Shown here piece by piece: positions 1 to 64,000 of a stretch of 64,000 bases of DNA. Origin of the DNA: Pirellula sp. (GTDB lineage: Bacteria > Planctomycetota > Planctomycetia > Pirellulales > Lacipirellulaceae); NCBI GenBank assembly GCA_013822725.1, contig PNKX01000020.1:1-64000 (forward strand), read 5' to 3'. Both the position numbers and the translations under genes were made by a program. A model generated the notes under the pieces. That model was given only the letters and a program-made list of their open reading frames with translations, made no database searches and was not told where the DNA came from. Position 1 is the first letter of the stretch. Each line of letters starts with the position of its first letter.

Positions 1-190
1 ACTCAATAATCCTTCACGGCGTTGCCTTTCAGGGTTGTGGGCCCCATTGATTGCTTACCTAGGGTAAATCGCTGCGCGATCAACCCTAGGCTGATTGCTT
101 GAACGCCTTCAGCGTTCCAATGCAGAGGGTGTCATGCGCTCGACCACAAGGGTGAGAGCATGCCCTCTTCACAAACTGAAAACCCAATTG
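1..190. repeat. Intergenic repeat cluster (CAACCCT / AACGCCTTCAGCGTT type)
   Basis: There is no gene before the end of the first protease. The stretch holds short palindromic words: a TTTCAGGGTTGTGGG segment, an ACCTAGGGT...ACCCTAGG inverted pair around GCTGCGCG, and the palindrome AACGCCTTCAGCGTT. The same words in similar order recur at about 55285-55508, so this is one copy of a dispersed non-coding repeat. Confidence 0.55.
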
Positions 191-197
191 CTTAGGC

Positions 198-1436
198 CTA
201 CGGAGCCGAAACCGGCTTCGGTCGCGCGGCTGACTTGGCGGCTGGCGCTTCGTTCGCGGCGGGGGCTTCGAGCTCTTCTTCCAACTCTTCGGCCGCTTCG
301 GCCTCGGGGGAGTTCTGCTTCACCAGCAGATGCTCTTTCATCAACTCGGTCAGCGCGCCCTGCACTGCGTCGACCGGGAGAGCGTACGATTCAGTCCGTC
401 CAGCCCGAGCGATGTTGAAGCCGACGACGCGACCTTCGAGGTCGACCACCGGGCCGCCGCAATCGGTAGGGCGCAGCACCGTGTCGTGTTGGAAGGCGAG
501 CGGGAACCCAAAGCGGCGGACGCTCAGCTTGCCGCCGAGGTTGTTTTGGAACTCGCTGCGACCCATCGGCAGACCGGGGAAGTCGCCCGATAGCGTGGCG
601 TGAAGCGTCACTTCTTTGCCGGCGCGATCGACGAGCAGTTCGACCTCGTCACCGGGGTTAAAGGAGCCGACGATCTCACGCAGCTTCTCGCGGCTGGGAG
701 TTTTCTCACCGTTCACGCTGAGAATGAGGTCGTCCTTCTCGACGCCCGCCTCCTCAGCGGCGCTGTCCGGGAAGACTTGCACAATGAGCGCCTGCTCTTC
801 GTCGAGTTGCACGCCGAGGATGCCGGCCTGAGGGGGAATCACACGCGGGGGAACGCTCACGACGCCGACGGCAACCGGGTCCTTCGACCGCCCCACAGTG
901 GCCAGCCAAGAGCCGACCGACGGCGCTGCGCTGACGGCCTTGAGGTCGAGCGACGGGAGTTTGCCGGCGTCGACTTTCAATAAGGCGAGATCATGTTCGC
1001 CGCTCTCGGCGATCGTGGCGGCGGCAAGCTTGCGGCCATCAGGGAGAACAGCCGTGAGGTTGCCGCAGAGAGGGGTCGCCTTGGTGACAATCCACCCGTC
1101 GGGGCTAATGATGCCGCCGAGGGCAAGATGCTTGCCGTCGCACTGGATACTGACGGTGGCTTCGCTGGCATTTTTCACGACGTCGCGGAACGCGGCGCGA
1201 ACCTGCGGGCCGTCGGTTAGCCGCCAGCGCGGGACGAAAAGCCGTTCCATGCCGAACGTGTCGTCGGTCGCGGCGACGTCCTCGGCTGACTCGCGCGACT
1301 CTTCGCGGTTTCGGCGCGAGCGGGTCGGCGGCTCGTCGGCAAGCGCCGCGGCTACGGGGCTCAGGGCGAGCCAGCCAGCCGCTAGCAGCAATGCGGCGCG
1401 ACGGCCGCTGTGGGTCCGATCATGGAATAACTTCAT
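198..1436 (-). CDS. Secreted trypsin-like PDZ protein with degenerate active site
   Basis: A 412-residue protein with a Sec-type signal peptide (about residues 12-34, Ala/Leu-rich). Residues 90-200 look like the first barrel of an HtrA/S1C protease: GGIISPDGWIVTKAT replaces the usual VLT-AAH block, so the catalytic His position is Thr121. Asp149 is kept in EHDLALLKV. A PDZ domain (about 203-283, GVQLDEE...PDSAAEEAGV) comes next. Only after it does the active-site loop appear, as PTDCGGPVVD with Cys326 where Ser is expected. The PDZ is therefore inside the protease fold. Loss of His and Ser suggests a scaffold or peptide-binding pseudoprotease; a Cys nucleophile cannot be excluded. The tail after residue 370 is Glu/Ala-rich and low in complexity. 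A second S1C protease lies just upstream on the same strand, 115 bases away. Confidence 0.85.
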   Translation of the reverse strand: MKLFHDRTHSGRRAALLLAAGWLALSPVAAALADEPPTRSRRNREESRESAEDVAATDDTFGMERLFVPRWRLTDGPQVRAAFRDVVKNASEATVSIQCDGKHLALGGIISPDGWIVTKATPLCGNLTAVLPDGRKLAAATIAESGEHDLALLKVDAGKLPSLDLKAVSAAPSVGSWLATVGRSKDPVAVGVVSVPPRVIPPQAGILGVQLDEEQALIVQVFPDSAAEEAGVEKDDLILSVNGEKTPSREKLREIVGSFNPGDEVELLVDRAGKEVTLHATLSGDFPGLPMGRSEFQNNLGGKLSVRRFGFPLAFQHDTVLRPTDCGGPVVDLEGRVVGFNIARAGRTESYALPVDAVQGALTELMKEHLLVKQNSPEAEAAEELEEELEAPAANEAPAAKSAARPKPVSAP

Positions 1437-1551
1437 CTGTTCCCCGCCGCAAAAATTGCCGCCTCGCTCTTGGCTACTGATTTAACATATCGAGCGGGCG
1501 ACGCCAAAGATTTTGTTGAAAGGGCCGGCATCGGGCAGTTCGCCAAGGCCT

Positions 1552-2592
1552 TTAATCCTCGTCACTCTCCCCTGCACCGCCTAAAACGGCCGTAATCTCC
1601 AACGACTCCCCCTCGCGGTTGACTGAAAGTTTCAGCCGATCGCCCGCTTCCTTGTGGAAGACGATCCGCTGCAGTTCGTCGAACGTGTTGATCGGGCGAC
1701 CGTCGACGGCGGTGATGACGTCTCCCTCTTTTAACCCCGCTCGCTCAGCCGGCATGCCGGGGAAAATCGCCGTAATGACGCAATTGCCGGCGTCGGCGCT
1801 TCCTTGGACGCCGAGCCGCGGCTTTGGTTCCGCGCCATCTTCGTAGTGGCCGCCCCAGACTTCGCCCTTCACCAGGCGGTCCCAGTCCTCGTTGAACGAG
1901 GTGATGGGGACGTGAAAGTTGTGGGTGACCATGGGGCCGATGCTGCTGTGGATGCCGACGACTTCGCCCTTCATATCGAACAACGGACCGCCGGAGTCGC
2001 CGCCGACAAGTTCGCAATCCGTGCAGAGCAGGCCGTCGCCGCGGAATAACACGCGGCCAAAGCGAACCGGTGGCGCACGGTCCTCGACAATGCCGCCCGG
2101 TTGGCCGATGGTGACGACCCATTGTCCGGCAGCGAGATCGGGGCCTTTGCTCACCGGCACAAACGGCAGGTCTGCCGGCGGGTCGTCGATCTGCATCATG
2201 CCGGCGTCGACGTCATGATCGGCGCCTAACGAGTGGCCGCGGAGGCGGCGGCCGTCGGGGAGTTCGACCCAGCCCTTGCGTCCCGCCTTGCCGACCACGT
2301 GGGCGGCAGTGAGGACCAGACCCTCTTTGTTGACGATTACCCCGCTGCCGGCGGCGCCGCGGATCTCGACCGCGACCGTGGCGGGCATCACGCGGTCGAT
2401 GACTTTTAGGAGCTGATCCTGGATGAGCTTCAACTCGGCGGCGTTCGCGGGAGCCTTGGCCGCAAGCACCTTGGCGGTGTCGGCTGAAGGTTCGAGCGAG
2501 ACAGGCGACGTCGTTTGGGCGGCGAGCGGGAGGGCGAAGCCGCAGCTCAGGGCGAGCGATAGCAGCGGGCGAACGAGGGGGAGTCGGTTCAT
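1552..2592 (-). CDS. Secreted S1C (HtrA/Deg-like) serine protease with PDZ domain
   Basis: A 346-residue periplasmic serine protease. The chosen ATG gives a clear signal peptide (MNRLPLVRPLLSLALS, ending near LAAQ at 26). The frame stays open 55 codons upstream, but that part has no signal peptide and looks non-coding. The catalytic triad is complete: His98 in LTAAHVV, Asp129 in DHDVDAG, Ser200 in GGDSGGP. One PDZ domain (about 240-335, PGMPAERAGLKEGDVI) follows in the usual Deg order. Such enzymes degrade or chaperone misfolded envelope proteins. The degenerate paralogue lies immediately downstream on the same strand, and the two may work as an active/inactive pair (inference). Confidence 0.9.
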   Translation of the reverse strand: MNRLPLVRPLLSLALSCGFALPLAAQTTSPVSLEPSADTAKVLAAKAPANAAELKLIQDQLLKVIDRVMPATVAVEIRGAAGSGVIVNKEGLVLTAAHVVGKAGRKGWVELPDGRRLRGHSLGADHDVDAGMMQIDDPPADLPFVPVSKGPDLAAGQWVVTIGQPGGIVEDRAPPVRFGRVLFRGDGLLCTDCELVGGDSGGPLFDMKGEVVGIHSSIGPMVTHNFHVPITSFNEDWDRLVKGEVWGGHYEDGAEPKPRLGVQGSADAGNCVITAIFPGMPAERAGLKEGDVITAVDGRPINTFDELQRIVFHKEAGDRLKLSVNREGESLEITAVLGGAGESDED

Positions 2593-2762
2593 AAAAGTCC
2601 GGCGTGCAGCGACATGGGACGTGCAGGGGCGGGGTTCTCGGTAATTGTCGCACCGGTCCTGCCGGGCGGCAATGTCGGAGGGGGCGAGAGTGCAGGGTTC
2701 GGGGCAAATGCCAGCCGGAGGGCCACGCCCTACGGGATTCGGCAAGAAATTCAACAATTACT

Positions 2763-2813
2763 GTACATGCGCACTTGATCCATGTACTAACGTATATTAA
2801 CATCAGTAGTTAG
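2763..2813. promoter_or_regulatory. Candidate lexA operator region (inverted repeats)
   Basis: The gap before lexA holds a perfect 7-base inverted repeat, GTACATG (2763-2769) and CATGTAC (2781-2787), followed by CTAAC (2787-2791) and GTTAG (2809-2813). LexA proteins usually repress their own gene through a dyad here, so these are candidates. I do not recognise a published LexA box in them. Confidence 0.35.
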
Positions 2814-2874
2814 GTCCGTTGGCACGGAGCACGCGGCCCGTGTCCCCTTCATCTTTCTATTGGTTGGAATCGCC

Positions 2875-3474
2875 ATGTCACTCGATCAACTCACCACTCG
2901 GCAGCGGGAAGTCTTCGACTTCATCAAAGAGAAGATCAACGGCCGCGGCTATGGCCCGACGGTGCGGGAGATTGGCGAGTACTTCGAAATCAGCTCGCCG
3001 AACGGCGTCATGTGCCATCTGAAGGCGCTGGAGAAGAAGGGGATCATCACCCGCGAACCGAATATGTCGCGTGCGATTCAGATGACCGAAATCGGCCGGG
3101 ACGAAGGCTTCCCGCTGGTCGGTCAAGTCGCGGCAGGCAACCTGACCGAAGCGATCGAACAAGCCGAACGGCTGAATCTCGACGAATTCTTCCCCGCGAA
3201 GAAGAACAGCTTCGCATTGCGCGTGAAGGGCGAGTCGATGATCGAAGCCCAGATCGCCGACGGCGACATCGTCATCTGCCGCAAGACGAAGACGGCCCAC
3301 AAGGGCGACATCGTCGTGGCGCTCACCGACGAAGGCGAGGCGACGCTGAAGTATTGGTATCCCGAAGCGAATCGCATTCGCCTGCAGCCGGCGAATTCTT
3401 CGATGAAGCCGATCTACGCCCGCGACGTCCAGGTGCTGGGGGTGGTGACGGGGGTGATTCGAAAGGTGAGCTGA
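2875..3474 (+). CDS. lexA: LexA SOS repressor/autoprotease
   Basis: A 199-residue LexA. The N-terminal winged helix-turn-helix (residues 1-68, with TTRQREVFDFIKEK and GYGPTVREIG) binds DNA. Its recognition segment SPNGVMCHLKALEKKG departs from the enterobacterial sequence, so the operator probably differs. The C-terminal S24 domain has the Ala87-Gly88 cleavage bond (QVAAGN), nucleophile Ser121 (KGESMIE) and general base Lys159 (ATLKYW). Length is normal for the family. The start MSLDQLTTRQ matches family N-termini; an in-frame ATG five codons earlier is possible. It stands alone, with inverted repeats upstream that may be its own operator. Confidence 0.95.
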   Translation: MSLDQLTTRQREVFDFIKEKINGRGYGPTVREIGEYFEISSPNGVMCHLKALEKKGIITREPNMSRAIQMTEIGRDEGFPLVGQVAAGNLTEAIEQAERLNLDEFFPAKKNSFALRVKGESMIEAQIADGDIVICRKTKTAHKGDIVVALTDEGEATLKYWYPEANRIRLQPANSSMKPIYARDVQVLGVVTGVIRKVS

Positions 3475-4014
3475 CTTACCGCGGGCGCATCGAAATGCCG
3501 ATGTGTTGCTGCGCGCGTGCACAAAAGCCTCCGCATATTGCGATAGTGTGATCCCTTGTTGCTGCAAGCGCCTCGCCAGTTGCGGGGTCGACCTTGGCAG
3601 GGCTTTCCGCCGGTCTGAGTCGAGCCCGGCGAGATTTGATCAACGGGTCATCTAATCTGCGGTTGCTTGTCGACCGTGGCGGATGCGCGGACTTGTTGCC
3701 GCGTTGCCGCCCTGGCGACGGCAACGTTCAGTTCAATCGCCGGCAGCGAGAGACCCCGACTCTCGACGGCCGTCGTTCATGACTGCCAGCTGATCGCCTG
3801 CTTTTCTGTCGGCCGCCCTGCCACTCTGCCATTTGCGCAGACGCCTCACGCAGGTGCGAAAACGCGAAGGGGTTTTGGAGGAGAATTCCCGTTTTAGGCC
3901 GGTTTTGCGGCCATTTTCCTTGACATCACGCCCCTTCATTCGCAGCATGAGGATTGAGAGTTAGAGGCGGCAAATTATCACATTCCTTGATTCGACCATT
4001 GGGAGAGAACGCTA
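3475..4014. other. 540-base gap with no convincing gene
   Basis: No reading frame here resembles a protein. Near its right end is TTGACA (3920-3925), 17 bases before CAGCAT, a weak candidate promoter for the PEP-CTERM gene that follows. GGGAGAG about 10 bases before the ATG at 4015 is a plausible ribosome site. Confidence 0.4.
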
Positions 4015-5550
4015 ATGACTCGCACCGTACGACTGAAATCCCTCGCAGCCATGGCGGCGCTTGCCGCCTCGTTGCCATTCTCATTGGAGGCCGCCCCCTT
4101 CGCCTCGCGCGTCGTGATCTCGGGCGGCACGAACGTCTCGTTCATTCTGAACGAACCGGCTGACGCGCTAGCCTATCGCTTGAATGGCGTTGGTCCGCTG
4201 CAACCGCTCAGCGGCGCCACCAAAGGAACGAAGACGTTCTCGATGAACGCGCCGACTGACACGTTCGAAATCTTCGTGAACAAGATCGACACGGTCGGCT
4301 ACACGATTCCGACCGGTGCAACGATTGCCGCAGTGTCGACCGGCCTCTCGCAAACGACGAACGAGTCGGGTTTCAAGCTGATCAGCGACGACTCGAACGC
4401 GCTCACCCGCTTCAATAGCCCGCGCGGCGTAAGCGTTAGCAACAATCCTAACGCTTCGAACTTTGGCGTCGCCTATGTTGCAAACTCGGCTGCTGGCAAC
4501 ACGACAGGCGTCGTCCGTGCCGTAGGCGACGGTCTGTACGCGATCAACTCCGACCAAAGCGACGCGTACGGATATGGCAACACGGAGAAGGACCCCGGCA
4601 ATCTGTTCGACGCCGTTTCCGCCAGCGCCAACAGCGCCTTCCGAGTCATGGTTTCGGCAACCGGCGAAGTCTATACGGCCGACTTCTCGGATGCGAATGC
4701 GAATGCCAACCGCGCGACTGCAGACTTGTCAGCCGGCGCTCGTTTACTTGCTGGCGTCGGCGGTCCTTCGGCGCTTCCGGTTGGGCAGAATCACGGCAGC
4801 ACGACCGCCGTTTACGTAGAAGGATCGGCTGCCAACGGCGACCTGGTCCTTTACACGTTGGATGAAGATCTGACGAGCGCCCAGTTCGGCGGAGTTTCGA
4901 CGACCGACAAGAACAGTCTGTGGCGTTACAACATTGGTTCCGGCGCATTGCCGTCAAACGTGACGCCGACAAAGGTCAACGCTTCCAACGTCCTGCTCAC
5001 CGCCGCCACCAGCGATCTCGATCGCGGCGCCGACGGTAAGTTCTATCTGGCACAAACGCGCTCAGCCGGCGGCGAAGCTGGTCTCGTTGTCCTCAACGCA
5101 GACGGCACGACGGCGTTTGATTCGCTGTCAGCATCTCGGACGCTATTGGGCAATCCAACTGCTGTCGACATTTTCCGCAACACGCAGGCTATTGCCGTCT
5201 CTCTCGACCAAAAGTGGCTGGCGGTCATGGTCAACAACAGCGACGTCGCCGTGGTGCCGCTGGTCGCAGGTATCCCGGATCTGGCGAATCGCTTGATCGT
5301 CAACACTGGCACCGACATCACTTCGGGCCGTGACATTGCGTTCGACGCCGCAGGCAACATCCACTACGTCAGCAGCGGGCAAGCGCTTTACCGCGTCATC
5401 TCGCCAGGCGGAGCGACCTACGCCAAGACCAGCTGGAACGGTCAGTCCTACAGCTTCAGCGTCTCCGCAGTGCCGGAGCCGTCGACGCTGGGCCTGCTTG
5501 GTTCGGCATGCATTGGGGCGATTGGCTTGGTCCGTCGTCGCCGGGCCTAG
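4015..5550 (+). CDS. PEP-CTERM sorted surface protein, propeller-like
   Basis: A 511-residue exported protein. It begins with a signal peptide (MTRTVRLKSLAAMAALAASL, cleaved around residue 27). It ends with a PEP-CTERM tripartite signal: VPEPSTLGL, a short hydrophobic helix and RRRRA. Proteins with this tail are sorted by the PEP-CTERM/exosortase system to the outer surface or matrix. The middle has Gly/Asp/Ser-rich segments such as DRGADGKFYLAQ and AFDAAGNIHYVS, which resemble beta-propeller blades, but no named domain is certain. A strong terminator follows, so it appears to be a single-gene transcript. Its ligand or role is unknown. Confidence 0.85.
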   Translation: MTRTVRLKSLAAMAALAASLPFSLEAAPFASRVVISGGTNVSFILNEPADALAYRLNGVGPLQPLSGATKGTKTFSMNAPTDTFEIFVNKIDTVGYTIPTGATIAAVSTGLSQTTNESGFKLISDDSNALTRFNSPRGVSVSNNPNASNFGVAYVANSAAGNTTGVVRAVGDGLYAINSDQSDAYGYGNTEKDPGNLFDAVSASANSAFRVMVSATGEVYTADFSDANANANRATADLSAGARLLAGVGGPSALPVGQNHGSTTAVYVEGSAANGDLVLYTLDEDLTSAQFGGVSTTDKNSLWRYNIGSGALPSNVTPTKVNASNVLLTAATSDLDRGADGKFYLAQTRSAGGEAGLVVLNADGTTAFDSLSASRTLLGNPTAVDIFRNTQAIAVSLDQKWLAVMVNNSDVAVVPLVAGIPDLANRLIVNTGTDITSGRDIAFDAAGNIHYVSSGQALYRVISPGGATYAKTSWNGQSYSFSVSAVPEPSTLGLLGSACIGAIGLVRRRRA

Positions 5551-5583
5551 TCCGAACTTGCTGATTGAGTTGTAACAACGAGA

Positions 5584-5616
5584 ACGGCCGTCGCTTTTGG
5601 GCGACGGCCGTTTTTT
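5584..5616 (+). terminator. Rho-independent terminator after the PEP-CTERM gene
   Basis: A perfect 11-base-pair stem, ACGGCCGTCGC (5584-5594) with GCGACGGCCGT (5601-5611), a 6-base loop, then a run of T. It lies 34 bases after the stop at 5550. Confidence 0.9.
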
Positions 5617-5658
5617 GTGCGCCGGGGCCGGGACGGCCCGGCTCGCGGATGGGGGTTA

Positions 5659-5745
5659 TTAATGACGTTTGTTTACGCTGACTTTTTCAGCGTAGCGTTC
5701 GAGAGCGTCGTGGATCGCTTCCATTTCGAGCTCGCAAAGCGTCAT
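5659..5745 (-). pseudogene. Fragment duplicated from the sigma-54 regulator C-terminus
   Basis: Bases 5695-5745 match 6738-6788, inside the response regulator gene, at 48 of 51 positions. Read on the minus strand, the fragment keeps the frame ([19 protein letters not shown] against [19 protein letters not shown]) and then runs into unrelated codons and a stop at 5659. It covers only the linker and the beginning of the FIS helix-turn-helix, so it is a relic. The PEP-CTERM gene at 5767-6594 lies between the fragment and the intact regulator. Confidence 0.75.
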
Positions 5746-5766
5746 AGCGCTCGCTATTCGGTCCTC

Positions 5767-6594
5767 TCAAGCCACCAAGCAATGTGTAGGTCGCCATTGA
5801 TTCTTCAGCAACAGGATGGCGGCGAACCAGACCACTAAAACGCTCGCGCTCGCGGTCGGCTCTGGGACAACGACCATTTCAGTTACAGAGAATGTCGCTT
5901 CAAGGTGCGGGGCGTATCCACTCCACTTGCCGAAATCTATCACTCCGCGACCCCTAGTCACATCGGCAAGCTTCGGCGGCAATTGTGGGCGTTGGTGGTC
6001 GAATGGCATGTTACGACCGATGACGTCGATTGTAATGCCGAAGTCTTCGTAGTTACGAAAGCCTCCGGACGGCCCTGGAAAGCCCTCGGCTTGTGATTTC
6101 ACTGCGGCTTGCTCTAACGAAGCAACGTCCGGCACATACACGTTGTACATAGGATCGTAAGGTTCGTTTGGATAGCTATCGGGCGGGCGTCCGGGATCCT
6201 CAGGATCATAGCCATCTGGGAGCTCGAAAATCCCACTTTCCTTATCCGGCACAACAGGCGGCCTACTAGTTATCGAATATGTATCATTTCCTCGCGGGAC
6301 GTCCGAGATGGCAATTACCCCGGCGTTAACGCTGGCGCTGAAACCGCTGTTCGTTCGAAGCGACAGCTGCCGAATAGACGGATACTGCTCAGAGTGTGGG
6401 TAACCATGAATCATTGGCGAGTTTGCGCTGAAAGCAACATGGCCAATAATCTCATCTCCCACTGAAAGATCAATTGGAACAGCCGATCCTACGCCGGTGA
6501 TTGTGCCGCGATACTTGATCTGAACTAGTTCGCCATGGCAGGGCGAAGCGATTGCCGACGCGAAGGCAACAAACAAGACGAGTCCAAACTTCAT
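5767..6594 (-). CDS. PEP-CTERM surface protein, unknown role
   Basis: A 275-residue exported protein. The start MKFGLVLFVAFASAIA gives a signal peptide cleaved after about residue 21; an ATG six codons upstream would only add charged residues. The C-terminus has the VPEP motif, a hydrophobic helix and a short tail (KNQWRP), i.e. a PEP-CTERM sorting signal with a weaker basic end than usual. The body has a beta-rich start (ELVQIKYRGTITGVG) and a Pro/Asp/Tyr-rich central stretch. No domain is recognised. Its wording is more AT-rich than its neighbours. It sits between a regulator-gene relic and the intact regulator, which suggests insertion at this spot. Confidence 0.75.
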   Translation of the reverse strand: MKFGLVLFVAFASAIASPCHGELVQIKYRGTITGVGSAVPIDLSVGDEIIGHVAFSANSPMIHGYPHSEQYPSIRQLSLRTNSGFSASVNAGVIAISDVPRGNDTYSITSRPPVVPDKESGIFELPDGYDPEDPGRPPDSYPNEPYDPMYNVYVPDVASLEQAAVKSQAEGFPGPSGGFRNYEDFGITIDVIGRNMPFDHQRPQLPPKLADVTRGRGVIDFGKWSGYAPHLEATFSVTEMVVVPEPTASASVLVVWFAAILLLKNQWRPTHCLVA

Positions 6595-6635
6595 GCGCCC
6601 CTCATCAAACATCGTGGATTTCGTTTAGAGTCCGG

Positions 6636-7988
6636 CTACGCCGCCTTCTCCGGCGCCCCTGTTTGATTCAGCTTGTTGTAGAGCGTCTTCAAGCTAATGC
6701 CGAGTTGGTCGGCGGCCTTCGGCTTGTTGCCGGCGTGGCGCTCGAGGGCGTCGTGGATCGCTTCCATTTCGAGCTCGCGAAGCGTCATCACGCCCGGCTT
6801 CTGGCGGGCGGCGCCGACGAGTTGGCGGGAGTCGAAACGCGACGGCAGATGCTCGCGGCGGATCGGGCCGCTGTCGCAGAGGATCGTGGCGTGTTCGATG
6901 ACGTTCGCCAGTTCGCGGACGTTGCCCGGCCAGACGTGGCTGCAGAGGGCGATGATCGCGTCCTCGGCGATACCGGCGTCGGCGTCTTTGCCGCGGCGAT
7001 GGCGCACCAGCAGGTGGCGAGCAAGTTCCGGCACGTCTTCGATCCGCTCGCGGAGCGCCGGCAGCGTGATCTCGAACGTGTTGATGCGATACATCAGATC
7101 TTCGCGGAAATCTTCGCCGGCGACCATCTCGGGCAGATTACGGTGCGTCGCGCAGACGACGCGGACGTCGACCATCACCGGCTTGTTCTCGCCGACGCGA
7201 CGGATCTCGCCGCTTTCGAGCACGCGCAGTAGTTTCGCCTGCATCGCCTTCGGAAGCTCGCCGATTTCGTCGAGGAAGATCGTACCGCCGTGGGCGACTT
7301 CAAACAGGCCGACGCGATGATCGTCGGCGCCGGTAAACGCGCCTTTGCGGTGGCCGAACAGTTCGCTTTCGATCAGCGTTTCGGGGAGCGCGCCGCAGTT
7401 GATCGCCACAAAGGGCATGTGCGCGCGGGTGCTATGGTCATGGAGCGAGCGGGCCACCAGTTCCTTGCCGGTGCCGGTTTCGCCGAGGATCAGCACGGTC
7501 GACCCGGTGGGGGCGACGCGCTCGATCAGCATGCGCACCTTCTGCATCGACGGCGTGTTGCCGATGAGGCGCGGGGCGCCTTCGAGCCGGCGGACCTGGT
7601 GCTCCAGCGCACGATTCTTCTGCTCGAGGAGCTTCTTTTCGGTGACGCGCTTCAGGAGCGCTTCGATCTCGATCAGCCGGCAGGGCTTCGTGAGATAGTC
7701 GAAGGCGCCGTGACGGAGCGCCGCGATCGCCGTGTCGAGCGAGCTTTTGCCAGTGAGGACGACCGCCTCGGTGCCGGGCGACGTCTCTTTGCACTTGGCG
7801 ATCACGCCGATGCCATCGAGTCCCGGCATGTCGAGGTCGACGATGATGCAGTCGTAGGTGTTCTTCTCGAGCGCCGCGACGGCCGTGAGCCCGTCGGGGC
7901 AGACGGTGGCGCGATGGCCCAGGCGCGGCAGCTCAAGCTTCATCAGCTCTTGCAGCGAAGGCTCGTCGTCGGCGAACAGCAGGGTCAA
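6636..7988 (-). CDS. NtrC-family sigma-54 response regulator
   Basis: A 450-residue activator with three domains in order. The receiver domain (1-120) has acidic residues at 7-8, phospho-acceptor Asp51 in VDLDMPG and Lys in YLTKPC. The AAA+ sigma-54 interaction domain (about 135-370) has Walker A GETGTGKE, the sigma-54 contact loop GAFTGA and Walker [11 protein letters not shown]. The C-terminal FIS-type helix-turn-helix is [20 protein letters not shown]. It should drive sigma-54 promoters when phosphorylated. The kinase gene ends 10 bases upstream on the same strand, so the two form an operon and very likely a cognate pair. Targets are not evident in the window. Confidence 0.93.
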
Positions 7989-7998
7989 TCCTTGACCG

Positions 7999-9627
7999 TT
8001 AGGCGGCTTGGTGGCGATGGTGCGTCTCCTTGTTCAATTGGGCCAGCGGGAGCGAAACGACGAACCGCGAACCGCGGCCCGGCCCTTCGCTCGTAGCTTC
8101 GATCTGGCCCCGATGCTCTTCGACGATGCGGTGAGTGATGGACAACCCGAGCCCCGTCCCCTGCCCCGAGCGGCGGCGGGTGAAGAAGGGCTCGAACAGA
8201 TGTTTGCGGACTTCCTCGGTCATGCCGCAGCCGTTGTCGGTGATGACGATGCGGGCCGAGACGGCGTCGCGTTCGATGGCGACCTTAACGACGCCGCCGA
8301 CGTCGAGGCTTTCGAGACCGTTGGTGATCAGGTTCAGCACAACCTGCTTGATCTCTTGGGCGTTCACCGCGGCGACGGCCGGCGGACCTGGAAGAAGCTC
8401 GATGCTCTTGTCTTGGTACTGGCCTAGGTGCTGCACCATCTCGATGACGCCGCCGACGAGTTCGCGCAACTCGGCGGAGTGACGTTGCGCGTCGCCGCGG
8501 CGGGCGAAGTCGAGCAGCTTCTCGGTGATCTGCTTGCAGCGGAAGGCTTCGCGTTGAATCATCTGCAGGTAGTTGCGAGCGACTTGCACTTCTTCGACGC
8601 GGTCGGGGCCAGCGCCTTCGAGCAGGTCTTCAAGGCGGCTTTCGAGCGACTCGCTGCAGAGGGCGATCGACGCGAGCGGATTGTTGATTTCGTGCGAAAC
8701 GCCGGCCGCCAAGAACCCGACGCTCGCGAGCTGCTCGCCGCGGACGACTTGGTTGGTGCGTTCGGTCACTTGGCGATCGAGGTCGTCGCGAATTTCGCAG
8801 AAGCGTTGCGTCATCGCGTTCATCGCCTCGGCCAGTTCGCCGATCTCGTCGCGGGCGTTGATCTTGATCCGATGGTCGAAGTGCCCGGCGGCGACCAGCC
8901 GTGAGCCGTCGACCAGCACCTGCAGCGGATCGGCGAACCATTGGTAGAAAAAACGGTGAGAGACGATGAGCACCGCCACCACGGCGCCAAGTCCGATCCA
9001 GGCGAAAATGATCGCCGTGCGGTAGCGGGCCTTCACGTCGTCAGCGATTTTCTTAAACTGGTCTTCGAGATAGGTCGGCAGCCGGCCGGTAAGTTCTCGC
9101 AGTTGTTCGATCTGTTTGCGCAGCTCGCCCAGCGCGGCGCGATCGAGGAGCCAATCGTGCGTCGTCGACGTCAGGATCTTGCCGCTGAGCTCGATCGAAA
9201 TGGCGTCGATCTCTTTGAGCGTTTCCCACTCGCGGTGGTCGTCGCTCAGTTCTGAGGCCGCGTCGACCGACGCCGCGTCGAGCAGTTCCTTGTAGCGACG
9301 AAGCGAATCGGTGAACGAACTGAAGCGCATGCGGAACTCGCCGCTGAGCCAGCTTCCCTCGTGAATCTGCGGTCCCGAGTCGAAGTCGTCGGGGATAGGA
9401 ATGTTCAACCGTTCTTCGGCTTGGCTGAGCGTCACGCGGAGATCGTTGACGTGATCGGAGACGCGGCGAGCTTGCGGCAGCTCGGCCGAGCGCGCGGCGA
9501 TGTTCTTCACCAACGAGCGGTAGGCGTAGAGCCCGTAGCAGGCGCTGCCGAATAGGGCCACGACTGCGACCAAGAGTAGGCCCAGTCCTAGCTGCAGCTT
9601 CGTGCGTATGGGCCAATGAGAGAGCAC
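7999..9627 (-). CDS. Membrane sensor histidine kinase (NtrB-like partner)
   Basis: A 542-residue kinase starting at a GTG preceded by AAGGAGG nine bases upstream, the best ribosome site nearby. The frame is open a further 55 codons, but that part overlaps an intergenic repeat and precedes no conserved sequence. Order: cytoplasmic start, TM1 (LQLGLGLLLVAVVALFG), periplasmic helical sensor region of about 190 residues, TM2 (AIIFAWIGLGAVVAVLIV), HAMP linker, dimerisation helix with the phospho-His in GVSHEINNP, then the ATPase domain with N box (NLITNGLES), DNGCGM and GTGLGLSI. The input signal is unknown. It is co-transcribed with the sigma-54 regulator. Confidence 0.92.
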   Translation of the reverse strand: MLSHWPIRTKLQLGLGLLLVAVVALFGSACYGLYAYRSLVKNIAARSAELPQARRVSDHVNDLRVTLSQAEERLNIPIPDDFDSGPQIHEGSWLSGEFRMRFSSFTDSLRRYKELLDAASVDAASELSDDHREWETLKEIDAISIELSGKILTSTTHDWLLDRAALGELRKQIEQLRELTGRLPTYLEDQFKKIADDVKARYRTAIIFAWIGLGAVVAVLIVSHRFFYQWFADPLQVLVDGSRLVAAGHFDHRIKINARDEIGELAEAMNAMTQRFCEIRDDLDRQVTERTNQVVRGEQLASVGFLAAGVSHEINNPLASIALCSESLESRLEDLLEGAGPDRVEEVQVARNYLQMIQREAFRCKQITEKLLDFARRGDAQRHSAELRELVGGVIEMVQHLGQYQDKSIELLPGPPAVAAVNAQEIKQVVLNLITNGLESLDVGGVVKVAIERDAVSARIVITDNGCGMTEEVRKHLFEPFFTRRRSGQGTGLGLSITHRIVEEHRGQIEATSEGPGRGSRFVVSLPLAQLNKETHHRHQAA

Positions 9628-9775
9628 GCGGGGCGACCTCCTTGTCGCGCGGATCGGCTCAGCGAGCGATGATGAGCCGGCGGACTTCTTCCTGAAGCGT
9701 CCCGGCTCGGGAGGGTGAGTGTACACCCGGCGGGAAGCTTGCAGCAAGACGAGCCGTCGCTGGCGCCAAACTGGT

Positions 9776-9845
9776 GGGGAGGCGTTTGCCACTGGTGCGC
9801 TCGCCGTTAGCAGAGAGTCGCCAGCGGCAAAAGCCTCCCGACCCC
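9776..9845. repeat. Inverted repeat, TTTGCCACTGG family
   Basis: GGGGAGGCGTTTGCCACTGG (9776-9795) pairs imperfectly with CCAGCGGCAAAAGCCTCCC (9821-9839). A closely related copy with perfect arms lies at 27146-27220, and half a copy near 57368. It sits in the gap upstream of the histidine kinase. Confidence 0.75.
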
Positions 9846-9865
9846 ATTCAACGACGCCCTAGAAT

Positions 9866-10495
9866 TCACACCCAGTGCCATACCTGGACCGCTAGCATGC
9901 CCAGCAGCACGGCGGCGAACGCACGGTACTCGCGATTGCCGAGCCACTCGCGGCGGCTCCAGTCGGCAAACGGCGCCGATGGCAGCCGGCGCGGGACGAA
10001 ACGGGGGACGCTGCGGACGTATTCATCCCACTGCGGTCCGAATGTCCGGCTGAGGAATCGTTCTTCGTGGAGAACCTGCAAGTAGTAGAGCCCCGCGATT
10101 GGCCCCATCACGAAGAAGATATTCTCGAAATCGTCGATCAGCGAGCAGAAGCCTCCCATGACCAAGAAAGAGCCGACGTACAGGGGGTTCCTGACGATGG
10201 CGTAGGGACCGCTGGTGCTTAGCTCGCGGCTTTTTCGCAAGATGCCGGCCGCCCACGAACGGATCGCGAGCCCGAGAGCGATTAGAGCGACGCCAGCCAT
10301 CGATTCGGGGTCGCGTACGTCGAACAAATCATGCGGCCGCACCCCGACGATGACGTCTTCTGCCATCAACGCGACGAAGATGATCACGGTCAGACGCACC
10401 CGCCGTTTGACGAGCCAGGCGGCAATCGCTTCCCAACGGTTCGGAGTTTGCTGGGCGGCGGAATTGGCCGAATCAACGGCGGCAAGCGAATGCAT
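9866..10495 (-). CDS. ICMT/PEMT-like membrane methyltransferase family protein
   Basis: A 209-residue integral membrane protein of the isoprenylcysteine carboxyl methyltransferase-like family. Four or five hydrophobic segments are visible. The family signature is intact: TSGPYAIVRNPLYVGSFL in the middle and HEERFLSRTFGPQWDEYVRSVPRF near the C-terminus, which form the SAM and acceptor pocket in family members. Bacterial versions methylate diverse or unknown lipids, so the substrate is not predicted. The final ~35 residues add another hydrophobic helix. It stands alone between the kinase operon and the LptF/LptG gene, on the same strand. Confidence 0.82.
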   Translation of the reverse strand: MHSLAAVDSANSAAQQTPNRWEAIAAWLVKRRVRLTVIIFVALMAEDVIVGVRPHDLFDVRDPESMAGVALIALGLAIRSWAAGILRKSRELSTSGPYAIVRNPLYVGSFLVMGGFCSLIDDFENIFFVMGPIAGLYYLQVLHEERFLSRTFGPQWDEYVRSVPRFVPRRLPSAPFADWSRREWLGNREYRAFAAVLLGMLAVQVWHWV

Positions 10496-10597
10496 CGTGA
10501 GAATTCATCCTGGTAACTTGCTGTAGTAGACGCGACGACGCCAGCATGCTCGTCGCGGGGGGCGTCGTCGGTCAACGCGAGGATCGTTACAATTTCG

Positions 10598-11782
10598 TTA
10601 GAAACGAATCACGCGCCGGAGCAACCAGACGCCCCAGGCGGCGAGCACGAAGTTGCCGATCCACACGGCCTGCGGCGGGATATTGCCATCCTTCGCCTGG
10701 TCGACGCAGCCGACGAGCATCGGATAGTAAACGAGCAGAATCGGCAGGAAGCAGGCGAAGAAGCTCCCCCAGAATTCGCCATGGCGGCGGCGGACGGCCA
10801 TCGGAGCGCCGATGAGAGCGAACCCTAAACAGCTGAAACCGTTGGCCCAGCGGCGGTACGGCTCGACGTTCAGCTTATGCAGCTCGCGGCTCGACCATGT
10901 CAAATTGCCCTCGCGCGTCTTCCACTGGTCTTGGGCGAGTTCGTCGAAACGTCCTAGCAGCAACGCCATGCTCGTGGCCGCGGCCATCTCGTGCTTGATC
11001 CAGTCGATCTGCTTGCGTTGCTCGACCTTCGCCAACTTGATGGCGTGGAGGGGCGTCTCCGCCGGCTTGCGAGTTGAATTCGCGCTGTCGCCTAGCAACT
11101 GCGACATCGGAAACGACTGTTCGAACTCTCCGGGGTGGGTAATCGTCCACCCCTTCATGCCGCCATTTGCGTTGAAGAGCTTGATGTTGAACGTCCCCAG
11201 GTCGGGATCGACGTTGATCTCGGCGGCGTCGGCGCGGACGACCGACGTTTCGCCGCCGCTGGAGTTAAACGAGAAGACCGGCCCGATCAGTCGCTTGCCG
11301 ACGACTTGCTTGACGTTCACGTTGAAGGCGTCGGCGCTGAAACTCTTCTGCGTGCGGAGCCGCCCGTAAGCGATCTCCTCGAACGACTCGACGACGACCC
11401 GTTTGACGCCGTCGGTGCCCCACGACACAGCGAGATCGTTGAGCGCCACGGCGCCGAAGCTGACGACGAACGCCATGATCAGCGTCGGCCAGAGCATCAC
11501 CATCGGCGAGATGCCGAGCGATTTCACGGCGACGATCTCGTTGGACGAAGAGACGCGGCCGTAAACGACCGTCGTTGCTAGCAGCAGCGCGCCCGGGACC
11601 GAAAACTGCATCGCCTGCGGCAGCATATACGGGAGCAGCCGGAGTATCGGGCCGAGACCGAGGCCGTTGTCGACCGCCGCCTTGCCGATCAGGCCCAGAA
11701 AAATGAAGACCGTGAGGCTCCCCGTGGTGACGAGGAACACCGTCAGCATTTCGAGCAAGATGTAGCGGGTGAGAATGCGCAT
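10598..11782 (-). CDS. LptF/LptG-family LPS export permease
   Basis: A 394-residue permease of the YjgP/YjgQ (LptF/LptG) family, which extracts LPS from the inner membrane as part of the LptB2FG transporter. Three N-terminal TM helices (MRILTRYILLEMLTVFLV, then segments near residues 55-80 and 100-125) are followed by a periplasmic beta-jellyroll region of about 160 residues and three C-terminal TM helices. The start MRILTRYIL matches family N-termini; the longer open frame runs through an intergenic repeat and is discounted. Only one of the usual two permease genes is present here, and lptB is absent, so partners must be elsewhere. Confidence 0.88.
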   Translation of the reverse strand: MRILTRYILLEMLTVFLVTTGSLTVFIFLGLIGKAAVDNGLGLGPILRLLPYMLPQAMQFSVPGALLLATTVVYGRVSSSNEIVAVKSLGISPMVMLWPTLIMAFVVSFGAVALNDLAVSWGTDGVKRVVVESFEEIAYGRLRTQKSFSADAFNVNVKQVVGKRLIGPVFSFNSSGGETSVVRADAAEINVDPDLGTFNIKLFNANGGMKGWTITHPGEFEQSFPMSQLLGDSANSTRKPAETPLHAIKLAKVEQRKQIDWIKHEMAAATSMALLLGRFDELAQDQWKTREGNLTWSSRELHKLNVEPYRRWANGFSCLGFALIGAPMAVRRRHGEFWGSFFACFLPILLVYYPMLVGCVDQAKDGNIPPQAVWIGNFVLAAWGVWLLRRVIRF

Positions 11783-11850
11783 ACGCCGATCCGAGGGGAG
11801 CGGCGGCACTGTAGCAGAAGGGGCGGCTAGCGGGGAATGGCGATGCCCCC

Positions 11851-11982
11851 TCGTTCCCACGCTCCGCGTGAGAACGCCGCGACCGACGCTCTGCGTCGTA
11901 CTGGTGAGAACTGCTAACCGGTGGTTCGAGGAATTGCCGCGGAGCGGCGGAGGGTGCGTTCCCACGCGGAGCGTGGGAACGA
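11851..11982. repeat. Inverted repeat pair (GTTCCCACGC family)
   Basis: TCGTTCCCACGCTCCGCGTG (11851-11870) and its exact reverse complement (11963-11982) bracket about 92 bases of unrelated sequence between the permease and the PP2C gene. The 20-base arms match perfectly. Confidence 0.8.
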
Positions 11983-11988
11983 GAGGCG

Positions 11989-13311
11989 TCAGCCGGCGCT
12001 GAGATTAATGCCGCTATCGCTTGGCGGTTCGGGGCGATGGGCCCGCACTGCTTGCATTAGCCGGCGGACGGCGCTGGAGTAGGAGACCACCGCCGCGGTG
12101 TAGTCGCCAGCAGCGATCGCTTTATGGGCGGCGACGCGGTCGGAGTGAACCTCTTTCCACTCGAACGGCCAGCTCCGTTGGGCCTCTAAATCCTCCAGCT
12201 GGCGGACGACGTCGCTGAGCATCTCGATGTTCTGAGCGCTCGGGGCGACGGCGTAGCTGCGGTAGGGGCCTTTGCCGTAGTGGCCTTTGACGCCGCGGCA
12301 CTCATCCTCGCCCTTCAGGCGTTTCCAGAGGAACGCCCCAATGCCGGCGACGCCTAACGCTAAACAAATGAACGCGGCGACCGGTCGCGTCGTTAGTGCC
12401 ACCAGCCCACCGATCGCGAATCCCAGTCCGGCGAGCCCCACGATGTAATCAACCCAATGATCTTCACGCGTCAGCGGTGAAACCGCGTCGCTCCAGGCAT
12501 AGCCGTTTTTCTTTTGGCCAAGCATCGCGGGATCGGCGACTTCGGCGATGATCACCGTGATATTGTCGGGCCCACCGAGCAGATTGGCGAGATCGACCAG
12601 CGTTTGGGCCGCTTCTTCCGGCGGCAGCGAGGCGAGCACCATGCCGATCAGCTGCGGGCTGAGCGGACCGGTCAGCCCGTCGCTGCAGAGCAAAAATCGA
12701 TCGCCGGCGCGAATCGGCAGCGGCCCTTCGAGATCGACCTTTACCGTCGGATGCGGTCCGAGCGACCGGGTGATGACGTTCTTCGGCACATAGGCCGGCA
12801 CGTCTTCTTCGTTCGCATGGCCGGCGGCGGCCATCTCCCAGACGAGGCTATGATCGAACGTGAGCTGCTCGATGGTGTGCCCCCGCAGCCGGTAGACGCG
12901 GCTGTCGCCGACATGGGCCGCCATGGCGCCGTCGGGCAGCAGCAACAGACAACTGCAGGTCGTGCCCATGCCGTGGAAGTCGACGCTGTTCGACCCCTTG
13001 GCGTTGATGCGGCTGTTGGCGTCGTGAACGGCGGCGACGATCGACTCGCACGGCGGCAGATCAGGCCGCTTCTGGTAGGCGTGCGGAATGTTGTCGGTGG
13101 CGATCTGGCTGGCGAGTTCGCCGGCGGCGTGGGCGCCCATGCCGTCGGCCACGACGAAGAGGTGGCCTCGCGATCGCCAGTCGCGGTCGTCGCTGGCCAG
13201 CGCCACGGCGAGCGAGTCTTGGTTGCTGGCGCGCCGCATTCCGACGTCGCTTACCGCCGCGCACCGCAGGCCGCCGGTCGCGCGGTTCAGTTTGGACGTC
13301 GGTTTTGCCAC
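11989..13311 (-). CDS. PP2C-type Ser/Thr protein phosphatase, membrane-anchored
   Basis: A 440-residue protein whose first ~255 residues form a PP2C/Stp1-type phosphatase. The metal and phosphate motifs are in order: SDVGMRRASNQDS, VADGMGAHAAGE, GTTCSCLLL, HVGDSRVYRLR, LLCSDGLTGPL and GGPDNITVI. These enzymes dephosphorylate Ser/Thr residues set by Hanks-type kinases. Two TM helices follow (about 285-330), then a cytoplasmic helical tail of ~110 residues with no recognised domain. No kinase partner gene is in the window. The 3' end is seven bases from an inverted repeat. Confidence 0.92.
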   Translation of the reverse strand: MAKPTSKLNRATGGLRCAAVSDVGMRRASNQDSLAVALASDDRDWRSRGHLFVVADGMGAHAAGELASQIATDNIPHAYQKRPDLPPCESIVAAVHDANSRINAKGSNSVDFHGMGTTCSCLLLLPDGAMAAHVGDSRVYRLRGHTIEQLTFDHSLVWEMAAAGHANEEDVPAYVPKNVITRSLGPHPTVKVDLEGPLPIRAGDRFLLCSDGLTGPLSPQLIGMVLASLPPEEAAQTLVDLANLLGGPDNITVIIAEVADPAMLGQKKNGYAWSDAVSPLTREDHWVDYIVGLAGLGFAIGGLVALTTRPVAAFICLALGVAGIGAFLWKRLKGEDECRGVKGHYGKGPYRSYAVAPSAQNIEMLSDVVRQLEDLEAQRSWPFEWKEVHSDRVAAHKAIAAGDYTAAVVSYSSAVRRLMQAVRAHRPEPPSDSGINLSAG

Positions 13312-13390
13312 CAGATGCGCCTTGCCGGGGGAGGGATCGCGGAGACTCTACTTTAATCGGGGAAGGTTGCTAGCAACAGCGTCCCATTCG

Positions 13391-13480
13391 GGGTGGCACG
13401 CCCTAAGGTACTCCGCAGGGCGTGGTTGCCGCGAGTAAGAGTTCACCACGCCCATCGGAGTACCTCTGGGCGTGCCACCC
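13391..13480. repeat. 90-base palindromic repeat R1, copy 1
   Basis: GGGTGGCACGCCC at one end and GGGCGTGCCACCC at the other fold into a long hairpin with inner GTACTCCG/CGGAGTAC arms. Copy 2 at 14288-14377 is in the same orientation and differs at only two positions by eye. Diverged copies lie at 42249 and 53321. Confidence 0.9.
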
Positions 13481-13615
13481 GTCGTGAACCCGCTTCACAC
13501 TGCTGCACGACAGCAGTGGCGTCTAAGCGGGTGGAAACGACGTAGCGGCTGGGCAGGGCCGCCGGTACACTCCCTGCCCCAATCCGCCTGTCTCATCATA
13601 CGCGCTTTCCTGCCG

Positions 13616-14281
13616 ATGGACTCGTCGCCGCGCACAACTCGACTCAGCTTTCGCCTGGCGATCGTCGCGATCGTAGGGCTTGCGCTGCTGCCGGGGTGCG
13701 TCCGCCGCCGGCTGATGGTCCGCAGCAATCCGCCGGGAGCTATGGTTTACGTCGACAACCAGCCGATCGGCACGACACCCTGCGCGACGAATTTTATCTA
13801 CTACGGCACGCGCGAAATCAGGCTGGTGAAACCGGGCTACGAAACGCTGACGATCAACCAACCGATCCCGTCGCCGTGGTATCAGTTGCCGCCGATCGAC
13901 TTCTTCGCCGAGAATGTCCTGCCGAACGAGATCCACGATTTCCGGACGGTCAGCTTTAACATGCAGCCGCAAGTGATCGTGCCGACGGATGAGTTGATCC
14001 AACGCGGCGAGCAGCTTCGAGCCGCGACACAGCAAGGCACCGTCGTGCCGGCCGGGGCGATGGTCCCGGCGATTGGTCCTGCAGCGGGGCCGGCGCCGGT
14101 GATCGGTCCGCCGACAATGGCGGCGCCGGCGTTCAATGGTCCAACCGGCCCGGCGCTGGTGCCGGGGACGACGCTTGCCCCTGAGGCGGTGCCGCCGGGG
14201 GTGATTGTCCCGCCTTCGAATGGGACGGGGGTGTTGCCGCCGGGTGGGAGAGCGCTGGAGCCGCTGCCAATGGTGCAGTGA
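13616..14281 (+). CDS. PEGA-domain lipoprotein with Pro/Gly-rich tail
   Basis: A 221-residue lipoprotein. The start MDSSPRTTRL puts a signal peptide in front of lipobox L-P-G-C with Cys28; upstream codons in frame read through a repeat and are discounted. Residues 30-95 are a PEGA-type beta domain (RRLMVRSNPPGAMVYVDNQP, then VKPGYETL), common in planctomycete surface and regulatory proteins and thought to bind other envelope components. After residue 120 the protein is low-complexity Pro/Gly/Ala. The gene is bracketed by two nearly identical direct copies of repeat R1, so it sits in a cassette that recombination could delete. Confidence 0.85.
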   Translation: MDSSPRTTRLSFRLAIVAIVGLALLPGCVRRRLMVRSNPPGAMVYVDNQPIGTTPCATNFIYYGTREIRLVKPGYETLTINQPIPSPWYQLPPIDFFAENVLPNEIHDFRTVSFNMQPQVIVPTDELIQRGEQLRAATQQGTVVPAGAMVPAIGPAAGPAPVIGPPTMAAPAFNGPTGPALVPGTTLAPEAVPPGVIVPPSNGTGVLPPGGRALEPLPMVQ

Positions 14282-14287
14282 GCATAA

Positions 14288-14377
14288 GGGTGGCACGCCC
14301 TAAGGTACTCCGCAGGGCGTGGTTGCCACGAGTAGGAGTTCACCACGCCCATCGGAGTACCTCTGGGCGTGCCACCC
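14288..14377. repeat. 90-base palindromic repeat R1, copy 2
   Basis: Nearly identical to 13391-13480 and in the same orientation. It starts six bases after the stop of the PEGA lipoprotein. There is no T run after the hairpin, so termination is not its obvious role. Confidence 0.9.
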
Positions 14378-14442
14378 GCCGACTCGATTGCGGACGCTGA
14401 GTCCTCTTGCCTGGCTGAGAGCTGACAGCCGATAGCCGACAG

Positions 14443-15552
14443 CTACTTAATCGGCGTCTCGCGATCAACGATGCCGCGGGCGAGTCGCGCCGGGTCGCGA
14501 GCGAGCTTGTCGGTCAACACCCAGACGTTGTCGAGGATCATGTCGATCCGGCGGCTTAGCTCGGGGTTGCCCACGATTTTGCGAACGTCGCAGATCGCGG
14601 CGTTCGCCTGCGAGATGGTCTGGTTGATGTTGTCGTACAACTGCCGATCGCGGATCAGCAGGCCGAGCGTCCCCTCACTGCCGTTGACGTTGCGCGTCAG
14701 CTGGGCGACCTGGCCGAGCAGTTCTTCGAGATTGCGGACGCTTTGCTCGAGCGTCGCGACGATGGCGGTGCCGCGGTCGCCCAACGGGCCGGTGAGGCCT
14801 TGCAGGTTCTTGAGGTTTTCGTCCGCCGACTTGAGCGCTCCTTGCAAGGCCCCCATGATCGCACGAGCGTCGGAGACCAGGCTCGGCAACTGCGAGAGGC
14901 CATCCTTAAGTTGCTGCTTGAACAACGGGTCGCCGACAATGTCGTTGATGTTCGTCGTCACGGCGGTGAACTGCACCATCGCCTGATCCATCGACTCGAC
15001 CAGCCGCTTGACGCGCTGCATGTCGTTTTCGCCGAGGACCTGATTGACGCGGTCGGCGAGTTCGGCGACTTCTTCGCCCGCGTCGCCGAGCGCGACGATC
15101 GTTTGCTTGAGATCGCCCTGCATGTTGGCCATCATGTCCATTGGGTTGGACATGTACATGCCTTGCACTGTCGCCCCCGGAGGCACGGGGGTCGCTCCTG
15201 CAGACTTGCTCTTCGGTGCGAACTCGATCACGGCGTCGCCGACAAGCGACGTCTGGATGCGGCCGACTTCGTTCGACTTAATCTGCTTGCCATCTTCGAT
15301 GTCCATCGTGATGAGAGCGCCGTCGTCGGTATCCTCGACGCTGGCGACGCGACCAATCGGCAAGCCGCGGCGGCGGACTGGCGTATAGGGCGCCACGCCG
15401 GGGGCCTCAGCAACGAGCATCTTCACCTGATATTTTCCACTGAACGGCAAAGTCGACGAGAAGTCGCTGTTCAGAATGATCAGCATGCTGGTGATGATCA
15501 TCGTCATGAAGACGACGAGGCCGACGCGGAATTGTTTAGTGCGTTCGTTCAT
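14443..15552 (-). CDS. mlaD: MlaD-type MCE-domain lipid transport protein
   Basis: A 369-residue protein with one N-terminal TM helix (VGLVVFMTMIITSMLIIL) and an MCE domain (about 35-125, with the APGVAPYTPVRRRGLPIGRV core), followed by a long predicted helical periplasmic region with coiled-coil character (about 140-350). MCE proteins form ring-shaped conduits that move phospholipids between membranes. It is the last gene of an mlaE-mlaF-mlaD set on the minus strand. It is longer than the ~180-residue E. coli MlaD and closer to the long-tailed MCE proteins. Confidence 0.88.
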   Translation of the reverse strand: MNERTKQFRVGLVVFMTMIITSMLIILNSDFSSTLPFSGKYQVKMLVAEAPGVAPYTPVRRRGLPIGRVASVEDTDDGALITMDIEDGKQIKSNEVGRIQTSLVGDAVIEFAPKSKSAGATPVPPGATVQGMYMSNPMDMMANMQGDLKQTIVALGDAGEEVAELADRVNQVLGENDMQRVKRLVESMDQAMVQFTAVTTNINDIVGDPLFKQQLKDGLSQLPSLVSDARAIMGALQGALKSADENLKNLQGLTGPLGDRGTAIVATLEQSVRNLEELLGQVAQLTRNVNGSEGTLGLLIRDRQLYDNINQTISQANAAICDVRKIVGNPELSRRIDMILDNVWVLTDKLARDPARLARGIVDRETPIK

Positions 15553-15556
15553 GAAT

Positions 15557-15656
15557 TGTCACTCCGAGGTACTCCGAGGAGTCCGCGTAGTTTTGGAAAG
15601 TCGAGCTTGCGTTTTCAGTACTCTGGCCGGACCCTTCGGAGTACCTCAGGGTGACA
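15557..15656. repeat. Inverted repeat between mlaD and mlaF
   Basis: TGTCACTCCGAGGTACTCCG (from 15557) pairs with CGGAGTACCTCAGGGTGACA (ending 15656) around about 40 unrelated bases. A half copy occurs near 42207-42234. The TACTCCG core resembles that of repeat R1. Confidence 0.75.
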
Positions 15657-15679
15657 GGGTTCTTGCGCCGCAGGGTTCT

Positions 15680-16489
15680 TTACCCCCCTGCTTGTTCACT
15701 CAGTTCCATCATCCGGTCGCCCGCTTCGCCGCGGATGAACTGCGTCACGCGTCGGTCGGTCGAGGCGTCGAGTTCGCTCGGCGGGCCGTCGAACAAGATT
15801 TGCGATTCGTCAGGCTTCAGGCGGTTAAGCGGGTAGAGCATCACTACCCGGTCGGCCACTTTGCGGGCCGTGTTCATGTCGTGCGTCACGATGACGCTGG
15901 TCACTTCAAACTTGTCGCGCGTGCGCATCATCAGTTCGTTGATGACGTCGCTCATGATCGGGTCGAGGCCGGTGGTCGGTTCGTCGTAGAGGACCGCCTC
16001 GGGCCGCATGATGAGGGCGCGGGCTAGGCCCACGCGCTTCCTCATGCCGCCCGAAAGCTCAGCCGGGTACTTTTTCAGCACCGTATTCGGCAATCCGACT
16101 TCGGTGAGGAGCGAGTGCATCGACCGCTCTTGATCGGCGTCATTGCTCGCACGGTGTTGTTTGAGCGGGAAGAGAATGTTTTCAGCAACGGTCATGCTGT
16201 CGAAGAGCGCGGCGTTCTGGAAGACGAAGCCGAAGCGCGTCCGCTGAGCAGAGACGTCACGTTCTGAAAGATTGCCGAACTGACGGCCATCGAACTCGAC
16301 AGTCCCCGCGGTCGGTTGCAAGAGACCGATGATTGTCTTCAGCAGCACCGTCTTGCCGCAGCCACTTTCGCCGATCACCGCCAGCGTTTGCCCCGCTGGG
16401 ACGCTGATCGACACGTTGCGCAGCACCGTCTGCCGTCCGAAGCGGACGGTTAGGCTTTGCAGATCGATTAAAGGTGAAGCAGCGACCAT
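15680..16489 (-). CDS. mlaF: MlaF-type ABC transporter ATPase
   Basis: A 269-residue ABC ATPase of the Mla/MCE importer class. Walker A is GESGCGKT, the Q loop FVFQNAALFDS carries the 'AALF' feature of this class, the signature is LSGGMRKRVGLARAL, Walker B is AVLYDEPTTGLDP, and the switch His is in VIVTHDM. It powers phospholipid transport with the permease encoded upstream and the MCE protein downstream. The gap to mlaE holds an inverted repeat made of GGGTTCA units, which begins directly at the start codon. Confidence 0.93.
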   Translation of the reverse strand: MVAASPLIDLQSLTVRFGRQTVLRNVSISVPAGQTLAVIGESGCGKTVLLKTIIGLLQPTAGTVEFDGRQFGNLSERDVSAQRTRFGFVFQNAALFDSMTVAENILFPLKQHRASNDADQERSMHSLLTEVGLPNTVLKKYPAELSGGMRKRVGLARALIMRPEAVLYDEPTTGLDPIMSDVINELMMRTRDKFEVTSVIVTHDMNTARKVADRVVMLYPLNRLKPDESQILFDGPPSELDASTDRRVTQFIRGEAGDRMMELSEQAGG

Positions 16490-16567
16490 GGGTTCAGGGT
16501 TCAGGGTTCAGGGTTCAGAAGAAATGCAATTCGCTCGCCTCTTACTGAACCCTGAACCCCGAACCCT
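16490..16567. repeat. GGTTCAG tandem/inverted repeat
   Basis: Four head-to-tail units of GGGTTCA (16490-16518) face inverted units ending at about 16567 (CTGAACCCTGAACCCC). The start codon of mlaF abuts the left edge. No gene is present. Confidence 0.75.
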
Positions 16568-16576
16568 CTCTTACTC

Positions 16577-17452
16577 CTATCCCCCAAACAACGACGGCGC
16601 CACCGGCCAGATCGCCAGGTAGATGTGATCGAGCACGATGCTCAGCAGTAGATCAAGAATGATGATCGAGACGAATGAGTAAACGAACGCGGTGGTCGCG
16701 GCCCGGCCGACCCCTTCGGCGCCCGGCAGGCAGTTGAAGCCGCGGTAGCAACTGATGATCCCAATGACGGCGCCGAAGACGACGCTTTTTGCTACGCCGT
16801 AAAAGAGGTCCCAGTTCTCGACGAATCGCTGCGAGTTCGTGCTGTAGTGGTGGTAGTCGATCCCCAGGAACTGCACGCAGTAGAACGCCCCGCCGACGAC
16901 GCCCATGAAGATCGCCATGATCGTCAGCGACGGGATCAGCAGCAGGCAGCTGAGGAAACGCGGCACGACGAGGTAGTGAATTGGGTTCGCCCCCATCGCC
17001 GAGAGGGCGTCGATTTGCTCGGTGACTCGCATCGTGCCAAGTTCCGCCGCCATGGCACTGCCGACGCGGCCCGCAAGCATCGTCGCCGCCAGCACCGGGC
17101 CGAGTTCGCGGAACATCGATTTATTGATCACGCCCCCGAGTTGCGTCTCGAGGCCGAAGTTGCGGAACTGCGTGTACGACTGCACGGCCAGCACCATGCC
17201 GGTGAAGGCGCCGATGATGGCGACGACCGGCAGACTTTGCACGCCGATGGCGTACATGTTGTTGATCAGCGTGTCGCGCCGCGGCAAGCGACTGAACATC
17301 CAGAGGATGGCGCTCCACGCGAAGAGCGTCATGTCGCCGAGCCCCTCAATCATCCGGATCACGACGGCGCCGAAATCGGCGATCCCTTCGCTGATCCGCC
17401 ACAGGGGCCCGCCCGTGGTGCGCTCGTTCGGGTAGCTACTACCAGTAGACAT
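16577..17452 (-). CDS. mlaE: MlaE-type lipid transporter permease
   Basis: A 291-residue permease of the MlaE family with five or six TM helices and the conserved core EQIDALSAMGANPIHYLVVP. It is the membrane channel of the Mla ABC transporter encoded with the next two genes. The start MSTGSSYPNERTTGG is preferred. The frame stays open 32 codons upstream, but those codons include twelve consecutive Leu, eleven of them from an 11-unit trinucleotide repeat, which looks like microsatellite rather than conserved protein. If the longer start were used it would add a second hydrophobic segment. Confidence 0.9.
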   Translation of the reverse strand: MSTGSSYPNERTTGGPLWRISEGIADFGAVVIRMIEGLGDMTLFAWSAILWMFSRLPRRDTLINNMYAIGVQSLPVVAIIGAFTGMVLAVQSYTQFRNFGLETQLGGVINKSMFRELGPVLAATMLAGRVGSAMAAELGTMRVTEQIDALSAMGANPIHYLVVPRFLSCLLLIPSLTIMAIFMGVVGGAFYCVQFLGIDYHHYSTNSQRFVENWDLFYGVAKSVVFGAVIGIISCYRGFNCLPGAEGVGRAATTAFVYSFVSIIILDLLLSIVLDHIYLAIWPVAPSLFGG

Positions 17453-17469
17453 TGAATGAATGCCAGCGA

Positions 17470-17505
<36 letters not shown>

Positions 17506-17899
17506 GCCGGGAGCCGCAGCCGACCGCGGCGATAGAAGAGTCATCCACTTCATCGTTCGACCTGCCGAACCGTTCTGCTTGAACAAAGTCGTTCGGCGGG
17601 AATGTTTTGTTTGGCTAGGAAAGAGGCGTAAGATGGCGAGCGTTCTTTCAACTCGCTCAATTGAAGAGACCGCGGATTGCGCGGATCTCGCGGGTACGAA
17701 TTCGCTAGAGTCGCAGCTTCATCCGTGAAATCAGCGAAATCCGCGGCTGCCTCGTTTTCTTGTCGTTAGCCCAAGTTTTCCTTTGACGATTCCCCACCAG
17801 CTTCGTCTTTCACTGGTAGCACGGCTCGGAGCGAACCCGCCGGCGGCGGACCGGACCGTCGCCGACGCCAGCCTGCAGGGACCGAGGGGGGCGACCACG

Positions 17900-18400
17900 G
17901 TGGACGAACTGCTGGCAGCGCATGCCGACGTTCTCTACCGGTACGCCCTGCGGATGGTCCGCGACCGCCAGCAGGCGGAGGATTTGACTCAGGAAACGCT
18001 GCTGCGAGGTTGGCGACAGCGGGCGAAGCTGCGGGAACCGGCGGCAGCGCGAGTTTGGCTGCTGCGGATCGCGACGAACATCCATCGCGATGGGTTGCGC
18101 ATTGCGAAACCGACGGCGGCGTTGGCGTTTGAGCCGACCTGCGGCTCCGTTGGCGTCGAGGGTCGGTTGGAACAGCGAGAAACGGTCGACGCGGTGATGG
18201 CGGCTCTTGACGAGTTGCCGGCGCGACAGCGGCAGGTAATTCACTTGGTCACGATTGAACAACTAACGCACGACGACGCGGCGGCGGTGCTGGAGATTTC
18301 GGTCGACGCGTTGAAGGCGAGCCTTTCACTCGCGCGGCGGACGATGCGCGAGCGGCTCAAGCCGATTTTCGACGAGGTTCGTGGGGCGCGGACGGAATGA
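17900..18400 (+). CDS. ECF-type RNA polymerase sigma factor
   Basis: A 166-residue ECF sigma factor. Region 2 is VLYRYALRMVRDRQQAEDLT, then TLLRGWR; region 4 is ELPARQRQVIHLV and THDDAAAVLEISVDALKASL. The GTG at 17900 has GAGGGGGG upstream and gives a typical N-terminus (MDELLAAHADVLYRY). A TTG at 17783 would add 39 residues that look non-conserved, so it is second choice. The stop overlaps the anti-sigma start (ATGA), which indicates translational coupling. It should steer RNA polymerase to envelope-stress-type promoters and be held inactive by the next gene product. Confidence 0.85.
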   Translation: MDELLAAHADVLYRYALRMVRDRQQAEDLTQETLLRGWRQRAKLREPAAARVWLLRIATNIHRDGLRIAKPTAALAFEPTCGSVGVEGRLEQRETVDAVMAALDELPARQRQVIHLVTIEQLTHDDAAAVLEISVDALKASLSLARRTMRERLKPIFDEVRGARTE

Positions 18401-19041
18401 GTACTAATAACTCAATGGGACAGCCTGAACCGACAACGGAATGCGCGTGGCTTGACCCGTTTCTCGACGGCGAGTTGGAGGGCGAGGGAGCCGTTCGCTT
18501 CGAGGCCCATTGGCCGCAGTGTGCGACTTGCCGCGAGACGATCGAACAGCAGCGGTGGATTGACGGCGCCTTGCGCTCGGACGAATTGACGGGGCATTCC
18601 GTACCGGCGACGGTGCTGACGGCGACCGCGGATGCGATCCGGATCGCCCGACGAAAACAACGGTTGCGACGAATGCTGGCCGGCGGACTCGTCGCCGCGG
18701 CGAGCGTTGCGTTACTCGCGACCTGGCAACTGCGTGAGCCCAATGCAGCCCCCGGCTCCGCCGGGGGGTCGGCCACCATGCCGGTAGACGTCGTCCAACG
18801 TGACGCTACCCCCCGGCAGAGCCGGGGGCTGAAGGAGAGCCGGGCGCGAGGAATTGAGATCGCAACCGCGACGAAGAGCGTCGCCACCTTCACCGCCGGC
18901 GGCAGCGGCATCGCGGTCCCCGTCGCCAGCGATTCGCCCGACGTGACAATCGTGCAGTTTTACTCGACCACCGAAGCTGACCGCCGCATGCAGCGGCAGC
19001 GGGAGTTGGAAGCCAAGTACCGTGAACTCATTGGAGGTTAA
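18397..19041 (+). CDS. Zinc-finger anti-sigma factor, single-pass membrane
   Basis: A 214-residue anti-sigma factor. The N-terminal zinc-binding fold has WLDPFLDGELEGEG and the ligand set His38-x3-Cys42-x2-Cys45. One TM helix follows (about residues 89-106, LAGGLVAAASVALLATW), then a periplasmic tail of ~110 residues. Residues 117-144 of the tail are encoded by a palindromic element (18747-18830) whose left arm is identical to one inside thiE. The start overlaps the sigma gene by four bases. The tail is the likely sensor part, so the inserted peptide lies in the region exposed outside the membrane. Confidence 0.88.
   Translation: MSTNNSMGQPEPTTECAWLDPFLDGELEGEGAVRFEAHWPQCATCRETIEQQRWIDGALRSDELTGHSVPATVLTATADAIRIARRKQRLRRMLAGGLVAAASVALLATWQLREPNAAPGSAGGSATMPVDVVQRDATPRQSRGLKESRARGIEIATATKSVATFTAGGSGIAVPVASDSPDVTIVQFYSTTEADRRMQRQRELEAKYRELIGG
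18747..18830. repeat. Palindromic element R3 in frame inside the anti-sigma gene
   Basis: AGCCCCCGGCTCCGCCGGGG begins the left arm and GCCGGGGGCT ends the right arm. The 84 bases equal 28 codons and keep the frame. The left 23 bases are identical to those of the element in thiE (25391-25413), while the middle sections differ. Confidence 0.85.
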
Positions 19042-19051
19042 ATAACTCGCT

Positions 19052-20254
19052 ATGGTTAACTTTTCATCTTCGACCAAATGGCTCTGGGGCCTGTTCACAG
19101 TCGGAGTTCTCGTCGTCGCACGCCCCGCAATTGCAGACGAAACCAAGGCCAGCGTCTCGAAGAAAGTGGACCCGTTCGAAGCCGCGGCCAAGCAATCGGC
19201 TTCCAAGGAAAGCTCGAACCAAGCGATGCCTGCGTTCGTTGACTCACCGGTCGCCATCGATCAGCCGTACGAGCAGGTTCTCGTGGGGTCGATGAGAAAG
19301 GAACTCGACGACACGAAGGCGGAACTCGCCAAGACGAAGCAGCTCATTGGCGAGGTGATTCACGAGTACAAGCGGAGCAGCGCGACGCCCGACCTGCCGC
19401 CGCTGCCAGACGCCGAGGTTCGCATCTTCCAAATAAAGAACACTTCGGCGGACGACGCCGCGGACAAAATCAAATTGCTCATCGGCACGCAACCCGTGCG
19501 GATTGCGATCGACGAAGCGTCCAATGGCCTGATCGTCTTCGGCAAGGCCGAGGCGCTTACGCAGGTCGAGCAATTGGTGATCAAACTCGACGACCTCGCC
19601 GTCGCGGGCAGGGACGGGTTCTCGGCGTCGCCAGCCAAAGACGGCGCCCCCAAAGAGCCGGCCGCCCCGCGTCGAACGCTGATGCTGCGGGTCTTCTGGC
19701 TCGCCGATGGCGTGGATGGGTTCGACAATCCTGACGATTATCTTCCATTTCCCGCCGTCCAATCGCTAGGCAAACTCGGCATCACCCACCCACGACTCGT
19801 CACTCAAACGGTGACGTCGATTTCAGTCGAAGAAAACGCCGAGGCGGTGCCATTCTCCACGCAAGTCCCCGCCGTGCTGTTCGAGCAGCCGATGCGAATG
19901 ATTCTGAACGGCGATCTTTCGGCGACAGCGGACAACAGGTCGCTGGTGGACATGCATCTGACGATTGAAAAAGGGGGCTCCGTCTGCGAGATGAGCGGCT
20001 CGTTGGCTGCGCCGATAGGGCACTTCATGGTGCTCGGCACGGCGAACTCGGTGATTCCGGAGCAACAAGCGACCGACCCCACGGCTGCGGAGGGGGGCAG
20101 GGGTGGGATGCCGACGGGTTACGGGGAGCGTGGCGGCGAGATGGGGCGCGGCGGGGCAATGCGCGAATTGCCAGCGGCGAAGTACAACGCCTCGCGGTTC
20201 GCCTTTGTCGTGCAGGTGATTGAAGCCGAGAGCTTTGAGCGGAGCGGCGATTGA
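19052..20254 (+). CDS. Exported protein with secretin N-type domain
   Basis: A 400-residue exported protein with a signal peptide (to about residue 28, ARPAIADE), a coiled-coil stretch (about 78-108) and one domain at 122-182 (VRIFQIKNTSADDAADKIK, SNGLIVFGKAEALTQVEQL). That domain matches the short N-domains of secretins (NolW/secretin_N), which act as ring-forming modules. No secretin pore domain follows; the remaining ~200 residues are unassigned and end in a Gly/Met/Arg-rich stretch. It starts 11 bases after the anti-sigma gene and ends at a terminator, so it belongs to the sigma/anti-sigma operon and may be the envelope component it serves (inference). Confidence 0.8.
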   Translation: MVNFSSSTKWLWGLFTVGVLVVARPAIADETKASVSKKVDPFEAAAKQSASKESSNQAMPAFVDSPVAIDQPYEQVLVGSMRKELDDTKAELAKTKQLIGEVIHEYKRSSATPDLPPLPDAEVRIFQIKNTSADDAADKIKLLIGTQPVRIAIDEASNGLIVFGKAEALTQVEQLVIKLDDLAVAGRDGFSASPAKDGAPKEPAAPRRTLMLRVFWLADGVDGFDNPDDYLPFPAVQSLGKLGITHPRLVTQTVTSISVEENAEAVPFSTQVPAVLFEQPMRMILNGDLSATADNRSLVDMHLTIEKGGSVCEMSGSLAAPIGHFMVLGTANSVIPEQQATDPTAAEGGRGGMPTGYGERGGEMGRGGAMRELPAAKYNASRFAFVVQVIEAESFERSGD

Positions 20255-20320
20255 GAGTGAGGGGCCCGGCGGGTTTGGGCGCGAGTGGCGCCCGATTGAT
20301 TGGGAAGGCGACGTCCCACG

Positions 20321-20355
20321 GCCCCCGGCTTGAAGAGCCGGGGGCTAATTTTTTT
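20321..20355 (+). terminator. Terminator of the sigma/anti-sigma operon, built from an R3 hairpin
   Basis: A perfect 10-base-pair stem, GCCCCCGGCT (20321-20330) with AGCCGGGGGC (20336-20345), then AA and seven T. The stem is the same sequence type as the R3 elements found inside genes. Confidence 0.85.
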
Positions 20356-20363
20356 GTCGGCAC

Positions 20364-20822
20364 TCAGTCGTGGCGAGCGCGGACGGCGACGGCCATCAGG
20401 ATCACCGCCAAGACGCTGAAGATCCCGATGTGAATCCCGGCGTATGCCATGATGCCAACGAGGATTGCCAGCGAACCGAGGTACGCGACGGCGCGGCCGG
20501 CGACTGAGGCGCGAGCGTCGGTTCTTTCGCCGGCGGCGTCGTCGACCGCAGTAATCGTCTCGACGATCGCCGGCGCGAGCATCCAAACGCAGAACACGGC
20601 GACGCAAATCATCCAGGTGGCGGTTTGACTGACGCCGGCCAGTTCGCGGACCCACGTCAGCGCGAACAGCGACACGAAGAGGGTAATGACGTTCCACTGC
20701 CACCAGGGACGCTTGTGACCCAGCCGCCAGAAGTCGCCTGGTTTGGCGGCGGCAGCGGCGACCGCGGGGGCCGGTTCGTCGTCGAGAGAATCGAAATCAG
20801 GCGAGTCGGCGTTCTTGTGCAT
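20364..20822 (-). CDS. Small membrane protein, unknown
   Basis: A 152-residue protein with an acidic/Ala-rich cytoplasmic start (residues 1-35), then four hydrophobic segments: WNVITLFVSLFALTWV, ATWMICVAVFCVWMLAPAI, YLGSLAILVGIMAYAG and IGIFSVLAVILMAVAV. No family is recognised. The ATG at 20822 is preferred over a TTG five codons earlier. The gene lies between two R3-type hairpin terminators that serve its neighbours, so it is probably transcribed alone. Confidence 0.7.
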   Translation of the reverse strand: MHKNADSPDFDSLDDEPAPAVAAAAAKPGDFWRLGHKRPWWQWNVITLFVSLFALTWVRELAGVSQTATWMICVAVFCVWMLAPAIVETITAVDDAAGERTDARASVAGRAVAYLGSLAILVGIMAYAGIHIGIFSVLAVILMAVAVRARHD

Positions 20823-20835
20823 AGCGTGAGCGTCC

Positions 20836-20871
20836 AAAAAAATTAGCCCCCGGTCAATGACCGGGGGCTAA
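20836..20871 (-). terminator. clpC terminator, R3-type hairpin
   Basis: On the minus strand, TTAGCCCCCGGTC (20859-20871) pairs perfectly over 13 bases with GACCGGGGGCTAA (20843-20855), with a 3-base loop, followed by seven T. It lies 87 bases beyond the clpC stop. Confidence 0.88.
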
Positions 20872-20957
20872 ATGGGACGTTTCTATTTATCGGACTAAGC
20901 AGGGCCGCCGGGATGAACCCGGCGGCTCGCTTTTGTTCAATCGACGCTTTCGCTCGC

Positions 20958-23528
<2,571 letters not shown>

Positions 23529-23590
23529 AGCCCCTCCTCCCCTGGTGTGGTCCCTAGCCGATGCGTCAGGCGGCGGTCGATCAATGGGGC

Positions 23591-24232
23591 TTAGGCAGCG
23601 ATCTTCCCGTCAGACGCATCGGCGATTGTATTGGTCGACGCTTCCTTGGTCGGTAATTCGTAAATCTTGTCCTCTACTACGCTAGCGGGGCGAAGTCGTT
23701 CGCGCTCTTGCGCAATCTCGTGTCGCCACGCGGCGGCCGTTTCGAGCAACTCCAAGCGATCGAGTTGTTCGGCGGCCGCGGCAGTTCGTTCTTCGTGTCG
23801 CAACAGGGTGGCCAGCATCAGGCGGGCCTCCGCGTCGCGCGGGTCGTACTTCAGTAATTTTAGCAGCGTCTGCTCGGCCGAAACCCAGTCATGCGCGAGG
23901 TAAGCCGTGAGGGCCTCGCGAAACCAGGCGTCGCTCCGCTCGGCGGGTTGAACCGCCGCGCCGTCGCCAGCCGACAGTTCGGACAAGAGTCGCCGCCAGT
24001 CGGCTCGCCCTTCGAGCCATGCCAGCAGCCAAATCACTCCCGCCGCCCCGAGGGCGCTCCACCGCATTCGCACCGGCAACCATTCGTTCCAGACGAAGGT
24101 TGTCGCCGCGAGTGCGTTGACCAGCGCGGTAAATCCTACCGCCAGCGTCAAACCGGCCCAAGACCCCCGCGTCCAGAGTTGCGGAAGGCCGGGCCAGAGA
24201 TAGGCTGACCAGTGGAGTTTGGGCTGCGGCAC
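23591..24232 (-). CDS. Membrane protein with C-terminal TPR-like helices
   Basis: A 213-residue protein. Residues 10-70 hold two hydrophobic helices (LTLAVGFTALVNALAATTFV, WSALGAAGVIWLLAWL). Residues 95-185 are helical with a tetratricopeptide-like pattern (WFREALTAYLAHDWVSAEQT, then LLKYDPRDAEARLMLATLLR). That arrangement suggests a small membrane-anchored adaptor; no named family was recognised. It precedes clpC on the same strand by 62 bases, so co-transcription is possible. Confidence 0.72.
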   Translation of the reverse strand: MPQPKLHWSAYLWPGLPQLWTRGSWAGLTLAVGFTALVNALAATTFVWNEWLPVRMRWSALGAAGVIWLLAWLEGRADWRRLLSELSAGDGAAVQPAERSDAWFREALTAYLAHDWVSAEQTLLKLLKYDPRDAEARLMLATLLRHEERTAAAAEQLDRLELLETAAAWRHEIAQERERLRPASVVEDKIYELPTKEASTNTIADASDGKIAA

Positions 24233-24792
24233 GATCAGCTCTTCTCCTGCCGTCGATCAACCCGCAGTTCCGCGAGCCGAGGGCATCGAGCGTCACCTTG
24301 CGGTGCGCGATCCCCCGACTCGTCGGAGACAGCGGTGTGAAAGTCTAGCCCGCGGAGCCGCTGAATCAAGGCAACCGCAAGTGGCATAGGGGGTTAGGCT
24401 GCGTTGAATCTCTGGTTACGGGGCGCGATTTTGCCGCGCACGCCGTCGGGGCGCACGCCGCGATGCTTCGCGACACGTCTCGTTGTGGGAAGAAGGGGAA
24501 GATAACGATAATGCCGGCCAGCGGCGAGGTCGGTTTCCGGTGTGATAGCAGGAAGAAACGGCGACGGTGGCGGCCTCTCCAAGTGCCAAAAAGAATTCGC
24601 CGCTCACTCCCAGAATGTAGTAGATAAGTCACCAACCTAGCCGGACCGCCACGCGGTCCGGGCAGCGGCGCGGATCAGATTGGCTTGCTGAGCGGGTAAG
24701 CGGGTTCGTCCCGGAGGGCGTGGCCCTCCGGCTAGGTGGGCCGTGGATTTGGACGGCTAGTGGGCCCGGGTGACTGGGCTATATATGAAGTA
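24233..24792. other. 560-base gap with small hairpins, no gene seen
   Basis: No reading frame looks coding. Two hairpin words lie at the right: CCGGACCGCCACGCGGTCCGG-type at about 24642-24662 and CCGGAGGGCGTGGCCCTCCGG-type at about 24713-24734. Neither is followed by a T run. The thiE fusion gene starts at 24793. Confidence 0.45.
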
Positions 24793-25917
24793 ATGACCGA
24801 TCATGGCGCTATTCGTGTGCTCGACGCTTCGCTCAACCGGGCGACCGAGGGGCTGCGCGTCGTCGAAGATTATGTGCGATTCGTACTCGACGACCGGCAT
24901 CTGACCGAGCAATTCAAGCGGCTGCGGCACGATCTGGCCGCGGCGGGGGCGTTGCTGCCGCTTGCCGAGCGACATGCGGCGCGGGACACCCAGGCCGACG
25001 TGGGGACGACCGTATCGACGCCGAGCGAAGCTGTTCGCGGCGATGCGTGGCAAGTTTGCGTGGCGAGTTTGGAGCGGGTGAAGCAGTCGCTGCGGAGTTT
25101 GGAGGAGTTTTCGAAGGTGTCGCTGCCCGCTTCCGCTGGGGAGTTTGAACGACTGCGTTATTGGCTTTACACGCTGGAAGCGGCGGTGGGGCGGACGGTT
25201 GATGCCGTCGAACGCTTGGCCGAGGCGCGGTTGTATGTGCTGATCGATGGCGGTGAGTCGGAAGCGGCGTTTGTGACGCTCGTCGAGGAATTGGTGGCGG
25301 CGCGGGTCGATATGATTCAGTTGCGGGCGAAGGGGCTGGACGATCGCGAGTTGTTATCTCGCGCCCGGCGGCTGGTGGCGATTGCGGGTCAGCCCCCGGC
25401 TCCGCCGGGGGGTTGCGGCGGTGACGGGATGGATGACCGTTCGCGGGGCTGCCCCCCGGCGGAGCCGGGGGCTACAAAACGGGCGCCGCTGGTCATCATC
25501 AACGATCGCCCCGATATTGCGGCGCTCGCCGACGCCGATGGGGTGCATTTGGGGCAGGACGACCTGCGGTTGAAGGACGCCCGCGCGATTGTAGGCCCAC
25601 GACGGTTGATCGGCGTCTCGACCCACTCGATCGACCAGGCGCGGGCCGCGGTGCTCAACGGCGCCAATTATCTAGGGGTAGGGCCGACCTTCCCGTCGCA
25701 GACAAAGTCGTTCGACGAGTTTCCAGGATTGGAATTCGTCCGTGAGGTCGCCGCGGAGATTCGCCTGCCGGCGTTCGCCATTGGGGGAATCACGTCACAG
25801 AACGTCGGCCAAGTGATGGCGGCCGGTTTGCGTCGCGTGGCGGTCGCCTCTGCGGTGACGGCGGCCTCTAAGCCGCAAGCGGCGGCGACGGCGTTGCGAG
25901 CCGTGCTGCACTCGTAG
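24793..25917 (+). CDS. thiE: Thiamine-phosphate synthase, ThiD2-ThiE fusion
   Basis: A 374-residue fusion. Residues 1-150 match the ThiD2-type N-terminal domain also fused to ThiE in cyanobacteria (RVLDASLNRATEGLRVVEDY). Residues 155-374 are the ThiE TIM barrel that joins HMP-pyrophosphate and thiazole phosphate: QLRAKGL, INDRPDIA, GVHLGQDDL, GVSTHS, GVGPTFPSQTKS and AIGGIT. Between RRLVAIAGQ and PLVIIND there is a Pro/Gly-rich peptide of ~28 residues not found in ordinary ThiE. It is encoded by the palindromic element at 25391-25474 and is in frame. The start MTDHGAIRVLD matches the ThiD2 N-terminus; an upstream in-frame start is unlikely. Confidence 0.93.
   Translation: MTDHGAIRVLDASLNRATEGLRVVEDYVRFVLDDRHLTEQFKRLRHDLAAAGALLPLAERHAARDTQADVGTTVSTPSEAVRGDAWQVCVASLERVKQSLRSLEEFSKVSLPASAGEFERLRYWLYTLEAAVGRTVDAVERLAEARLYVLIDGGESEAAFVTLVEELVAARVDMIQLRAKGLDDRELLSRARRLVAIAGQPPAPPGGCGGDGMDDRSRGCPPAEPGATKRAPLVIINDRPDIAALADADGVHLGQDDLRLKDARAIVGPRRLIGVSTHSIDQARAAVLNGANYLGVGPTFPSQTKSFDEFPGLEFVREVAAEIRLPAFAIGGITSQNVGQVMAAGLRRVAVASAVTAASKPQAAATALRAVLHS
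25391..25474. repeat. Palindromic element R3 in frame inside thiE
   Basis: Arms AGCCCCCGGCTCCGCCGGGG and CCCCGGCGGAGCCGGGGGCT flank about 38 bases. At 84 bases it is a whole number of codons. It encodes the extra Pro/Gly peptide between two core strands of the ThiE barrel. The left arm is identical to that in the anti-sigma gene. Confidence 0.88.
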
Positions 25918-26027
25918 CCGCGGCTCAACGAGCCGCCGGGGCCCCGAAACCCTCACATCAGAAATCATAAATCCTAAATCATAAATCCCTTATAATGCTG
26001 CTCCGGCGGGTCGTTGACCCGCGGCTA
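25917..26027. repeat. Inverted pair of R4 elements between thiE and the GTP:mannose-1-P gene
   Basis: GCCGCGGCTCAACGAGCC just after the thiE stop faces CCGGCGGGTCGTTGACCCG (26002-26020). Between them are A/T-rich words (AAATCATAAATCCTAAATC). The same arrangement occurs at 50671-50829, and single copies lie at 45829-45856 and 48776-48803. Confidence 0.75.
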
Positions 26028-26050
26028 CTTTCTCTAGTCACGATCTCCCC

Positions 26051-27133
26051 ATGCTCCACGCAGTGATTATGGCCGGCGGCGCCGGCACTCGATTCTGGCC
26101 TGCCAGCCGGGCCGACTTGCCGAAGCAGCTGCTCGCGCTCGCCGGCAAGCAGACGATGATTCGCCAGACGGTCGATCGGCTCGGCGATCTGGTCACGCCA
26201 GCACAGACGCTGATCGTCACCAACGAGCGGCTGATTCCCACGCTGCGGGAGCAACTCCCCGAGTTGCCGGAAACGTCGCTCGTCGGCGAGCCATGCAAGC
26301 GCGATACGGCTCCCTGCATCGGGTTGGCGGCGCTGCTGGTGGCGAAGCAAGATCCCGACGCGATCATGGCCGTGCTGCCAGCCGACCATGTGATTCGCAA
26401 TGCCGGACGTTTCCAAGATTCGATCCGACAGGCGGTGTCGCTCATCAAGAAGACGCCCGACCAGATCGTTACCTTCGGCATTCGACCGAACTACCCGGCG
26501 GAAATTTTCGGCTATATCCAGCGGGGCTCGCGCATCGACATCCACGACGAGGCGGCGCCGACGTTCGTCGTGAAGCGATTTCGCGAGAAGCCCGACCACG
26601 CCACGGCGACCGAGTACGTCAACTCGGGCGACTTCCTCTGGAACTCCGGCATCTTCATTTGGAAGGCGAAGACGATTCTCAACGCCCTCAAGGAGCGGCA
26701 GCCGGAAATGCTCGCCCACCTGCAAAAGATCGGCGACGCCTGGGGGACCGATCAGCAGCAGGAGGTGCTCACCCGCGAGTTCACGGCGATCAAAGGGATC
26801 TCGATCGACTACGCCGTGATGGAACATGCGAAGAACGTCGCTGTCATTGAAGCGCCATACGATTGGGACGATCTGGGCAGCTGGCAGTCGCTCGCGCGGC
26901 TGGTGGGTACAGACCGGTTTGACAACACGGTCGTCGGGCGGCATTTGGGGCTCAACACCACCGGCTCGATCATTCGCTCGAGCGACAATCACCTGGTGGT
27001 GACGATCGGGATGAAGGATTGTCTGGTAGTTCACACGCCAGACGCGACGCTGGTAGCGAACAAAAATGACGAAGAGGCGGTGCGCGAGGTGGTGAAGTTG
27101 TTGGAAGCGAAGGGGTGGAAGGAATATCTGTAG
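26051..27133 (+). CDS. Mannose-1-phosphate guanylyltransferase
   Basis: A 360-residue nucleotidyltransferase that makes GDP-mannose from GTP and mannose-1-phosphate for glycans. The signature GGAGTRFWPASR followed by PKQLL binds the nucleotide. Further motifs are LVGEPCKRDTAPCIGLAA, VLPADHVI, FGIRPNYPAEIFGYI, FREKPDHATA, WNSGIFIWKA, SIDYAVMEHA and WDDLGSW. It lacks the isomerase domain of bifunctional ManC/AlgA, so it is the short monofunctional type. An R4 repeat ends 23 bases upstream of the ATG. Confidence 0.93.
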   Translation: MLHAVIMAGGAGTRFWPASRADLPKQLLALAGKQTMIRQTVDRLGDLVTPAQTLIVTNERLIPTLREQLPELPETSLVGEPCKRDTAPCIGLAALLVAKQDPDAIMAVLPADHVIRNAGRFQDSIRQAVSLIKKTPDQIVTFGIRPNYPAEIFGYIQRGSRIDIHDEAAPTFVVKRFREKPDHATATEYVNSGDFLWNSGIFIWKAKTILNALKERQPEMLAHLQKIGDAWGTDQQQEVLTREFTAIKGISIDYAVMEHAKNVAVIEAPYDWDDLGSWQSLARLVGTDRFDNTVVGRHLGLNTTGSIIRSSDNHLVVTIGMKDCLVVHTPDATLVANKNDEEAVREVVKLLEAKGWKEYL

Positions 27134-27145
27134 GCATGCCTCGAC

Positions 27146-27220
27146 GGTGTCGGGAGCCTTTTGCCACTGGGGGCTCTCCATTGCGATTAATCTCGCCAGT
27201 GGCAAAAGGCTCCCGACACC
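27146..27220. repeat. Perfect 25-base inverted repeat before ruvX
   Basis: GGTGTCGGGAGCCTTTTGCC begins the left arm at 27146, and its exact 25-base complement ends at 27220. It belongs to the same family as 9776-9845. The TTG start of ruvX follows one base later. Confidence 0.88.
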
Positions 27221-27221
27221 T

Positions 27222-27680
27222 TTGGCTACGCCTCTCTCGCTTCGCATCGCTGGCATCGACTACGGGACGGTCCGCATCGGCATCGCCACGGCCGATTTGT
27301 CGGTGGGCATTGCCGGGCCGTACGAAACGTACAATCGCCGCAGCGAACGACTCGACGCCGAGTATTTCCGCACACTCGCCAAGGAAGAGCGAATTGGTCG
27401 GTTCGTCGTCGGTTTGCCGGTTCACTTGAGCGGCGGGGAGAGCCAGAAGTCACGCGAAGCGCGCGTCTTCGGCGACTGGCTAGCGCAACTTACGAGCGTG
27501 CCGGTCGAATACTTCGACGAGCGGTACACCAGCGCCGAAGCAGAAGAGATGCTGATGAGCGCTGGCCTGACGAAAAAGCGGCGGAAGGAGCGGCTTGATC
27601 AGCTGGCGGCGCAGATCATGCTGACGGCGTACCTTGAAGCGGGGGCGAAGGGGCAGGACGAGCCGGATTCGATTGGTTAG
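27222..27680 (+). CDS. ruvX: RuvX/YqgF-family Holliday junction resolvase-like nuclease
   Basis: A 152-residue YqgF-fold protein. RNase H-like motifs are IAGIDYGTVRIGIATAD with the first catalytic Asp, FVVGLPVHLSGG, the Glu/Asp-containing YFDERYTSAEAE, and the final acidic motif near RLDQLAAQIML. Family members act in pre-16S rRNA 5' maturation and/or recombination. The start is taken as the TTG at 27222, the first start codon after the perfect inverted repeat and nine codons before the conserved GIDYG. A start at 27147 would translate the repeat. Confidence 0.88.
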   Translation: MATPLSLRIAGIDYGTVRIGIATADLSVGIAGPYETYNRRSERLDAEYFRTLAKEERIGRFVVGLPVHLSGGESQKSREARVFGDWLAQLTSVPVEYFDERYTSAEAEEMLMSAGLTKKRRKERLDQLAAQIMLTAYLEAGAKGQDEPDSIG

Positions 27681-27736
27681 CGAATGCTTTCGGCCGCGAA
27701 GAATCGCAAAAGACGCAAAAAAAATAAGAGATGTAT

Positions 27737-27771
27737 GGGGTGGCATGCTCTTCGGTACTCCGATGAGCATG
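27737..27771. repeat. Half copy of an R1-like palindrome
   Basis: GGGGTGGCATGCTCTTCGGT starts a hairpin in which CATGCTC (27744-27750) pairs with GAGCATG (27765-27771) around TTCGGTACTCCGAT. The wording resembles the left half of R1. Confidence 0.5.
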
Positions 27772-27825
27772 TTTCTTTTTGTGAGTTCTGCGACTTTTCG
27801 CGGCTAACTCTCTTGGAGCGCGCAG

Positions 27826-28752
27826 TTGTCGGCAACCAGAATCATTTTCGGCTGCGGCTACCTCGGCTTTCGTGTGGCCAAGGGTTGGAAAGCGTTCGGC
27901 GACCATTCAATTACCTACACTCGAAACGACAATCGGGTACTTGAGCTGGTAATGGCCGGGATGTTCACCGGGTTCGGTGACGTCACACAGCCTGAAACGT
28001 TGACTTCGCTCCAGGAGTTGCCAGCCCTCGGAGACACGCCGCCTGAATCGCTCCTCTACGCCGTCGGCTTCGATCGTACCGCTAGCCCCGACATCCATGC
28101 CGTCTACGCCGGCGGTCTGAAAAACGTTCTCACGGCGTTGCCGTCGAGCGTGACGCGTGCCATCTACATCAGCACCACCGGCGTCTACGGCACGGCCGGC
28201 GGCGGGTGGGTCGATGAAACGACGCCGACCGATCCGCAACGCGAGGGCGGGAAAGCGTCGCTCGCGGCTGAAGAAGTTTTGAAAGCTCATCCCTTGGGTC
28301 GTCGCAGCGCCATCTTGCGGCTCGCCGGAATCTACGGACCGGGCCGCGTGCCCTATCTTGAGAAGCTCCGCGCCAATGAGCCGATCGCAGCGCCGAGCGA
28401 GGGGTGGCTCAATCTGATCCATGTCGACGATGCGGCGCGGATTCTGGCGGCCGTCGATCGTTGGTTGGCGGAACGCGCCGCGGACGATGGCCCGCACGTC
28501 TTCTGCGTGAGCGACGGTTCGCCGGTGGTGCGGGGCGAATACTACGCCGAGGCGGCGCGGCTCATTGGCGCCCCCCTGCCCCGTTTCACGACGCCGCCGG
28601 CCGATTCGCCCGCAGCGGCTCGCGCCGGCGCCGATCGGCGGGTGAATAGCGCGAAATTGCACGCATGGATGGCGGCGGCGGGATTGTCGTTGGAGTACCC
28701 CAGCTACCGCGAGGGCCTCGCACAAATTCTCCATACCGACCGGGCCATTTAG
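27826..28752 (+). CDS. NAD-dependent epimerase/dehydratase-like SDR protein
   Basis: A 308-residue extended SDR protein. The N-terminal Rossmann glycine motif is [13 protein letters not shown]. The active-site segment is YISTTGVYG, and the later [13 protein letters not shown] and [10 protein letters not shown] are typical of the YeeZ-like subgroup. The substrate is unknown; sugar nucleotides are usual for the fold. The start is a TTG with no better in-frame start nearby. The TAG stop lies inside an intergenic palindrome (28745-28800), so the last codons come from the repeat. Confidence 0.85.
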
Positions 28753-28800
28753 CCCCGCCCGCTCGCGGCGGGCGCGGGCTACCGCCCGCGGCTAAATGGG
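28745..28800. repeat. R2 palindrome (ATTTAGCCCCGCC) overlapping a stop codon
   Basis: CCATTTAGCCCCGCCC on the left pairs with GCGGCTAAATGGG on the right, with an inner CGGCGGGCGCGGGC hairpin. Other copies are at 35541, 38061 and 40425. The epimerase stop TAG (28750-28752) is part of the left arm. Confidence 0.85.
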
Positions 28801-28946
28801 CGTTGTGGTTTGATCGCGCGGCTTGGCGGCTCCGAAAGGTGGGCGAATCCGCCCTCCGGTGCGCGATGGTTGCACACCGCCTACCGGCCCCCGTAGAATT
28901 CCTGCTGTCCCCGTTGCGCCCGTCCTCCCCGCACTCTACGGATCTG

Positions 28947-29729
28947 ATGCTACCACGGACCCCCCTGTTCCCTCACGTCATCGAGCTCAATCACCAGGCG
29001 CGGCGCCGGATCGGCTGCAGCGTCTACCTGATTTACGATGAGTCGGAGTGGACACTGCTCGATATCGGCTACGAAGACGCCGTTGACGAGTGCGTCGAGC
29101 TGATTCGCGAACTCGATTTCCCGTTCAGCAAGTGCAAGACGCTCATCGCGTCGCATGCCGACGTCGACCATATCCAGGGTCTGGCGAAGGTGAAGCAGAT
29201 GCTGAAGACGACGGTCACCGCCCATCCGACAGCAGCCGACATGCTGGAGAAAGGGGACCGCTTGGCGACGTTTGCGCAGATCGACGCGCAAGGGATCGAC
29301 CTCGACATGCCGCCGGTGGTGGTCGAGAACCGCGTCAACGACGGCGACGTCATCAAGGTCGGCAAGCTGGAGCTCGAAGTCTGGCACACGCCGGGGCATA
29401 CCGACGGGCAGCTGAGCTTCCGGATGGGCGACCTGCTCTTCTCGGGCGACAACCTCTTCCGCGACGGCTGCGTGGGGGCGATCGATGCTCATCACGGCAG
29501 CAGCATCGCCGACTTCATCAAGTCGCTCCAAAGGATCAAGGCGAGCGACGTGAAGTGGCTGCTCCCCAGCCATGGGCCGGTCTTCAAGAAAGACAACGCC
29601 CTGATCGACAAGACGATCGCTCGCCTCGAAGGCTACCTCCACATGGCCGACTTTGGCACCTGCGCCATCGACTGGCCGCTGATGGATGCGTGGGAGGACG
29701 AGTTGCTGGAAGGGAAGCTGCCAGGATAG
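28947..29729 (+). CDS. MBL-fold metallo-hydrolase
   Basis: A 260-residue metallo-beta-lactamase-fold protein. The first metal motif is [10 protein letters not shown], an H-x-D-x-D-H variant of the usual H-x-H-x-D-H. Then come [21 protein letters not shown] and the final SHGPVF, so the other ligands are kept. The substrate is unknown; glyoxalase II-like or phosphodiesterase activities occur in this fold. The start [11 protein letters not shown] is preferred because the sequence upstream runs into an R2 repeat and lacks conservation signals. Confidence 0.85.
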
Positions 29730-29765
29730 CGTTTTCGTTAATCTGGCCTCGTCGTCGAATTGCGT

Positions 29766-29787
29766 GGTATAATAATATTACTATACC
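29766..29787 (+). promoter_or_regulatory. Promoter/operator of the HigB/HigA-like pair
   Basis: GGTATA (29766-29771) and TATACC (29782-29787) form an inverted repeat over a perfect TATAAT -10 box (29768-29773). Such a dyad over the -10 box, 18 bases before the toxin start, is the usual antitoxin autorepression site. No clear -35 is seen. Confidence 0.6.
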
Positions 29788-29804
29788 GCACTGAAGGCAG
29801 CTTT

Positions 29805-30182
29805 ATGCCGCTAACCGAAGTCTTGCTGTATCAAGAACTCGACGGCACGGTTCCGGTATTGGAGTGGCTAACCGAGTTGCAGACGAAGAATCGTGCTGCC
29901 TTCAACAAATGCTTGTATTTGATCGATTTGCTGGAACAGTTCGGCAGCGAGTTGCGGCGACCGCGTGCTGACATGCTTCGCAACGGCATTTATGAGTTGC
30001 GTACCGAAGTTCGCAACGTGAATTATCGCCTGCTATACGGATTTGTCGGCAAGGACGTGGCTCTGCTGAGTCACGGGTTGACCAAAGAGCAGGCCGTTCC
30101 CAGCCGCGACATCGACTTGGCCATCGAACGACTGGAACGATTCCGAAAAAATCCGGACCGACATCGCGCCACACGGGAGTAA
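29805..30182 (+). CDS. higB: HigB/Gp49-type RelE-superfamily toxin
   Basis: A 125-residue protein of the phage-derived Gp49-like/HigB family. Conserved features are VPVLEWLTEL, LRRPRADMLRNGIYELRTE, YRLLYGF and LLSHGLTKEQ, followed by a basic C-terminal helix. Family toxins cleave mRNA on the ribosome. The start MPLTEVLLYQ follows the dyad promoter; an upstream in-frame start would overlap the promoter. The antitoxin gene begins six bases after the stop, in the toxin-first order typical of HigBA. Confidence 0.9.
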   Translation: MPLTEVLLYQELDGTVPVLEWLTELQTKNRAAFNKCLYLIDLLEQFGSELRRPRADMLRNGIYELRTEVRNVNYRLLYGFVGKDVALLSHGLTKEQAVPSRDIDLAIERLERFRKNPDRHRATRE

Positions 30183-30187
30183 TTCGC

Positions 30188-30505
30188 ATGGTCAAAAAGA
30201 CAACGAATGCGCTCGACATCATCGCCCGTGAAACCGGCGTCGATCCCCGCACCGACGCAACCGTACAAGGCTACAGGCAATCGTTCGAGATTGCCCAGAT
30301 GATCTACGACGCCCGTCAGGCGGCAGGGCTCACGCAGAAGCAGTTGGCCGAGTTGATCGGCACACAGCAACCGGTGATCTCGCAATTGGAGAGCGCCGAT
30401 TACGAGGGACATTCGCTGACGATGCTGGAGCGAATCGCTGAGGCGCTCAAATTGCGAGTTGAGCTTCGGCTCGTTCCTACGAGCGCTTCGACTGCCAAGT
30501 CCTAA
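30188..30505 (+). CDS. higA: HigA-type XRE antitoxin
   Basis: A 105-residue antitoxin with a central XRE helix-turn-helix (about residues 38-92: AGLTQKQLAELIGTQQPVIS, LERIAEALKLR). It should bind and neutralise the toxin encoded just upstream and repress the shared promoter at the GGTATA/TATACC dyad. Coupling is tight (five intergenic bases). It looks intact. Confidence 0.9.
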   Translation: MVKKTTNALDIIARETGVDPRTDATVQGYRQSFEIAQMIYDARQAAGLTQKQLAELIGTQQPVISQLESADYEGHSLTMLERIAEALKLRVELRLVPTSASTAKS

Positions 30506-30529
30506 CTCCCAGTAGGCGGCTACGGCCCC

Positions 30530-31294
30530 TCACCACTTCATCACGCGCTCGACTTCGGCCAGCCAGACCTTGTAGGCCGCTTCGTTGAGGTGGAGCCCGT
30601 CGCCGGTGTACTCGGCCTTGAGTTCGCCCTTGTCGTCGGCCACCAGGGCGTGGATGTCTAGGTAGTCGTAGCCGAACTCCTCGGCCAGCTTTTTCAGCCG
30701 TCCGTTGAAGTCGACGACGTTGGCGTTGTGCTTGGCGTAGTTGTCTCGCGTCGGCAGCACCGATTGGACGTGGACGCGCACTCGCGGCGTTTCGGTTTTG
30801 ATCCGTTGCAAGATGTAGCGGTAGCCTTGCTCCATCACGCCGGGCGTGCGTCCCGAGCCGAGGTCGTTGATGCCGATCATCAAGAAGACGTCGGTCGCTG
30901 CGCAGTTGAAGACCGACTCATCGAGTCGCTTCAGCACGCCGCGATTGTCGTCGGCCGGCAGGTCGTTGCCGATGACGTCGGCGCCGATGCCGCGATTGAG
31001 GACGCGCCGGCCGGGGAGATACTTCGCAACCTCGAATCCTTCAGTGATGCTGTCGCCGAGCAGCACGACGAATTGCAGTTGCTCGTTCTGCATCCGGAAG
31101 GCGTTGGTGCGATTGGTCCAATGCATGCGGAAGAGAGCGCCCAGGTCGACCGGCGGGGCGGGTTTGGCTTCGGCGACTTCCTGCTTCTCAGGCGCCTTTT
31201 CGGCCGTCGCCGCTTGCGCGTGCGCGTCGGATGGCGACATCGCTGACGCGAGCAGCAATACCGCAACGCCGTACCGAAACTTCCATTGATTCAT
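30530..31294 (-). CDS. Secreted SGNH/GDSL-family esterase
   Basis: A 254-residue exported hydrolase. The start MNQWKFRYGVAVLLLASAMS gives a signal peptide; an ATG six codons earlier adds only a short charged stretch. SGNH blocks are present in order: block I LLGDSITEGF with the nucleophile Ser, block II Gly in NRGIGAD, block III MIGINDLGSG with Asn, and block V DGLHLNEAAY with the catalytic Asp and His. Planctomycete relatives are often carbohydrate esterases or acetylhydrolases; the substrate is not predicted. It is convergent with the HigBA pair. Confidence 0.88.
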   Translation of the reverse strand: MNQWKFRYGVAVLLLASAMSPSDAHAQAATAEKAPEKQEVAEAKPAPPVDLGALFRMHWTNRTNAFRMQNEQLQFVVLLGDSITEGFEVAKYLPGRRVLNRGIGADVIGNDLPADDNRGVLKRLDESVFNCAATDVFLMIGINDLGSGRTPGVMEQGYRYILQRIKTETPRVRVHVQSVLPTRDNYAKHNANVVDFNGRLKKLAEEFGYDYLDIHALVADDKGELKAEYTGDGLHLNEAAYKVWLAEVERVMKW

Positions 31295-31322
31295 CGCTTC
31301 AAGTCTCTTCATGTGTGACGTT

Positions 31323-31679
31323 TCAATTTGGCTCCTCGACGACGTCGACTAAGAGCTTCGCAACTTCTTCCTGTAGCTTGTGCAGATCGCTCTCAACGAC
31401 GCCCCAGACCGTATCCGGGACGACCACGGCATAGCCATGCACGATCACATTTCGAAAGTTGACGATCCGTCGCGACTCCGAGATAGAGTTCGCCAATTCA
31501 GGCTGAATCCGCAGTGCCTGCTGCAACGCCTCTCCGATCGTGATGAACTGACGTTCCACCGCCGACTGCAACAGCAGATCATTTCGAAAATCCGCAGCGG
31601 TTTTCGCGTGAGTGAACTGCGCGACAAGACGACACGCCTGACGCACGTCGAACAAATACTTGAGCGTCTCAGGCAGCAT
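31323..31679 (-). CDS. hepT: HepT-type (DUF86) toxin
   Basis: A 118-residue all-helical HEPN protein. The toxin motif R-x4-H-x-Y appears as RNVIVHGY, the RNase active site of HepT toxins. The start MLPETLKYLF overlaps the end of the nucleotidyltransferase gene by 11 bases, the standard arrangement of the MntA/HepT system, in which MntA AMPylates the HepT tyrosine to neutralise it. It appears complete. Confidence 0.9.
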   Translation of the reverse strand: MLPETLKYLFDVRQACRLVAQFTHAKTAADFRNDLLLQSAVERQFITIGEALQQALRIQPELANSISESRRIVNFRNVIVHGYAVVVPDTVWGVVESDLHKLQEEVAKLLVDVVEEPN

Positions 31680-31983
31680 ACAGCACCGTGTGCGCAGCTT
31701 CGATCGAACGCTTGAGATAGGGATTGCTGATCGCGTCCTGCTCAACCAAATCGATCTCGCGCTGAAACAAGTCTTGCAAGTCAGCCAATAAGCCGAAGTA
31801 GGCGTCGGCGCGATCCGCCGGCGATTGCGGATGGAAATCAACGACAAAATCGAGATCGCTGTCAGCGCCAAACTTCCCTGTGGCGGCCGAACCAAACAAC
31901 TCGAGCCGCTTGACGCGATACTGTCGGCACAACTGAAGAATGGCCGGCAATCGATGCTCAATGATCTCGGGAGGCAGAATCAT
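31669..31983 (-). CDS. mntA: MntA-type nucleotidyltransferase antitoxin
   Basis: A 104-residue minimal nucleotidyltransferase. The catalytic GSx10DxD motif is exact (GSAATGKFGADSDLD) in the context RLELFG. It should AMPylate the tyrosine of the HepT R-x4-H-x-Y motif and so silence the toxin. The start MILPPEIIEHRL is chosen; the longer open frame has no conserved sequence. It is translated first and overlaps hepT by 11 bases. Confidence 0.9.
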   Translation of the reverse strand: MILPPEIIEHRLPAILQLCRQYRVKRLELFGSAATGKFGADSDLDFVVDFHPQSPADRADAYFGLLADLQDLFQREIDLVEQDAISNPYLKRSIEAAHTVLYAA

Positions 31984-32256
31984 GCGAAAAACCGATACGG
32001 CGTTCGATTTGGGCGTCACACGCAACGAGCCTTGTTGCACCTTACCTCGATTGTACCGCAATTCCGCCCTGCCGCCTGCTGCTGGCGCCCTCCCACCAGA
32101 TACCGGGAGAGGCGCCCCGCCGTTCCGTTTGTGCCGGTTCTAACGGATATTCCCTCAACCGCCGCCCCCCCGCCTGCCGATTTCTTCCATGACGCTTTTA
32201 CGCGCTAGAGTCCGCCTGCACGGGCTCGCGCCGCCATAAGCGAAGGGGGGATTTTC

Positions 32257-32583
32257 ATGCTTCGCAAGATTCTTTTCGCCGCTTGTCTCGGCGTCGGCTG
32301 TGCCACGCTCGGGGCTGCCGATTCGGCTCAGGCCCAGCAGGCCTATGGCCAGAATTGGGCCGGCACCTACACGACCCAGGACTGGAACCGCTTCTATCAC
32401 TACCCGTACGTCTACTATCCCCAGAACTACTGGGGAAGTGAGTACTACCGCAGTGCCGACAGCCTGTACTACCGCTATCCGCCCGAAATGCGGATCCCGG
32501 TCTACAACCGCAAGTGGCACAACTACTACCCGAACCGCCGCAAGTTCCACAGCGGGCATCACTTCGTGCTCGACGTGTTTTGA
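32257..32583 (+). CDS. Small Tyr-rich exported protein
   Basis: A 108-residue protein with a clear signal peptide (MLRKILFAACLGVGCATLGA, cleavage after AQA). The mature part is dense in aromatic residues (YHYPYVYYPQNYWGSEYYR) and ends with a basic segment (NYYPNRRKFHSGHHF). No enzyme motif is visible. It resembles small Tyr/Pro-rich secreted proteins I associate with planctomycetes; a structural or envelope role is a guess. GAAGGGGGG upstream gives a ribosome site. Confidence 0.78.
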   Translation: MLRKILFAACLGVGCATLGAADSAQAQQAYGQNWAGTYTTQDWNRFYHYPYVYYPQNYWGSEYYRSADSLYYRYPPEMRIPVYNRKWHNYYPNRRKFHSGHHFVLDVF

Positions 32584-32620
32584 TCTGACTGCGATCGGCT
32601 AGTCGCTTGATCAATCGATG

Positions 32621-32649
32621 TTAGCCCCCGGTCACTGACCGGGGGCTAA
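32621..32649. repeat. R3-type hairpin overlapping the M20 peptidase stop
   Basis: TTAGCCCCCGGTC (32621-32633) pairs with GACCGGGGGCTAA (32637-32649) over 13 bases. It is almost identical to the clpC terminator hairpin but lacks a T run on either side. The TAG stop of the peptidase (32646-32648, minus strand) lies in the right arm. Confidence 0.85.
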
Positions 32650-33932
32650 TTGTCGTTTAGTTGCGCCACGTTGGCGCCGCAAGCGATGCGGTAGTAGATC
32701 TCTGTCGCGAGTTCGAGTTGATCGACGGCGATCCACTCGTCGATGGTGTGCGCTTGCGCGATCGAACCAGGCCCCAAGATCGCCGTGGGGATGCCGGCCG
32801 CGGCGATCGACGCTCCGTTCGTGCCGTAAGGGACGCCCATCAACCGGCTCTCGACGGCTACCGTGCGCACCACGGCGGCCAACTGCTCTGCCCACTCGCG
32901 ATTCGCGGCGAAGTGCAAGCCGCGGCTTTGCATCCACGGTGCGTGATGTTCCAGCCGGCACTCGCCGAGCGCAGCCTGCTCGTCGAGCCACGTCACCAGT
33001 TCGCGGTAGGCAGCTTCAGGCGTTTCATCGGGACAGAGTCGGCGATCGACGTCGATCACCGCTAAGTCGGGGATCGTGTTCGGCCCCGTGCCGCCGTGGA
33101 ACGTCGTGACGCACGCGGTCGACGATCCGCAGAGCGGATCGGCAGGACGTGACGCCAACGTCTCTCGATGGTACTGTTCGATCAGCTGAACGACGCGCGC
33201 CATCGCATAGACCGCATTGGCGCCCTCCTCCGGTCGTGAGGAGTGACCGGCCCGGCCATGGACGGTGCATTGCCAACGGGCCACGCCGCGGTGCGCGACG
33301 ACGACGTTGAGTTCCGTCGGCTCGGCGACTAGGGCGGCCGCGGGGCGGAGCGCGCCGATTTCTTCAAGAGACAATTCGCCCCCTCCCATGAAGGGAGGGG
33401 CTCGCCTGAGCTCGTGATCGGCGTCGCGCCACAGCTCCGCCATCGCCCGCGCGCCGCTGAAACCGCACTCTTCGTTGATCGAACACGCGAACAGGATACT
33501 GGGGCGACCTTCCATTGGCTGGTCGTGAACACGCAGGAGCGCCGCCAACATCGCCGCCATCGAGCCCTTCACGTCGCACGCCCCGCGGCCATAGACGCGA
33601 CCGTCGCGGACCGCCGCCTCGAAGGGGTGTACCGTCATCCCCTGAACGCTCACCGTGTCTTGGTGGACCTCCCACAGCAGCGTGTCGCCGCGGCCGCCGG
33701 GGATCAGGGCGAAGAAATTGGACCTCCCAGGCTCGACGGGCTGCAGCCCCCACCGCCAGCCCGCCTCGGCGGCAAATCGGGCGAGCCACTCGGTGACGCG
33801 CTGCTCCCCCGCCTCGGGCGCCCCGGTCGGAGCGAGCCGCGGATTGACGCTCGGTTGGGCGATCAGGTCACAAAGCAGGTCTACGACGCTTCTCGGCACG
33901 GGGCCCCCCTCGACAGCGGCAAGTGTAGCCAT
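32646..33932 (-). CDS. M20-family metallopeptidase/deacylase (ArgE/DapE-like)
   Basis: A 428-residue zinc hydrolase. Metal and catalytic motifs are in family order: WEVHQDTV (His, Asp), GRGACDVKGSMAAML (bridging Asp), SINEECGFSGA (Glu-Glu), a middle Glu in VAEPTEL, and the final His in AHTIDEWI. The dimerisation domain begins with HRGVARWQCTVHGRAGHSS. ArgE/DapE relatives release acyl groups from amino acids; the exact substrate is open. A 24-base palindrome (33378-33401) encodes an extra APPFMGGG peptide, and the stop codon comes from an R3 hairpin. The start MATLAAVEGG is chosen on similarity of N-terminal length. Confidence 0.88.
   Translation of the reverse strand: MATLAAVEGGPVPRSVVDLLCDLIAQPSVNPRLAPTGAPEAGEQRVTEWLARFAAEAGWRWGLQPVEPGRSNFFALIPGGRGDTLLWEVHQDTVSVQGMTVHPFEAAVRDGRVYGRGACDVKGSMAAMLAALLRVHDQPMEGRPSILFACSINEECGFSGARAMAELWRDADHELRRAPPFMGGGELSLEEIGALRPAAALVAEPTELNVVVAHRGVARWQCTVHGRAGHSSRPEEGANAVYAMARVVQLIEQYHRETLASRPADPLCGSSTACVTTFHGGTGPNTIPDLAVIDVDRRLCPDETPEAAYRELVTWLDEQAALGECRLEHHAPWMQSRGLHFAANREWAEQLAAVVRTVAVESRLMGVPYGTNGASIAAAGIPTAILGPGSIAQAHTIDEWIAVDQLELATEIYYRIACGANVAQLNDN
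33378..33401. repeat. Short in-frame palindrome inside the M20 peptidase gene
   Basis: GCCCCCTCCC (33378-33387) pairs with GGGAGGGGC (33393-33401) around a five-base loop. It encodes a Pro/Gly loop between the metal-site helix and the next strand. The hairpin style matches the R3 palindromes in other genes. Confidence 0.6.
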
Positions 33933-33992
33933 GGCGAAACTCTCTAGCGGGCAACGGGTTGCGGTTTGGGCCCGGAATTCGCCGGGAACTGT

Positions 33993-34021
33993 TTGCATCC
34001 CGCCCCCGCAGAGGATACACT
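33993..34021 (+). promoter_or_regulatory. Candidate sigma-70 promoter for an intergenic RNA
   Basis: TTGCAT (33993-33998) and TACACT (34016-34021) are separated by exactly 17 bases. The predicted start at about 34027 falls at the first base of a hairpin that is followed by a terminator. No protein frame follows. Confidence 0.5.
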
Positions 34022-34026
34022 CAGCG

Positions 34027-34097
34027 TTTGCGTGGGATAACCCCTGCGCAAATCACCCTTCCGCGGGTTGCTGCCCCACTCGCGGAGGGGCTTTTTT
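34027..34097 (+). ncRNA. Candidate small RNA, two-hairpin, about 70 nt
   Basis: This sits between the M20 peptidase (minus strand) and mrp (plus strand). Hairpin 1: TTTGCG (34027-34032) pairs with CGCAAA (34047-34052), and GGG (34034-34036) with CCC (34042-34044). Hairpin 2 is a 10-base-pair terminator stem followed by six T. A sigma-70-like promoter with 17-base spacing precedes it. The stretch encodes no protein of useful length. I do not recognise a known RNA family. Expression is an inference from promoter, fold and terminator only. Confidence 0.5.
34056..34097 (+). terminator. Intrinsic terminator of the candidate small RNA
   Basis: CCCTTCCGCG (34056-34065) pairs with CGCGGAGGGG (34081-34090) over 10 bases, including one T-G wobble. 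A 15-base loop separates the arms, then C and six T. No plus-strand gene lies upstream, so it ends an otherwise unannotated transcript. Confidence 0.75.
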
Positions 34098-34123
34098 ATG
34101 CGCCCATTCAAAGGCCGAAAGAT

Positions 34124-34288
34124 TTAACCGCCAAGGACGCCAAGAGCGCCAAGGAAATACGGGGAAAGAGAAACTAGGGATGGAACCGCCAATGAACGCC
34201 GATTGACGCAGATAATTCTTATTGGCGTTCATCGGCGGTTCCAAATCTCCTGCATTTTCCTTGGCGCTCTTGGCGTCCTTGGCGGTTC
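34124..34288. repeat. Nested palindromic island R5 upstream of mrp
   Basis: The outer arms are AACCGCCAAGGACGCCAAG and the inverse CTTGGCGTCCTTGGCGGTT. The inner arms are GGAACCGCC...GAACGCCGAT and the inverse near 34219-34243. The outer sequence recurs at 44821-45033 and 58858-59085. No gene is present. Confidence 0.85.
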
Positions 34289-34401
34289 ATCAGTGCGATC
34301 TGGGGGTTCCAAAGGTTCCAAAGGCCCCCGCGCCTCGGGTATGGTAGGGGATTCGCCTGCGACCAGCGACGGTCGCCGCGCTCTCTGCCAGGATATACGC
34401 C

Positions 34402-35481
34402 ATGCCCGCTGAAAATATCGACCCCGCCCAAGCCCGCACTCTAGTTGAGCAGTTCCCCGATCCCGAAACGGGCCGCCCGCTCGGCACGATGGGCCAGGTG
34501 AAAAACGTGACGGTCGACGGCGGCATGATCACCGCCACGATCGCCCTCACGTCGCACTCGGCGATGCTCTGGGGCGAGACCCGACACGCCATCCGCGATC
34601 GGCTCCGCGAGCAGCTTCCCGGATCGCCTGAAGCGACCGTCGAGATCGTTGAATTCGTCCGCCAGCCGGAACCGATTGGCGCCATTGGCCTCACCGCGAA
34701 GAGCGTCATTGCGGTCGGCTCGGGCAAGGGGGGCGTCGGCAAGAGCACGATGGCCGTGTCGCTGGCGATGGCGCTGAAGGGGGCTGGTTCAAAAGTCGGC
34801 TTGATGGATGCCGACGTCTACGGACCGAGCGTGCCGCATCTGCTTGGCCTCACGGGCCAACCGATGGTATCGAATGGCAAGCTGCAGCCGGTTGACTGCA
34901 ACGGCATGCCGGTGATGAGCATGGCGTTCCTCGTACCGAAGGAAGAAGCGGTCGTCTGGCGCGGTCCGATGCTCCACGGCGCGATTACGCAGTTTCTCCG
35001 CGATACGGCGTGGGGCGATCTCGATTACCTGATCATCGACATGCCGCCAGGGACGGGCGACATTGCGCTGACGCTCTCGCAGGCGATTCCGCTCACCGGC
35101 GCCGTCGTCGTCTGCACGCCGCAGGATGTGGCGCTCCTCGACGCGGTGAAGGCGATCGCGATGTTCAACAAGGTGAGCATCCCCGTCCTCGGCGTCGTCG
35201 AGAACATGAGCTACTTCCTCTGCCCCGACAACGGCAAGCGCTACGACATCTTCGGCAACGGCGGTGCGCGGGCGAAGGCCGAGGAGATGGGCGTCCCCTT
35301 CCTGGGCGAGGTGCCGATTCAGATCCCGATCCGCGAGCGCGGCGACGCCGGGCAAACGGCGGGCAACCTGGGCGACATCGAAGCGGCGCCCTACTTCGAG
35401 CGAATCGCATACAACCTCGTGCGGAACCTAGCGATGGACCGGGCCTCGGCCCCGCCGCTGCCGACGTTGTCGGTGTTGTAG
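34402..35481 (+). CDS. mrp: Mrp/ApbC-family Fe-S carrier P-loop ATPase
   Basis: A 359-residue protein with an N-terminal MIP18-like (DUF59) domain (1-88) and a P-loop ATPase. The deviant Walker A is GSGKGGVGKST (107-117); further motifs are DADVYGPSVP and DYLIIDMPPGTGD. Family members load or carry Fe-S clusters through a C-x-x-C pair that bridges two subunits. Here the motif reads Cys274-Pro-Asp-Asn277 (YFLCPDNGKRYDIFG), so the second cysteine is missing. Either this lineage binds the cluster differently or the protein has another role. The start MPAENIDPAQA fits the family length. Confidence 0.92.
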   Translation: MPAENIDPAQARTLVEQFPDPETGRPLGTMGQVKNVTVDGGMITATIALTSHSAMLWGETRHAIRDRLREQLPGSPEATVEIVEFVRQPEPIGAIGLTAKSVIAVGSGKGGVGKSTMAVSLAMALKGAGSKVGLMDADVYGPSVPHLLGLTGQPMVSNGKLQPVDCNGMPVMSMAFLVPKEEAVVWRGPMLHGAITQFLRDTAWGDLDYLIIDMPPGTGDIALTLSQAIPLTGAVVVCTPQDVALLDAVKAIAMFNKVSIPVLGVVENMSYFLCPDNGKRYDIFGNGGARAKAEEMGVPFLGEVPIQIPIRERGDAGQTAGNLGDIEAAPYFERIAYNLVRNLAMDRASAPPLPTLSVL

Positions 35482-35540
35482 AACCGATGTCCTCCGACGA
35501 CATCGCCTTTGAACTCCTTGGCGGCCGCCATGCTGTAACG

Positions 35541-35597
35541 CCATTTAGCCCCGCCGCTTGCGGCGAGCACGCGGGCTGTCGCCCGCGTCTAAATGGG
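35541..35597. repeat. R2 palindrome between mrp and the H1-like gene
   Basis: CCATTTAGCCCCGCCGCTTG begins the element and GCCCGCGTCTAAATGGGCG ends it. It is of the same type as 28745-28800. No T run adjoins the arms. Confidence 0.85.
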
Positions 35598-35669
35598 CGG
35601 GTTGGGAATCGGCGTCCATCGCTTCGCATGGGCGTTACGATCTGGCTGACGGCTGTACCGCGGCCCAAC

Positions 35670-35706
35670 AAAAAAGGGACCGTTGCCCACTAAGGACAAC
35701 GATCCC
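35670..35706 (-). terminator. Terminator of the H1-like gene
   Basis: On the minus strand, GGGATCGTTG (35697-35706) pairs with CAACGGTCCC (35676-35685), including one G-T wobble, and is followed by six T. It lies 46 bases past the stop of the Lys/Ala-rich gene. Confidence 0.85.
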
Positions 35707-35751
35707 TCGATTCGCAAATCGCGAAGGGTCTATTCCAACTTGGGGTTGGAA

Positions 35752-35895
35752 CTAGGCCTTCTTCTTCGCGGTCTTCTTCTTGGCGGTCTTCTTCTTGACG
35801 GCCTTCTTCTTGGCGGTCTTCTTCTTCGCTGCCTTCTTGGGGGCTGCCTTCTTCTTGGCAGCCTTCTTCTTGGCAGCCTTCTTCTTCTTGGCCAC
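35752..35895 (-). CDS. Histone H1-like Lys/Ala-rich DNA-binding microprotein
   Basis: A 47-residue protein, about half lysine, built from AAKKK, TAKKK and AVKKK units with a single Pro. It starts at a GTG eight bases after a strong AAGGAGG site and ends at a good terminator, so it looks well expressed despite its low complexity. The composition matches the C-terminal tail of eukaryotic H1 and bacterial Hc1/H1-like nucleoid proteins, so non-specific DNA compaction is likely (inference). A 5' leader of about 200 bases is possible. Confidence 0.88.
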   Translation of the reverse strand: MAKKKKAAKKKAAKKKAAPKKAAKKKTAKKKAVKKKTAKKKTAKKKA

Positions 35896-36294
35896 AGTCA
35901 ATCCTCCTTAAAAAGGTCTAGGCGACGCGTCTCTCGTCAACTTTGAAGAGAAGTTTCTCGTCGTCGCCTTCCAAAGAACACGTGTCGCCCGTCCAGGGCG
36001 ACAAGTCGTATCGCGCTCGTCATCGAGCATGGCCGCGTCTGCGATCCGAATAACTTTGGTTACCCGATCTGTTAACCAATGCATCCCAACTAAATACAGC
36101 GTTTACAAATGGTTGACAACGCCACGTCCATGTCTTCGTGGTATTTGTACGCATGATTTGTTTTTCTGCAACACTTTTTTGTGGATTTTCGGCGCGAAGC
36201 GCGTTATGGAGACCGCGCGAAGAGCGTTCAGCGCGACCTCGATACGCATGATTCGCGCGCGCATCGCGAGTGATTCAGCGCGCTTGGCGACGCT
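35896..36294. other. Intergenic leader region of the H1-like gene
   Basis: No protein is supported. On the minus strand, TTGTCA and TATTTA (36091-36118) have a 17-base spacer and could be the H1-like gene's promoter. A hairpin, TGTCGCCC with GGGCGACA, lies at 35983-36003 in the putative leader. From about 36180 the sequence is unusually rich in GCGC words, continuing into the SGNH gene. Confidence 0.4.
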
Positions 36295-37119
36295 TCAATA
36301 AATCGAAATCGTCGTGCCGTCGACGGCGCGCAGCGACGGCTGTTCAGCGCGCCGCGCGAGACCAAAATGCGCGCACTCGAGCGGTCTCAAACGACGGTAG
36401 CGCAGCATCATGGCGGCGCTCGGTCTCGCGAGCGTCGCGACGTCGCCCGCGCCGCTGATCGCGCCCAACATGCGACGCCAGATCTCGCCCGCCGAGTTCA
36501 GCTTCGGGTGGATCGGATCGAGGCCATACCAGGCACTTTCCCCGGAAAATACGGGGGTTTTTCGCGTCGCGGCAACCGCGGCCAGTCGTTCGCTTAACCC
36601 CTCGGCGCGATGCAGCATCTCGTCTCGCGAGAGCTTGCAATTCGGAAAGAGGACCTCGCGAAACGTCTGATAGCGCGCCCAGCCGACGCGCCGCAGCGAC
36701 TCGATCGGCACGTTGTTGAGGACGACGCGCGCGTCGTGCGTCGCGAGTCGATCGAGCGTGCGTTCGACCCATTCAACGATCTTCTCGACAGGCGCTTCGT
36801 AAGCCAAATCATTCCCCACATCGGCGACGATCGCGACCGTCGGCAACGGTCGCGCGCGGTTCAATGCGGGCCATAATCCGCTCGCTAAAATTCCTGGAAA
36901 TTTTTTTCCAAAAAATTTGGAATGCAGCCCATACGACCTCCCAAAACCCTTTGCGACATGAAGCTCGATTGGATGCGCGAACATCGCGCGCAACGATTCG
37001 ACGATCGTCGGAAACATGATTGAGAGGTTACTCGCGCCGAGTAACACCACGCGTTGTTGCGGTTCGCGAGTCTCAATCTGAGATGCAACGCGGGCTGCGG
37101 ATGACGAAGGATCACTCAT
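36295..37119 (-). CDS. SGNH-hydrolase-fold protein
   Basis: A 274-residue protein without a signal peptide. SGNH-like landmarks: VVLLGASNLS (block I with Ser replaced in position by the A-S-N context), GFGRSYGLHS, VADVGNDLAYE (block III-like Asn) and WYGLDPIHPKLNSAGE (catalytic Asp/His block). It probably acts on an ester, but the nucleophile assignment is not certain because block I is not the standard GDS. Base usage is unlike its neighbours: many GCGC words on one hand and an A/T-rich run around 36885-36925 on the other. This suggests separate ancestry. Confidence 0.75.
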   Translation of the reverse strand: MSDPSSSAARVASQIETREPQQRVVLLGASNLSIMFPTIVESLRAMFAHPIELHVAKGFGRSYGLHSKFFGKKFPGILASGLWPALNRARPLPTVAIVADVGNDLAYEAPVEKIVEWVERTLDRLATHDARVVLNNVPIESLRRVGWARYQTFREVLFPNCKLSRDEMLHRAEGLSERLAAVAATRKTPVFSGESAWYGLDPIHPKLNSAGEIWRRMLGAISGAGDVATLARPSAAMMLRYRRLRPLECAHFGLARRAEQPSLRAVDGTTISIY

Positions 37120-37217
37120 CTCAACATGTCAATCAACGTGCGTGCGGATACATGAATGTGAGTTAGTGACGCGCAACCGCATGAATACGGCATGACTCTG
37201 GTCCGCGCAGCCACGAT

Positions 37218-38054
37218 TTACCAACGATTCGACTGATAGGCCTGTAATGTTTGGTAATTAGAGTAAGCCAGGTAACCAAACATGATGGCCGTATAGAGGC
37301 TCTGCCAAACCACAGCGCCCACGATAGCCATCAGAATCGCGACGATGGCGGAGATCTGCAGCGACAGAACGATCCCGTTGCGAGGATTCTTCAACGTTAG
37401 CAGTTCACGCGAGACTCTCCCGCCATCGAGGGGGTAGATCGGCAGCAGATTGATGATTCCCCACGCAATGTTGACGAACAGCGCGTCGAAAACGATCGAA
37501 TTGGCCAACGGCGTGGGGAGTTGCTCCCAAATCACCCAGAGGCGATAGAGTGCGAAGCCGCTGGGATCGGGAATCGCAACATCGGGGCGCTCGGCCCATT
37601 GAATCGCCGTTTGGTGACCGGCCAAGCTCATCGCCGCCATCAACACGCCTGCGAGCAGAAACCCAGCGATCGGCCCCGCGAGCGAGATAATGATCTGGCT
37701 GTAAGAGCTGCGATCACAATCGTCGCATGAGGCCAACCCGCCGAGTCCGTAGAGCGTGATCCACGGATGGCCGCCGTAACGCCGCTGCATCACCGCGTGC
37801 CCCAACTCATGCACCAAGATAGAAACGAAGACGACGCCGACCCACGTGAGCAGTTCCGCCGGAGCCGTACCCTCGCCCCCGGAGCGGAGCCCCATGATGC
37901 CGGTCACCAACCAGAAGAAAGGATGCACACGCACCGGAAAACCGAACACGCGGAAGCGGAGGTCCCCCTGACTTGGCGGCGGTTCGGTGAGAAACATATA
38001 AAGTGGATTCGCCAACGCTGACCAAAGATTGCAGAACGCTACGCTCCCCATCAT
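37218..38054 (-). CDS. M50/site-2-type membrane zinc protease family
   Basis: A 278-residue polytopic protein. The zinc motif HELGH sits in a TM helix (FVSILVHELGHAV), and the second motif is NLLPIYPLDGGR, whose Asp is the third ligand. The order matches small site-2 protease relatives (SpoIVFB/rhomboid-like class without CBS or PDZ). These enzymes cut within or near the membrane; the substrate is unknown. The start is one of two adjacent ATGs next to an R2 repeat; the longer frame translates the repeat and is rejected. It follows lpxB on the same strand. Confidence 0.85.
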   Translation of the reverse strand: MMGSVAFCNLWSALANPLYMFLTEPPPSQGDLRFRVFGFPVRVHPFFWLVTGIMGLRSGGEGTAPAELLTWVGVVFVSILVHELGHAVMQRRYGGHPWITLYGLGGLASCDDCDRSSYSQIIISLAGPIAGFLLAGVLMAAMSLAGHQTAIQWAERPDVAIPDPSGFALYRLWVIWEQLPTPLANSIVFDALFVNIAWGIINLLPIYPLDGGRVSRELLTLKNPRNGIVLSLQISAIVAILMAIVGAVVWQSLYTAIMFGYLAYSNYQTLQAYQSNRW

Positions 38055-38060
38055 AACCGA

Positions 38061-38188
38061 CCCATTTAGCCGCGGGGCTCGCCCCGTGTGCCACTGGCAT
38101 CTTGCCAGTGGGCAGTGGGTACTCGCTCGGCACTTCTCACTGGCAGGATGCCAGTGGCACCCCGCCGCGAGCGGCGGGGCTAAATGGG
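38061..38188. repeat. Composite R2 palindrome with a nested CCACTGGCA hairpin
   Basis: The outer arms are CCCATTTAGCCGCGGGGC and GCGGGGCTAAATGGG. Inside are GTGCCACTGGCATCTTGCC and an inverted GGCAGGATGCCAGTGGCAC. It is the longest copy and looks like one element inserted in another, between lpxB and the protease. Confidence 0.85.
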
Positions 38189-38193
38189 CGTGT

Positions 38194-39459
38194 TCAGGAC
38201 GCGTGGCGTATGGGCGCTTCAGCACGTCGTGATTTCGTGTGCGGGGCCGGTACGCTCGACGCTGCGTCGCCCTTCGACTCCAACACGTTCGTGATATACG
38301 CCGCCGCCCGCTCCGACGCACCGCCGCCGGCGTGCTGATCGCGTAACCGCCGCAAAGCCGCCACGCGACGCCACCGGGCGTCGGCGTCGGTGAGCCATTC
38401 GATGCAATGCCCAGCGAGGTCCGCCGACTTGTCGGTTCGCGTCAAATACTCCGGCAACAGGGCATGCGCGTCGGCTGGATCGTTCTTGTCGTAGATGTGT
38501 GCTGGCCGCGGGGTCGCGATTTCCTGCGCCGTGAGCAAATTCACCAACGTGATGTAACGCACTCGTCGGTAGCGGTTCTGAATGAGAAACCCAAAGCGTG
38601 AGATTTGATACAGGATGACGCTAGGCTTGGCATGGTAGAGGAGTTCCAACGACACCGAACCCGAACAGGCCATGCAGCAATCGGCGGCATGAATCAACTC
38701 GGGCGTGCGGTCGACATAGACCTCGGCGGCGACGCCCATCTGAGCGATCAGTTGCCGAATCATCGCCGCTTGCGATTCCTTGAACGCCGCGACGGCAAAC
38801 CGCACTTCCGGAATCTGGCGAGCGATCAGCTGAGCCGCTTGCAGGAACGAGCGCGTGTTGAGTTCAACTTCCTGCGTGCGTGAACCAGGCAAGATCGTCA
38901 CGAGCGGCTGATTGCTCTTCTCTAGTTTTGCGACAAACTCCTGATCAAGCGTCCGATTGCGCAGCTCATCGAAGTAAGGGTGGCCGACGTACGTGGCGTT
39001 GCAGCCCCGCTCTCGGAACCATTGTTCTTCGAACGGCAGTTTGCACAGCACATGATCGACGAACCGCTGCATCTTCTTCACGCGATGGCTCGCCCACGCC
39101 CACACCTGCGGCGTGCCGTAATAGATCACCGGGATGCCGCGGGCCTTCGCGCGGCGGGCGATCCACCAATTGAAGCCGGGGTAGTCGATCATCACCACCG
39201 CGTCGGGCCGCTCGTCGCGGAAGTAGCGGTCTGCTTGAATCAGTAGGCCGATGAACTTGTGAAGATTCACCAACACGCGGGCGATCCACATAACCGCCAG
39301 CTGCGTGAGGTCGGCGTGCAATCGGCAACCGGCCGCCGCCATCCGCGGACCGCCATAGCCGACGAACTCCCAATCGCTGTGCCGCCGTTGAAACGCGCGA
39401 ATGAGATTGGCGCCATGCAGGTCACCGCTCGGTTCGCCAACGGAGAAGAAGATTTTCAC
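38194..39459 (-). CDS. lpxB: Lipid-A-disaccharide synthase
   Basis: A 421-residue GT19 glycosyltransferase that joins UDP-2,3-diacylglucosamine and lipid X in lipid A synthesis. Family motifs: FFSVGEPSGDLHGANLI at the N-terminus, ADAVVMIDYPGFNWWIA, YYGTPQVWAWASHRVKKM, LPFEEQWFRERG, VTILPGSRTQEVE, and CMACSGSVSLELLYHAKPSV. Length is slightly above the ~380 usual because of a ~35-residue C-terminal tail rich in Ala/Ser. Its presence shows that this organism makes lipid A. The next gene on the strand is an M50 protease beyond a repeat. Confidence 0.94.
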   Translation of the reverse strand: MKIFFSVGEPSGDLHGANLIRAFQRRHSDWEFVGYGGPRMAAAGCRLHADLTQLAVMWIARVLVNLHKFIGLLIQADRYFRDERPDAVVMIDYPGFNWWIARRAKARGIPVIYYGTPQVWAWASHRVKKMQRFVDHVLCKLPFEEQWFRERGCNATYVGHPYFDELRNRTLDQEFVAKLEKSNQPLVTILPGSRTQEVELNTRSFLQAAQLIARQIPEVRFAVAAFKESQAAMIRQLIAQMGVAAEVYVDRTPELIHAADCCMACSGSVSLELLYHAKPSVILYQISRFGFLIQNRYRRVRYITLVNLLTAQEIATPRPAHIYDKNDPADAHALLPEYLTRTDKSADLAGHCIEWLTDADARWRRVAALRRLRDQHAGGGASERAAAYITNVLESKGDAASSVPAPHTKSRRAEAPIRHAS

Positions 39460-39579
39460 GCCACGGCTCCCATAGGCCCTATCGAAACACGGGGGCGGAA
39501 GTATGGCAAAATGCGTCGACTGGCGAAAGCTCGAATTGGGTGAGCTATCGGCTGCCGGCTAACAGCCGGCGGTCCCAAC

Positions 39580-39616
39580 AAAAAAACAGGGCGCCTCCTG
39601 CGTAGGAGACGCCCTG
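39580..39616 (-). terminator. Terminator of the Cys-rich repeat gene
   Basis: On the minus strand, CAGGGCGTCTCCT and AGGAGGCGCCCTG form a 13-position stem with one mismatch and a four-base loop, followed by seven T. It lies 45 bases after the stop of the Cys-rich gene. Confidence 0.85.
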
Positions 39617-39660
39617 TCGAGTTTAGGTGGTATCGCGTTGTGGGCCGTGAGGCGCGTCAA

Positions 39661-40116
39661 CTACGCGACCAGGGAGCCTTCCTTATCGCCCTTCTTGCAC
39701 TTGTCGGCGAGGAGTTCCTTTTCGCAATCGCCATCCTTTTCGCAATCTTCGTCGGCCAGCAGTTCTTCTTCCTTGTCGCAATCGCCGTCTTTTTCGCAAC
39801 AATCATCGGCGAGCAGCGCTTCCTTCTCACAATCGCCGTCCTTCTCACATTCCTCGTCGGCGAGCAATTGGTCCTTGTCACCCTTCTTGCACTTGTCGGC
39901 AACGAGTTCCTTTTCGCAGTCGCCGTCCTTTTCGCATTCTTCGTCGGCCAGCAGATCCTTCTTCTCGCAATCGTCGTCCTTTTCGCATTCCTCGTCGGCG
40001 ACGAGCGACACGGCGTCCTTGTCCTTCTTCTTACAATCTTTGTCGGCCGCGACGGCGACGGTGCAGAACGCGACTAGCGACAGCAGGCCAAGGCCAATCC
40101 ACCATGGGCTCTTCAT
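39661..40116 (-). CDS. Exported Cys/Asp/Glu/Lys-rich tandem-repeat protein
   Basis: A 151-residue protein with a signal peptide (MKSPWWIGLGLLSLVAFCTV, cleavage after AVAA). The whole mature part is repeats. Five units of the type ADEECEKDGDCEKELL each carry a C-x5-C pair, interspersed with two or three shorter units (ADKCKKGDKDQLL). It has no hydrophobic core, so it is probably extended, disulfide-linked or metal-binding; these are guesses. The ATG has AGGAGC upstream and a strong terminator follows, so it looks like a real, separately expressed gene. No known family is recognised. Confidence 0.82.
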   Translation of the reverse strand: MKSPWWIGLGLLSLVAFCTVAVAADKDCKKKDKDAVSLVADEECEKDDDCEKKDLLADEECEKDGDCEKELVADKCKKGDKDQLLADEECEKDGDCEKEALLADDCCEKDGDCDKEEELLADEDCEKDGDCEKELLADKCKKGDKEGSLVA

Positions 40117-40538
40117 AACGATTCTTGCTCCTGTGAAAGTTTCGGAGAATAAACGCCGCCGTGGCGAAACTATCCGATTCAGATGAAACCGCCAGCGGTC
40201 CGGCAGGTTTCGCGGGTTCCTCGCATTCTTCACGGCTAGCGATAGCCGGGTCAAGGAACTTTTCGGACTATCCCCCCTGGATTCGTCGCAAACCCTTACG
40301 TGGATTGCGAAAAGTTTCCGGCAGCATCGATTATTTCGCTAGCCGGCAGGGCGACGAACCGGCTGGCAGCGCCGTTGCGGGAACTCGCAGATGACGGCGT
40401 CGAAAGAACCGCCATCCCGCCACGGCCATTTAGCCCCGCCGCTGGCGGCGGGTTCGCGGGCTCCGCCCGCGGCTAAATGGGCGGTGTGGGATGGCGAGTC
40501 GCCACCACTGCATTCACCTACTCACCTACTCACCCAAC
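40117..40538. other. 422-base gap containing an R2 palindrome
   Basis: An R2 copy (CCATTTAGCCCCGCCGCTGG to GCGGCTAAATGGGCGG) spans about 40425-40482. Left of it, GAACTTTTCGGA and GCGAAAAGTTTCCGG form an imperfect inverted pair (about 40255-40320) that may belong to the Cys-rich gene's upstream region. No gene is seen. Confidence 0.6.
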
Positions 40539-41969
40539 TCATTCCCCACGCAAATACTCCGACTTCTCGAACTTCGTCCCCGGCTTCACGCGCTTCGCCA
40601 CTTCCTCAGCGTCGAGCGCGAACAGCGGGCTGATCTCCACATGCACCCCCGGCGCCACTTCAGCGCCCGCCGCTTCGAGCCAGCGGCGATGCTGGTTGAG
40701 TAAAAACTGGTGGACATACTCCGGCGTATCCTTCGGCGCGCCAGAAGCATTCTTGAGCGGCGCGAACGCCTCCTCTTCCGCATACTCGATCACGATCGGC
40801 CGCTCCGCATGCGGCAGCAGATCGAAGATGAACCGCTCGAACTTCAGGGCATTCGGTTCACTCGGGCTGACCACTTTCCCGTCGTCGCCGAGATACTCCG
40901 CCTTCTTGCGCGCGACGTGAAACGGCAACGTGTCTTTCAGCTTGAGCGAACGCTCCAGAAACGCCACGTCGAAGACGTGAATCGCCACGCTGCCGGCCCA
41001 GAACACAAGTTCGCCGTCAGCGTCGCGCTTCTCGGCGACATCATCAGGAAAATCGCTGTACTCGATGACGCTCACCCGGTCATTGATCATCACGAAGTTA
41101 CCGAGCCGCTCTTGCGGCGATTCCTTCGCGATGGCGAGCGACGTCAGCTCCGACTTCGCGAGGATGTGAAACCCGATCAACTCCGCATCGCAGATCGGCG
41201 CCAGCGGGTTATCGACCTGGAAGTAAAACAGGTGTTTGATCCCGCGGCGCCGCATGTCGTCGAACGCCCCGCTCGCGCCAAGCGCCGCCACCGTCCCGCC
41301 GTGGCCGTCGGGGCTGAGGAAAATCGAATCCTTCGCTTCCAGCAGCACCTGCCCCGTCTTCGCGTCGACCGCCGGCATCGTCCCCTGGCAGAAGACGAAC
41401 AAGTCGTTCTTGTTCAGTCCGAGGTGCGCGTTCGCGCCGAGGAAGTCGAGCGTGTCGTCGTGCGTCACGGGACTCGTCATCATGTAGAGCGGGATCGACT
41501 TCCCATGCCGCGCGCCAATCGCCCGAATCTTCTCGACGTGGATCTGCGCGAGCGTCGCCTTCGACAGCGGACCGATCGGGTACATCCCCTTCGGCTTCTC
41601 GAACCCCAGCCGACTCCCCTGCCCTCCCGCGACGAGGATGACGCCGACCTCGCCCTTCTCGAGCGCAGCCACTCCCGCGCGGCGAGCGGCGTCGACCGTG
41701 ATATTCAATGGATTAGCCGCGCCCGGCTTCCGCTCATGCAACCGTACCGCCGGCGGGGGGGACGCCTGCCGCGCCAGTTCCGCCCAGTCGGGTTGGTCGA
41801 TCTCATCGCGAAACAACGAATCGAGCAGGTCGAAGTCGATCGACATGATCTGCCGCGCCAGCTGCTGTTGGCCCGCGGCGTCGAGTTCTTCCCAGAACTT
41901 CAGCACGTGCAGCTGGTTGTGCGGCCGCAGCCGCGACTCAAGTTCTGCCTTGTTGATCGTCGCCGTCAT
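40539..41969 (-). CDS. Eukaryote-type UDP-sugar (UDP-GlcNAc) pyrophosphorylase
   Basis: A 476-residue enzyme of the UDPGP/UAP1 family rather than the bacterial GlmU type. Motifs: LVAGGQGSRLGFEKPKGMYP for UTP binding, MTSPVTHDDTLDFL, FCQGTMPAVD, SPDGHGGTVAALGASG, FYFQVDNPLAPICD, and a Lys-containing KFERFIFDLLPHAE. It makes UDP-GlcNAc or a related UDP-sugar from UTP. The ATG begins MTATINKAELESRL. A 36-residue membrane microprotein is encoded six bases upstream on the same strand. No glmU is present in the window for comparison. Confidence 0.92.
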   Translation of the reverse strand: MTATINKAELESRLRPHNQLHVLKFWEELDAAGQQQLARQIMSIDFDLLDSLFRDEIDQPDWAELARQASPPPAVRLHERKPGAANPLNITVDAARRAGVAALEKGEVGVILVAGGQGSRLGFEKPKGMYPIGPLSKATLAQIHVEKIRAIGARHGKSIPLYMMTSPVTHDDTLDFLGANAHLGLNKNDLFVFCQGTMPAVDAKTGQVLLEAKDSIFLSPDGHGGTVAALGASGAFDDMRRRGIKHLFYFQVDNPLAPICDAELIGFHILAKSELTSLAIAKESPQERLGNFVMINDRVSVIEYSDFPDDVAEKRDADGELVFWAGSVAIHVFDVAFLERSLKLKDTLPFHVARKKAEYLGDDGKVVSPSEPNALKFERFIFDLLPHAERPIVIEYAEEEAFAPLKNASGAPKDTPEYVHQFLLNQHRRWLEAAGAEVAPGVHVEISPLFALDAEEVAKRVKPGTKFEKSEYLRGE

Positions 41970-41975
41970 ATCGAA

Positions 41976-42086
41976 TTATTCGCCTCGCACCCAGCGGTAA
42001 GCCAGCCAGCACAACACGGGAAACCCGATGAAGATGATGCCGTAGGTAAACAGCGTGGTCCAAAAGTGTCGCGGCCAACGGGCCAT
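41976..42086 (-). CDS. 36-residue single-pass membrane microprotein
   Basis: A short frame reading MARWPRHFWTTLFTYGIIF followed by a hydrophobic stretch and the basic end YRWVRGE. It has a single predicted TM helix with a positive N-terminus, so an N-in orientation is likely. It stops six bases before the pyrophosphorylase start, as expected of a translationally coupled operon partner. No family is recognised. Its hydrophobic, Trp/Arg-flanked shape argues for a real gene, but only conservation would prove it. Confidence 0.55.
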   Translation of the reverse strand: MARWPRHFWTTLFTYGIIFIGFPVLCWLAYRWVRGE

Positions 42087-42248
42087 GGTCGGATCGTTTC
42101 AGCAGAAGTCGTTGCGGAAAAGCAGGCCGCGCGGCCGCAGCAGCCGATTATCCGCAGCGGGAGCAGACTGGCTAGGGTGTCGTGTTGGGGACGCCGTTTG
42201 CCCCTGTCACCCCGAGGTACTCCGAGGGGTCCGGCTAGATTCCTCGAC

Positions 42249-42340
42249 GGGTGGCACGCCCTGCAGGTACTCCGAAAGGGCGTGGCGAACCCGCATTAGC
42301 CGCAGACACGCCCATCGGAGTACCTCTGAGCGCGCCACCC
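42249..42340. repeat. R1 palindrome, diverged copy 3
   Basis: GGGTGGCACGCCCTGCAGGT starts and GAGCGCGCCACCC ends the element, with GTACTCCG and CGGAGTAC inside. Just left, ACCCCGAGGTACTCCGAGG (42212-42230) is a half copy of the mlaD-mlaF repeat. The gap 42087-42458 before metK holds nothing else; no SAM riboswitch fold was recognised. Confidence 0.85.
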
Positions 42341-42458
42341 CTTCCAGCCAGTTGCCGCCTCGCGCACCTGGGGGCTATACTGCCGGGTCCGCAGAGTTCC
42401 CGCGGCCCGCCTTACTACAAACGCTCAATCTACTTACTGATACCTGGAGACGACGTTC

Positions 42459-43631
42459 GTGGCATCCGGAAAATACCTGTTCACTAGCGAAGCCGTCAGC
42501 ATGGGGCATCCCGACAAGCTGGCCGACCAGATTTCCGACGGCGTGCTCGACGCCCTCTTCGCCCAAGATCCCTATAGCCGCGTCGCCTGCGAGACGATGG
42601 TCACCACCGGCATGGTCGTCATCGCCGGCGAGATCACCACCAAGGCATACGTGGACATGCAGAAGGTCGTCCGCGAGGTGATTCGCGACGTTGGCTACAC
42701 CGACTCGCCGATGGGCCTGAGCGCCGACCACTGCTCGGTCCTCGTCGCTATCGACGAGCAGAGCGCCGACATCGCGATGGGCGTCAACGACGACGCCTCG
42801 AAGGGCAAAGACATCGGCGCCGGCGACCAAGGCCTGATGTTCGGCTACGCCTGCAGCGACACCCCCGAGCTGATGCCGCTGCCAATCGCGCTGTCGCACC
42901 GCATCATGAACCGCCTGACCGCCGCTCGGAAGAATGGCGAGGTCGACTGGCTCCGTCCCGATAGCAAGAGCCAGGTCACGGTCGAGTACGACGGCAACAC
43001 GCCCGTCCGCATCGACACCGTGGTCGTCTCGACCCAACACAGCGAAGACGTCTCGAACGAAGCGATTCGCAAGTTCGTCATCGAAACCATCATCAAGCCG
43101 GAACTGCCTGCCAATCTGGCGACCGGCGAGATCAAGTACCACATCAACCCGACCGGTCGCTTCGTCGTCGGCGGACCGCACGGCGACTGCGGCCTCACCG
43201 GCCGGAAGATCATCGTCGACACCTACGGCGGCTGGGGTCGTCACGGCGGCGGCGCCTTCAGCGGCAAGGATCCGACCAAGGTCGATCGCAGCGCCGCCTA
43301 CATGGCCCGCTACGTCGCGAAGAACATCGTCGCCTCGGGTCTAGCCGAGCGTTGCGAAGTGCAGCTTGCCTACGCCATCGGCGTCACCGACCCGGTGAGC
43401 GTCTACGTCGACACCGAAGGCACCGGCAAGATCGAAGACTCGAAGATCTGCGACATCGTGAAGAAGCTCTTCCCTCTGTCGCCGTCGGGCATCATCAAGC
43501 ACCTCGACCTGCGTCGCCCGATCTTCCGCAAGACGGCCGCCGGCGGCCACTTTGGCCGTAACGAGCCGGAGTTCACGTGGGAGAAGACCGACATGGCCGC
43601 GAAGATCAAGGCTGAAGCTGACAAGCTGTAA
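42459..43631 (+). CDS. metK: S-adenosylmethionine synthetase
   Basis: A 390-residue enzyme that makes SAM from ATP and methionine. Conserved motifs: [43 protein letters not shown] (the GAGDQG loop), [45 protein letters not shown] in segments, and DLRRPIF near the end. It starts at a GTG about ten bases after GGAG; no in-frame ATG precedes the conserved start. A strong terminator follows, so it is a single-gene unit. Length is normal. Confidence 0.96.
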
Positions 43632-43669
43632 GCGTTCGCCGCCGTCGTTTAACTTAGAAGCACAAGCGA

Positions 43670-43705
43670 ATAGCCCCGACCTAACTAGGTCGGGGCTATT
43701 TTTTT
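43670..43705 (+). terminator. metK terminator
   Basis: ATAGCCCCGACCTA (43670-43683) pairs perfectly with TAGGTCGGGGCTAT (43686-43699), with AC at the apex, and leads into a run of T. Confidence 0.92.
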
Positions 43706-43754
43706 GCGCCGTTTTTTTGCGCTGCATTCGTGTGGAGCGTCAACTCGCACTTCT

Positions 43755-43780
43755 GGACTGGTCGCTTAAGCGACCAGTCC
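43755..43780. repeat. 26-base perfect palindrome (GGACTGGTCGC)
   Basis: GGACTGGTCGCTT and AAGCGACCAGTCC are exact complements with no loop. A near-identical sequence (ACTGGCCGCTTCAGCGGCC) is inside cysS at 46790. Confidence 0.85.
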
Positions 43781-43888
43781 GAACCCGCACGAGACTCTGA
43801 TCACTTCGACTCCGCCCACGCATCGCCCTTTACGCAACTTTCCAAACCGACTTGGTTCTCCGGCGCCTCATCGTGTATCGTACCGGTC

Positions 43889-44812
43889 ATGGCGACGGTT
43901 GGATCCACCGCTACCCTCCCCGAACGGACGCGCCCGCTCACGATCGCGTGGGTCCGCGCCGCTGCGCCCACGGGCGTCATCGCTCTGCTAGTCGTCGGAT
44001 CGATACTCCTCACCCGCCGCGCCGCCGGCGCATTCAGCGCGCATCTGCCGACGTTGCCGCTGCTGGCAACGATCGTGCTCACGGCAATGGTCATCCTCGG
44101 CGGCCGCGTCGCCTGGCGGCTCACCAGCCCGCCGCGCCGCCGCGAGCAATTGCAGTTCCGCGAACAGACCGTTGGCTGGGGCGGCACGCTCGCACTGGGG
44201 CTGATGTTCCTCGGCTGCTCGTTCCCGTCGTTCGGCTATTGGAACTGGCTCTGCTGGCTGCCGCTGATTATCGCCGACTACCTCCAGCGCGACTGGTTCT
44301 TCGAAACGGCCCCGCCCGCCTGGACGCCGCGCCTGCACGATCACGAGCCCAACTTGGCGCCGTGGCGTCCGCGCGGCGACAACGCCGAACCGTCTGCGCT
44401 CCTGCCGCTTGCGCCTGCCCGCGAGGAAGTGCGCGAGCACTACCCGCTGTTCGAGCGTGAGTTCGATGAAGCGACCGCCGACGAGGAACAGGGCGGCGAA
44501 ACGCTCCCCTCCAACGTTCTCCAACAACTGACTCGCATCCGCAACGACGCCGGCGTCGAGTCGATCTTCGGTACGCTCCGCGCCGAATTCGCCGCGGGTC
44601 AACGCCACGCCACGCTCCACGTCGGCTTCTGCCCCCCCCTCGCCGACGCCCCCACGGTCGAAGCTGACCCCGCCGACGGCCCCGACGCCACGGTGAAAGT
44701 CATCCAAGCCTTCGCCCACGGTGCCCGGCTCGAAGTCAGACTCACCACCACCGCCGCCGAGCCCTGCTCCGTCCTCCTAGAGATCACCGCGGCGCCTGCC
44801 GACCACTCTTGA
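43889..44812 (+). CDS. Membrane protein with soluble C-terminal domain, unknown
   Basis: A 307-residue protein with three hydrophobic segments: AAAPTGVIALLVVGSILL (about 22-40), LPLLATIVLTAMVILGGRV and GTLALGLMFLGCSFPSFGY. A cytoplasmic part of about 170 residues follows. Its last ~90 residues (VESIFGTLRAEFAAGQRHAT, VKVIQAFAHGARLEVRLTT) alternate like a beta-rich domain. No family is recognised. The start MATVGSTATLPE is chosen; the frame upstream reads through a palindrome. Confidence 0.68.
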   Translation: MATVGSTATLPERTRPLTIAWVRAAAPTGVIALLVVGSILLTRRAAGAFSAHLPTLPLLATIVLTAMVILGGRVAWRLTSPPRRREQLQFREQTVGWGGTLALGLMFLGCSFPSFGYWNWLCWLPLIIADYLQRDWFFETAPPAWTPRLHDHEPNLAPWRPRGDNAEPSALLPLAPAREEVREHYPLFEREFDEATADEEQGGETLPSNVLQQLTRIRNDAGVESIFGTLRAEFAAGQRHATLHVGFCPPLADAPTVEADPADGPDATVKVIQAFAHGARLEVRLTTTAAEPCSVLLEITAAPADHS

Positions 44813-44820
44813 AAAATACT

Positions 44821-45033
44821 TAACCGCCAAGGACGCCAAGGTTCGCCAAGGAAAGAAAAAGGGCCCCGCGAATCACGCGAATGAACGCGAATATAGAAAA
44901 GGAACGGACGTCTTCGTTTTTCATTCGCGCCCATTCGCGTGATTCGCGGGCTATCTGATCCTCCTCGTGCCCGTCGTGCCGTGGTGGTTCAATTCCCCGC
45001 ATTTCCTTGGCGCTCTTGGCGTCCTTGGCGGTT
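44821..45033. repeat. Nested palindromic island R5 upstream of ispF
   Basis: The outer arms are TAACCGCCAAGGACGCCAAG and CTTGGCGTCCTTGGCGGTT. The inner arms are CGCGAATCACGCGAATGAAC and GCCCATTCGCGTGATTCGCG. The layering is like the islands before mrp and fabG. No gene is present. Confidence 0.88.
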
Positions 45034-45093
45034 GCCTTTTTTGAAGCCTGAAACGCCCCCCAGGCTCGCCTGTTAGCCCCGGCAAATTCCCGC

Positions 45094-45111
45094 TATAATC
45101 CGCGCGGAGGG
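45094..45111 (+). promoter_or_regulatory. -10 box and ribosome site before ispF
   Basis: A perfect TATAAT (45094-45099) is followed by GGAGGG (45106-45111). The -35 is weak. The ribosome site is ten bases before an in-frame ATT and about 80 bases before the first ATG/GTG/TTG in frame, so it supports a start near 45122. Confidence 0.55.
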
Positions 45112-45121
45112 ACCCTGGGCA

Positions 45122-45616
45122 ATTCACGCAAACCAACTACGGATCGGACTGGGAGAGGATTCCCATCGCCTCGCGCCCGGCGGACCGCTGCGGTTGGGGG
45201 GCGTCGACGTGCCGCACGACCGGCACGCCGTCGGCCATAGCGACGCCGACGTGCTGCTCCACGCCATCACCGACGCCCTGCTCGGCGCCGCCGGCTTGCC
45301 CGACATCGGCGTCCTGTTCCCGAACACGGAGGAAGCGAACCGCGGCCGCGACTCGGCCGACATGCTGCGACTGGCCTACGACCGCGTCACCGCCGCCGGC
45401 TACCGACTAGCCAACCTCGACGCCGTCGTCCACGCCCAACGCCCAAAACTCTCGCCACATAAAGCCGCGATCGTCGATCGCGTCGCCGCCATCCTCGGCG
45501 TCGAACCGAACCAAATCAACTTGAAAGCAAAAACCGGCGAAGGCGTCGGGCCAGTCGGACAAGAAGAACTAATCGAAGCCCGCTGCGTGGCGCTACTAGA
45601 GAAAATCAAAACCTAA
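45122..45616 (+). CDS. ispF: 2-C-methyl-D-erythritol 2,4-cyclodiphosphate synthase (MEP pathway)
   Basis: IspF closes CDP-ME-2-phosphate to the cyclodiphosphate for isoprenoids. The sequence RIGLGEDSHRLAPGGPLRLG with the metal ligands Asp and His, then HSDADVLLHAI, GLPDIGVLFPNT, AQRPKLSPHK, and INLKAKTGEGVG, is complete. But the first ATG/GTG/TTG in frame is a TTG at 45194, which would remove strand 1 and the D-x-H metal site. GGAGGG ten bases before ATT at 45122 gives a 164-residue protein of normal length, so I propose this rare ATT start. ATC at 45143 is a weaker alternative. Confidence 0.82.
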   Translation: MHANQLRIGLGEDSHRLAPGGPLRLGGVDVPHDRHAVGHSDADVLLHAITDALLGAAGLPDIGVLFPNTEEANRGRDSADMLRLAYDRVTAAGYRLANLDAVVHAQRPKLSPHKAAIVDRVAAILGVEPNQINLKAKTGEGVGPVGQEELIEARCVALLEKIKT

Positions 45617-45678
45617 AGCGTGCCACAGGCAACCAAATTCGGAAGCCAAGTTTTAGTCACACGAGCATTCAACGAATA

Positions 45679-45856
45679 GGACGCGGATTTACACGGATTG
45701 AACGGATTTTCACGGATCTGAAAGATGCCGTGAAGAACTCGACCACTCGTTCCCGGTTCCTAATTATCATACGCGTTAATCCGTCAAATCCGCGAAAATC
45801 CGCGTCCCATTCGTCGCCATCCATCACCGCTCCGGCGGGTCGTTGACCCGCGGCTA
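45679..45856. repeat. ACGCGGATTTACACGG island plus R4 upstream of cysS
   Basis: GGACGCGGATTTACACGGAT (45679) faces an inverted CCGCGAAAATCCGCGTCC (ending 45807), then an R4 copy, CCGGCGGGTCGTTGACCCG (45831-45849). A/T-rich CAAATCTCAAATC words follow up to the cysS start. The same two elements, in the same order, precede ruvA. Confidence 0.85.
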
Positions 45857-45896
45857 TCAAATCTCAAATCTGAGATCTCAAATCTCAAATCAACCC

Positions 45897-47681
45897 ATGC
45901 CCGCTGCTCCCCAAACCCAATCGACCGCCGTGGAACTTTCCGCCCCGCATCCTACGCTCACCGTCTACAACACCCTCTCCAAAAAGAAGGAACCGTTCCG
46001 CACGGTTGAAGAGGGCAAGGTCGGCGTCTACCTCTGCGGCCCCACGGTCTACGACAAAGCCCACATCGGCCACATGGTCGGCCCGGTGATTTTTGACTGC
46101 ATCAAGCGGTATCTGAAGTACTGCGGCTACCACGTCACCTGGGTGGTCAATATCACCGACGTCGACGACAAGCTGATCAACAAGGCGAACGATCGCGGCA
46201 TCACAATGCTCGAAGTCGCCGAGGAAAACATCGCCGACTACAACGGCAACCTCGCGGCGCTGGGCGTCGATCAGATCGATCACTTCCCCCGCGCCACCGA
46301 GTGCATGCCGGAGATCATCGCGATCGTCCAGTCGCTCATCGACAGCGGCTACGCCTACGAGTCCGAAGGGGACGTTTACTTCGACGTGACGAAGGATCGC
46401 GAATACGGCAAACTCTCGAACCGTTCGCTCGACCAGGTCCAAGGCGATGGTGGCGGCGGAGCCGAGCGGAAGCGCAGCTCCGCTGACTTCGCGCTCTGGA
46501 AGAGCGCCAAGCCCGGCGAGCCGGCGTGGGACAGCCCCTGGGCCAAGGGTCGCCCCGGATGGCACATCGAGTGCTCGGCGATGAGCAAGAAGTTGCTGGG
46601 CGAGACGTTCGACATCCACGGCGGCGGCCTCGACCTCGTCTTCCCCCACCACGAAAACGAAATCGCCCAAAGCGAATGCTGCCACGGCAAGACGTTCGCC
46701 ACCTACTGGGCCCACAACGGCCTCCTCCGCCGCGACGCCACCGCCGGCAAGATCGGCGGCCGCGCCGAACGCACAGGCGACACCCCCGGACTGGCCGCTT
46801 CAGCGGCCAGTAGCCCCGAAGAACAAGTCAGCGGCAAAATGAGCCGCTCCAAAGGCGCCGGCGGCCTCGCCGATCTCATCGCCAAGCAAGGCGGCGAACG
46901 AATCCGCTTCTTCCTCCTCCGCACGCACTACCGCAGCACGGTCCTCTTCAGCGAAGAGGCGATCGAAGAAGCCGCGATCGGCCTCGAAGCGTTCTACCGC
47001 CTCTTCAAGCGCTACCATCGCATCACCAAGGGCGACTTCTATCACCTCCAAGCCCGCGCTCACCGCACCGAGGGCGATACGCAGCCGACCGGCAACGCCG
47101 CGCTCGACGCCGCCGCGGCCTGCAAAGCAAAGTTCATCACCGCGATGGACGACGACTTCAACACCGGCGGCGCCATCGGCGAGTTGTTCGAACTTGCGAA
47201 GATCGCCAATCGCTACTGCGATGAAAATAACCTCGAAGGCGGCGGCGCCGACAACGCCACGATCGGTGATCTGACGCTGCTCATGGCGACAATCAAAGAA
47301 CTCGCCAACATCCTCGGCATCTTCCTGCATCCCCCGATTCTGGCGGGGGGCGGCGGCGATGAAACGCTCGGCAAAGTGATGCCGCTGGTGATCGAACTCC
47401 GCGCCGAGGCTCGCGCCGCAAAGAACTTCGCCGTGGCCGACGCCATCCGCGACGGGCTCGCCCCCACGGGCGTGAAACTCGAAGACCGCGCCGGCGGCAC
47501 CGAGTGGACCGGCGGCGGCGACGGCGCCATCGATAAAGTGATGGCGATGCTGATCGACCTGCGGCAGACGGCTCGCAAAAACAAAGATTTCAAAACCAGC
47601 GACGCGATTCGTGACCGTCTCGCAGCGGTTGGCGTGATTTTGGAGGATCGCTCCGGCGGAACGGAATGGACGCGGGCGTGA
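45897..47681 (+). CDS. cysS: Cysteinyl-tRNA synthetase with duplicated C-terminal segment
   Basis: A 594-residue class I synthetase, longer than the ~460-500 usual. Motifs: VYLCGPTVYDKAHIGHMVG (zinc Cys and HIGH), NITDVDDKLI, GRPGWHIECSAMS, DIHGGGLDLVFPHHENEIAQ, and a KMSRSKG signature. Before KMSRS there is an extra ~30-residue segment, part of it encoded by a palindrome (46788-46815). The C-terminal segment (KVMPLVIELRAEAR...GGTEWT, 46 residues) is repeated, with 29 of 46 identities by eye, in KVMAMLIDLRQTAR...GGTEWT. Ordinary CysRS has one copy. The start MPAAPQTQST is preferred. Confidence 0.94.
   Translation: MPAAPQTQSTAVELSAPHPTLTVYNTLSKKKEPFRTVEEGKVGVYLCGPTVYDKAHIGHMVGPVIFDCIKRYLKYCGYHVTWVVNITDVDDKLINKANDRGITMLEVAEENIADYNGNLAALGVDQIDHFPRATECMPEIIAIVQSLIDSGYAYESEGDVYFDVTKDREYGKLSNRSLDQVQGDGGGGAERKRSSADFALWKSAKPGEPAWDSPWAKGRPGWHIECSAMSKKLLGETFDIHGGGLDLVFPHHENEIAQSECCHGKTFATYWAHNGLLRRDATAGKIGGRAERTGDTPGLAASAASSPEEQVSGKMSRSKGAGGLADLIAKQGGERIRFFLLRTHYRSTVLFSEEAIEEAAIGLEAFYRLFKRYHRITKGDFYHLQARAHRTEGDTQPTGNAALDAAAACKAKFITAMDDDFNTGGAIGELFELAKIANRYCDENNLEGGGADNATIGDLTLLMATIKELANILGIFLHPPILAGGGGDETLGKVMPLVIELRAEARAAKNFAVADAIRDGLAPTGVKLEDRAGGTEWTGGGDGAIDKVMAMLIDLRQTARKNKDFKTSDAIRDRLAAVGVILEDRSGGTEWTRA
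46788..46815. repeat. In-frame palindrome inside cysS
   Basis: ACTGGCCGCTT (46790-46800) is followed directly by CAGCGGCCAGT (46801-46811), a nearly loop-free palindrome. It lies in the extra segment before KMSRS and encodes a Pro/Gly/Ala/Ser-rich bit. An intergenic relative is at 43755-43780. Confidence 0.7.
47373..47672 (+). repeat. Tandem duplication of the cysS C-terminal coding segment
   Basis: Two 138-base units (47373-47510 and 47535-47672) encode homologous 46-residue segments, separated by a Gly/Asp-rich spacer of eight codons. The unit matches the single C-terminal helix-plus-tail (D-A-I-R-D-x-L...G-V-x-L-E-D) of normal CysRS. Confidence 0.85.
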
Positions 47682-47714
47682 GTTAATCGAAACCTCGCTG
47701 AATAAGAACGCTGC

Positions 47715-47987
47715 ATGAAACTCAAGTTCTCAATTCGCGGGCTGTTAATTTCGACGTCAGCTATCGCTGTCTTACTAGGTTACGGCCAAGTGCGACGTCA
47801 ACGGATCTTGTCAGACGTGGAAGCGCTCAAGTCCAGGAACGTAATAATCGAGGCTCCTCACGATGCAATCGATTTCTTGTGGCAGCGAGTTCCGGAGCAG
47901 GCATACGTTTGGCTTTACGACCCAGAAGTAGGAAAGCAAGTCGAAAGGCTTGGCGTTCGAGATTTCACCTGGACATGTCAACGCTAA
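47715..47987 (+). CDS. Small signal-anchored protein, unknown
   Basis: A 90-residue protein beginning MKLKFSIRGLLISTSAIAVL, an uncleaved-looking N-terminal TM helix with the F-S-I-R-G-L-L pattern I associate with small planctomycete membrane proteins. The rest has acidic and aromatic residues (DAIDFLWQRVPEQAYVWLY). No function is inferred. It lies 33 bases after cysS on the same strand and is more AT-rich than its neighbours. Confidence 0.65.
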   Translation: MKLKFSIRGLLISTSAIAVLLGYGQVRRQRILSDVEALKSRNVIIEAPHDAIDFLWQRVPEQAYVWLYDPEVGKQVERLGVRDFTWTCQR

Positions 47988-48037
47988 ACGCCGCGCGATA
48001 GGTTCTTAACTAGCTGAAGAACGGTGAAGTTCAACGC

Positions 48038-48574
48038 ATGCGCATCCTCGGCATCGATCCTGGCCTCAACACCACCGGTTACGGCGTGCTCGAAATCGTC
48101 AACCGGAAGGTGCGGCTCGTCGAAGCCGGCGTCGTCCGCGGCAAGACGAAGGGTTCGCTCACCGCCCGCGTCCGCGAGATCCACGAAGGCGTCTCCGACG
48201 TCATCGCCTCGCTCAAGCCGCAGGTCCTCGCGCTCGAAAAGATTTACGCCCACTACGATCGCCCGACCACCGCGATCCTCATGGGCCACGCCCGCGGCGT
48301 GATCGTCCTCGCGGCGGCCCAAGCGGGAATCGACGTCCACGACTACGCGGCGACGCAGGTGAAGAAGTCGCTGACAGACAACGGCCGCGCGCCGAAGTCA
48401 CAAATGCAACTCGCCGTGCAGCGCGAACTGCGGCTCTCCACCCTCCCAGAACCCGCGGACGTGGCCGACGCGCTGGCGATCGCGCTCTGTCACATCTATT
48501 CGTCGCCCGTCTCCGCAGGCGGGTTGCGATTGGACGTGATCGTGAAGTCCAGCGTAACGCCCCCCCGTGCGTAA
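48038..48574 (+). CDS. ruvC: RuvC Holliday junction resolvase
   Basis: A 178-residue nuclease that cuts Holliday junctions resolved by RuvAB. Acidic active-site residues lie in ILGIDPGLNTTGYG, ALEKIYAHYDRPTTA and the C-terminal EPADVADALAIALCH. Length is normal. It is the first of a split ruv set: ruvA follows after a repeat island, and ruvB is 3.6 kb further on. Confidence 0.95.
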   Translation: MRILGIDPGLNTTGYGVLEIVNRKVRLVEAGVVRGKTKGSLTARVREIHEGVSDVIASLKPQVLALEKIYAHYDRPTTAILMGHARGVIVLAAAQAGIDVHDYAATQVKKSLTDNGRAPKSQMQLAVQRELRLSTLPEPADVADALAIALCHIYSSPVSAGGLRLDVIVKSSVTPPRA

Positions 48575-48610
48575 GAAATTCATGTTTAGTCTCGTGCGCT
48601 GCAAAGAATG

Positions 48611-48803
48611 GGACGCGGATTTACACGGATTCAACGGATAGACGCGGATCAATGCAATGATTTCATAAATAGTGTTATCGGCGAACAACCTCACTTCGAA
48701 TTGATCCGTGTTAATCCGCTAAATCCGCGAAAATCCGCGTCCTATTCGTTCTTGTAATTAACCCTTTCGACTACCGCTCCGACGGGTCGTTGACCCGCGG
48801 CTA
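48611..48803. repeat. ACGCGGATTTACACGG island plus R4 upstream of ruvA
   Basis: The arms GGACGCGGATTTACACGGAT and CGCGAAAATCCGCGTCC flank an A/T-rich core, then R4 (CCGACGGGTCGTTGACCCG) ends about 40 bases before the ruvA start. It has the same order as the island before cysS. Confidence 0.85.
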
Positions 48804-48842
48804 CAAAACTCGCAACTCGCGCCTCGCAACTCAAAACTCCTA

Positions 48843-49469
48843 ATGATCACCAAAATCACCGGCATCCCCATCACCGTCTCCGGCGACATCCTCACCCTCG
48901 CCGTCGGCGCCTTCGAATACGAAGTCCTGATCCCCGAATTCACTCGCCGACAGTTGCAGGCGCAGATTGGTCACCAGACGAGCCTCCATACGATCGAGTA
49001 TCTCGAAGGGAACCAGATGGCCAGCCGCCTTACCCCGCGGCTGGTCGGGTTTCTCAACCCGATCGAGCGCGAGTTTTTCGAACTCTTCTGCCAGGTCGAC
49101 GGCGTCGGCGTGAAAAAAGCGCTCCGGTCGATGGTGCGACCTGTCCAAGAAGTCGCCGCGCTGATCGAAGATCAAGATGCGAAGGGTCTCGCCGCGCTGC
49201 CTGGCATCGGCCCGGCGACAGCGGAGCGGGTGATCGCGAAGCTCCGCCGCAAAGTGCCGAAGTTCGCCCTGCTGGTCGGCCGCGACCTGCCGGCCGACAT
49301 TGCCACCGAACGAGATGTCCTGAGCGAAACGTTTGACGCCCTGCGCGCCCTCGGCCACGGCGAATCGGAAGCCCGCAAGTTGCTCGACGATGCGTTGGGC
49401 CGTAAGAAGAAATACAAGGACGTCGACGAAATGCTGCGGGCCGTTTACGAACAACGGCAGGGAGGCTGA
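48843..49469 (+). CDS. ruvA: RuvA Holliday junction binding protein
   Basis: A 208-residue protein with the usual three domains: an OB fold (MITKITGIPITVSGDILTLA start), two helix-hairpin-helix motifs (LFCQVDGVGVKKALR and LAALPGIGPATAERVI), and a flexible linker followed by the C-terminal RuvB-binding helical domain (EARKLLDDALGRKKK). It tetramerises on the junction and loads RuvB. The start codon is tight after repeat elements. Confidence 0.94.
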   Translation: MITKITGIPITVSGDILTLAVGAFEYEVLIPEFTRRQLQAQIGHQTSLHTIEYLEGNQMASRLTPRLVGFLNPIEREFFELFCQVDGVGVKKALRSMVRPVQEVAALIEDQDAKGLAALPGIGPATAERVIAKLRRKVPKFALLVGRDLPADIATERDVLSETFDALRALGHGESEARKLLDDALGRKKKYKDVDEMLRAVYEQRQGG

Positions 49470-49526
49470 GTCCATCGACTCCGTCGCCTGACGACTTTGT
49501 AACGGTTTGAATTCGGGAAGGATGAA

Positions 49527-49698
49527 CCACGAAAAAGACGAAAGAAACGAAAAACAAAATCGAGAAAAAAGTTACCGCGAATCACGCGAATTGACGCGAA
49601 TGAAATTCAACGACTTCTCGCTTTTATTCGCGCAGATTCGCGTGATTCGCGGTTAATGTCTTCCCATTTCCTTTCGTTCCTTTCGTCTTTTTCGTGGC
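49527..49698. repeat. Nested palindromic island upstream of the alpha/beta hydrolase
   Basis: The outer arms are ACCACGAAAAAGACGAAAG and its inverse CTTTCGTCTTTTTCGTGG. The inner arms are TTACCGCGAATCACGCGAA and ATTCGCGTGATTCGCGGTTA. The inner part is shared with the island before ispF. No gene is present. Confidence 0.85.
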
Positions 49699-49787
49699 TA
49701 AATGTCTTTCCCCTGGAACTCTCGCAAATCACCGCCTCCCGCGCCGACTCGTAACGGAAATTCGACCAATCCGCTTCTGGAACTAGA

Positions 49788-50669
49788 ATGGAGATATCAC
49801 CCCCTTTGGTGAAGGCTGGCCGCCGCGTTCGTCGCATCGTCCTGCCGCTCCTTTTCTCATACTTGGCGCTCGTAGTCATGCTCAGTCTGGTTGAACGCTG
49901 GCTCGTCTATCCGGCCCCGCGGGCTCACGAGGGAGATTGGGTCGCCGCCGACTTTCTGCACGAAGACATTCAGTTCGCCGGCGCCGACGGAGCGAAACTC
50001 CACGGCTGGTACGTTCCCCACCCGAACCCTAAGGCCGTCGTCCTCTTTTGCCACGGCAACGGCGAGAACGTCGCCGAACTGCGCCCGCTGCTCGAACTCC
50101 TCCACGACCGCACCGACGTCTCCATCTTCGCGTGGGACTATCGCGGCTACGGCAAGAGCGAAGGGAAGCCGCAAGAAAGCAACCTGCTCGCCGACGCCCG
50201 CGCCGCACAACTCGTGCTGGCCAAACGCGCCGGCGTCGAGCCGAGCGACATCGTCGTCTATGGCCGCTCGCTCGGCGGCGCCGTCGCCGTCGGCCTCGCC
50301 GCGGAACACCCCGTGCGCGGCATGGTGCTGGAGCGGACCTTCGCCGACATGGTCGAGACGGCCGCCTACCACTTCCCCTGGCTGCCGGTCCGCTGGGTGA
50401 TGAAGAACCGCTATCCCTCGATCGAACGCATCGTCACCTACCGCGGCCCCCTCTTCCAAAGCCACGGCACCGCCGACGAAGTGGTGCCGTTCGAGATGGG
50501 GAAGCGGCTCTTCGACGCCGCAACCACCGCGAAGAAAACGTTCTTCGTCGTCGAAGAGGGGAGCCACAACGCCCCGCAACCGCCCGAGTACTACAAAGCC
50601 CTCGGTGAATTCTTCGACTCGCTACCCGCGTTGAGCCAAGGCCAACGCGAACACGTCGCCGCGGGGTAG
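49788..50669 (+). CDS. Membrane-anchored alpha/beta hydrolase
   Basis: A 293-residue hydrolase. One N-terminal TM helix (VLPLLFSYLALVVMLSLV) is followed by an alpha/beta-hydrolase domain: oxyanion region FCHGNGENV, WDYRGYGKSEG, nucleophile elbow YGRSLGGA (Ser), Asp in HGTADEVVP and His in EEGSHNAP. It belongs with the FrsA/BEM46-like group of serine hydrolases; the substrate is unknown. It lies between ruvA and a PrsW-like gene on the opposite strand. Confidence 0.85.
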   Translation: MEISPPLVKAGRRVRRIVLPLLFSYLALVVMLSLVERWLVYPAPRAHEGDWVAADFLHEDIQFAGADGAKLHGWYVPHPNPKAVVLFCHGNGENVAELRPLLELLHDRTDVSIFAWDYRGYGKSEGKPQESNLLADARAAQLVLAKRAGVEPSDIVVYGRSLGGAVAVGLAAEHPVRGMVLERTFADMVETAAYHFPWLPVRWVMKNRYPSIERIVTYRGPLFQSHGTADEVVPFEMGKRLFDAATTAKKTFFVVEEGSHNAPQPPEYYKALGEFFDSLPALSQGQREHVAAG

Positions 50670-50673
50670 CCAC

Positions 50674-50829
50674 GGATCAACGGCCCGCCGAAGCGAATTG
50701 ATTTATGATTTAGGATGTATGATTTCAGATTTGAAGAGGCGGCAACCAATTCGCCAGCACATCCTAAATCTCAAATCCTAAATCATAAATCTCCTCAATT
50801 CCGCTCTGGCGGGTCGTTGAGCCGCGGCT
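50674..50829. repeat. Inverted pair of R4 elements with AT-rich core
   Basis: CGGATCAACGGCCCGCCGAAGC (part; 50674-50695) faces CTCTGGCGGGTCGTTGAGCC (from 50804). ATTTATGATTTAGGA and ATCCTAAATCATAAAT lie between them. It ends three bases before the last codon of the PrsW-like gene. Confidence 0.75.
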
Positions 50830-50831
50830 CC

Positions 50832-51980
50832 TCACACCGTCACCATCGTCTCAGGCATCTCACGCAAAAACAGATACGCCATCAGCGACATCGACAGCAC
50901 CTGCCCTGCCAGAGCATCGCATGCCGCTTGGAACCCTAGCTGCCAGCTCACGTAGGCAAACGTCGCCGCCGTCACCATCGATGTCCCCGCCAAGAACGTC
51001 GCGCTCAAGCTCACCGGTTCGCTGCTAGACGGACGCAAGTCGCGCAGCTCGCGAAAGAACTGGTAGACCACCAGGGCGAAGGCGATCATGCCTACCATGC
51101 TGAACTCGCCAAAGGCCGGCACCACAATCGCCGCGTCGTACAGCCCATGCGCCGCGACCATCAGCCCGATCACTAACAGCGTCTGCGGTCCCCACCCTTT
51201 CGGATCGCGCGCGGCCCGGTACAACGCCAAGCCCGCCAGCCCCGTGAGCGTCATGTGAAACGGGTTCGCCGTGAGATAACGCCCCACCGCTTCCAACCCG
51301 CTACTCCCATGAAAATAAGTCACGTTCTCGATGAAGGCGAACCCCAGCCCCACCGAGGCCGCCGTGAGCATCGCAATCAAGTCGCCGCGAACCCAAAGCA
51401 GCAACGGGATGAGCGGCACAAAGCAAAGCAGCTTCGCGCCCTCCTCGGGAAGTCCGACGCCTAACACAAAGAAGCGAATTCCCTCTACCAGTTCCGCCGA
51501 CTCCGCCAGGCCAAGTCGCCGCTCCAGCCACATGCTGAAAAAATGCGTCGGCCAGATGCTCAGGCATCCCATCGCGAATCCGCCGAGCATCAGCCACAGC
51601 TTCGCGTCGCGTACAGCTCGCACTTGCGCCGCCTGCAAACAAAAGATTAGCCAGCAAATCCCCGCAAAGGCTGCAAGCACCAGCGGCGCGGGATTCGCCA
51701 TTCGCTGAAACGCCACCGCCGGCAACGCCCACCACACTTCACGCCAGGATCCCTCATCCGCGAGCGCTTCCAACTTCTCAACGGCATCCTCCCCACCCCC
51801 GGCTCCATCCTCCTCGTCCGGCGCCAGCACCATATTCGCGCCGCCCCCAGCGCCGCGCAGAAAGTGCGCCCCCATCCCGCCGAAAATCCCCGCCGCCAGA
51901 ATCGCGAACACCATCTGCCACAGAAACTGCGGATTCCGCGTCTTCCGCCGCAGATAGTTTCGCCAGTTTCGCTCAGCCAT
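50832..51980 (-). CDS. PrsW-family intramembrane glutamic protease
   Basis: A 382-residue polytopic protein. After an N-terminal TM helix and a Gly/Glu-rich loop come seven or eight hydrophobic segments. The PrsW motifs are present: LPEEGAKLLCF (the Glu-Glu pair), GLGFAFIENVTYF and NPFHMTLTGLAG. PrsW proteases cut membrane-bound anti-sigma factors; no direct target neighbour is here, though an anti-sigma is encoded at 18.4 kb. The start MAERNWRNYL is chosen; the open frame upstream has no hydrophobic or conserved sequence. It is divergent from ruvB. Confidence 0.85.
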   Translation of the reverse strand: MAERNWRNYLRRKTRNPQFLWQMVFAILAAGIFGGMGAHFLRGAGGGANMVLAPDEEDGAGGGEDAVEKLEALADEGSWREVWWALPAVAFQRMANPAPLVLAAFAGICWLIFCLQAAQVRAVRDAKLWLMLGGFAMGCLSIWPTHFFSMWLERRLGLAESAELVEGIRFFVLGVGLPEEGAKLLCFVPLIPLLLWVRGDLIAMLTAASVGLGFAFIENVTYFHGSSGLEAVGRYLTANPFHMTLTGLAGLALYRAARDPKGWGPQTLLVIGLMVAAHGLYDAAIVVPAFGEFSMVGMIAFALVVYQFFRELRDLRPSSSEPVSLSATFLAGTSMVTAATFAYVSWQLGFQAACDALAGQVLSMSLMAYLFLREMPETMVTV

Positions 51981-52189
51981 CGCTCCGCCCCATTGCTCGC
52001 ACCCCGCCGCTCGCGGCTTAGCGCCCCCGTTTCGCGGTTCACTTCTCCCGCAATCTTCGGGTATAGTACCACCAGCGGTAGCGTACATGCGTTCAGAAAC
52101 TTCACAAGTCGCCGGGGGCGAGGACGCCCCGGCTCGCCTTGCCGCGATCAAGCATCCAGCAACTAGCATCCAGCATCCCCCTTCGCCAC

Positions 52190-53284
52190 ATGTCGCGCGA
52201 GCCCATCCTATCCAGTGACGACGCCTTCGAACCCGAACCGCCGTCGCAGTTCGTCCCGCTCAGCCGCGAGGACGACACGATCCTCCGTCCGCAGCGGATG
52301 GAAGACATGGTCGGCCAGCGCGAAGTCTACGAACGGCTGATGATCGCCGTCGACGCCGCCCGCATCCGGCAGGAGCCCCTCGGCCACATCTTGCTCGACG
52401 GCCCGCCGGGGCTCGGCAAGACGACCTTCGCCACCTGCATCCCGCGCGCCCTCGACGTGCCGCTGCAAATCGCCAGCGGCGCCGCTCTCAGCGCGCCGAA
52501 GGATTTGCTGCCGTACCTGACCAACGCCCAGGAAGGTTCGGTCCTCTTCATCGACGAAATCCACCGCCTCCCCAAAGCGGTCGAAGAGTTCATGTACCCG
52601 GCAATGGAAGACTTTCGCATCGACATCACCCTCGGCGAAGGGGTAAGCGCCCGCACGGTGAACATGACGCTGCGGCACTTCACGATCATCGGCGCCACCA
52701 CCCGCAGCGGCATGCTCTCGGCGCCGCTGCGCGATCGCTTCCAGGTTCGCGAGCATCTCGACTTCTACTCGCACGACGAGCTTTGCGAAATCATCCGCCG
52801 CAACGCTCGCAAGCTGCGCGTGGAAATCGACGACGACGCGGCGCTGAAGATCGCCGTCTGCAGTCGCGGCACGCCGCGCATCACCAACAACCGTCTCCGC
52901 TGGGTCCGCGACTACGCCACCACGAAGGCAGCGGGCAAGATCACGCTGCCGGTCGCGAGCGCCGCCCTCGCCATGCTCGGCGTCGACCCCGCCGGCCTCG
53001 ACGCGCAAGATCGCAAATACATGGAAACGATCCTCCGCGTTTTCCACGGCGGCCCCGCCGGCGTCGAGGCGATCGCCCACACGCTCAACACGGAACTCGA
53101 CACGCTCACCGACGAAGTCGAGCCCTTCCTCCTCCGCTCCGAACTGGTCGTCCGCACACCGCGCGGCCGCAAGCTGACCGCCAAGGGCTACGAACACCTC
53201 GGCGCCACCCCCGACGCCGCGATCAACGGCGCCCGCCACAACCGCGGCAACGAGGACGGCACTCTCCCCCTCTTCGCGGAATAG
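52190..53284 (+). CDS. ruvB: RuvB Holliday junction branch-migration ATPase
   Basis: A 364-residue AAA+ motor. An N-terminal extension (MSREPILSSDDAFEPEPPSQ) is followed by MVGQREVYERL, Walker A GPPGLGKTT, Walker B LFIDEIHRL, sensor GATTRSGML with Arg finger PLRDRFQV, and a winged-helix C-terminus (RTPRGRKLTAKGYEHL). It drives branch migration with RuvA. It is separated from ruvC-ruvA by a hydrolase and a PrsW-like gene. The start was selected because it begins the family-like extension; 17 upstream codons read from an A/T-rich repeat-like stretch. Confidence 0.95.
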   Translation: MSREPILSSDDAFEPEPPSQFVPLSREDDTILRPQRMEDMVGQREVYERLMIAVDAARIRQEPLGHILLDGPPGLGKTTFATCIPRALDVPLQIASGAALSAPKDLLPYLTNAQEGSVLFIDEIHRLPKAVEEFMYPAMEDFRIDITLGEGVSARTVNMTLRHFTIIGATTRSGMLSAPLRDRFQVREHLDFYSHDELCEIIRRNARKLRVEIDDDAALKIAVCSRGTPRITNNRLRWVRDYATTKAAGKITLPVASAALAMLGVDPAGLDAQDRKYMETILRVFHGGPAGVEAIAHTLNTELDTLTDEVEPFLLRSELVVRTPRGRKLTAKGYEHLGATPDAAINGARHNRGNEDGTLPLFAE

Positions 53285-53320
53285 CGTTTGCACCGCGGGG
53301 TGACACGCCCTGAAATCGAA

Positions 53321-53413
53321 GGGTGGCACGCCCTGAAGGTACTCCGTAAGGGCGTGGCGAACCGGAACCAAACGCAACCACGCCCATTCGCTTCGTTGCT
53401 GGGCGTGCCACCC
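53321..53413. repeat. R1 palindrome, diverged copy 4
   Basis: GGGTGGCACGCCCTGAAGGT begins and GGGCGTGCCACCC ends the 93-base element. The right inner arm is altered (GCTTCGTTGCT replaces CGGAGTACCTC). A partial GGGTGACACGCCCTG precedes it. Confidence 0.85.
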
Positions 53414-53432
53414 CATACGCCGCTATACCCGC

Positions 53433-54413
53433 ATGCATGTCATCGCCCTCCTCAACCGCAACTCTGGAACCGGCGGCGGCAACTCCAGCGCTCAACCTGA
53501 ACGCCAAGTCGCCGACGCCCTCGCCGCCGCCGGCATCGACGCCGATGTCCGCAGCGTCGCCGGCGACCAACTCGATGACGAAGCGAAGGCCGCGGCCGCC
53601 GCGGGAGTCGACGCCGTCATCGCCGGCGGCGGCGACGGCACGATCAGCACGGTCGCCGCCGCCCTTTCCGGCGGCGACGTGCCGCTCGGCGTGCTGCCGA
53701 TGGGAACGCTCAACCACTTCGCGAAAGATCTCGGCATCCCGTTCGAACTCGCCGCCGCCGCCAAAATCATCGCCGCGAACAACCCGCGTTCCATCGACCT
53801 CGCCCGCGTCAACGATCAGATTTTCGTCAACAACTCCTCGCTCGGCGTCTACGCCCACGCGCTCGTCGAACGCGACGCCACGCAACGCCGCTCGCGGCTT
53901 AGCAAATGGCCGGCCATGACCCTCGCCGCGCTAAAAACATTCCGCCGCGCCCCCATGATCCACGTCCGCCTCGACGCCGACGGCGCCGTCGTGAAGCTCA
54001 AGACGCCGCTAATCTTCGTCGGCAACAACCGCTACCGCCTCGACCTGCTGAACGTCGGCGCCCGCGACCGGCTCGACGAAGGGGTGTTGTCGCTCTACGT
54101 CGCCCGCGCCCAATCGCGCTGGGGAATGCTGAAGCTGCTCCTCAACGGCGCCCTCGGCCGGCTCCAACAAGACCGCGACTTCGAAACGCTCTACCCCCGC
54201 GAAGTCTGGATGGAGACCCGCCGCACGCGCCTCCACGTCGCCGCCGACGGCGAGGTAATGGTGATGAACGCCCCGCTCCACTACGAAATCCTGCCGCGAG
54301 CGCTAAAGGTGTTGCTGCCCCCTCTAGCCCCTGGCTACGCCAGGGGGTCTGCCTCCACGCCAATCGACGTCAACCTTACTCCAAACCTACCCCCGGGCGG
54401 AGCCCGGGGCTAA
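53433..54413 (+). CDS. Diacylglycerol/sphingosine kinase-like lipid kinase
   Basis: A 326-residue DAGK-catalytic-domain protein. Motifs: NRNSGTGGG (nucleotide), VIAGGGDGTISTVA, PLGVLPMGTLNHFAKDLG, NNSSLGVYAH, and a C-terminal LHVAADGEVM with the conserved DGE. It phosphorylates a lipid such as diacylglycerol or undecaprenol-related molecules. The last ~30 residues (PPLAPGYARGSAS, LPPGGARG) and the TAA stop are encoded by a palindromic element (54325-54412). The natural C-terminus has therefore been replaced by repeat-encoded sequence. Confidence 0.9.
   Translation: MHVIALLNRNSGTGGGNSSAQPERQVADALAAAGIDADVRSVAGDQLDDEAKAAAAAGVDAVIAGGGDGTISTVAAALSGGDVPLGVLPMGTLNHFAKDLGIPFELAAAAKIIAANNPRSIDLARVNDQIFVNNSSLGVYAHALVERDATQRRSRLSKWPAMTLAALKTFRRAPMIHVRLDADGAVVKLKTPLIFVGNNRYRLDLLNVGARDRLDEGVLSLYVARAQSRWGMLKLLLNGALGRLQQDRDFETLYPREVWMETRRTRLHVAADGEVMVMNAPLHYEILPRALKVLLPPLAPGYARGSASTPIDVNLTPNLPPGGARG
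54325..54412. repeat. R3-type palindrome forming the 3' end of the lipid kinase gene
   Basis: TAGCCCCTGGCTACGCCAGG (54325) and AGCCCGGGGCTA (ending 54412) are the arms. The element supplies about 29 codons and the stop. Its structure, two GC hairpins around about 40 bases, parallels the elements in thiE and the anti-sigma gene. Confidence 0.8.
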
Positions 54414-54419
54414 CAATCG

Positions 54420-55223
54420 ATGCGACGCATCATCCACCTCTCCGACCTCCACTTCGGCGCCGACGAGCCCGCCATCGCCGAAGGCCTGCTGCGCGACATC
54501 GAGCGCCAATCCGCACACATGCTCGTCGTCAGCGGCGACCTCACGCAACGCGCTCGCTCATCACAATTCGCCGACGCCGAGCGCTTCCTCAAGCACATCG
54601 CCCTGCCGCAAATCGTCGTCCCCGGCAACCACGACATCCCGCTCTTCAACGCGATCGCCCGCTGGCTCACGCCGCTCGACAACTACCGCCGCTTCATCAA
54701 TCGCGAATTGGAACCCACGTTCGCCGACGCCGAACTCGCCGTCGCCGGGATCAATACGGCTCGCTCCAACACGTGGAAAGATGGCCGCATCTCGCCGCAT
54801 CAAGTCGAACGGCTCCGCCAATACTTCACCGCGCAACCCGACGCGGCATGCAAAATCCTCGTCGCCCACCACCCTTTTATCCCACCGGCGAAAGACCTGA
54901 GCGCCGCCCTCGTCGACGGCGGCCCCGCGGCGCTGCGCATCCTCGAAGCCTGCGGCTGCCACCTGATCCTCGCCGGCCACCTCCACCTCGCTTATTCCGG
55001 CGACGTACGCCCCCATCACATCGAAGTGAAGCGCTCGATTCTCGTGATCCAAGCCGGCACCGCGATCTCTCACCGCCGCCGCGATGAGGCGAATGCCTAC
55101 AACGTCCTCACGATCGACGGACCGACGCTGTCTCTGGAAGTCAGAACCTGGAACGGCCATGAGTTCATTGGCGCAACGCCTAAGTGTTTCACGCAAACGG
55201 AAGAAGGTTGGATCGCCCAGTAG
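54420..55223 (+). CDS. Calcineurin-like metallophosphoesterase
   Basis: A 267-residue phosphoesterase with the full metal set: HLSDLHFGAD (Asp, His), VVSGDLTQRA (Asp), VVPGNHDIP (Asn, His), LVAHHPF (His) and LAGHLHLAY (His-x-His). Relatives hydrolyse cyclic nucleotides, phospholipid headgroups or UDP-diacylglucosamine. Given the adjacent lipid kinase, a lipid-related substrate is plausible but unproven. It begins six bases after the lipid kinase stop, so the two form an operon. Confidence 0.9.
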   Translation: MRRIIHLSDLHFGADEPAIAEGLLRDIERQSAHMLVVSGDLTQRARSSQFADAERFLKHIALPQIVVPGNHDIPLFNAIARWLTPLDNYRRFINRELEPTFADAELAVAGINTARSNTWKDGRISPHQVERLRQYFTAQPDAACKILVAHHPFIPPAKDLSAALVDGGPAALRILEACGCHLILAGHLHLAYSGDVRPHHIEVKRSILVIQAGTAISHRRRDEANAYNVLTIDGPTLSLEVRTWNGHEFIGATPKCFTQTEEGWIAQ

Positions 55224-55228
55224 CAGCT

Positions 55229-55508
55229 CAACGACCCGCCGGAGCGAACTATGCAGGGCGTGGGGAACTCGCAGGTGTATTCGAACGCCAACGGCGTTCA
55301 ATATCTCAGTCCAGGGTTGGTCGCGCCTGCGACCTACCCTGGGTCAATCACCATTATTGAACCCACAACCCTGAAGGGGTTGAGAACCCTTGCGATCATC
55401 AAATGATGCAACCCTTTCAGGGTTGGGATTCACGGCGGCACATCCTGACCCAGGGTAGATTACTGCGCAATCAACCCTGGGCTGAATGATCGAACGCCTT
55501 CAGCGTTC
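55229..55508. repeat. Repeat cluster: R4 remnant and CAACCCTGA/AACGCCTTCAGCGTT units
   Basis: An inverse R4 (CAACGACCCGCCGGAGCG) is followed by AACGCCAACGGCGTTC, CCTACCCTGGGTCA, CAACCCTGAAGGGGTTG, CAACCCTTTCAGGGTTGG and AACGCCTTCAGCGTTCC. Several are palindromes. The final words match the opening of the window (1-120). Confidence 0.75.
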
Positions 55509-55532
55509 CTCATTGCCCCCCATCACGCGCAG

Positions 55533-55700
55533 CTACTCCCCGCGCTTCACCGGCCCCTGGCGGAAGCTGATCGCGATCCGATTCCAAGCGTTCATCGACG
55601 CCACAATCAGCGTCAAATCCACGATCTCCTTCTCCGAGAAGTGCCGCCGCACTTCCTCGAACACGCCGTCCGGCACGCCCACCAACCCACACCTGACGAT
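55533..55700 (-). pseudogene. Relic of an AhpD/carboxymuconolactone decarboxylase-like gene
   Basis: On the minus strand the frame ending at 55533 reads VPDGVFEEVRRHFSEKE, then IVDLTLIVASMNAWNRIA, then FRQGPVKRGE and a stop. This matches the C-terminal third of carboxymuconolactone decarboxylase/alkylhydroperoxidase-like proteins. Upstream the similarity ends abruptly near 55700 in A/T-rich DNA, with no start or catalytic C-x-x-C half. Only the tail of the gene survives. Confidence 0.7.
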
Positions 55701-56002
55701 AAGAATATCCAATACTCTTATTGCAACCTGCCAACCGCTTCAATCGATCACTTTTTTTCTTAAGATCGCTTCAGGTTACAAACTGCTTGCGGCCAACCGC
55801 AGTCGCTGAACCCGCCGCCGATGGACGACATAAATCATCGTCAATCATCAAGTTAGGCGTTTCAGCCGTCAAATGCCGCTCAATCACCACGCTAAACAAA
55901 CGCTTTCCCCGTGGAGAACCACGCATGCCGCACACTTGAATGGAACCGCCGTACGACTAGTGTGAATGTTCCGGGTCATTACTAGAAGCGGCACCACTTG
56001 AG
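55701..56002. other. Gap without a gene before the third PEP-CTERM gene
   Basis: This is more AT-rich than its surroundings and may be the scar of whatever removed the first part of the AhpD-like gene. No coding frame, terminator or clear promoter was seen. Confidence 0.4.
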
Positions 56003-57091
56003 ATGAGTCGTCTAATGAAGCGAAAGTGTCTGATTTCCTCCCTCCGCCTCGCGGGAAGTCCCCGCGTCGCCCGCGCCATCGCGGCCGGTATGCTTACCCT
56101 CGCCGTCGGCGTTTCTTCCGCCTCCGCCAGCCTGCTCGGCACGGCCGGCCAATACGGCGAGTTCATCCTCGGCAATTCGACTCGTGCGAACGTCGACGCG
56201 CAGGGCAAAGTCGCCGTCGGCGGCAACGCCAACTTCACAAACTTCACGGTCGCTAGCCAACAGCCGACCAACACGACGAATCTTGTCGTCGGCGGCACGC
56301 TCAATGCCTCGTCGGCGACGGTCAAGGGGCATATCATCACCGGCGGCAACGCGACATACACCACCCCCACGGTGAACGGCAACTTTAGTTCGAACGGCAG
56401 CGTCAGCTTCGGCAGCGGCGGCACGGTGAACGGCAATGTGCGCTACGGCACGACCTTCAACCAGAACGGCGCCACGATCAGCGGCACGATCACTGGTCCC
56501 GTCGCCACGCCGGTCCCCGTGAACTTCGCCGCGGAAGGCGCCTACCTCACGGCCCTCTCGGCCGCCCAGGTCAACGCGCTCGATCCGTCGCCCACGTTTA
56601 ACTTCAGCCAGCTGTTCATCAACGGCGACCCTGGGGCGAACTACTTCAACGTCACTGGCGCCCAAGTCGCCGCAGCGACCGGCGGCTTCAACATCAACGC
56701 CCCGGCCGGCGCGACCATCGTCCTCAACGTCAGCGGTTCGGGATTCACGATCCCCAACACCGGGTTCAATCTGAGCGGCGGCATCAGCGTCGACCACTTG
56801 CTCTGGAATTTCTACGAGGCGACGGCGTTCACCATCCAAGGCAGCGCCCGCGGCACGTTCCTGGCGCCCCTGGCAGCCGTCTCGACCACGTTCGGCGGCT
56901 TCAACGGCAACCTGATCGCCGGCTCGCTGACGGGCAGCATCGAAACCCACACGATGAACGACGGCGGCGGCGTCCCCACGTTCTTCGATGGCGAACTTCG
57001 CCCCGTCCCGGAACCGGCGTCTCTCGGCATGCTGCTGGTCGCCACGATCGGCGGCGCCTCGCTGCTGCGAAGCCGCATGTCGGCGGCCTAG
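56003..57091 (+). CDS. PEP-CTERM protein with choice-of-anchor A type domain
   Basis: A 362-residue exported protein. A signal sequence ends near residue 43 (VGVSSASASLLG). The middle, about 45-320, has the ice-binding-like/choice-of-anchor A pattern: LGTAGQYGEFILGN, AVGGNANFTNFTV, VDHLLWNFYEAT, SARGTFLAPLA and NGNLIAGSLTGSIETH. The C-terminal PEP-CTERM signal is VPEPASLGM, a hydrophobic helix and LRSRMSAA. It is probably a surface adhesin or matrix protein. An ATG four codons later (MKRKCLIS) is an alternative start. A strong terminator follows. Confidence 0.85.
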   Translation: MSRLMKRKCLISSLRLAGSPRVARAIAAGMLTLAVGVSSASASLLGTAGQYGEFILGNSTRANVDAQGKVAVGGNANFTNFTVASQQPTNTTNLVVGGTLNASSATVKGHIITGGNATYTTPTVNGNFSSNGSVSFGSGGTVNGNVRYGTTFNQNGATISGTITGPVATPVPVNFAAEGAYLTALSAAQVNALDPSPTFNFSQLFINGDPGANYFNVTGAQVAAATGGFNINAPAGATIVLNVSGSGFTIPNTGFNLSGGISVDHLLWNFYEATAFTIQGSARGTFLAPLAAVSTTFGGFNGNLIAGSLTGSIETHTMNDGGGVPTFFDGELRPVPEPASLGMLLVATIGGASLLRSRMSAA

Positions 57092-57121
57092 TCGCTGACC
57101 TTAACAATTTGACGACGCATC

Positions 57122-57157
57122 CGGCCGGGCAGCTGACGCTGCCCGGCCGCTTTTTTT
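57122..57157 (+). terminator. Terminator after the choice-of-anchor PEP-CTERM gene
   Basis: CGGCCGGGCAGC (57122-57133) pairs with GCTGCCCGGCCG (57138-57149), then C and seven T. It lies 31 bases past the stop. Confidence 0.9.
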
Positions 57158-57663
57158 GTGCGGAGAGGAAACCGCGAATTCTCGCCTATGACCACAACAT
57201 GCCCGGCCTGCAGGCCTGCAGGCCGCCCAAAAATCCGGGACCTAAGGTGCAGAAAACGGCCACCTAACTCGCTAGGATGCGCTCGGCTGGCAAAGCTCTT
57301 TGACAACTCGACGCACCCCGCGTCATCAACCATCGCTCGGCTTGGCAAACGTGTCGCACTGCGCGCACGGAGGGTGTCGGGAGCCTTCCGCCTCGCCATT
57401 CCGTCGCGACAGAGGCGACAGAACTACAGCACGACAACGGCCCAAGTCGATGTAGCGCAGCGACTTAAGCCTGTTGGCGTGCTGTCGCCAAAAATCGATC
57501 TCGTGACAGAGCGTCACGACGCCCTCCAGCAGGCCTGCCGCCTGACAGGGGAGCCATTGACCACCCGCCCACAGCCCGGTACCTTGAGCGATTCGACTTA
57601 CTTTCCTAGCCCCTCACCGGGCGACTGGATCCTTACCGGGCTCCATTTTGGGAGCACCCTGCC
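57158..57663. other. 506-base gap before rpmF with no convincing gene
   Basis: An open plus-strand frame crosses it but is Arg/Pro/Thr-rich, lacks domains and overlaps rpmF, so it is rejected. GGCCTGCAGGCCTGCAGGCC (57207-57226) is a short palindromic tandem. GGTGTCGGGAGCCTTCCGCC near 57373 is half of the 27146 repeat. Confidence 0.45.
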
Positions 57664-57843
57664 ATGGCCGTCCCTAAGCGTAAACACTCCAACTCCCGCA
57701 CCGGCAAGCGTCGTTCGCACCACGGATTGAAGCCGAAAGAGCTGCAATCGTGCCCGAAGTGCGCCACCCCGCAGCCGAGCCATGTCATTTGCCCGAACTG
57801 TGGCCACTACATGGGCCGCACTATGGTCGAGACCGAGGAGTAA
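57664..57843 (+). CDS. rpmF: 50S ribosomal protein L32
   Basis: A 59-residue bL32. It starts MAVPKRKHSNSRTGKRRSHH, the typical basic N-terminus, and has two zinc pairs, CPKC and CPNC, followed by HYMGRTM. It therefore belongs to the four-cysteine, zinc-containing type. As in many bacteria it heads a fatty-acid synthesis cluster (fabD, fabG, acpP, fabF follow on the same strand), though plsX and fabH, often in between, are absent. Confidence 0.95.
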   Translation: MAVPKRKHSNSRTGKRRSHHGLKPKELQSCPKCATPQPSHVICPNCGHYMGRTMVETEE

Positions 57844-57857
57844 GAGGGCCGCAGGCG

Positions 57858-57935
57858 GCAGACTTCAGGCATCAGGCAGTTGAGAATCGAGCCGTTAGCT
57901 CCTGAAGCCTGTAGTCTGCAGTCTGATGCCTGATG
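57858..57935. repeat. GCAGACTTCAGGCATCAGGC inverted repeat before fabD
   Basis: GCAGACTTCAGGCATCAGGC (57858) faces CTGAAGCCTGTAGTCTGCAG and CTGATGCCTGATG. The fabD ATG is the last triplet of the right arm, so no Shine-Dalgarno site is present. Confidence 0.65.
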
Positions 57936-58841
57936 AAAACTGCCTTTCTCTTTCCCGGACAAGGCGCTCAGTCGGTCGGCATGGGGGCCGAGTTGGTCGC
58001 GACGCTGCCGGCGGCCCGCGAGCTGTTCGATCGCTCCGCGTCGATCCTCGGGTACGATCTGCTGAAGCTCTGCGCCGAAGGGCCGGCCGAGCAGCTCAAC
58101 GCCACCGAGTTCAGTCAGCCGGCGCTCTTTGCTTGCAGCTTAGCGGCCGTCGAAAAGTTCCGGCTCGAGCAACCGCAGATCGTCGACGAGTGTGCGATCA
58201 CCGCCGGTCTCAGCCTCGGCGAATACACGGCATTGGTCTTCGCCGGCGCCATGGACTTCGAGACAGGCCTCCGCTTGGTTCAAGAGCGCGGCCGCGCGAT
58301 GCAGACCGCCGCCGACCTGACGCCAAGCGGCATGGTCAGCATCCTCGGCATGGATCGCGACAAGATCGAATCGCTTTGCAACGACGCTCGTGAAGGCCAG
58401 GTGCTGCAGGTGGCGAACCTGCTCTGCCCCGGCAACATCGTCGTCTCCGGCAACCGCGAAGCCTGCAGCCGCGTCGCCCAGCTGGCCGAAGCCGCCGGCG
58501 CGATGAAGGTGATTCCGCTCACCGTGGCCGGCGCCTTCCACACGCCGCTGATGCAGCCGGCGTACGAACGACTCGCGAAGGCTGTCGCCGATGCTAAGAT
58601 CACTACACCCCGCATCCCCGTGATCTCGAACGTCGACGCCTCTCCCCACACCGATCCCGCCGAAATCCGCCAACTGCTCGTGAAGCAGCTCGTAAGCCCC
58701 GTGCAGTGGGAAGAGTCGATGCGCCGCCTGCTCGGCCAACACGGCGTCGAACGCGCCTACGAAATCGGCCCAGGACGCGTGCTGACAGGCCTGATGAAAC
58801 GAATCGACCGCAAGTTCGCTTGCGAGAACGTCGCGGCTTAA
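57933..58841 (+). CDS. fabD: Malonyl-CoA:ACP transacylase
   Basis: A 302-residue transacylase that loads malonyl groups onto ACP. Motifs: FLFPGQGAQSVGMG, the nucleophile GLSLGEYTALV (Ser), the Arg-containing LVQERGRAM, the His of VAGAFHTPLM and a C-terminal EIGPGRVLTGL. Length is typical. It is the first fab gene after rpmF. Its start abuts a repeat and has no clear ribosome site. Confidence 0.95.
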   Translation: MKTAFLFPGQGAQSVGMGAELVATLPAARELFDRSASILGYDLLKLCAEGPAEQLNATEFSQPALFACSLAAVEKFRLEQPQIVDECAITAGLSLGEYTALVFAGAMDFETGLRLVQERGRAMQTAADLTPSGMVSILGMDRDKIESLCNDAREGQVLQVANLLCPGNIVVSGNREACSRVAQLAEAAGAMKVIPLTVAGAFHTPLMQPAYERLAKAVADAKITTPRIPVISNVDASPHTDPAEIRQLLVKQLVSPVQWEESMRRLLGQHGVERAYEIGPGRVLTGLMKRIDRKFACENVAA

Positions 58842-58857
58842 AAAGAGAACAAATGCA

Positions 58858-59085
58858 ACCGCCAAGGACGCCAAGAGCGCCAAGAGCGCCAAGGTGGAAT
58901 GCGAAGAGATCATTACCACAACGACACGACGGACACGACGAAAGGAAAAGCAAAGAGAAGCAACTTCGAGCAGACACGCTGCATTCAATCACTTCGCTAG
59001 TTATTGAATGAAATGCATTTCGTCGTGCTCGTCGTGCCGTCGTGGTTCAGTTCCCCCCTTGGCGTCCTTGGCGTCCTTGGCGGTT
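58858..59085. repeat. Nested palindromic island R5 upstream of fabG
   Basis: The outer arms are ACCGCCAAGGACGCCAAGAG and CTTGGCGTCCTTGGCGGTT. The inner arms are ACCACAACGACACGACGGAC and GTCGTGCTCGTCGTGCCGTC-like. It has the same outer arms as 34124 and 44821. It splits fabD from fabG. Confidence 0.85.
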
Positions 59086-59120
59086 AGTCAAAAGAACTTC
59101 CAAACAAACAGGCAAACGCC

Positions 59121-59888
59121 ATGGCAGACGTGAACCGTCGCATTCAAGTTGATCTCTCCGGCCAAGTCGCCCTGGTGACTGGCGCCTCGCGCGGCATCGG
59201 CAAGGCGATCGCCATCGCGCTCGGCAAGTCGGGCGCTACCGTCGCCTGCCTCGCCCGCAATGAAGAGAAGCTCAAGGAGACGGCCGCAGCGATCACTGCG
59301 GCGGGCGGCAAGGCGTCGATCCACTCCTGCGACGTGACGAACTCCGAGGCCGCCCAGGCCGCCGTGGACGCCGTCGTCGAGCAGCACGGGCGGCTCGACA
59401 TCGTCGTGAACAACGCCGGCATCACCAAGGACACGCTGCTGCCGATCATGAGCGACGACGACTGGGATCAGGTGATCGCCGCCAACCTGCGGTCGGTCTT
59501 CCTGTTCAGCCGCGCCGCCGCCAAGGTGATGATGCGACAACGTTCGGGGCGGATCATCAATATGTCGAGCGTTTCGGGCCTGGTGGGCAACCCGGGCCAG
59601 TCGAACTACTCGGCGTCGAAGGCGGGCATCATCGGGTTCACCCAAACGGTGGCCCGGGAACTCGCCAAGCGGAAAATCACGGTCAACGCGATTTGCCCCG
59701 GCTTTATCGCCACCGACATGGCCGAGGCGCTCGGCCCGGCGATCATCGACGAAGTGAAGAAGCGGATCCCGGCCCAGCGGATCGGCGAGGCCGACGAGGT
59801 CGCCGACGCGGTGCTCTACCTCGCCAGCGATTCAGGGAGTTACATCACGGGACAGGTAATTACCGTGGACGGCGGAATGACTGCGTAG
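59121..59888 (+). CDS. fabG: 3-oxoacyl-ACP reductase
   Basis: A 255-residue classical SDR. NADP site VTGASRGIGKAIA, NNAGITKD, the Ser of MSSVSGLVGN, and the catalytic Tyr/Lys in YSASKAG. The C-terminus GQVITVDGGMTA is typical of FabG. It reduces beta-ketoacyl-ACP. The order fabD-fabG-acpP-fabF is canonical. Confidence 0.94.
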   Translation: MADVNRRIQVDLSGQVALVTGASRGIGKAIAIALGKSGATVACLARNEEKLKETAAAITAAGGKASIHSCDVTNSEAAQAAVDAVVEQHGRLDIVVNNAGITKDTLLPIMSDDDWDQVIAANLRSVFLFSRAAAKVMMRQRSGRIINMSSVSGLVGNPGQSNYSASKAGIIGFTQTVARELAKRKITVNAICPGFIATDMAEALGPAIIDEVKKRIPAQRIGEADEVADAVLYLASDSGSYITGQVITVDGGMTA

Positions 59889-59966
59889 AGGCCGCGAATA
59901 CGGCAATTTGCCCGGTTCCCCCCGCCTGGGGGCGACCTAGACAGCCATCGGATGACACGTTATATC

Positions 59967-59996
59967 TTGACCTCCTTCGCAAAACCGCCCTATCTT
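59967..59996 (+). promoter_or_regulatory. Candidate promoter for acpP
   Basis: TTGACC (59967-59972) and TATCTT (59991-59996) are separated by 18 bases. The predicted start near 60003 gives a leader of about 145 bases before acpP. A separate acpP promoter would fit the high ACP demand. Confidence 0.5.
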
Positions 59997-60148
59997 AAAC
60001 GGCTTGCAAGGACAGCAGCGGCGGCTTCTACAGGCCGGCGCTCACCCGACAAAATGGAATTTGAGGAGCCTCGCGATCGTCCCCGACGACGCCGTTTCCC
60101 CAAATCTACACATAGAATCAACTGGAATTAGTAGGGAGGAACTTCAGC

Positions 60149-60388
60149 GTGGCTTCGATCATGGAACGCGTTACGGACATCGTCTCCGAGCAACTCGGCG
60201 TCGATAAGGACAAGATCACCGCGGAAACGTCGTTTGTAAACGACCTGGGTGCCGACTCGCTCGACACCGTCGAGCTGGTGATGGAACTCGAGGAAGAGTT
60301 CGACATCAACATCCCCGACGACGCCGCCGAGAAGATCCAAACGGTCGGCCAGGCGGTCGCCTTCATCGAGCAGAACTCGCGCAGCTAG
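60149..60388 (+). CDS. acpP: Acyl carrier protein
   Basis: A 79-residue ACP. The phosphopantetheine site is [11 protein letters not shown] (Ser), followed by the acidic helix [16 protein letters not shown]. The GTG at 60149 lies nine bases after a GGAGG; the ATG four codons later is a less likely start. It shuttles fatty acyl chains between FabD, FabG and FabF, which flank it. Confidence 0.96.
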
Positions 60389-60556
60389 CGTGCGGCGCGG
60401 GCTTCGCGCCCTGCCGGCGCGATCTGCCGTTGGCCATTTGGGCCCGACGCGCCGATAATATCAGCAGCGTGAACGCGGCGACGATGGCTCGAGCCTCACG
60501 TCGTCGACGGTAATTGATTCGATTCCAGGCTCAGACTCCGTACCTCCGACGAAGCG

Positions 60557-61795
60557 ATGAAACGACGAGTTGTCGTCACTGGCATGGGCGCCGTCACCTC
60601 TCTCGGCTGCAAAGTCGAAGAGCTCTGGCAGCGCGTCCTGGCTGGTCAAAGCGGTATTCACGAACTGAAGTGCTTTGACGCCGCCGCCTACAAGGTGAGG
60701 TTCGGCGGTGACGTCTATGACTGGACGACTGACGGTTACGTCGATGCGAAAGAAGCGAAGCGAGTCGATCGCTTCACCCAATTCGCCCTCGTGGCCGGCA
60801 TCGACGCGGTGACCGATTCGGGGATCGACTTCTCGAAGGAAGACCCCTACATGTGCGGCGCCATCGTCGGCTCCGGCATTGGCGGGCTCAACGAGATCGA
60901 AGAGCAAGAGCGCCGGCTGATCCTCAAAGGCCCTGATCGCGTCAGCGCGTTCACCATTCCGAAGCTGATGCTGAACGCCGCGAGCGGGCAGCTGTCGATT
61001 CGTTTCGGACTGCGCGGCCCGAACTATGCGGTAGCGACTGCCTGTGCCAGCGCCACCAACGCGATGGGCGACGCCTTCAAGGCAATCCAATACGGCGACG
61101 CCGACGTGATGCTCACCGGCGGCGCGGAAGCGGCCATCACGCCCATCGGCGTGAGCGGCTTCTCGAATATGCGAGCCCTCTCCGAGCGGAACGACGATCC
61201 CGCTGCAGCGAGCCGACCGTTCGATGCTGACCGCGACGGGTTCGTCCTCTCCGAGGGCGCCGGAATCTTGGTCTTCGAAGAACTCGAACATGCCAAGGCC
61301 CGCGGCGCGAAAATCCACGGTGAAGTGCTGGGTTACGGCGCTAGCGCCGACGCCGGGCACATTACGCAACCCGATGAGAACGGCACCGGCGCCGCGCGGG
61401 CGATGAGCAGCGCTTTGCGTGACGCCAAGCTCGATCCGACGGCCATCGACTACATCAACGCCCACGGCACCAGCACCCCTCTCGGCGACAAGGCCGAGAC
61501 GGTCGCTGTGAAGCGCGTCTTCGAAGATCACGCCTACAAGCTGAACGTCTCCAGCACGAAGAGCCAGCTTGGCCATCTGCTGGGAGCGAGCGGCGGCGTC
61601 GAGCTGATCCTCTCGCTGCTGGCCCTCCGTGATCAGGTTTGCCCGCCGACGATCAACCTCGACACCCCCGATCCGGCGTGCGATCTGAACTACACTCCCA
61701 AGTCTGCCCAACAACGCAAAATCAGTGCGGTGATGAGCAACAGCTTCGGGTTCGGCGGGCACAACGCCTCGGTAATCGCCGTCGCATTGAAGTAG
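60557..61795 (+). CDS. fabF: 3-oxoacyl-ACP synthase II
   Basis: A 412-residue condensing enzyme (KAS II). Catalytic Cys in VATACASATNAMGDA, His in NAHGTSTPLGD and His in KSQLGHLLGASGG. SEGAGILVFEELEHA and the C-terminal SNSFGFGGHNASVI are family signatures. It elongates acyl-ACP. It is the last gene of the fab cluster. Confidence 0.96.
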   Translation: MKRRVVVTGMGAVTSLGCKVEELWQRVLAGQSGIHELKCFDAAAYKVRFGGDVYDWTTDGYVDAKEAKRVDRFTQFALVAGIDAVTDSGIDFSKEDPYMCGAIVGSGIGGLNEIEEQERRLILKGPDRVSAFTIPKLMLNAASGQLSIRFGLRGPNYAVATACASATNAMGDAFKAIQYGDADVMLTGGAEAAITPIGVSGFSNMRALSERNDDPAAASRPFDADRDGFVLSEGAGILVFEELEHAKARGAKIHGEVLGYGASADAGHITQPDENGTGAARAMSSALRDAKLDPTAIDYINAHGTSTPLGDKAETVAVKRVFEDHAYKLNVSSTKSQLGHLLGASGGVELILSLLALRDQVCPPTINLDTPDPACDLNYTPKSAQQRKISAVMSNSFGFGGHNASVIAVALK

Positions 61796-61911
61796 TTCGG
61801 GCGGAAATCCCGAGGTCGACCGATTTCTGGAAAGACCTTGCGGCCATTTGATTTGACGTGGTACGAGTGCAACCTAGAGTTGCGCAGCACCAGATGTACC
61901 GCAGGCGAATC

Positions 61912-62151
61912 ATGTCTCTCCCGAATACGAACGTTGGCGCTTTCGACGCCCGGACCCGCTTCTTCGAACTCCTGGAACGGATCGAAGCGGGCGAGGAAGT
62001 CACCATCATGCGACACGGCGTCGCCGTTGCCCGACTTGTGCCGCCAACGCCGGAGAAGGCGATCAAGCCGACGATGAAAGAGCGCCCCGTCGCCGCGCCG
62101 ATGCCGAGTCTTGCGAAGGCTCGCGGTTGGGCCGAATTGGCGCTCAGCTAA
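61912..62151 (+). CDS. Phd/YefM-type antitoxin without an adjacent toxin
   Basis: A 79-residue protein with the Phd/YefM DNA-binding fold: VGAFDARTRFFELLERIEAG, then EVTIMRHGVAVARLVP. The C-terminus, the toxin-binding part in family members, is short (MPSLAKARGWAELALS). No toxin gene follows: the next gene is on the other strand and the stop codons overlap. The start MSLPNTNVGAFD is chosen; the earlier in-frame start has a long basic, non-conserved stretch. Confidence 0.8.
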   Translation: MSLPNTNVGAFDARTRFFELLERIEAGEEVTIMRHGVAVARLVPPTPEKAIKPTMKERPVAAPMPSLAKARGWAELALS

Positions 62152-63575
62152 CTCGCCGCTTGCTCGTCGGCCGTTCTCTTCTTGGCATACTTCGCCGCGA
62201 TGCCGCTCAGGCCGATGATCCCGATCAGGTTTGGAAATACTTGTGCGCCGTTGAGGATGTCGCCCCACGCCCAGACGAGGTCAACCTTCGCCACGGCGCC
62301 GATCGGAATCAGCAGGCAATAGAGCCAGCGATACGGCATGACGATTCGTCGACCGAACAAGTACTCCAAGAATTGCTCGCCGTAGAAGGACCAACCCATC
62401 AGCGTCGTGTAGCCGAAGAGGAAGACGGAGAACGCCACCATCCAGCCGCCTGCCGTTGGAATGGCAGCATTGAACGCTTCGGAAACGGCGGCGGCGCTCT
62501 CGATCTTTTCCAGCTTCCACGTGCCGGTCAGCAAAATTGTCAAGGCGCTGATCGTCGACGTGATGAACGTGATGATGAAGACCTCCATCACGGCGTTGAG
62601 GCCTTGCTGATCAGGTCGATCGCTCTTGGCGACGCCATAAACGACGGCCGCCGTGCCATAACCGGCCTCGTTGGCATACGCGCCGCGCGCCAAGCCGTAG
62701 CGCAAGGCCTGCCCCATCGTTGTCGCCATCAGGCCGCCGACGGTTGCGCCGGCGATCGGTCGTAACGAGAACGCTTCGCGAAAGACTTCGCTTAAGACCG
62801 CGGGCAAATGGCCGATGTTCAACAGAATGACCGCGAATCCGCCCAGCATGTAGAAGCCGACTTTGAAGGGCGAGAGCTTCTCCAACACTCTTCCGATCGA
62901 CTTCACGCCGCCAATGATCACCAGCCAAGTTAGGATCGCCAGGACGACGCCGATCGCCAGTCGTGAGCCTCGAATGTCGGCTCCGCCCACGCTGAACGTC
63001 CCGAGATCAAGGCCCGACTTGCTGAACTGGCTGTCGAGAACAATCGCGATCGAATTGGGTTGCGTGAAGGGGGTCGTGAACAAACAGGCAATCCCGGCGA
63101 TCAGGGCGTAGATCCAAGCGAGCGACGCCGAGCCCAAGCCGTTGCGCAGGTAGTACATTGGTCCTGCGAGCGTCGCTTCGCCGTGAGGGATGCGGTACTT
63201 CAAGCCGAGGACCGCTTCGGCGAACTTCACCGACGTGGCGAAGAACCCGTAGCACCAAATCCAGAACAGCGCTCCCGGACCGCCAGAGATGATGGCCGCG
63301 GCGACGCCGGCGATGTTGCCGACGCCGATCGTCGATCCGAGTCCCATCATGAACGCCTGAAACGGCGAAACCGCGCCGCCGGCGCCCGCTTGCTGCGACG
63401 CCACCATCGTCCGCGCCGCCTCTGGAAATCGCCGAACCTGCACGAACCCGTTGCGAAATGTGAAAAACAGGCCGGTGGCGAACAGAATGCAAATGGCCCA
63501 CGGCCAATACATCATCGTGGCGACGTGATCGACCTGCTCGGCGACTCGATCCATCCAGGAGGCGGTTTCAGGCAT
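62148..63575 (-). CDS. AGCS-family sodium:alanine symporter
   Basis: A 475-residue carrier with ten or eleven TM helices. Family motifs: TFRNGFVQVRRFPEA, GLGSTIGVGNIAGVAAAI, GPGALFWIWCYGFFATSVKF, GPMYYLRNGLG, and NEAGYGTAAVVYGVAKSD near the middle, followed by GWSFYGEQFLEYLFG. It imports alanine or glycine with Na+. The stop shares two bases with that of the convergent antitoxin gene. Confidence 0.93.
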   Translation of the reverse strand: MPETASWMDRVAEQVDHVATMMYWPWAICILFATGLFFTFRNGFVQVRRFPEAARTMVASQQAGAGGAVSPFQAFMMGLGSTIGVGNIAGVAAAIISGGPGALFWIWCYGFFATSVKFAEAVLGLKYRIPHGEATLAGPMYYLRNGLGSASLAWIYALIAGIACLFTTPFTQPNSIAIVLDSQFSKSGLDLGTFSVGGADIRGSRLAIGVVLAILTWLVIIGGVKSIGRVLEKLSPFKVGFYMLGGFAVILLNIGHLPAVLSEVFREAFSLRPIAGATVGGLMATTMGQALRYGLARGAYANEAGYGTAAVVYGVAKSDRPDQQGLNAVMEVFIITFITSTISALTILLTGTWKLEKIESAAAVSEAFNAAIPTAGGWMVAFSVFLFGYTTLMGWSFYGEQFLEYLFGRRIVMPYRWLYCLLIPIGAVAKVDLVWAWGDILNGAQVFPNLIGIIGLSGIAAKYAKKRTADEQAAS

Positions 63576-63835
63576 ATGGGATGCGACTGCTAGTGGGTTG
63601 ATGGAAATGCTTATTCGCCGCCACGCGAGTTAGCGGCATCTTAGCAAAGGGGTGAATGCATTGCTGGCGCCTCGGCTGGCTTCGATCGACTCTCGCGCAA
63701 AAACATTCATCTCGTGCGCATGCGGGAGCGTTTCGCGTGTCAGTCGTCCGCCCTTGCCGCTCTCTGCCGGCTTTCCTAAACTCCCCGCCCCTGCAGTGGC
63801 GCCGTTGCGCCGCATTGTTTGCGGAGACCCGATTC

Positions 63836-64000
63836 ATGTCTCGCCTCGTCTCACTATTCATCTGCCTGTTCTCCATCGCGCTCAGCGTTGATGCGCGGCG
63901 CGCTGCCGCGCAAGCCACTGGCGGAACGGGTTGGCAAGCGCAATCGACCGCTGCCGCGCCGGGCGCCGACGCCCGCTACGGATCGGCGATGAACGCTCAA
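63836..64000 (+). CDS. Secreted protein, 5' part only (runs off the window)
   Basis: The first 55 codons are visible. MSRLVSLFICLFSIALSVDA is a signal peptide, with cleavage likely after RAAAQA. The mature part begins Gly/Ala/Gln-rich. No stop is reached before the window ends, so product and length are unknown. The gap 63576-63835 between the symporter and this gene holds nothing recognisable. Confidence 0.6.
   Translation, partial: MSRLVSLFICLFSIALSVDARRAAAQATGGTGWQAQSTAAAPGADARYGSAMNAQ

Follow-up and report, generated by a model that had tools for sequence, protein, structure and literature searches.

The window (the whole 64,000-nucleotide stretch of Pirellula sp. DNA that was analysed) carries at 198-1436 on the minus strand a gene for a 412-residue HtrA-like protein, called here the pseudoprotease. 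It consists, in order, of a signal peptide, the N-terminal half of an S1 domain, a PDZ domain, the C-terminal half of the S1 domain and an acidic, Ala-rich tail. The predicted signal peptide (residues 1–34, MKLFHDRTHSGRRAALLLAAGWLALSPVAAALAD; 1335-1436, minus strand) was read by inspection, without a signal-peptide program. The S1/trypsin-like N-terminal half (residues 78–197; 846-1205, minus strand) contains K119, T121 and D149. The nested PDZ domain (residues 203–283; 588-830, minus strand) has an HtrA-type ‘ILGV’ carboxylate-binding loop, and the S1 C-terminal half (residues 305–371; 324-524, minus strand) contains H317, C326, R344 and R347. Beyond residue 371 the chain is a short helix followed by a low-complexity tail, as judged from an AlphaFold2 model and Pfam. 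Pfam searches returned Trypsin_2 at 8.3e-12 (best stretch 108–187) and PDZ_2 at residues 207–281 at 1.2e-11, and phmmer against the PDB matched residues 98–211 and 315–367 separately to the first and second parts of a single HtrA protease domain. The PDZ domain is not C-terminal to the protease domain but lies between its two halves. The His-Asp-Ser triad is not intact: the His position is occupied by Thr121 (in ‘TKAT’; codon 1074-1076, minus strand) and the Ser position by Cys326 (in ‘TDCGGP’; codon 459-461, minus strand), and only the Asp (D149) is present. An earlier note on this DNA had given the same coordinates and the same calls for Thr121 and Cys326, which were borne out when the sequence was checked; a normal His elsewhere, which that note had named as grounds for refutation, was not found in the pseudoprotease. 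The protein has an HtrA/S1C fold that a PDZ domain divides in two, with the catalytic His and Ser replaced.

Immediately upstream and likewise on the minus strand (1552-2592) lies the gene for the partner, an S1C protease of 346 residues with an intact H98-D129-S200 triad and a C-terminal PDZ domain (residues 258–334; 1591-1821, minus strand), so that the active-type neighbour claimed in the earlier note is present. The L3 loop of the partner is shortened, around residues 183–189 (FRGDGLL; 2026-2046, minus strand). lexA adjoins the protease pair and is divergent from it (2593-2877 and 2860-3474, plus strand). A close LexA homologue flanks 22 of 59 wide loci, mostly within the same family, and several of the lexA upstream regions have in common a promoter-like stretch, TTGA(C)...TGTAC...CGTATATTA. 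Two further genes near the pair (4015-5550, plus strand, and 5767-6612, minus strand) encode proteins with C-terminal PEP-CTERM-like sorting signals, in which VPEPS or VPEPT is followed by a hydrophobic segment; the protein from 4015-5550 terminates in RRRRA.

An AlphaFold2 model of the pseudoprotease was built on an alignment of 62 relatives and had a mean pLDDT of 85.6, with the core above 95. In structural alignment, the model fitted one continuous HtrA protease domain from residue 78 to about residue 370, a stretch that includes the PDZ domain. The best-defined superposition was on DegS-deltaPDZ (2rce_I), with 175 of 198 residues aligned at 2.0 Å and Z = 23.6. Covariation in 112 sequences gave independent support, as its strongest pair of all (z = 12.5) couples L178, on the N-terminal side of the insert, with V330 on the C-terminal side. 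According to the model, the two halves form a single two-barrel S1 domain across the PDZ insert, and the barrel closes around the PDZ, the point for which the earlier note had proposed a structure prediction.

The PDZ domain sits between the strand ending in GVVSVPPR and the strand starting with QHD. Sequence alignment to DegS, counted back from the nucleophile position, placed the insertion in loop L3, with R198 corresponding to Arg178 and Q316 to Gln191. The earlier note, which put the PDZ after the Asp block and ahead of the Ser loop, was right as to the nesting and is refined as to the site, which is the HtrA L3 loop. In DegS, L3 relays the PDZ signal to the LD loop of the neighbouring subunit, Arg178 making the key contact, and the roles of L3 and LD' in HtrA signalling have been described (PMC11642142). 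Mutation of R302 of HtrA1, the equivalent of DegS Arg178, abolishes activity (PMC5666011). The number of PDZ domains at the L3 site was one in most members, none in L094 and L095, two in L184–L189 and L191, and four in L190 and L192. L190 (1244-4681) and L192 (2608-5862) are single chains of 1085–1146 residues in which an active S1 domain and several PDZ domains are joined to a pseudo-S1 domain with four PDZ domains at the L3 site. The limbs of L3 on either side of the insert were retained in aligned members (R307 in 96%, F311 in 100%, and R198 in 84–88% of the aligned single-PDZ members); R198 could not be aligned in multi-PDZ members. Because the flanking limbs are conserved, the insertion is more than a PDZ domain lodged in a loose loop. 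The deepest relatives (L198, L199, L201) have the ordinary HtrA order, with the PDZ following the pseudoprotease half.

A family sample of 124 distinct pseudoprotease units was assembled from fetched loci. The nested order occurred in 117 of these (108 with a single PDZ and 9 with 2–4), and 73 of 146 Pirellulales genomes matched the pseudoprotease at E<=1e-8, so the arrangement is not a sequencing accident. In a profile search full-length matches reached other classes of Planctomycetota, and homologues with the same domain order, which the earlier note had proposed to look for, are widespread in that phylum. A scan of genome contigs with the single protein as query matched only Lacipirellula limnantheis, and the only matches from a plasmid search were partial ones to the PDZ. 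The window comes from a Lacipirellula-like planctomycete: its pseudoprotease is 84% identical to the L. limnantheis orthologue, and dN/dS against L. limnantheis was about 0.08 for the pseudoprotease and about 0.07 for the partner; the pseudoprotease is under strong purifying selection. The catalytic His was kept in none of the 124 units and the catalytic Ser in none. The His position held Ser or Thr in most relatives, and otherwise Asp, Arg or Ile; the Ser position held Cys in 102 units and Met, Ile, Val, Gln, Thr, Leu or Phe in the rest. Inactivity of the pseudoprotease is strongly supported. In a tree of S1 domains, pseudoproteases and active partners fell on opposite sides of a branch with support of 97, and L198, L199 and L201 were the deepest on each side.

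Cys is a possible nucleophile, and the protein could on that ground be an unconventional cysteine peptidase or a redox sensor that uses Cys326 and D149 with another base (K119 or H317). Conservation within the order is compatible with such an enzyme: K119, D149 and C326 were invariant and H317 was at least 90% conserved in 62 Pirellulales sequences (alignment A1), and K119 was present in 116 of 117 nested-PDZ members, as was D149, with H317, R344 and R347 in most. In the wider family, position 326 varies although the remaining signature is kept: 11 of 107 single-PDZ members that were scored have Met, Ile, Val, Thr or Leu there, 7 of the 9 multi-PDZ members have Gln, Met or Val, and the deepest branch has Phe. 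Moreover, the catalytic site is without any His, and H317 covaried with N341 and A352, on the S1-subsite strands, and not with C326. Given these non-nucleophiles in deeper branches, a cysteine peptidase was rejected as the main account and the reading as a whole was considered very improbable. The suggestion in the earlier note that Cys326 might be reactive is less well supported: the residue is strictly conserved within Pirellulales, but Met, Ile, Val, Thr, Leu or Gln takes its place in the deeper branches. Since non-nucleophiles replace it in the wider family while other signature residues stay, Cys326 is read, from these substitutions alone, as having a packing role at a disused active site and not as a nucleophile; a role specific to one lineage is not excluded.

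A triad-bearing S1C partner accompanied 113 of the 124 pseudoproteases, immediately 5' in 65 and within the same polypeptide in 48. The triad was intact in essentially all partners, both aligned neighbours and fused N-terminal halves, except in very divergent or cut rows. Among the 48 fusions the partner was N-terminal in 47 and C-terminal in one (L094), and fusion was therefore seen in both orders, that of the L067 type and that of L094. The L094 fusion (160-1524) has a PDZ-less pseudoprotease half followed by an active S1 half. Three other loci (L193, 1005-3455; L194, 921-3431; L104, 713-3355) apparently encode three consecutive S1-like domains, with two S1 matches followed by a pseudo-S1 domain. 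Eleven units had no adjacent partner; four of these (L040, L046, L115, L197) lie at contig edges, and the other seven have a strong partner match elsewhere in the genome. Of 142 Pirellulales genomes, 63 had both proteins and 76 had neither; the pseudoprotease occurred without the partner in 3, and the partner without the pseudoprotease in none (Fisher p about 3e-37, uncorrected for shared ancestry). Two of the three genomes with the pseudoprotease alone are 65–70% complete, and the third has a divergent fusion. Pairing with an active protease is strongly supported, and the active/inactive pair that the earlier note had suggested from one locus is upheld by near-universal adjacency, by fusion in both orders and by the presence of both proteins in 63 of 66 pseudoprotease-bearing genomes. 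Because it almost always adjoins, or is fused to, a protease with an intact triad, the pseudoprotease is probably a built-in regulator of that protease.

These data also bear on a reading in which the protein has been repurposed for binding a ligand or metal and shares no more than ancestry and regulation with the active gene. MamO, an HtrA pseudoprotease that has come to bind metal (PMC4794232), has one such role, and the former active-site region of the present family is lined by conserved charged residues (K119, H317, R344, R347). There is, however, no conserved Cys/His metal cluster, and a joint function is indicated by the repeated fusion to an active protease and by the lack of any genome with the partner only. 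This reading was given scarcely any weight.

The L3-equivalent stretch of the partners was mostly 5–6 residues long, against 14–18 in seventeen ordinary HtrAs of Pirellulales, two of them from the source genome; in the group of the window protein (WIN, L008, L014, L073) it was read by eye as 6 residues. In two deep fusions whose pseudoprotease half has no nested PDZ (L198, L201), the active half retains an L3 of 18 residues. In L094 and L095 the pseudoprotease lacks a PDZ, yet the partner L3 is short. The nested PDZ is not strictly required, because such relatives exist. The coupled change of the two loops may represent just one or two evolutionary events. A substrate-delivery or scaffold subunit, whose PDZ and S1 surface bind clients and hand them over to the partner or oligomerise it, with no allosteric part for L3, would accommodate the PDZ-less members and the range of 0 to 4 PDZ domains at the insertion site, as expected of a client-binding arm. 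It is also in line with plant Deg7, whose inactive protease domain mediates trimerisation (PMC3473262). It leaves unexplained why the PDZ lies exactly in L3 with conserved limbs on both sides, and why the L3 of the catalytic partner is truncated, and was judged unlikely, though a good deal less so than the cysteine or metal readings.

The favoured interpretation, held as fairly probable, is a secreted HtrA-type protease of two subunits, in which the pseudoprotease serves as the non-catalytic sensor; the action of its L3 in trans is inferred. The catalytic subunit, with its intact triad, C-terminal PDZ and truncated L3, would come from the neighbouring gene, and the pseudoprotease would contribute an S1 domain that cannot cut and whose own L3 sensor loop houses a PDZ. 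The two S1 domains would associate as HtrA protomers do, and the nested PDZ would then bind a peptide end exposed by the misfolding or cleavage of a protein. Since the PDZ interrupts L3, binding would shift the L3 limbs, which carry Arg198 and a conserved SxRR-GF segment, and these would push against the active partner's LD loop, turning on its active site. On the simplest reading of this division of labour, the dead subunit would have kept and elaborated the transmitter, and the live subunit would have kept the receiver and the scissors. A broader form is offered only tentatively and is itself rather doubtful: a phylum-wide heteromeric HtrA with a split relay, in which a catalytic subunit without its own L3 transmitter is activated in trans by a dead subunit that senses the ligand and has one to four PDZ domains in place of its L3.

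Sequence evidence shows the fold with its nested PDZ, the catalytic loss, the pairing and fusion with the partner, and the shortness of the partner L3; physical contact in a complex, its stoichiometry, the PDZ ligand, the direction of signalling and trans-activation via L3 are inferred, the sequence evidence for a complex and for trans-activation being indirect. A short natural fusion (L079; 525–566 residues) was modelled with AlphaFold2 using an alignment of 24 fused sequences, a larger mixed alignment being left out as it misaligned the two homologous halves. The domains were well folded (pLDDT 90.7), and because pTM was 0.64 their relative placement is undefined and no interface is defined. 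Covariation in 112 pairs was sensible for pairs within a protein, but too noisy to interpret for pairs between proteins. A one-to-one fusion fits poorly with a simple HtrA trimer, and the stoichiometry is unexplained.

The pseudoprotease resembles HtrA/Deg proteases of family S1C (DegS, DegP, HtrA1) in its two-barrel S1 fold, PDZ domain, catalytic Asp, export and alignable L3 and LD loops, and differs from them in that its PDZ is inside the protease domain at L3 where theirs is C-terminal, in the loss of His and Ser, and in having a dedicated active partner. MamO is likewise an HtrA pseudoprotease without its catalytic residues encoded with an active HtrA, MamE, and is needed, non-catalytically, for MamE proteolysis (PMC4794232). 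By analogy, this pair may serve as a precedent for the logic of non-catalytic activation; MamO, however, acts through a C-terminal TauE-like domain, has no nested PDZ, has a separate metal-binding role and is confined to magnetotactic bacteria. Pfam gave no match to a domain of the TauE kind in the pseudoprotease after residue 371. Plant Deg7 combines active and degenerate S1 domains in one chain, as do 48 of the 124 relatives, though not the window protein itself, and also has several PDZ domains; its degenerate protease domain serves oligomerisation (PMC3473262). Deg7 is always fused and eukaryotic, and its PDZ domains follow the protease domains, with none nested in the degenerate one. In 117 of the 124 relatives, by contrast, the PDZ is nested in the degenerate S1 domain; it is C-terminal in the deepest fusions (L198, L199, L201). 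SpoIVB (family S55) is also a PA-clan PDZ-protease, and part of its PDZ reaches the protease core (PMC12502668), but the PDZ precedes the protease domain in sequence and SpoIVB is an active peptidase that has no pseudoprotease as partner. In the S41 C-terminal processing proteases (Prc, CtpA, CtpB) a PDZ inserted within the protein regulates proteolysis (PMC6686036), but these are active enzymes of an unrelated catalytic fold. A survey of microbial PDZ proteins noted many copies in planctomycetes, and the passages of it that were consulted do not mention the present architecture (PMC6411480). No earlier description of a nested or inserted PDZ in a serine protease, of such an HtrA pseudoprotease or of a planctomycete HtrA of this kind was found in the open-access literature, to which the search was limited; nor was a permuted family with this order, whose prior description would have refuted the earlier note. 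The combination of a dead HtrA that has a PDZ nested at L3 with a live HtrA whose L3 is incomplete was found neither in the papers searched nor among Pfam and NCBIfam models. The HtrA fold, the PDZ, the pseudoprotease and the active/inactive pair are thus of known kinds, and what is new, as far as was searched, is their combination.

HtrA proteases are a textbook case of PDZ-driven allostery, in which every subunit of a homotrimer both senses and cuts. Sensing and cutting are hard to separate there, because all subunits do both. Here the two functions apparently lie on two chains, joined or apart, and the PDZ is inserted at precisely the signal-relaying loop. Provided that the two proteins act jointly, each could be mutated on its own, and the control of the next subunit by L3 would become directly testable. 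If true, the finding would also define a large, previously unnamed class of bacterial pseudoproteases.
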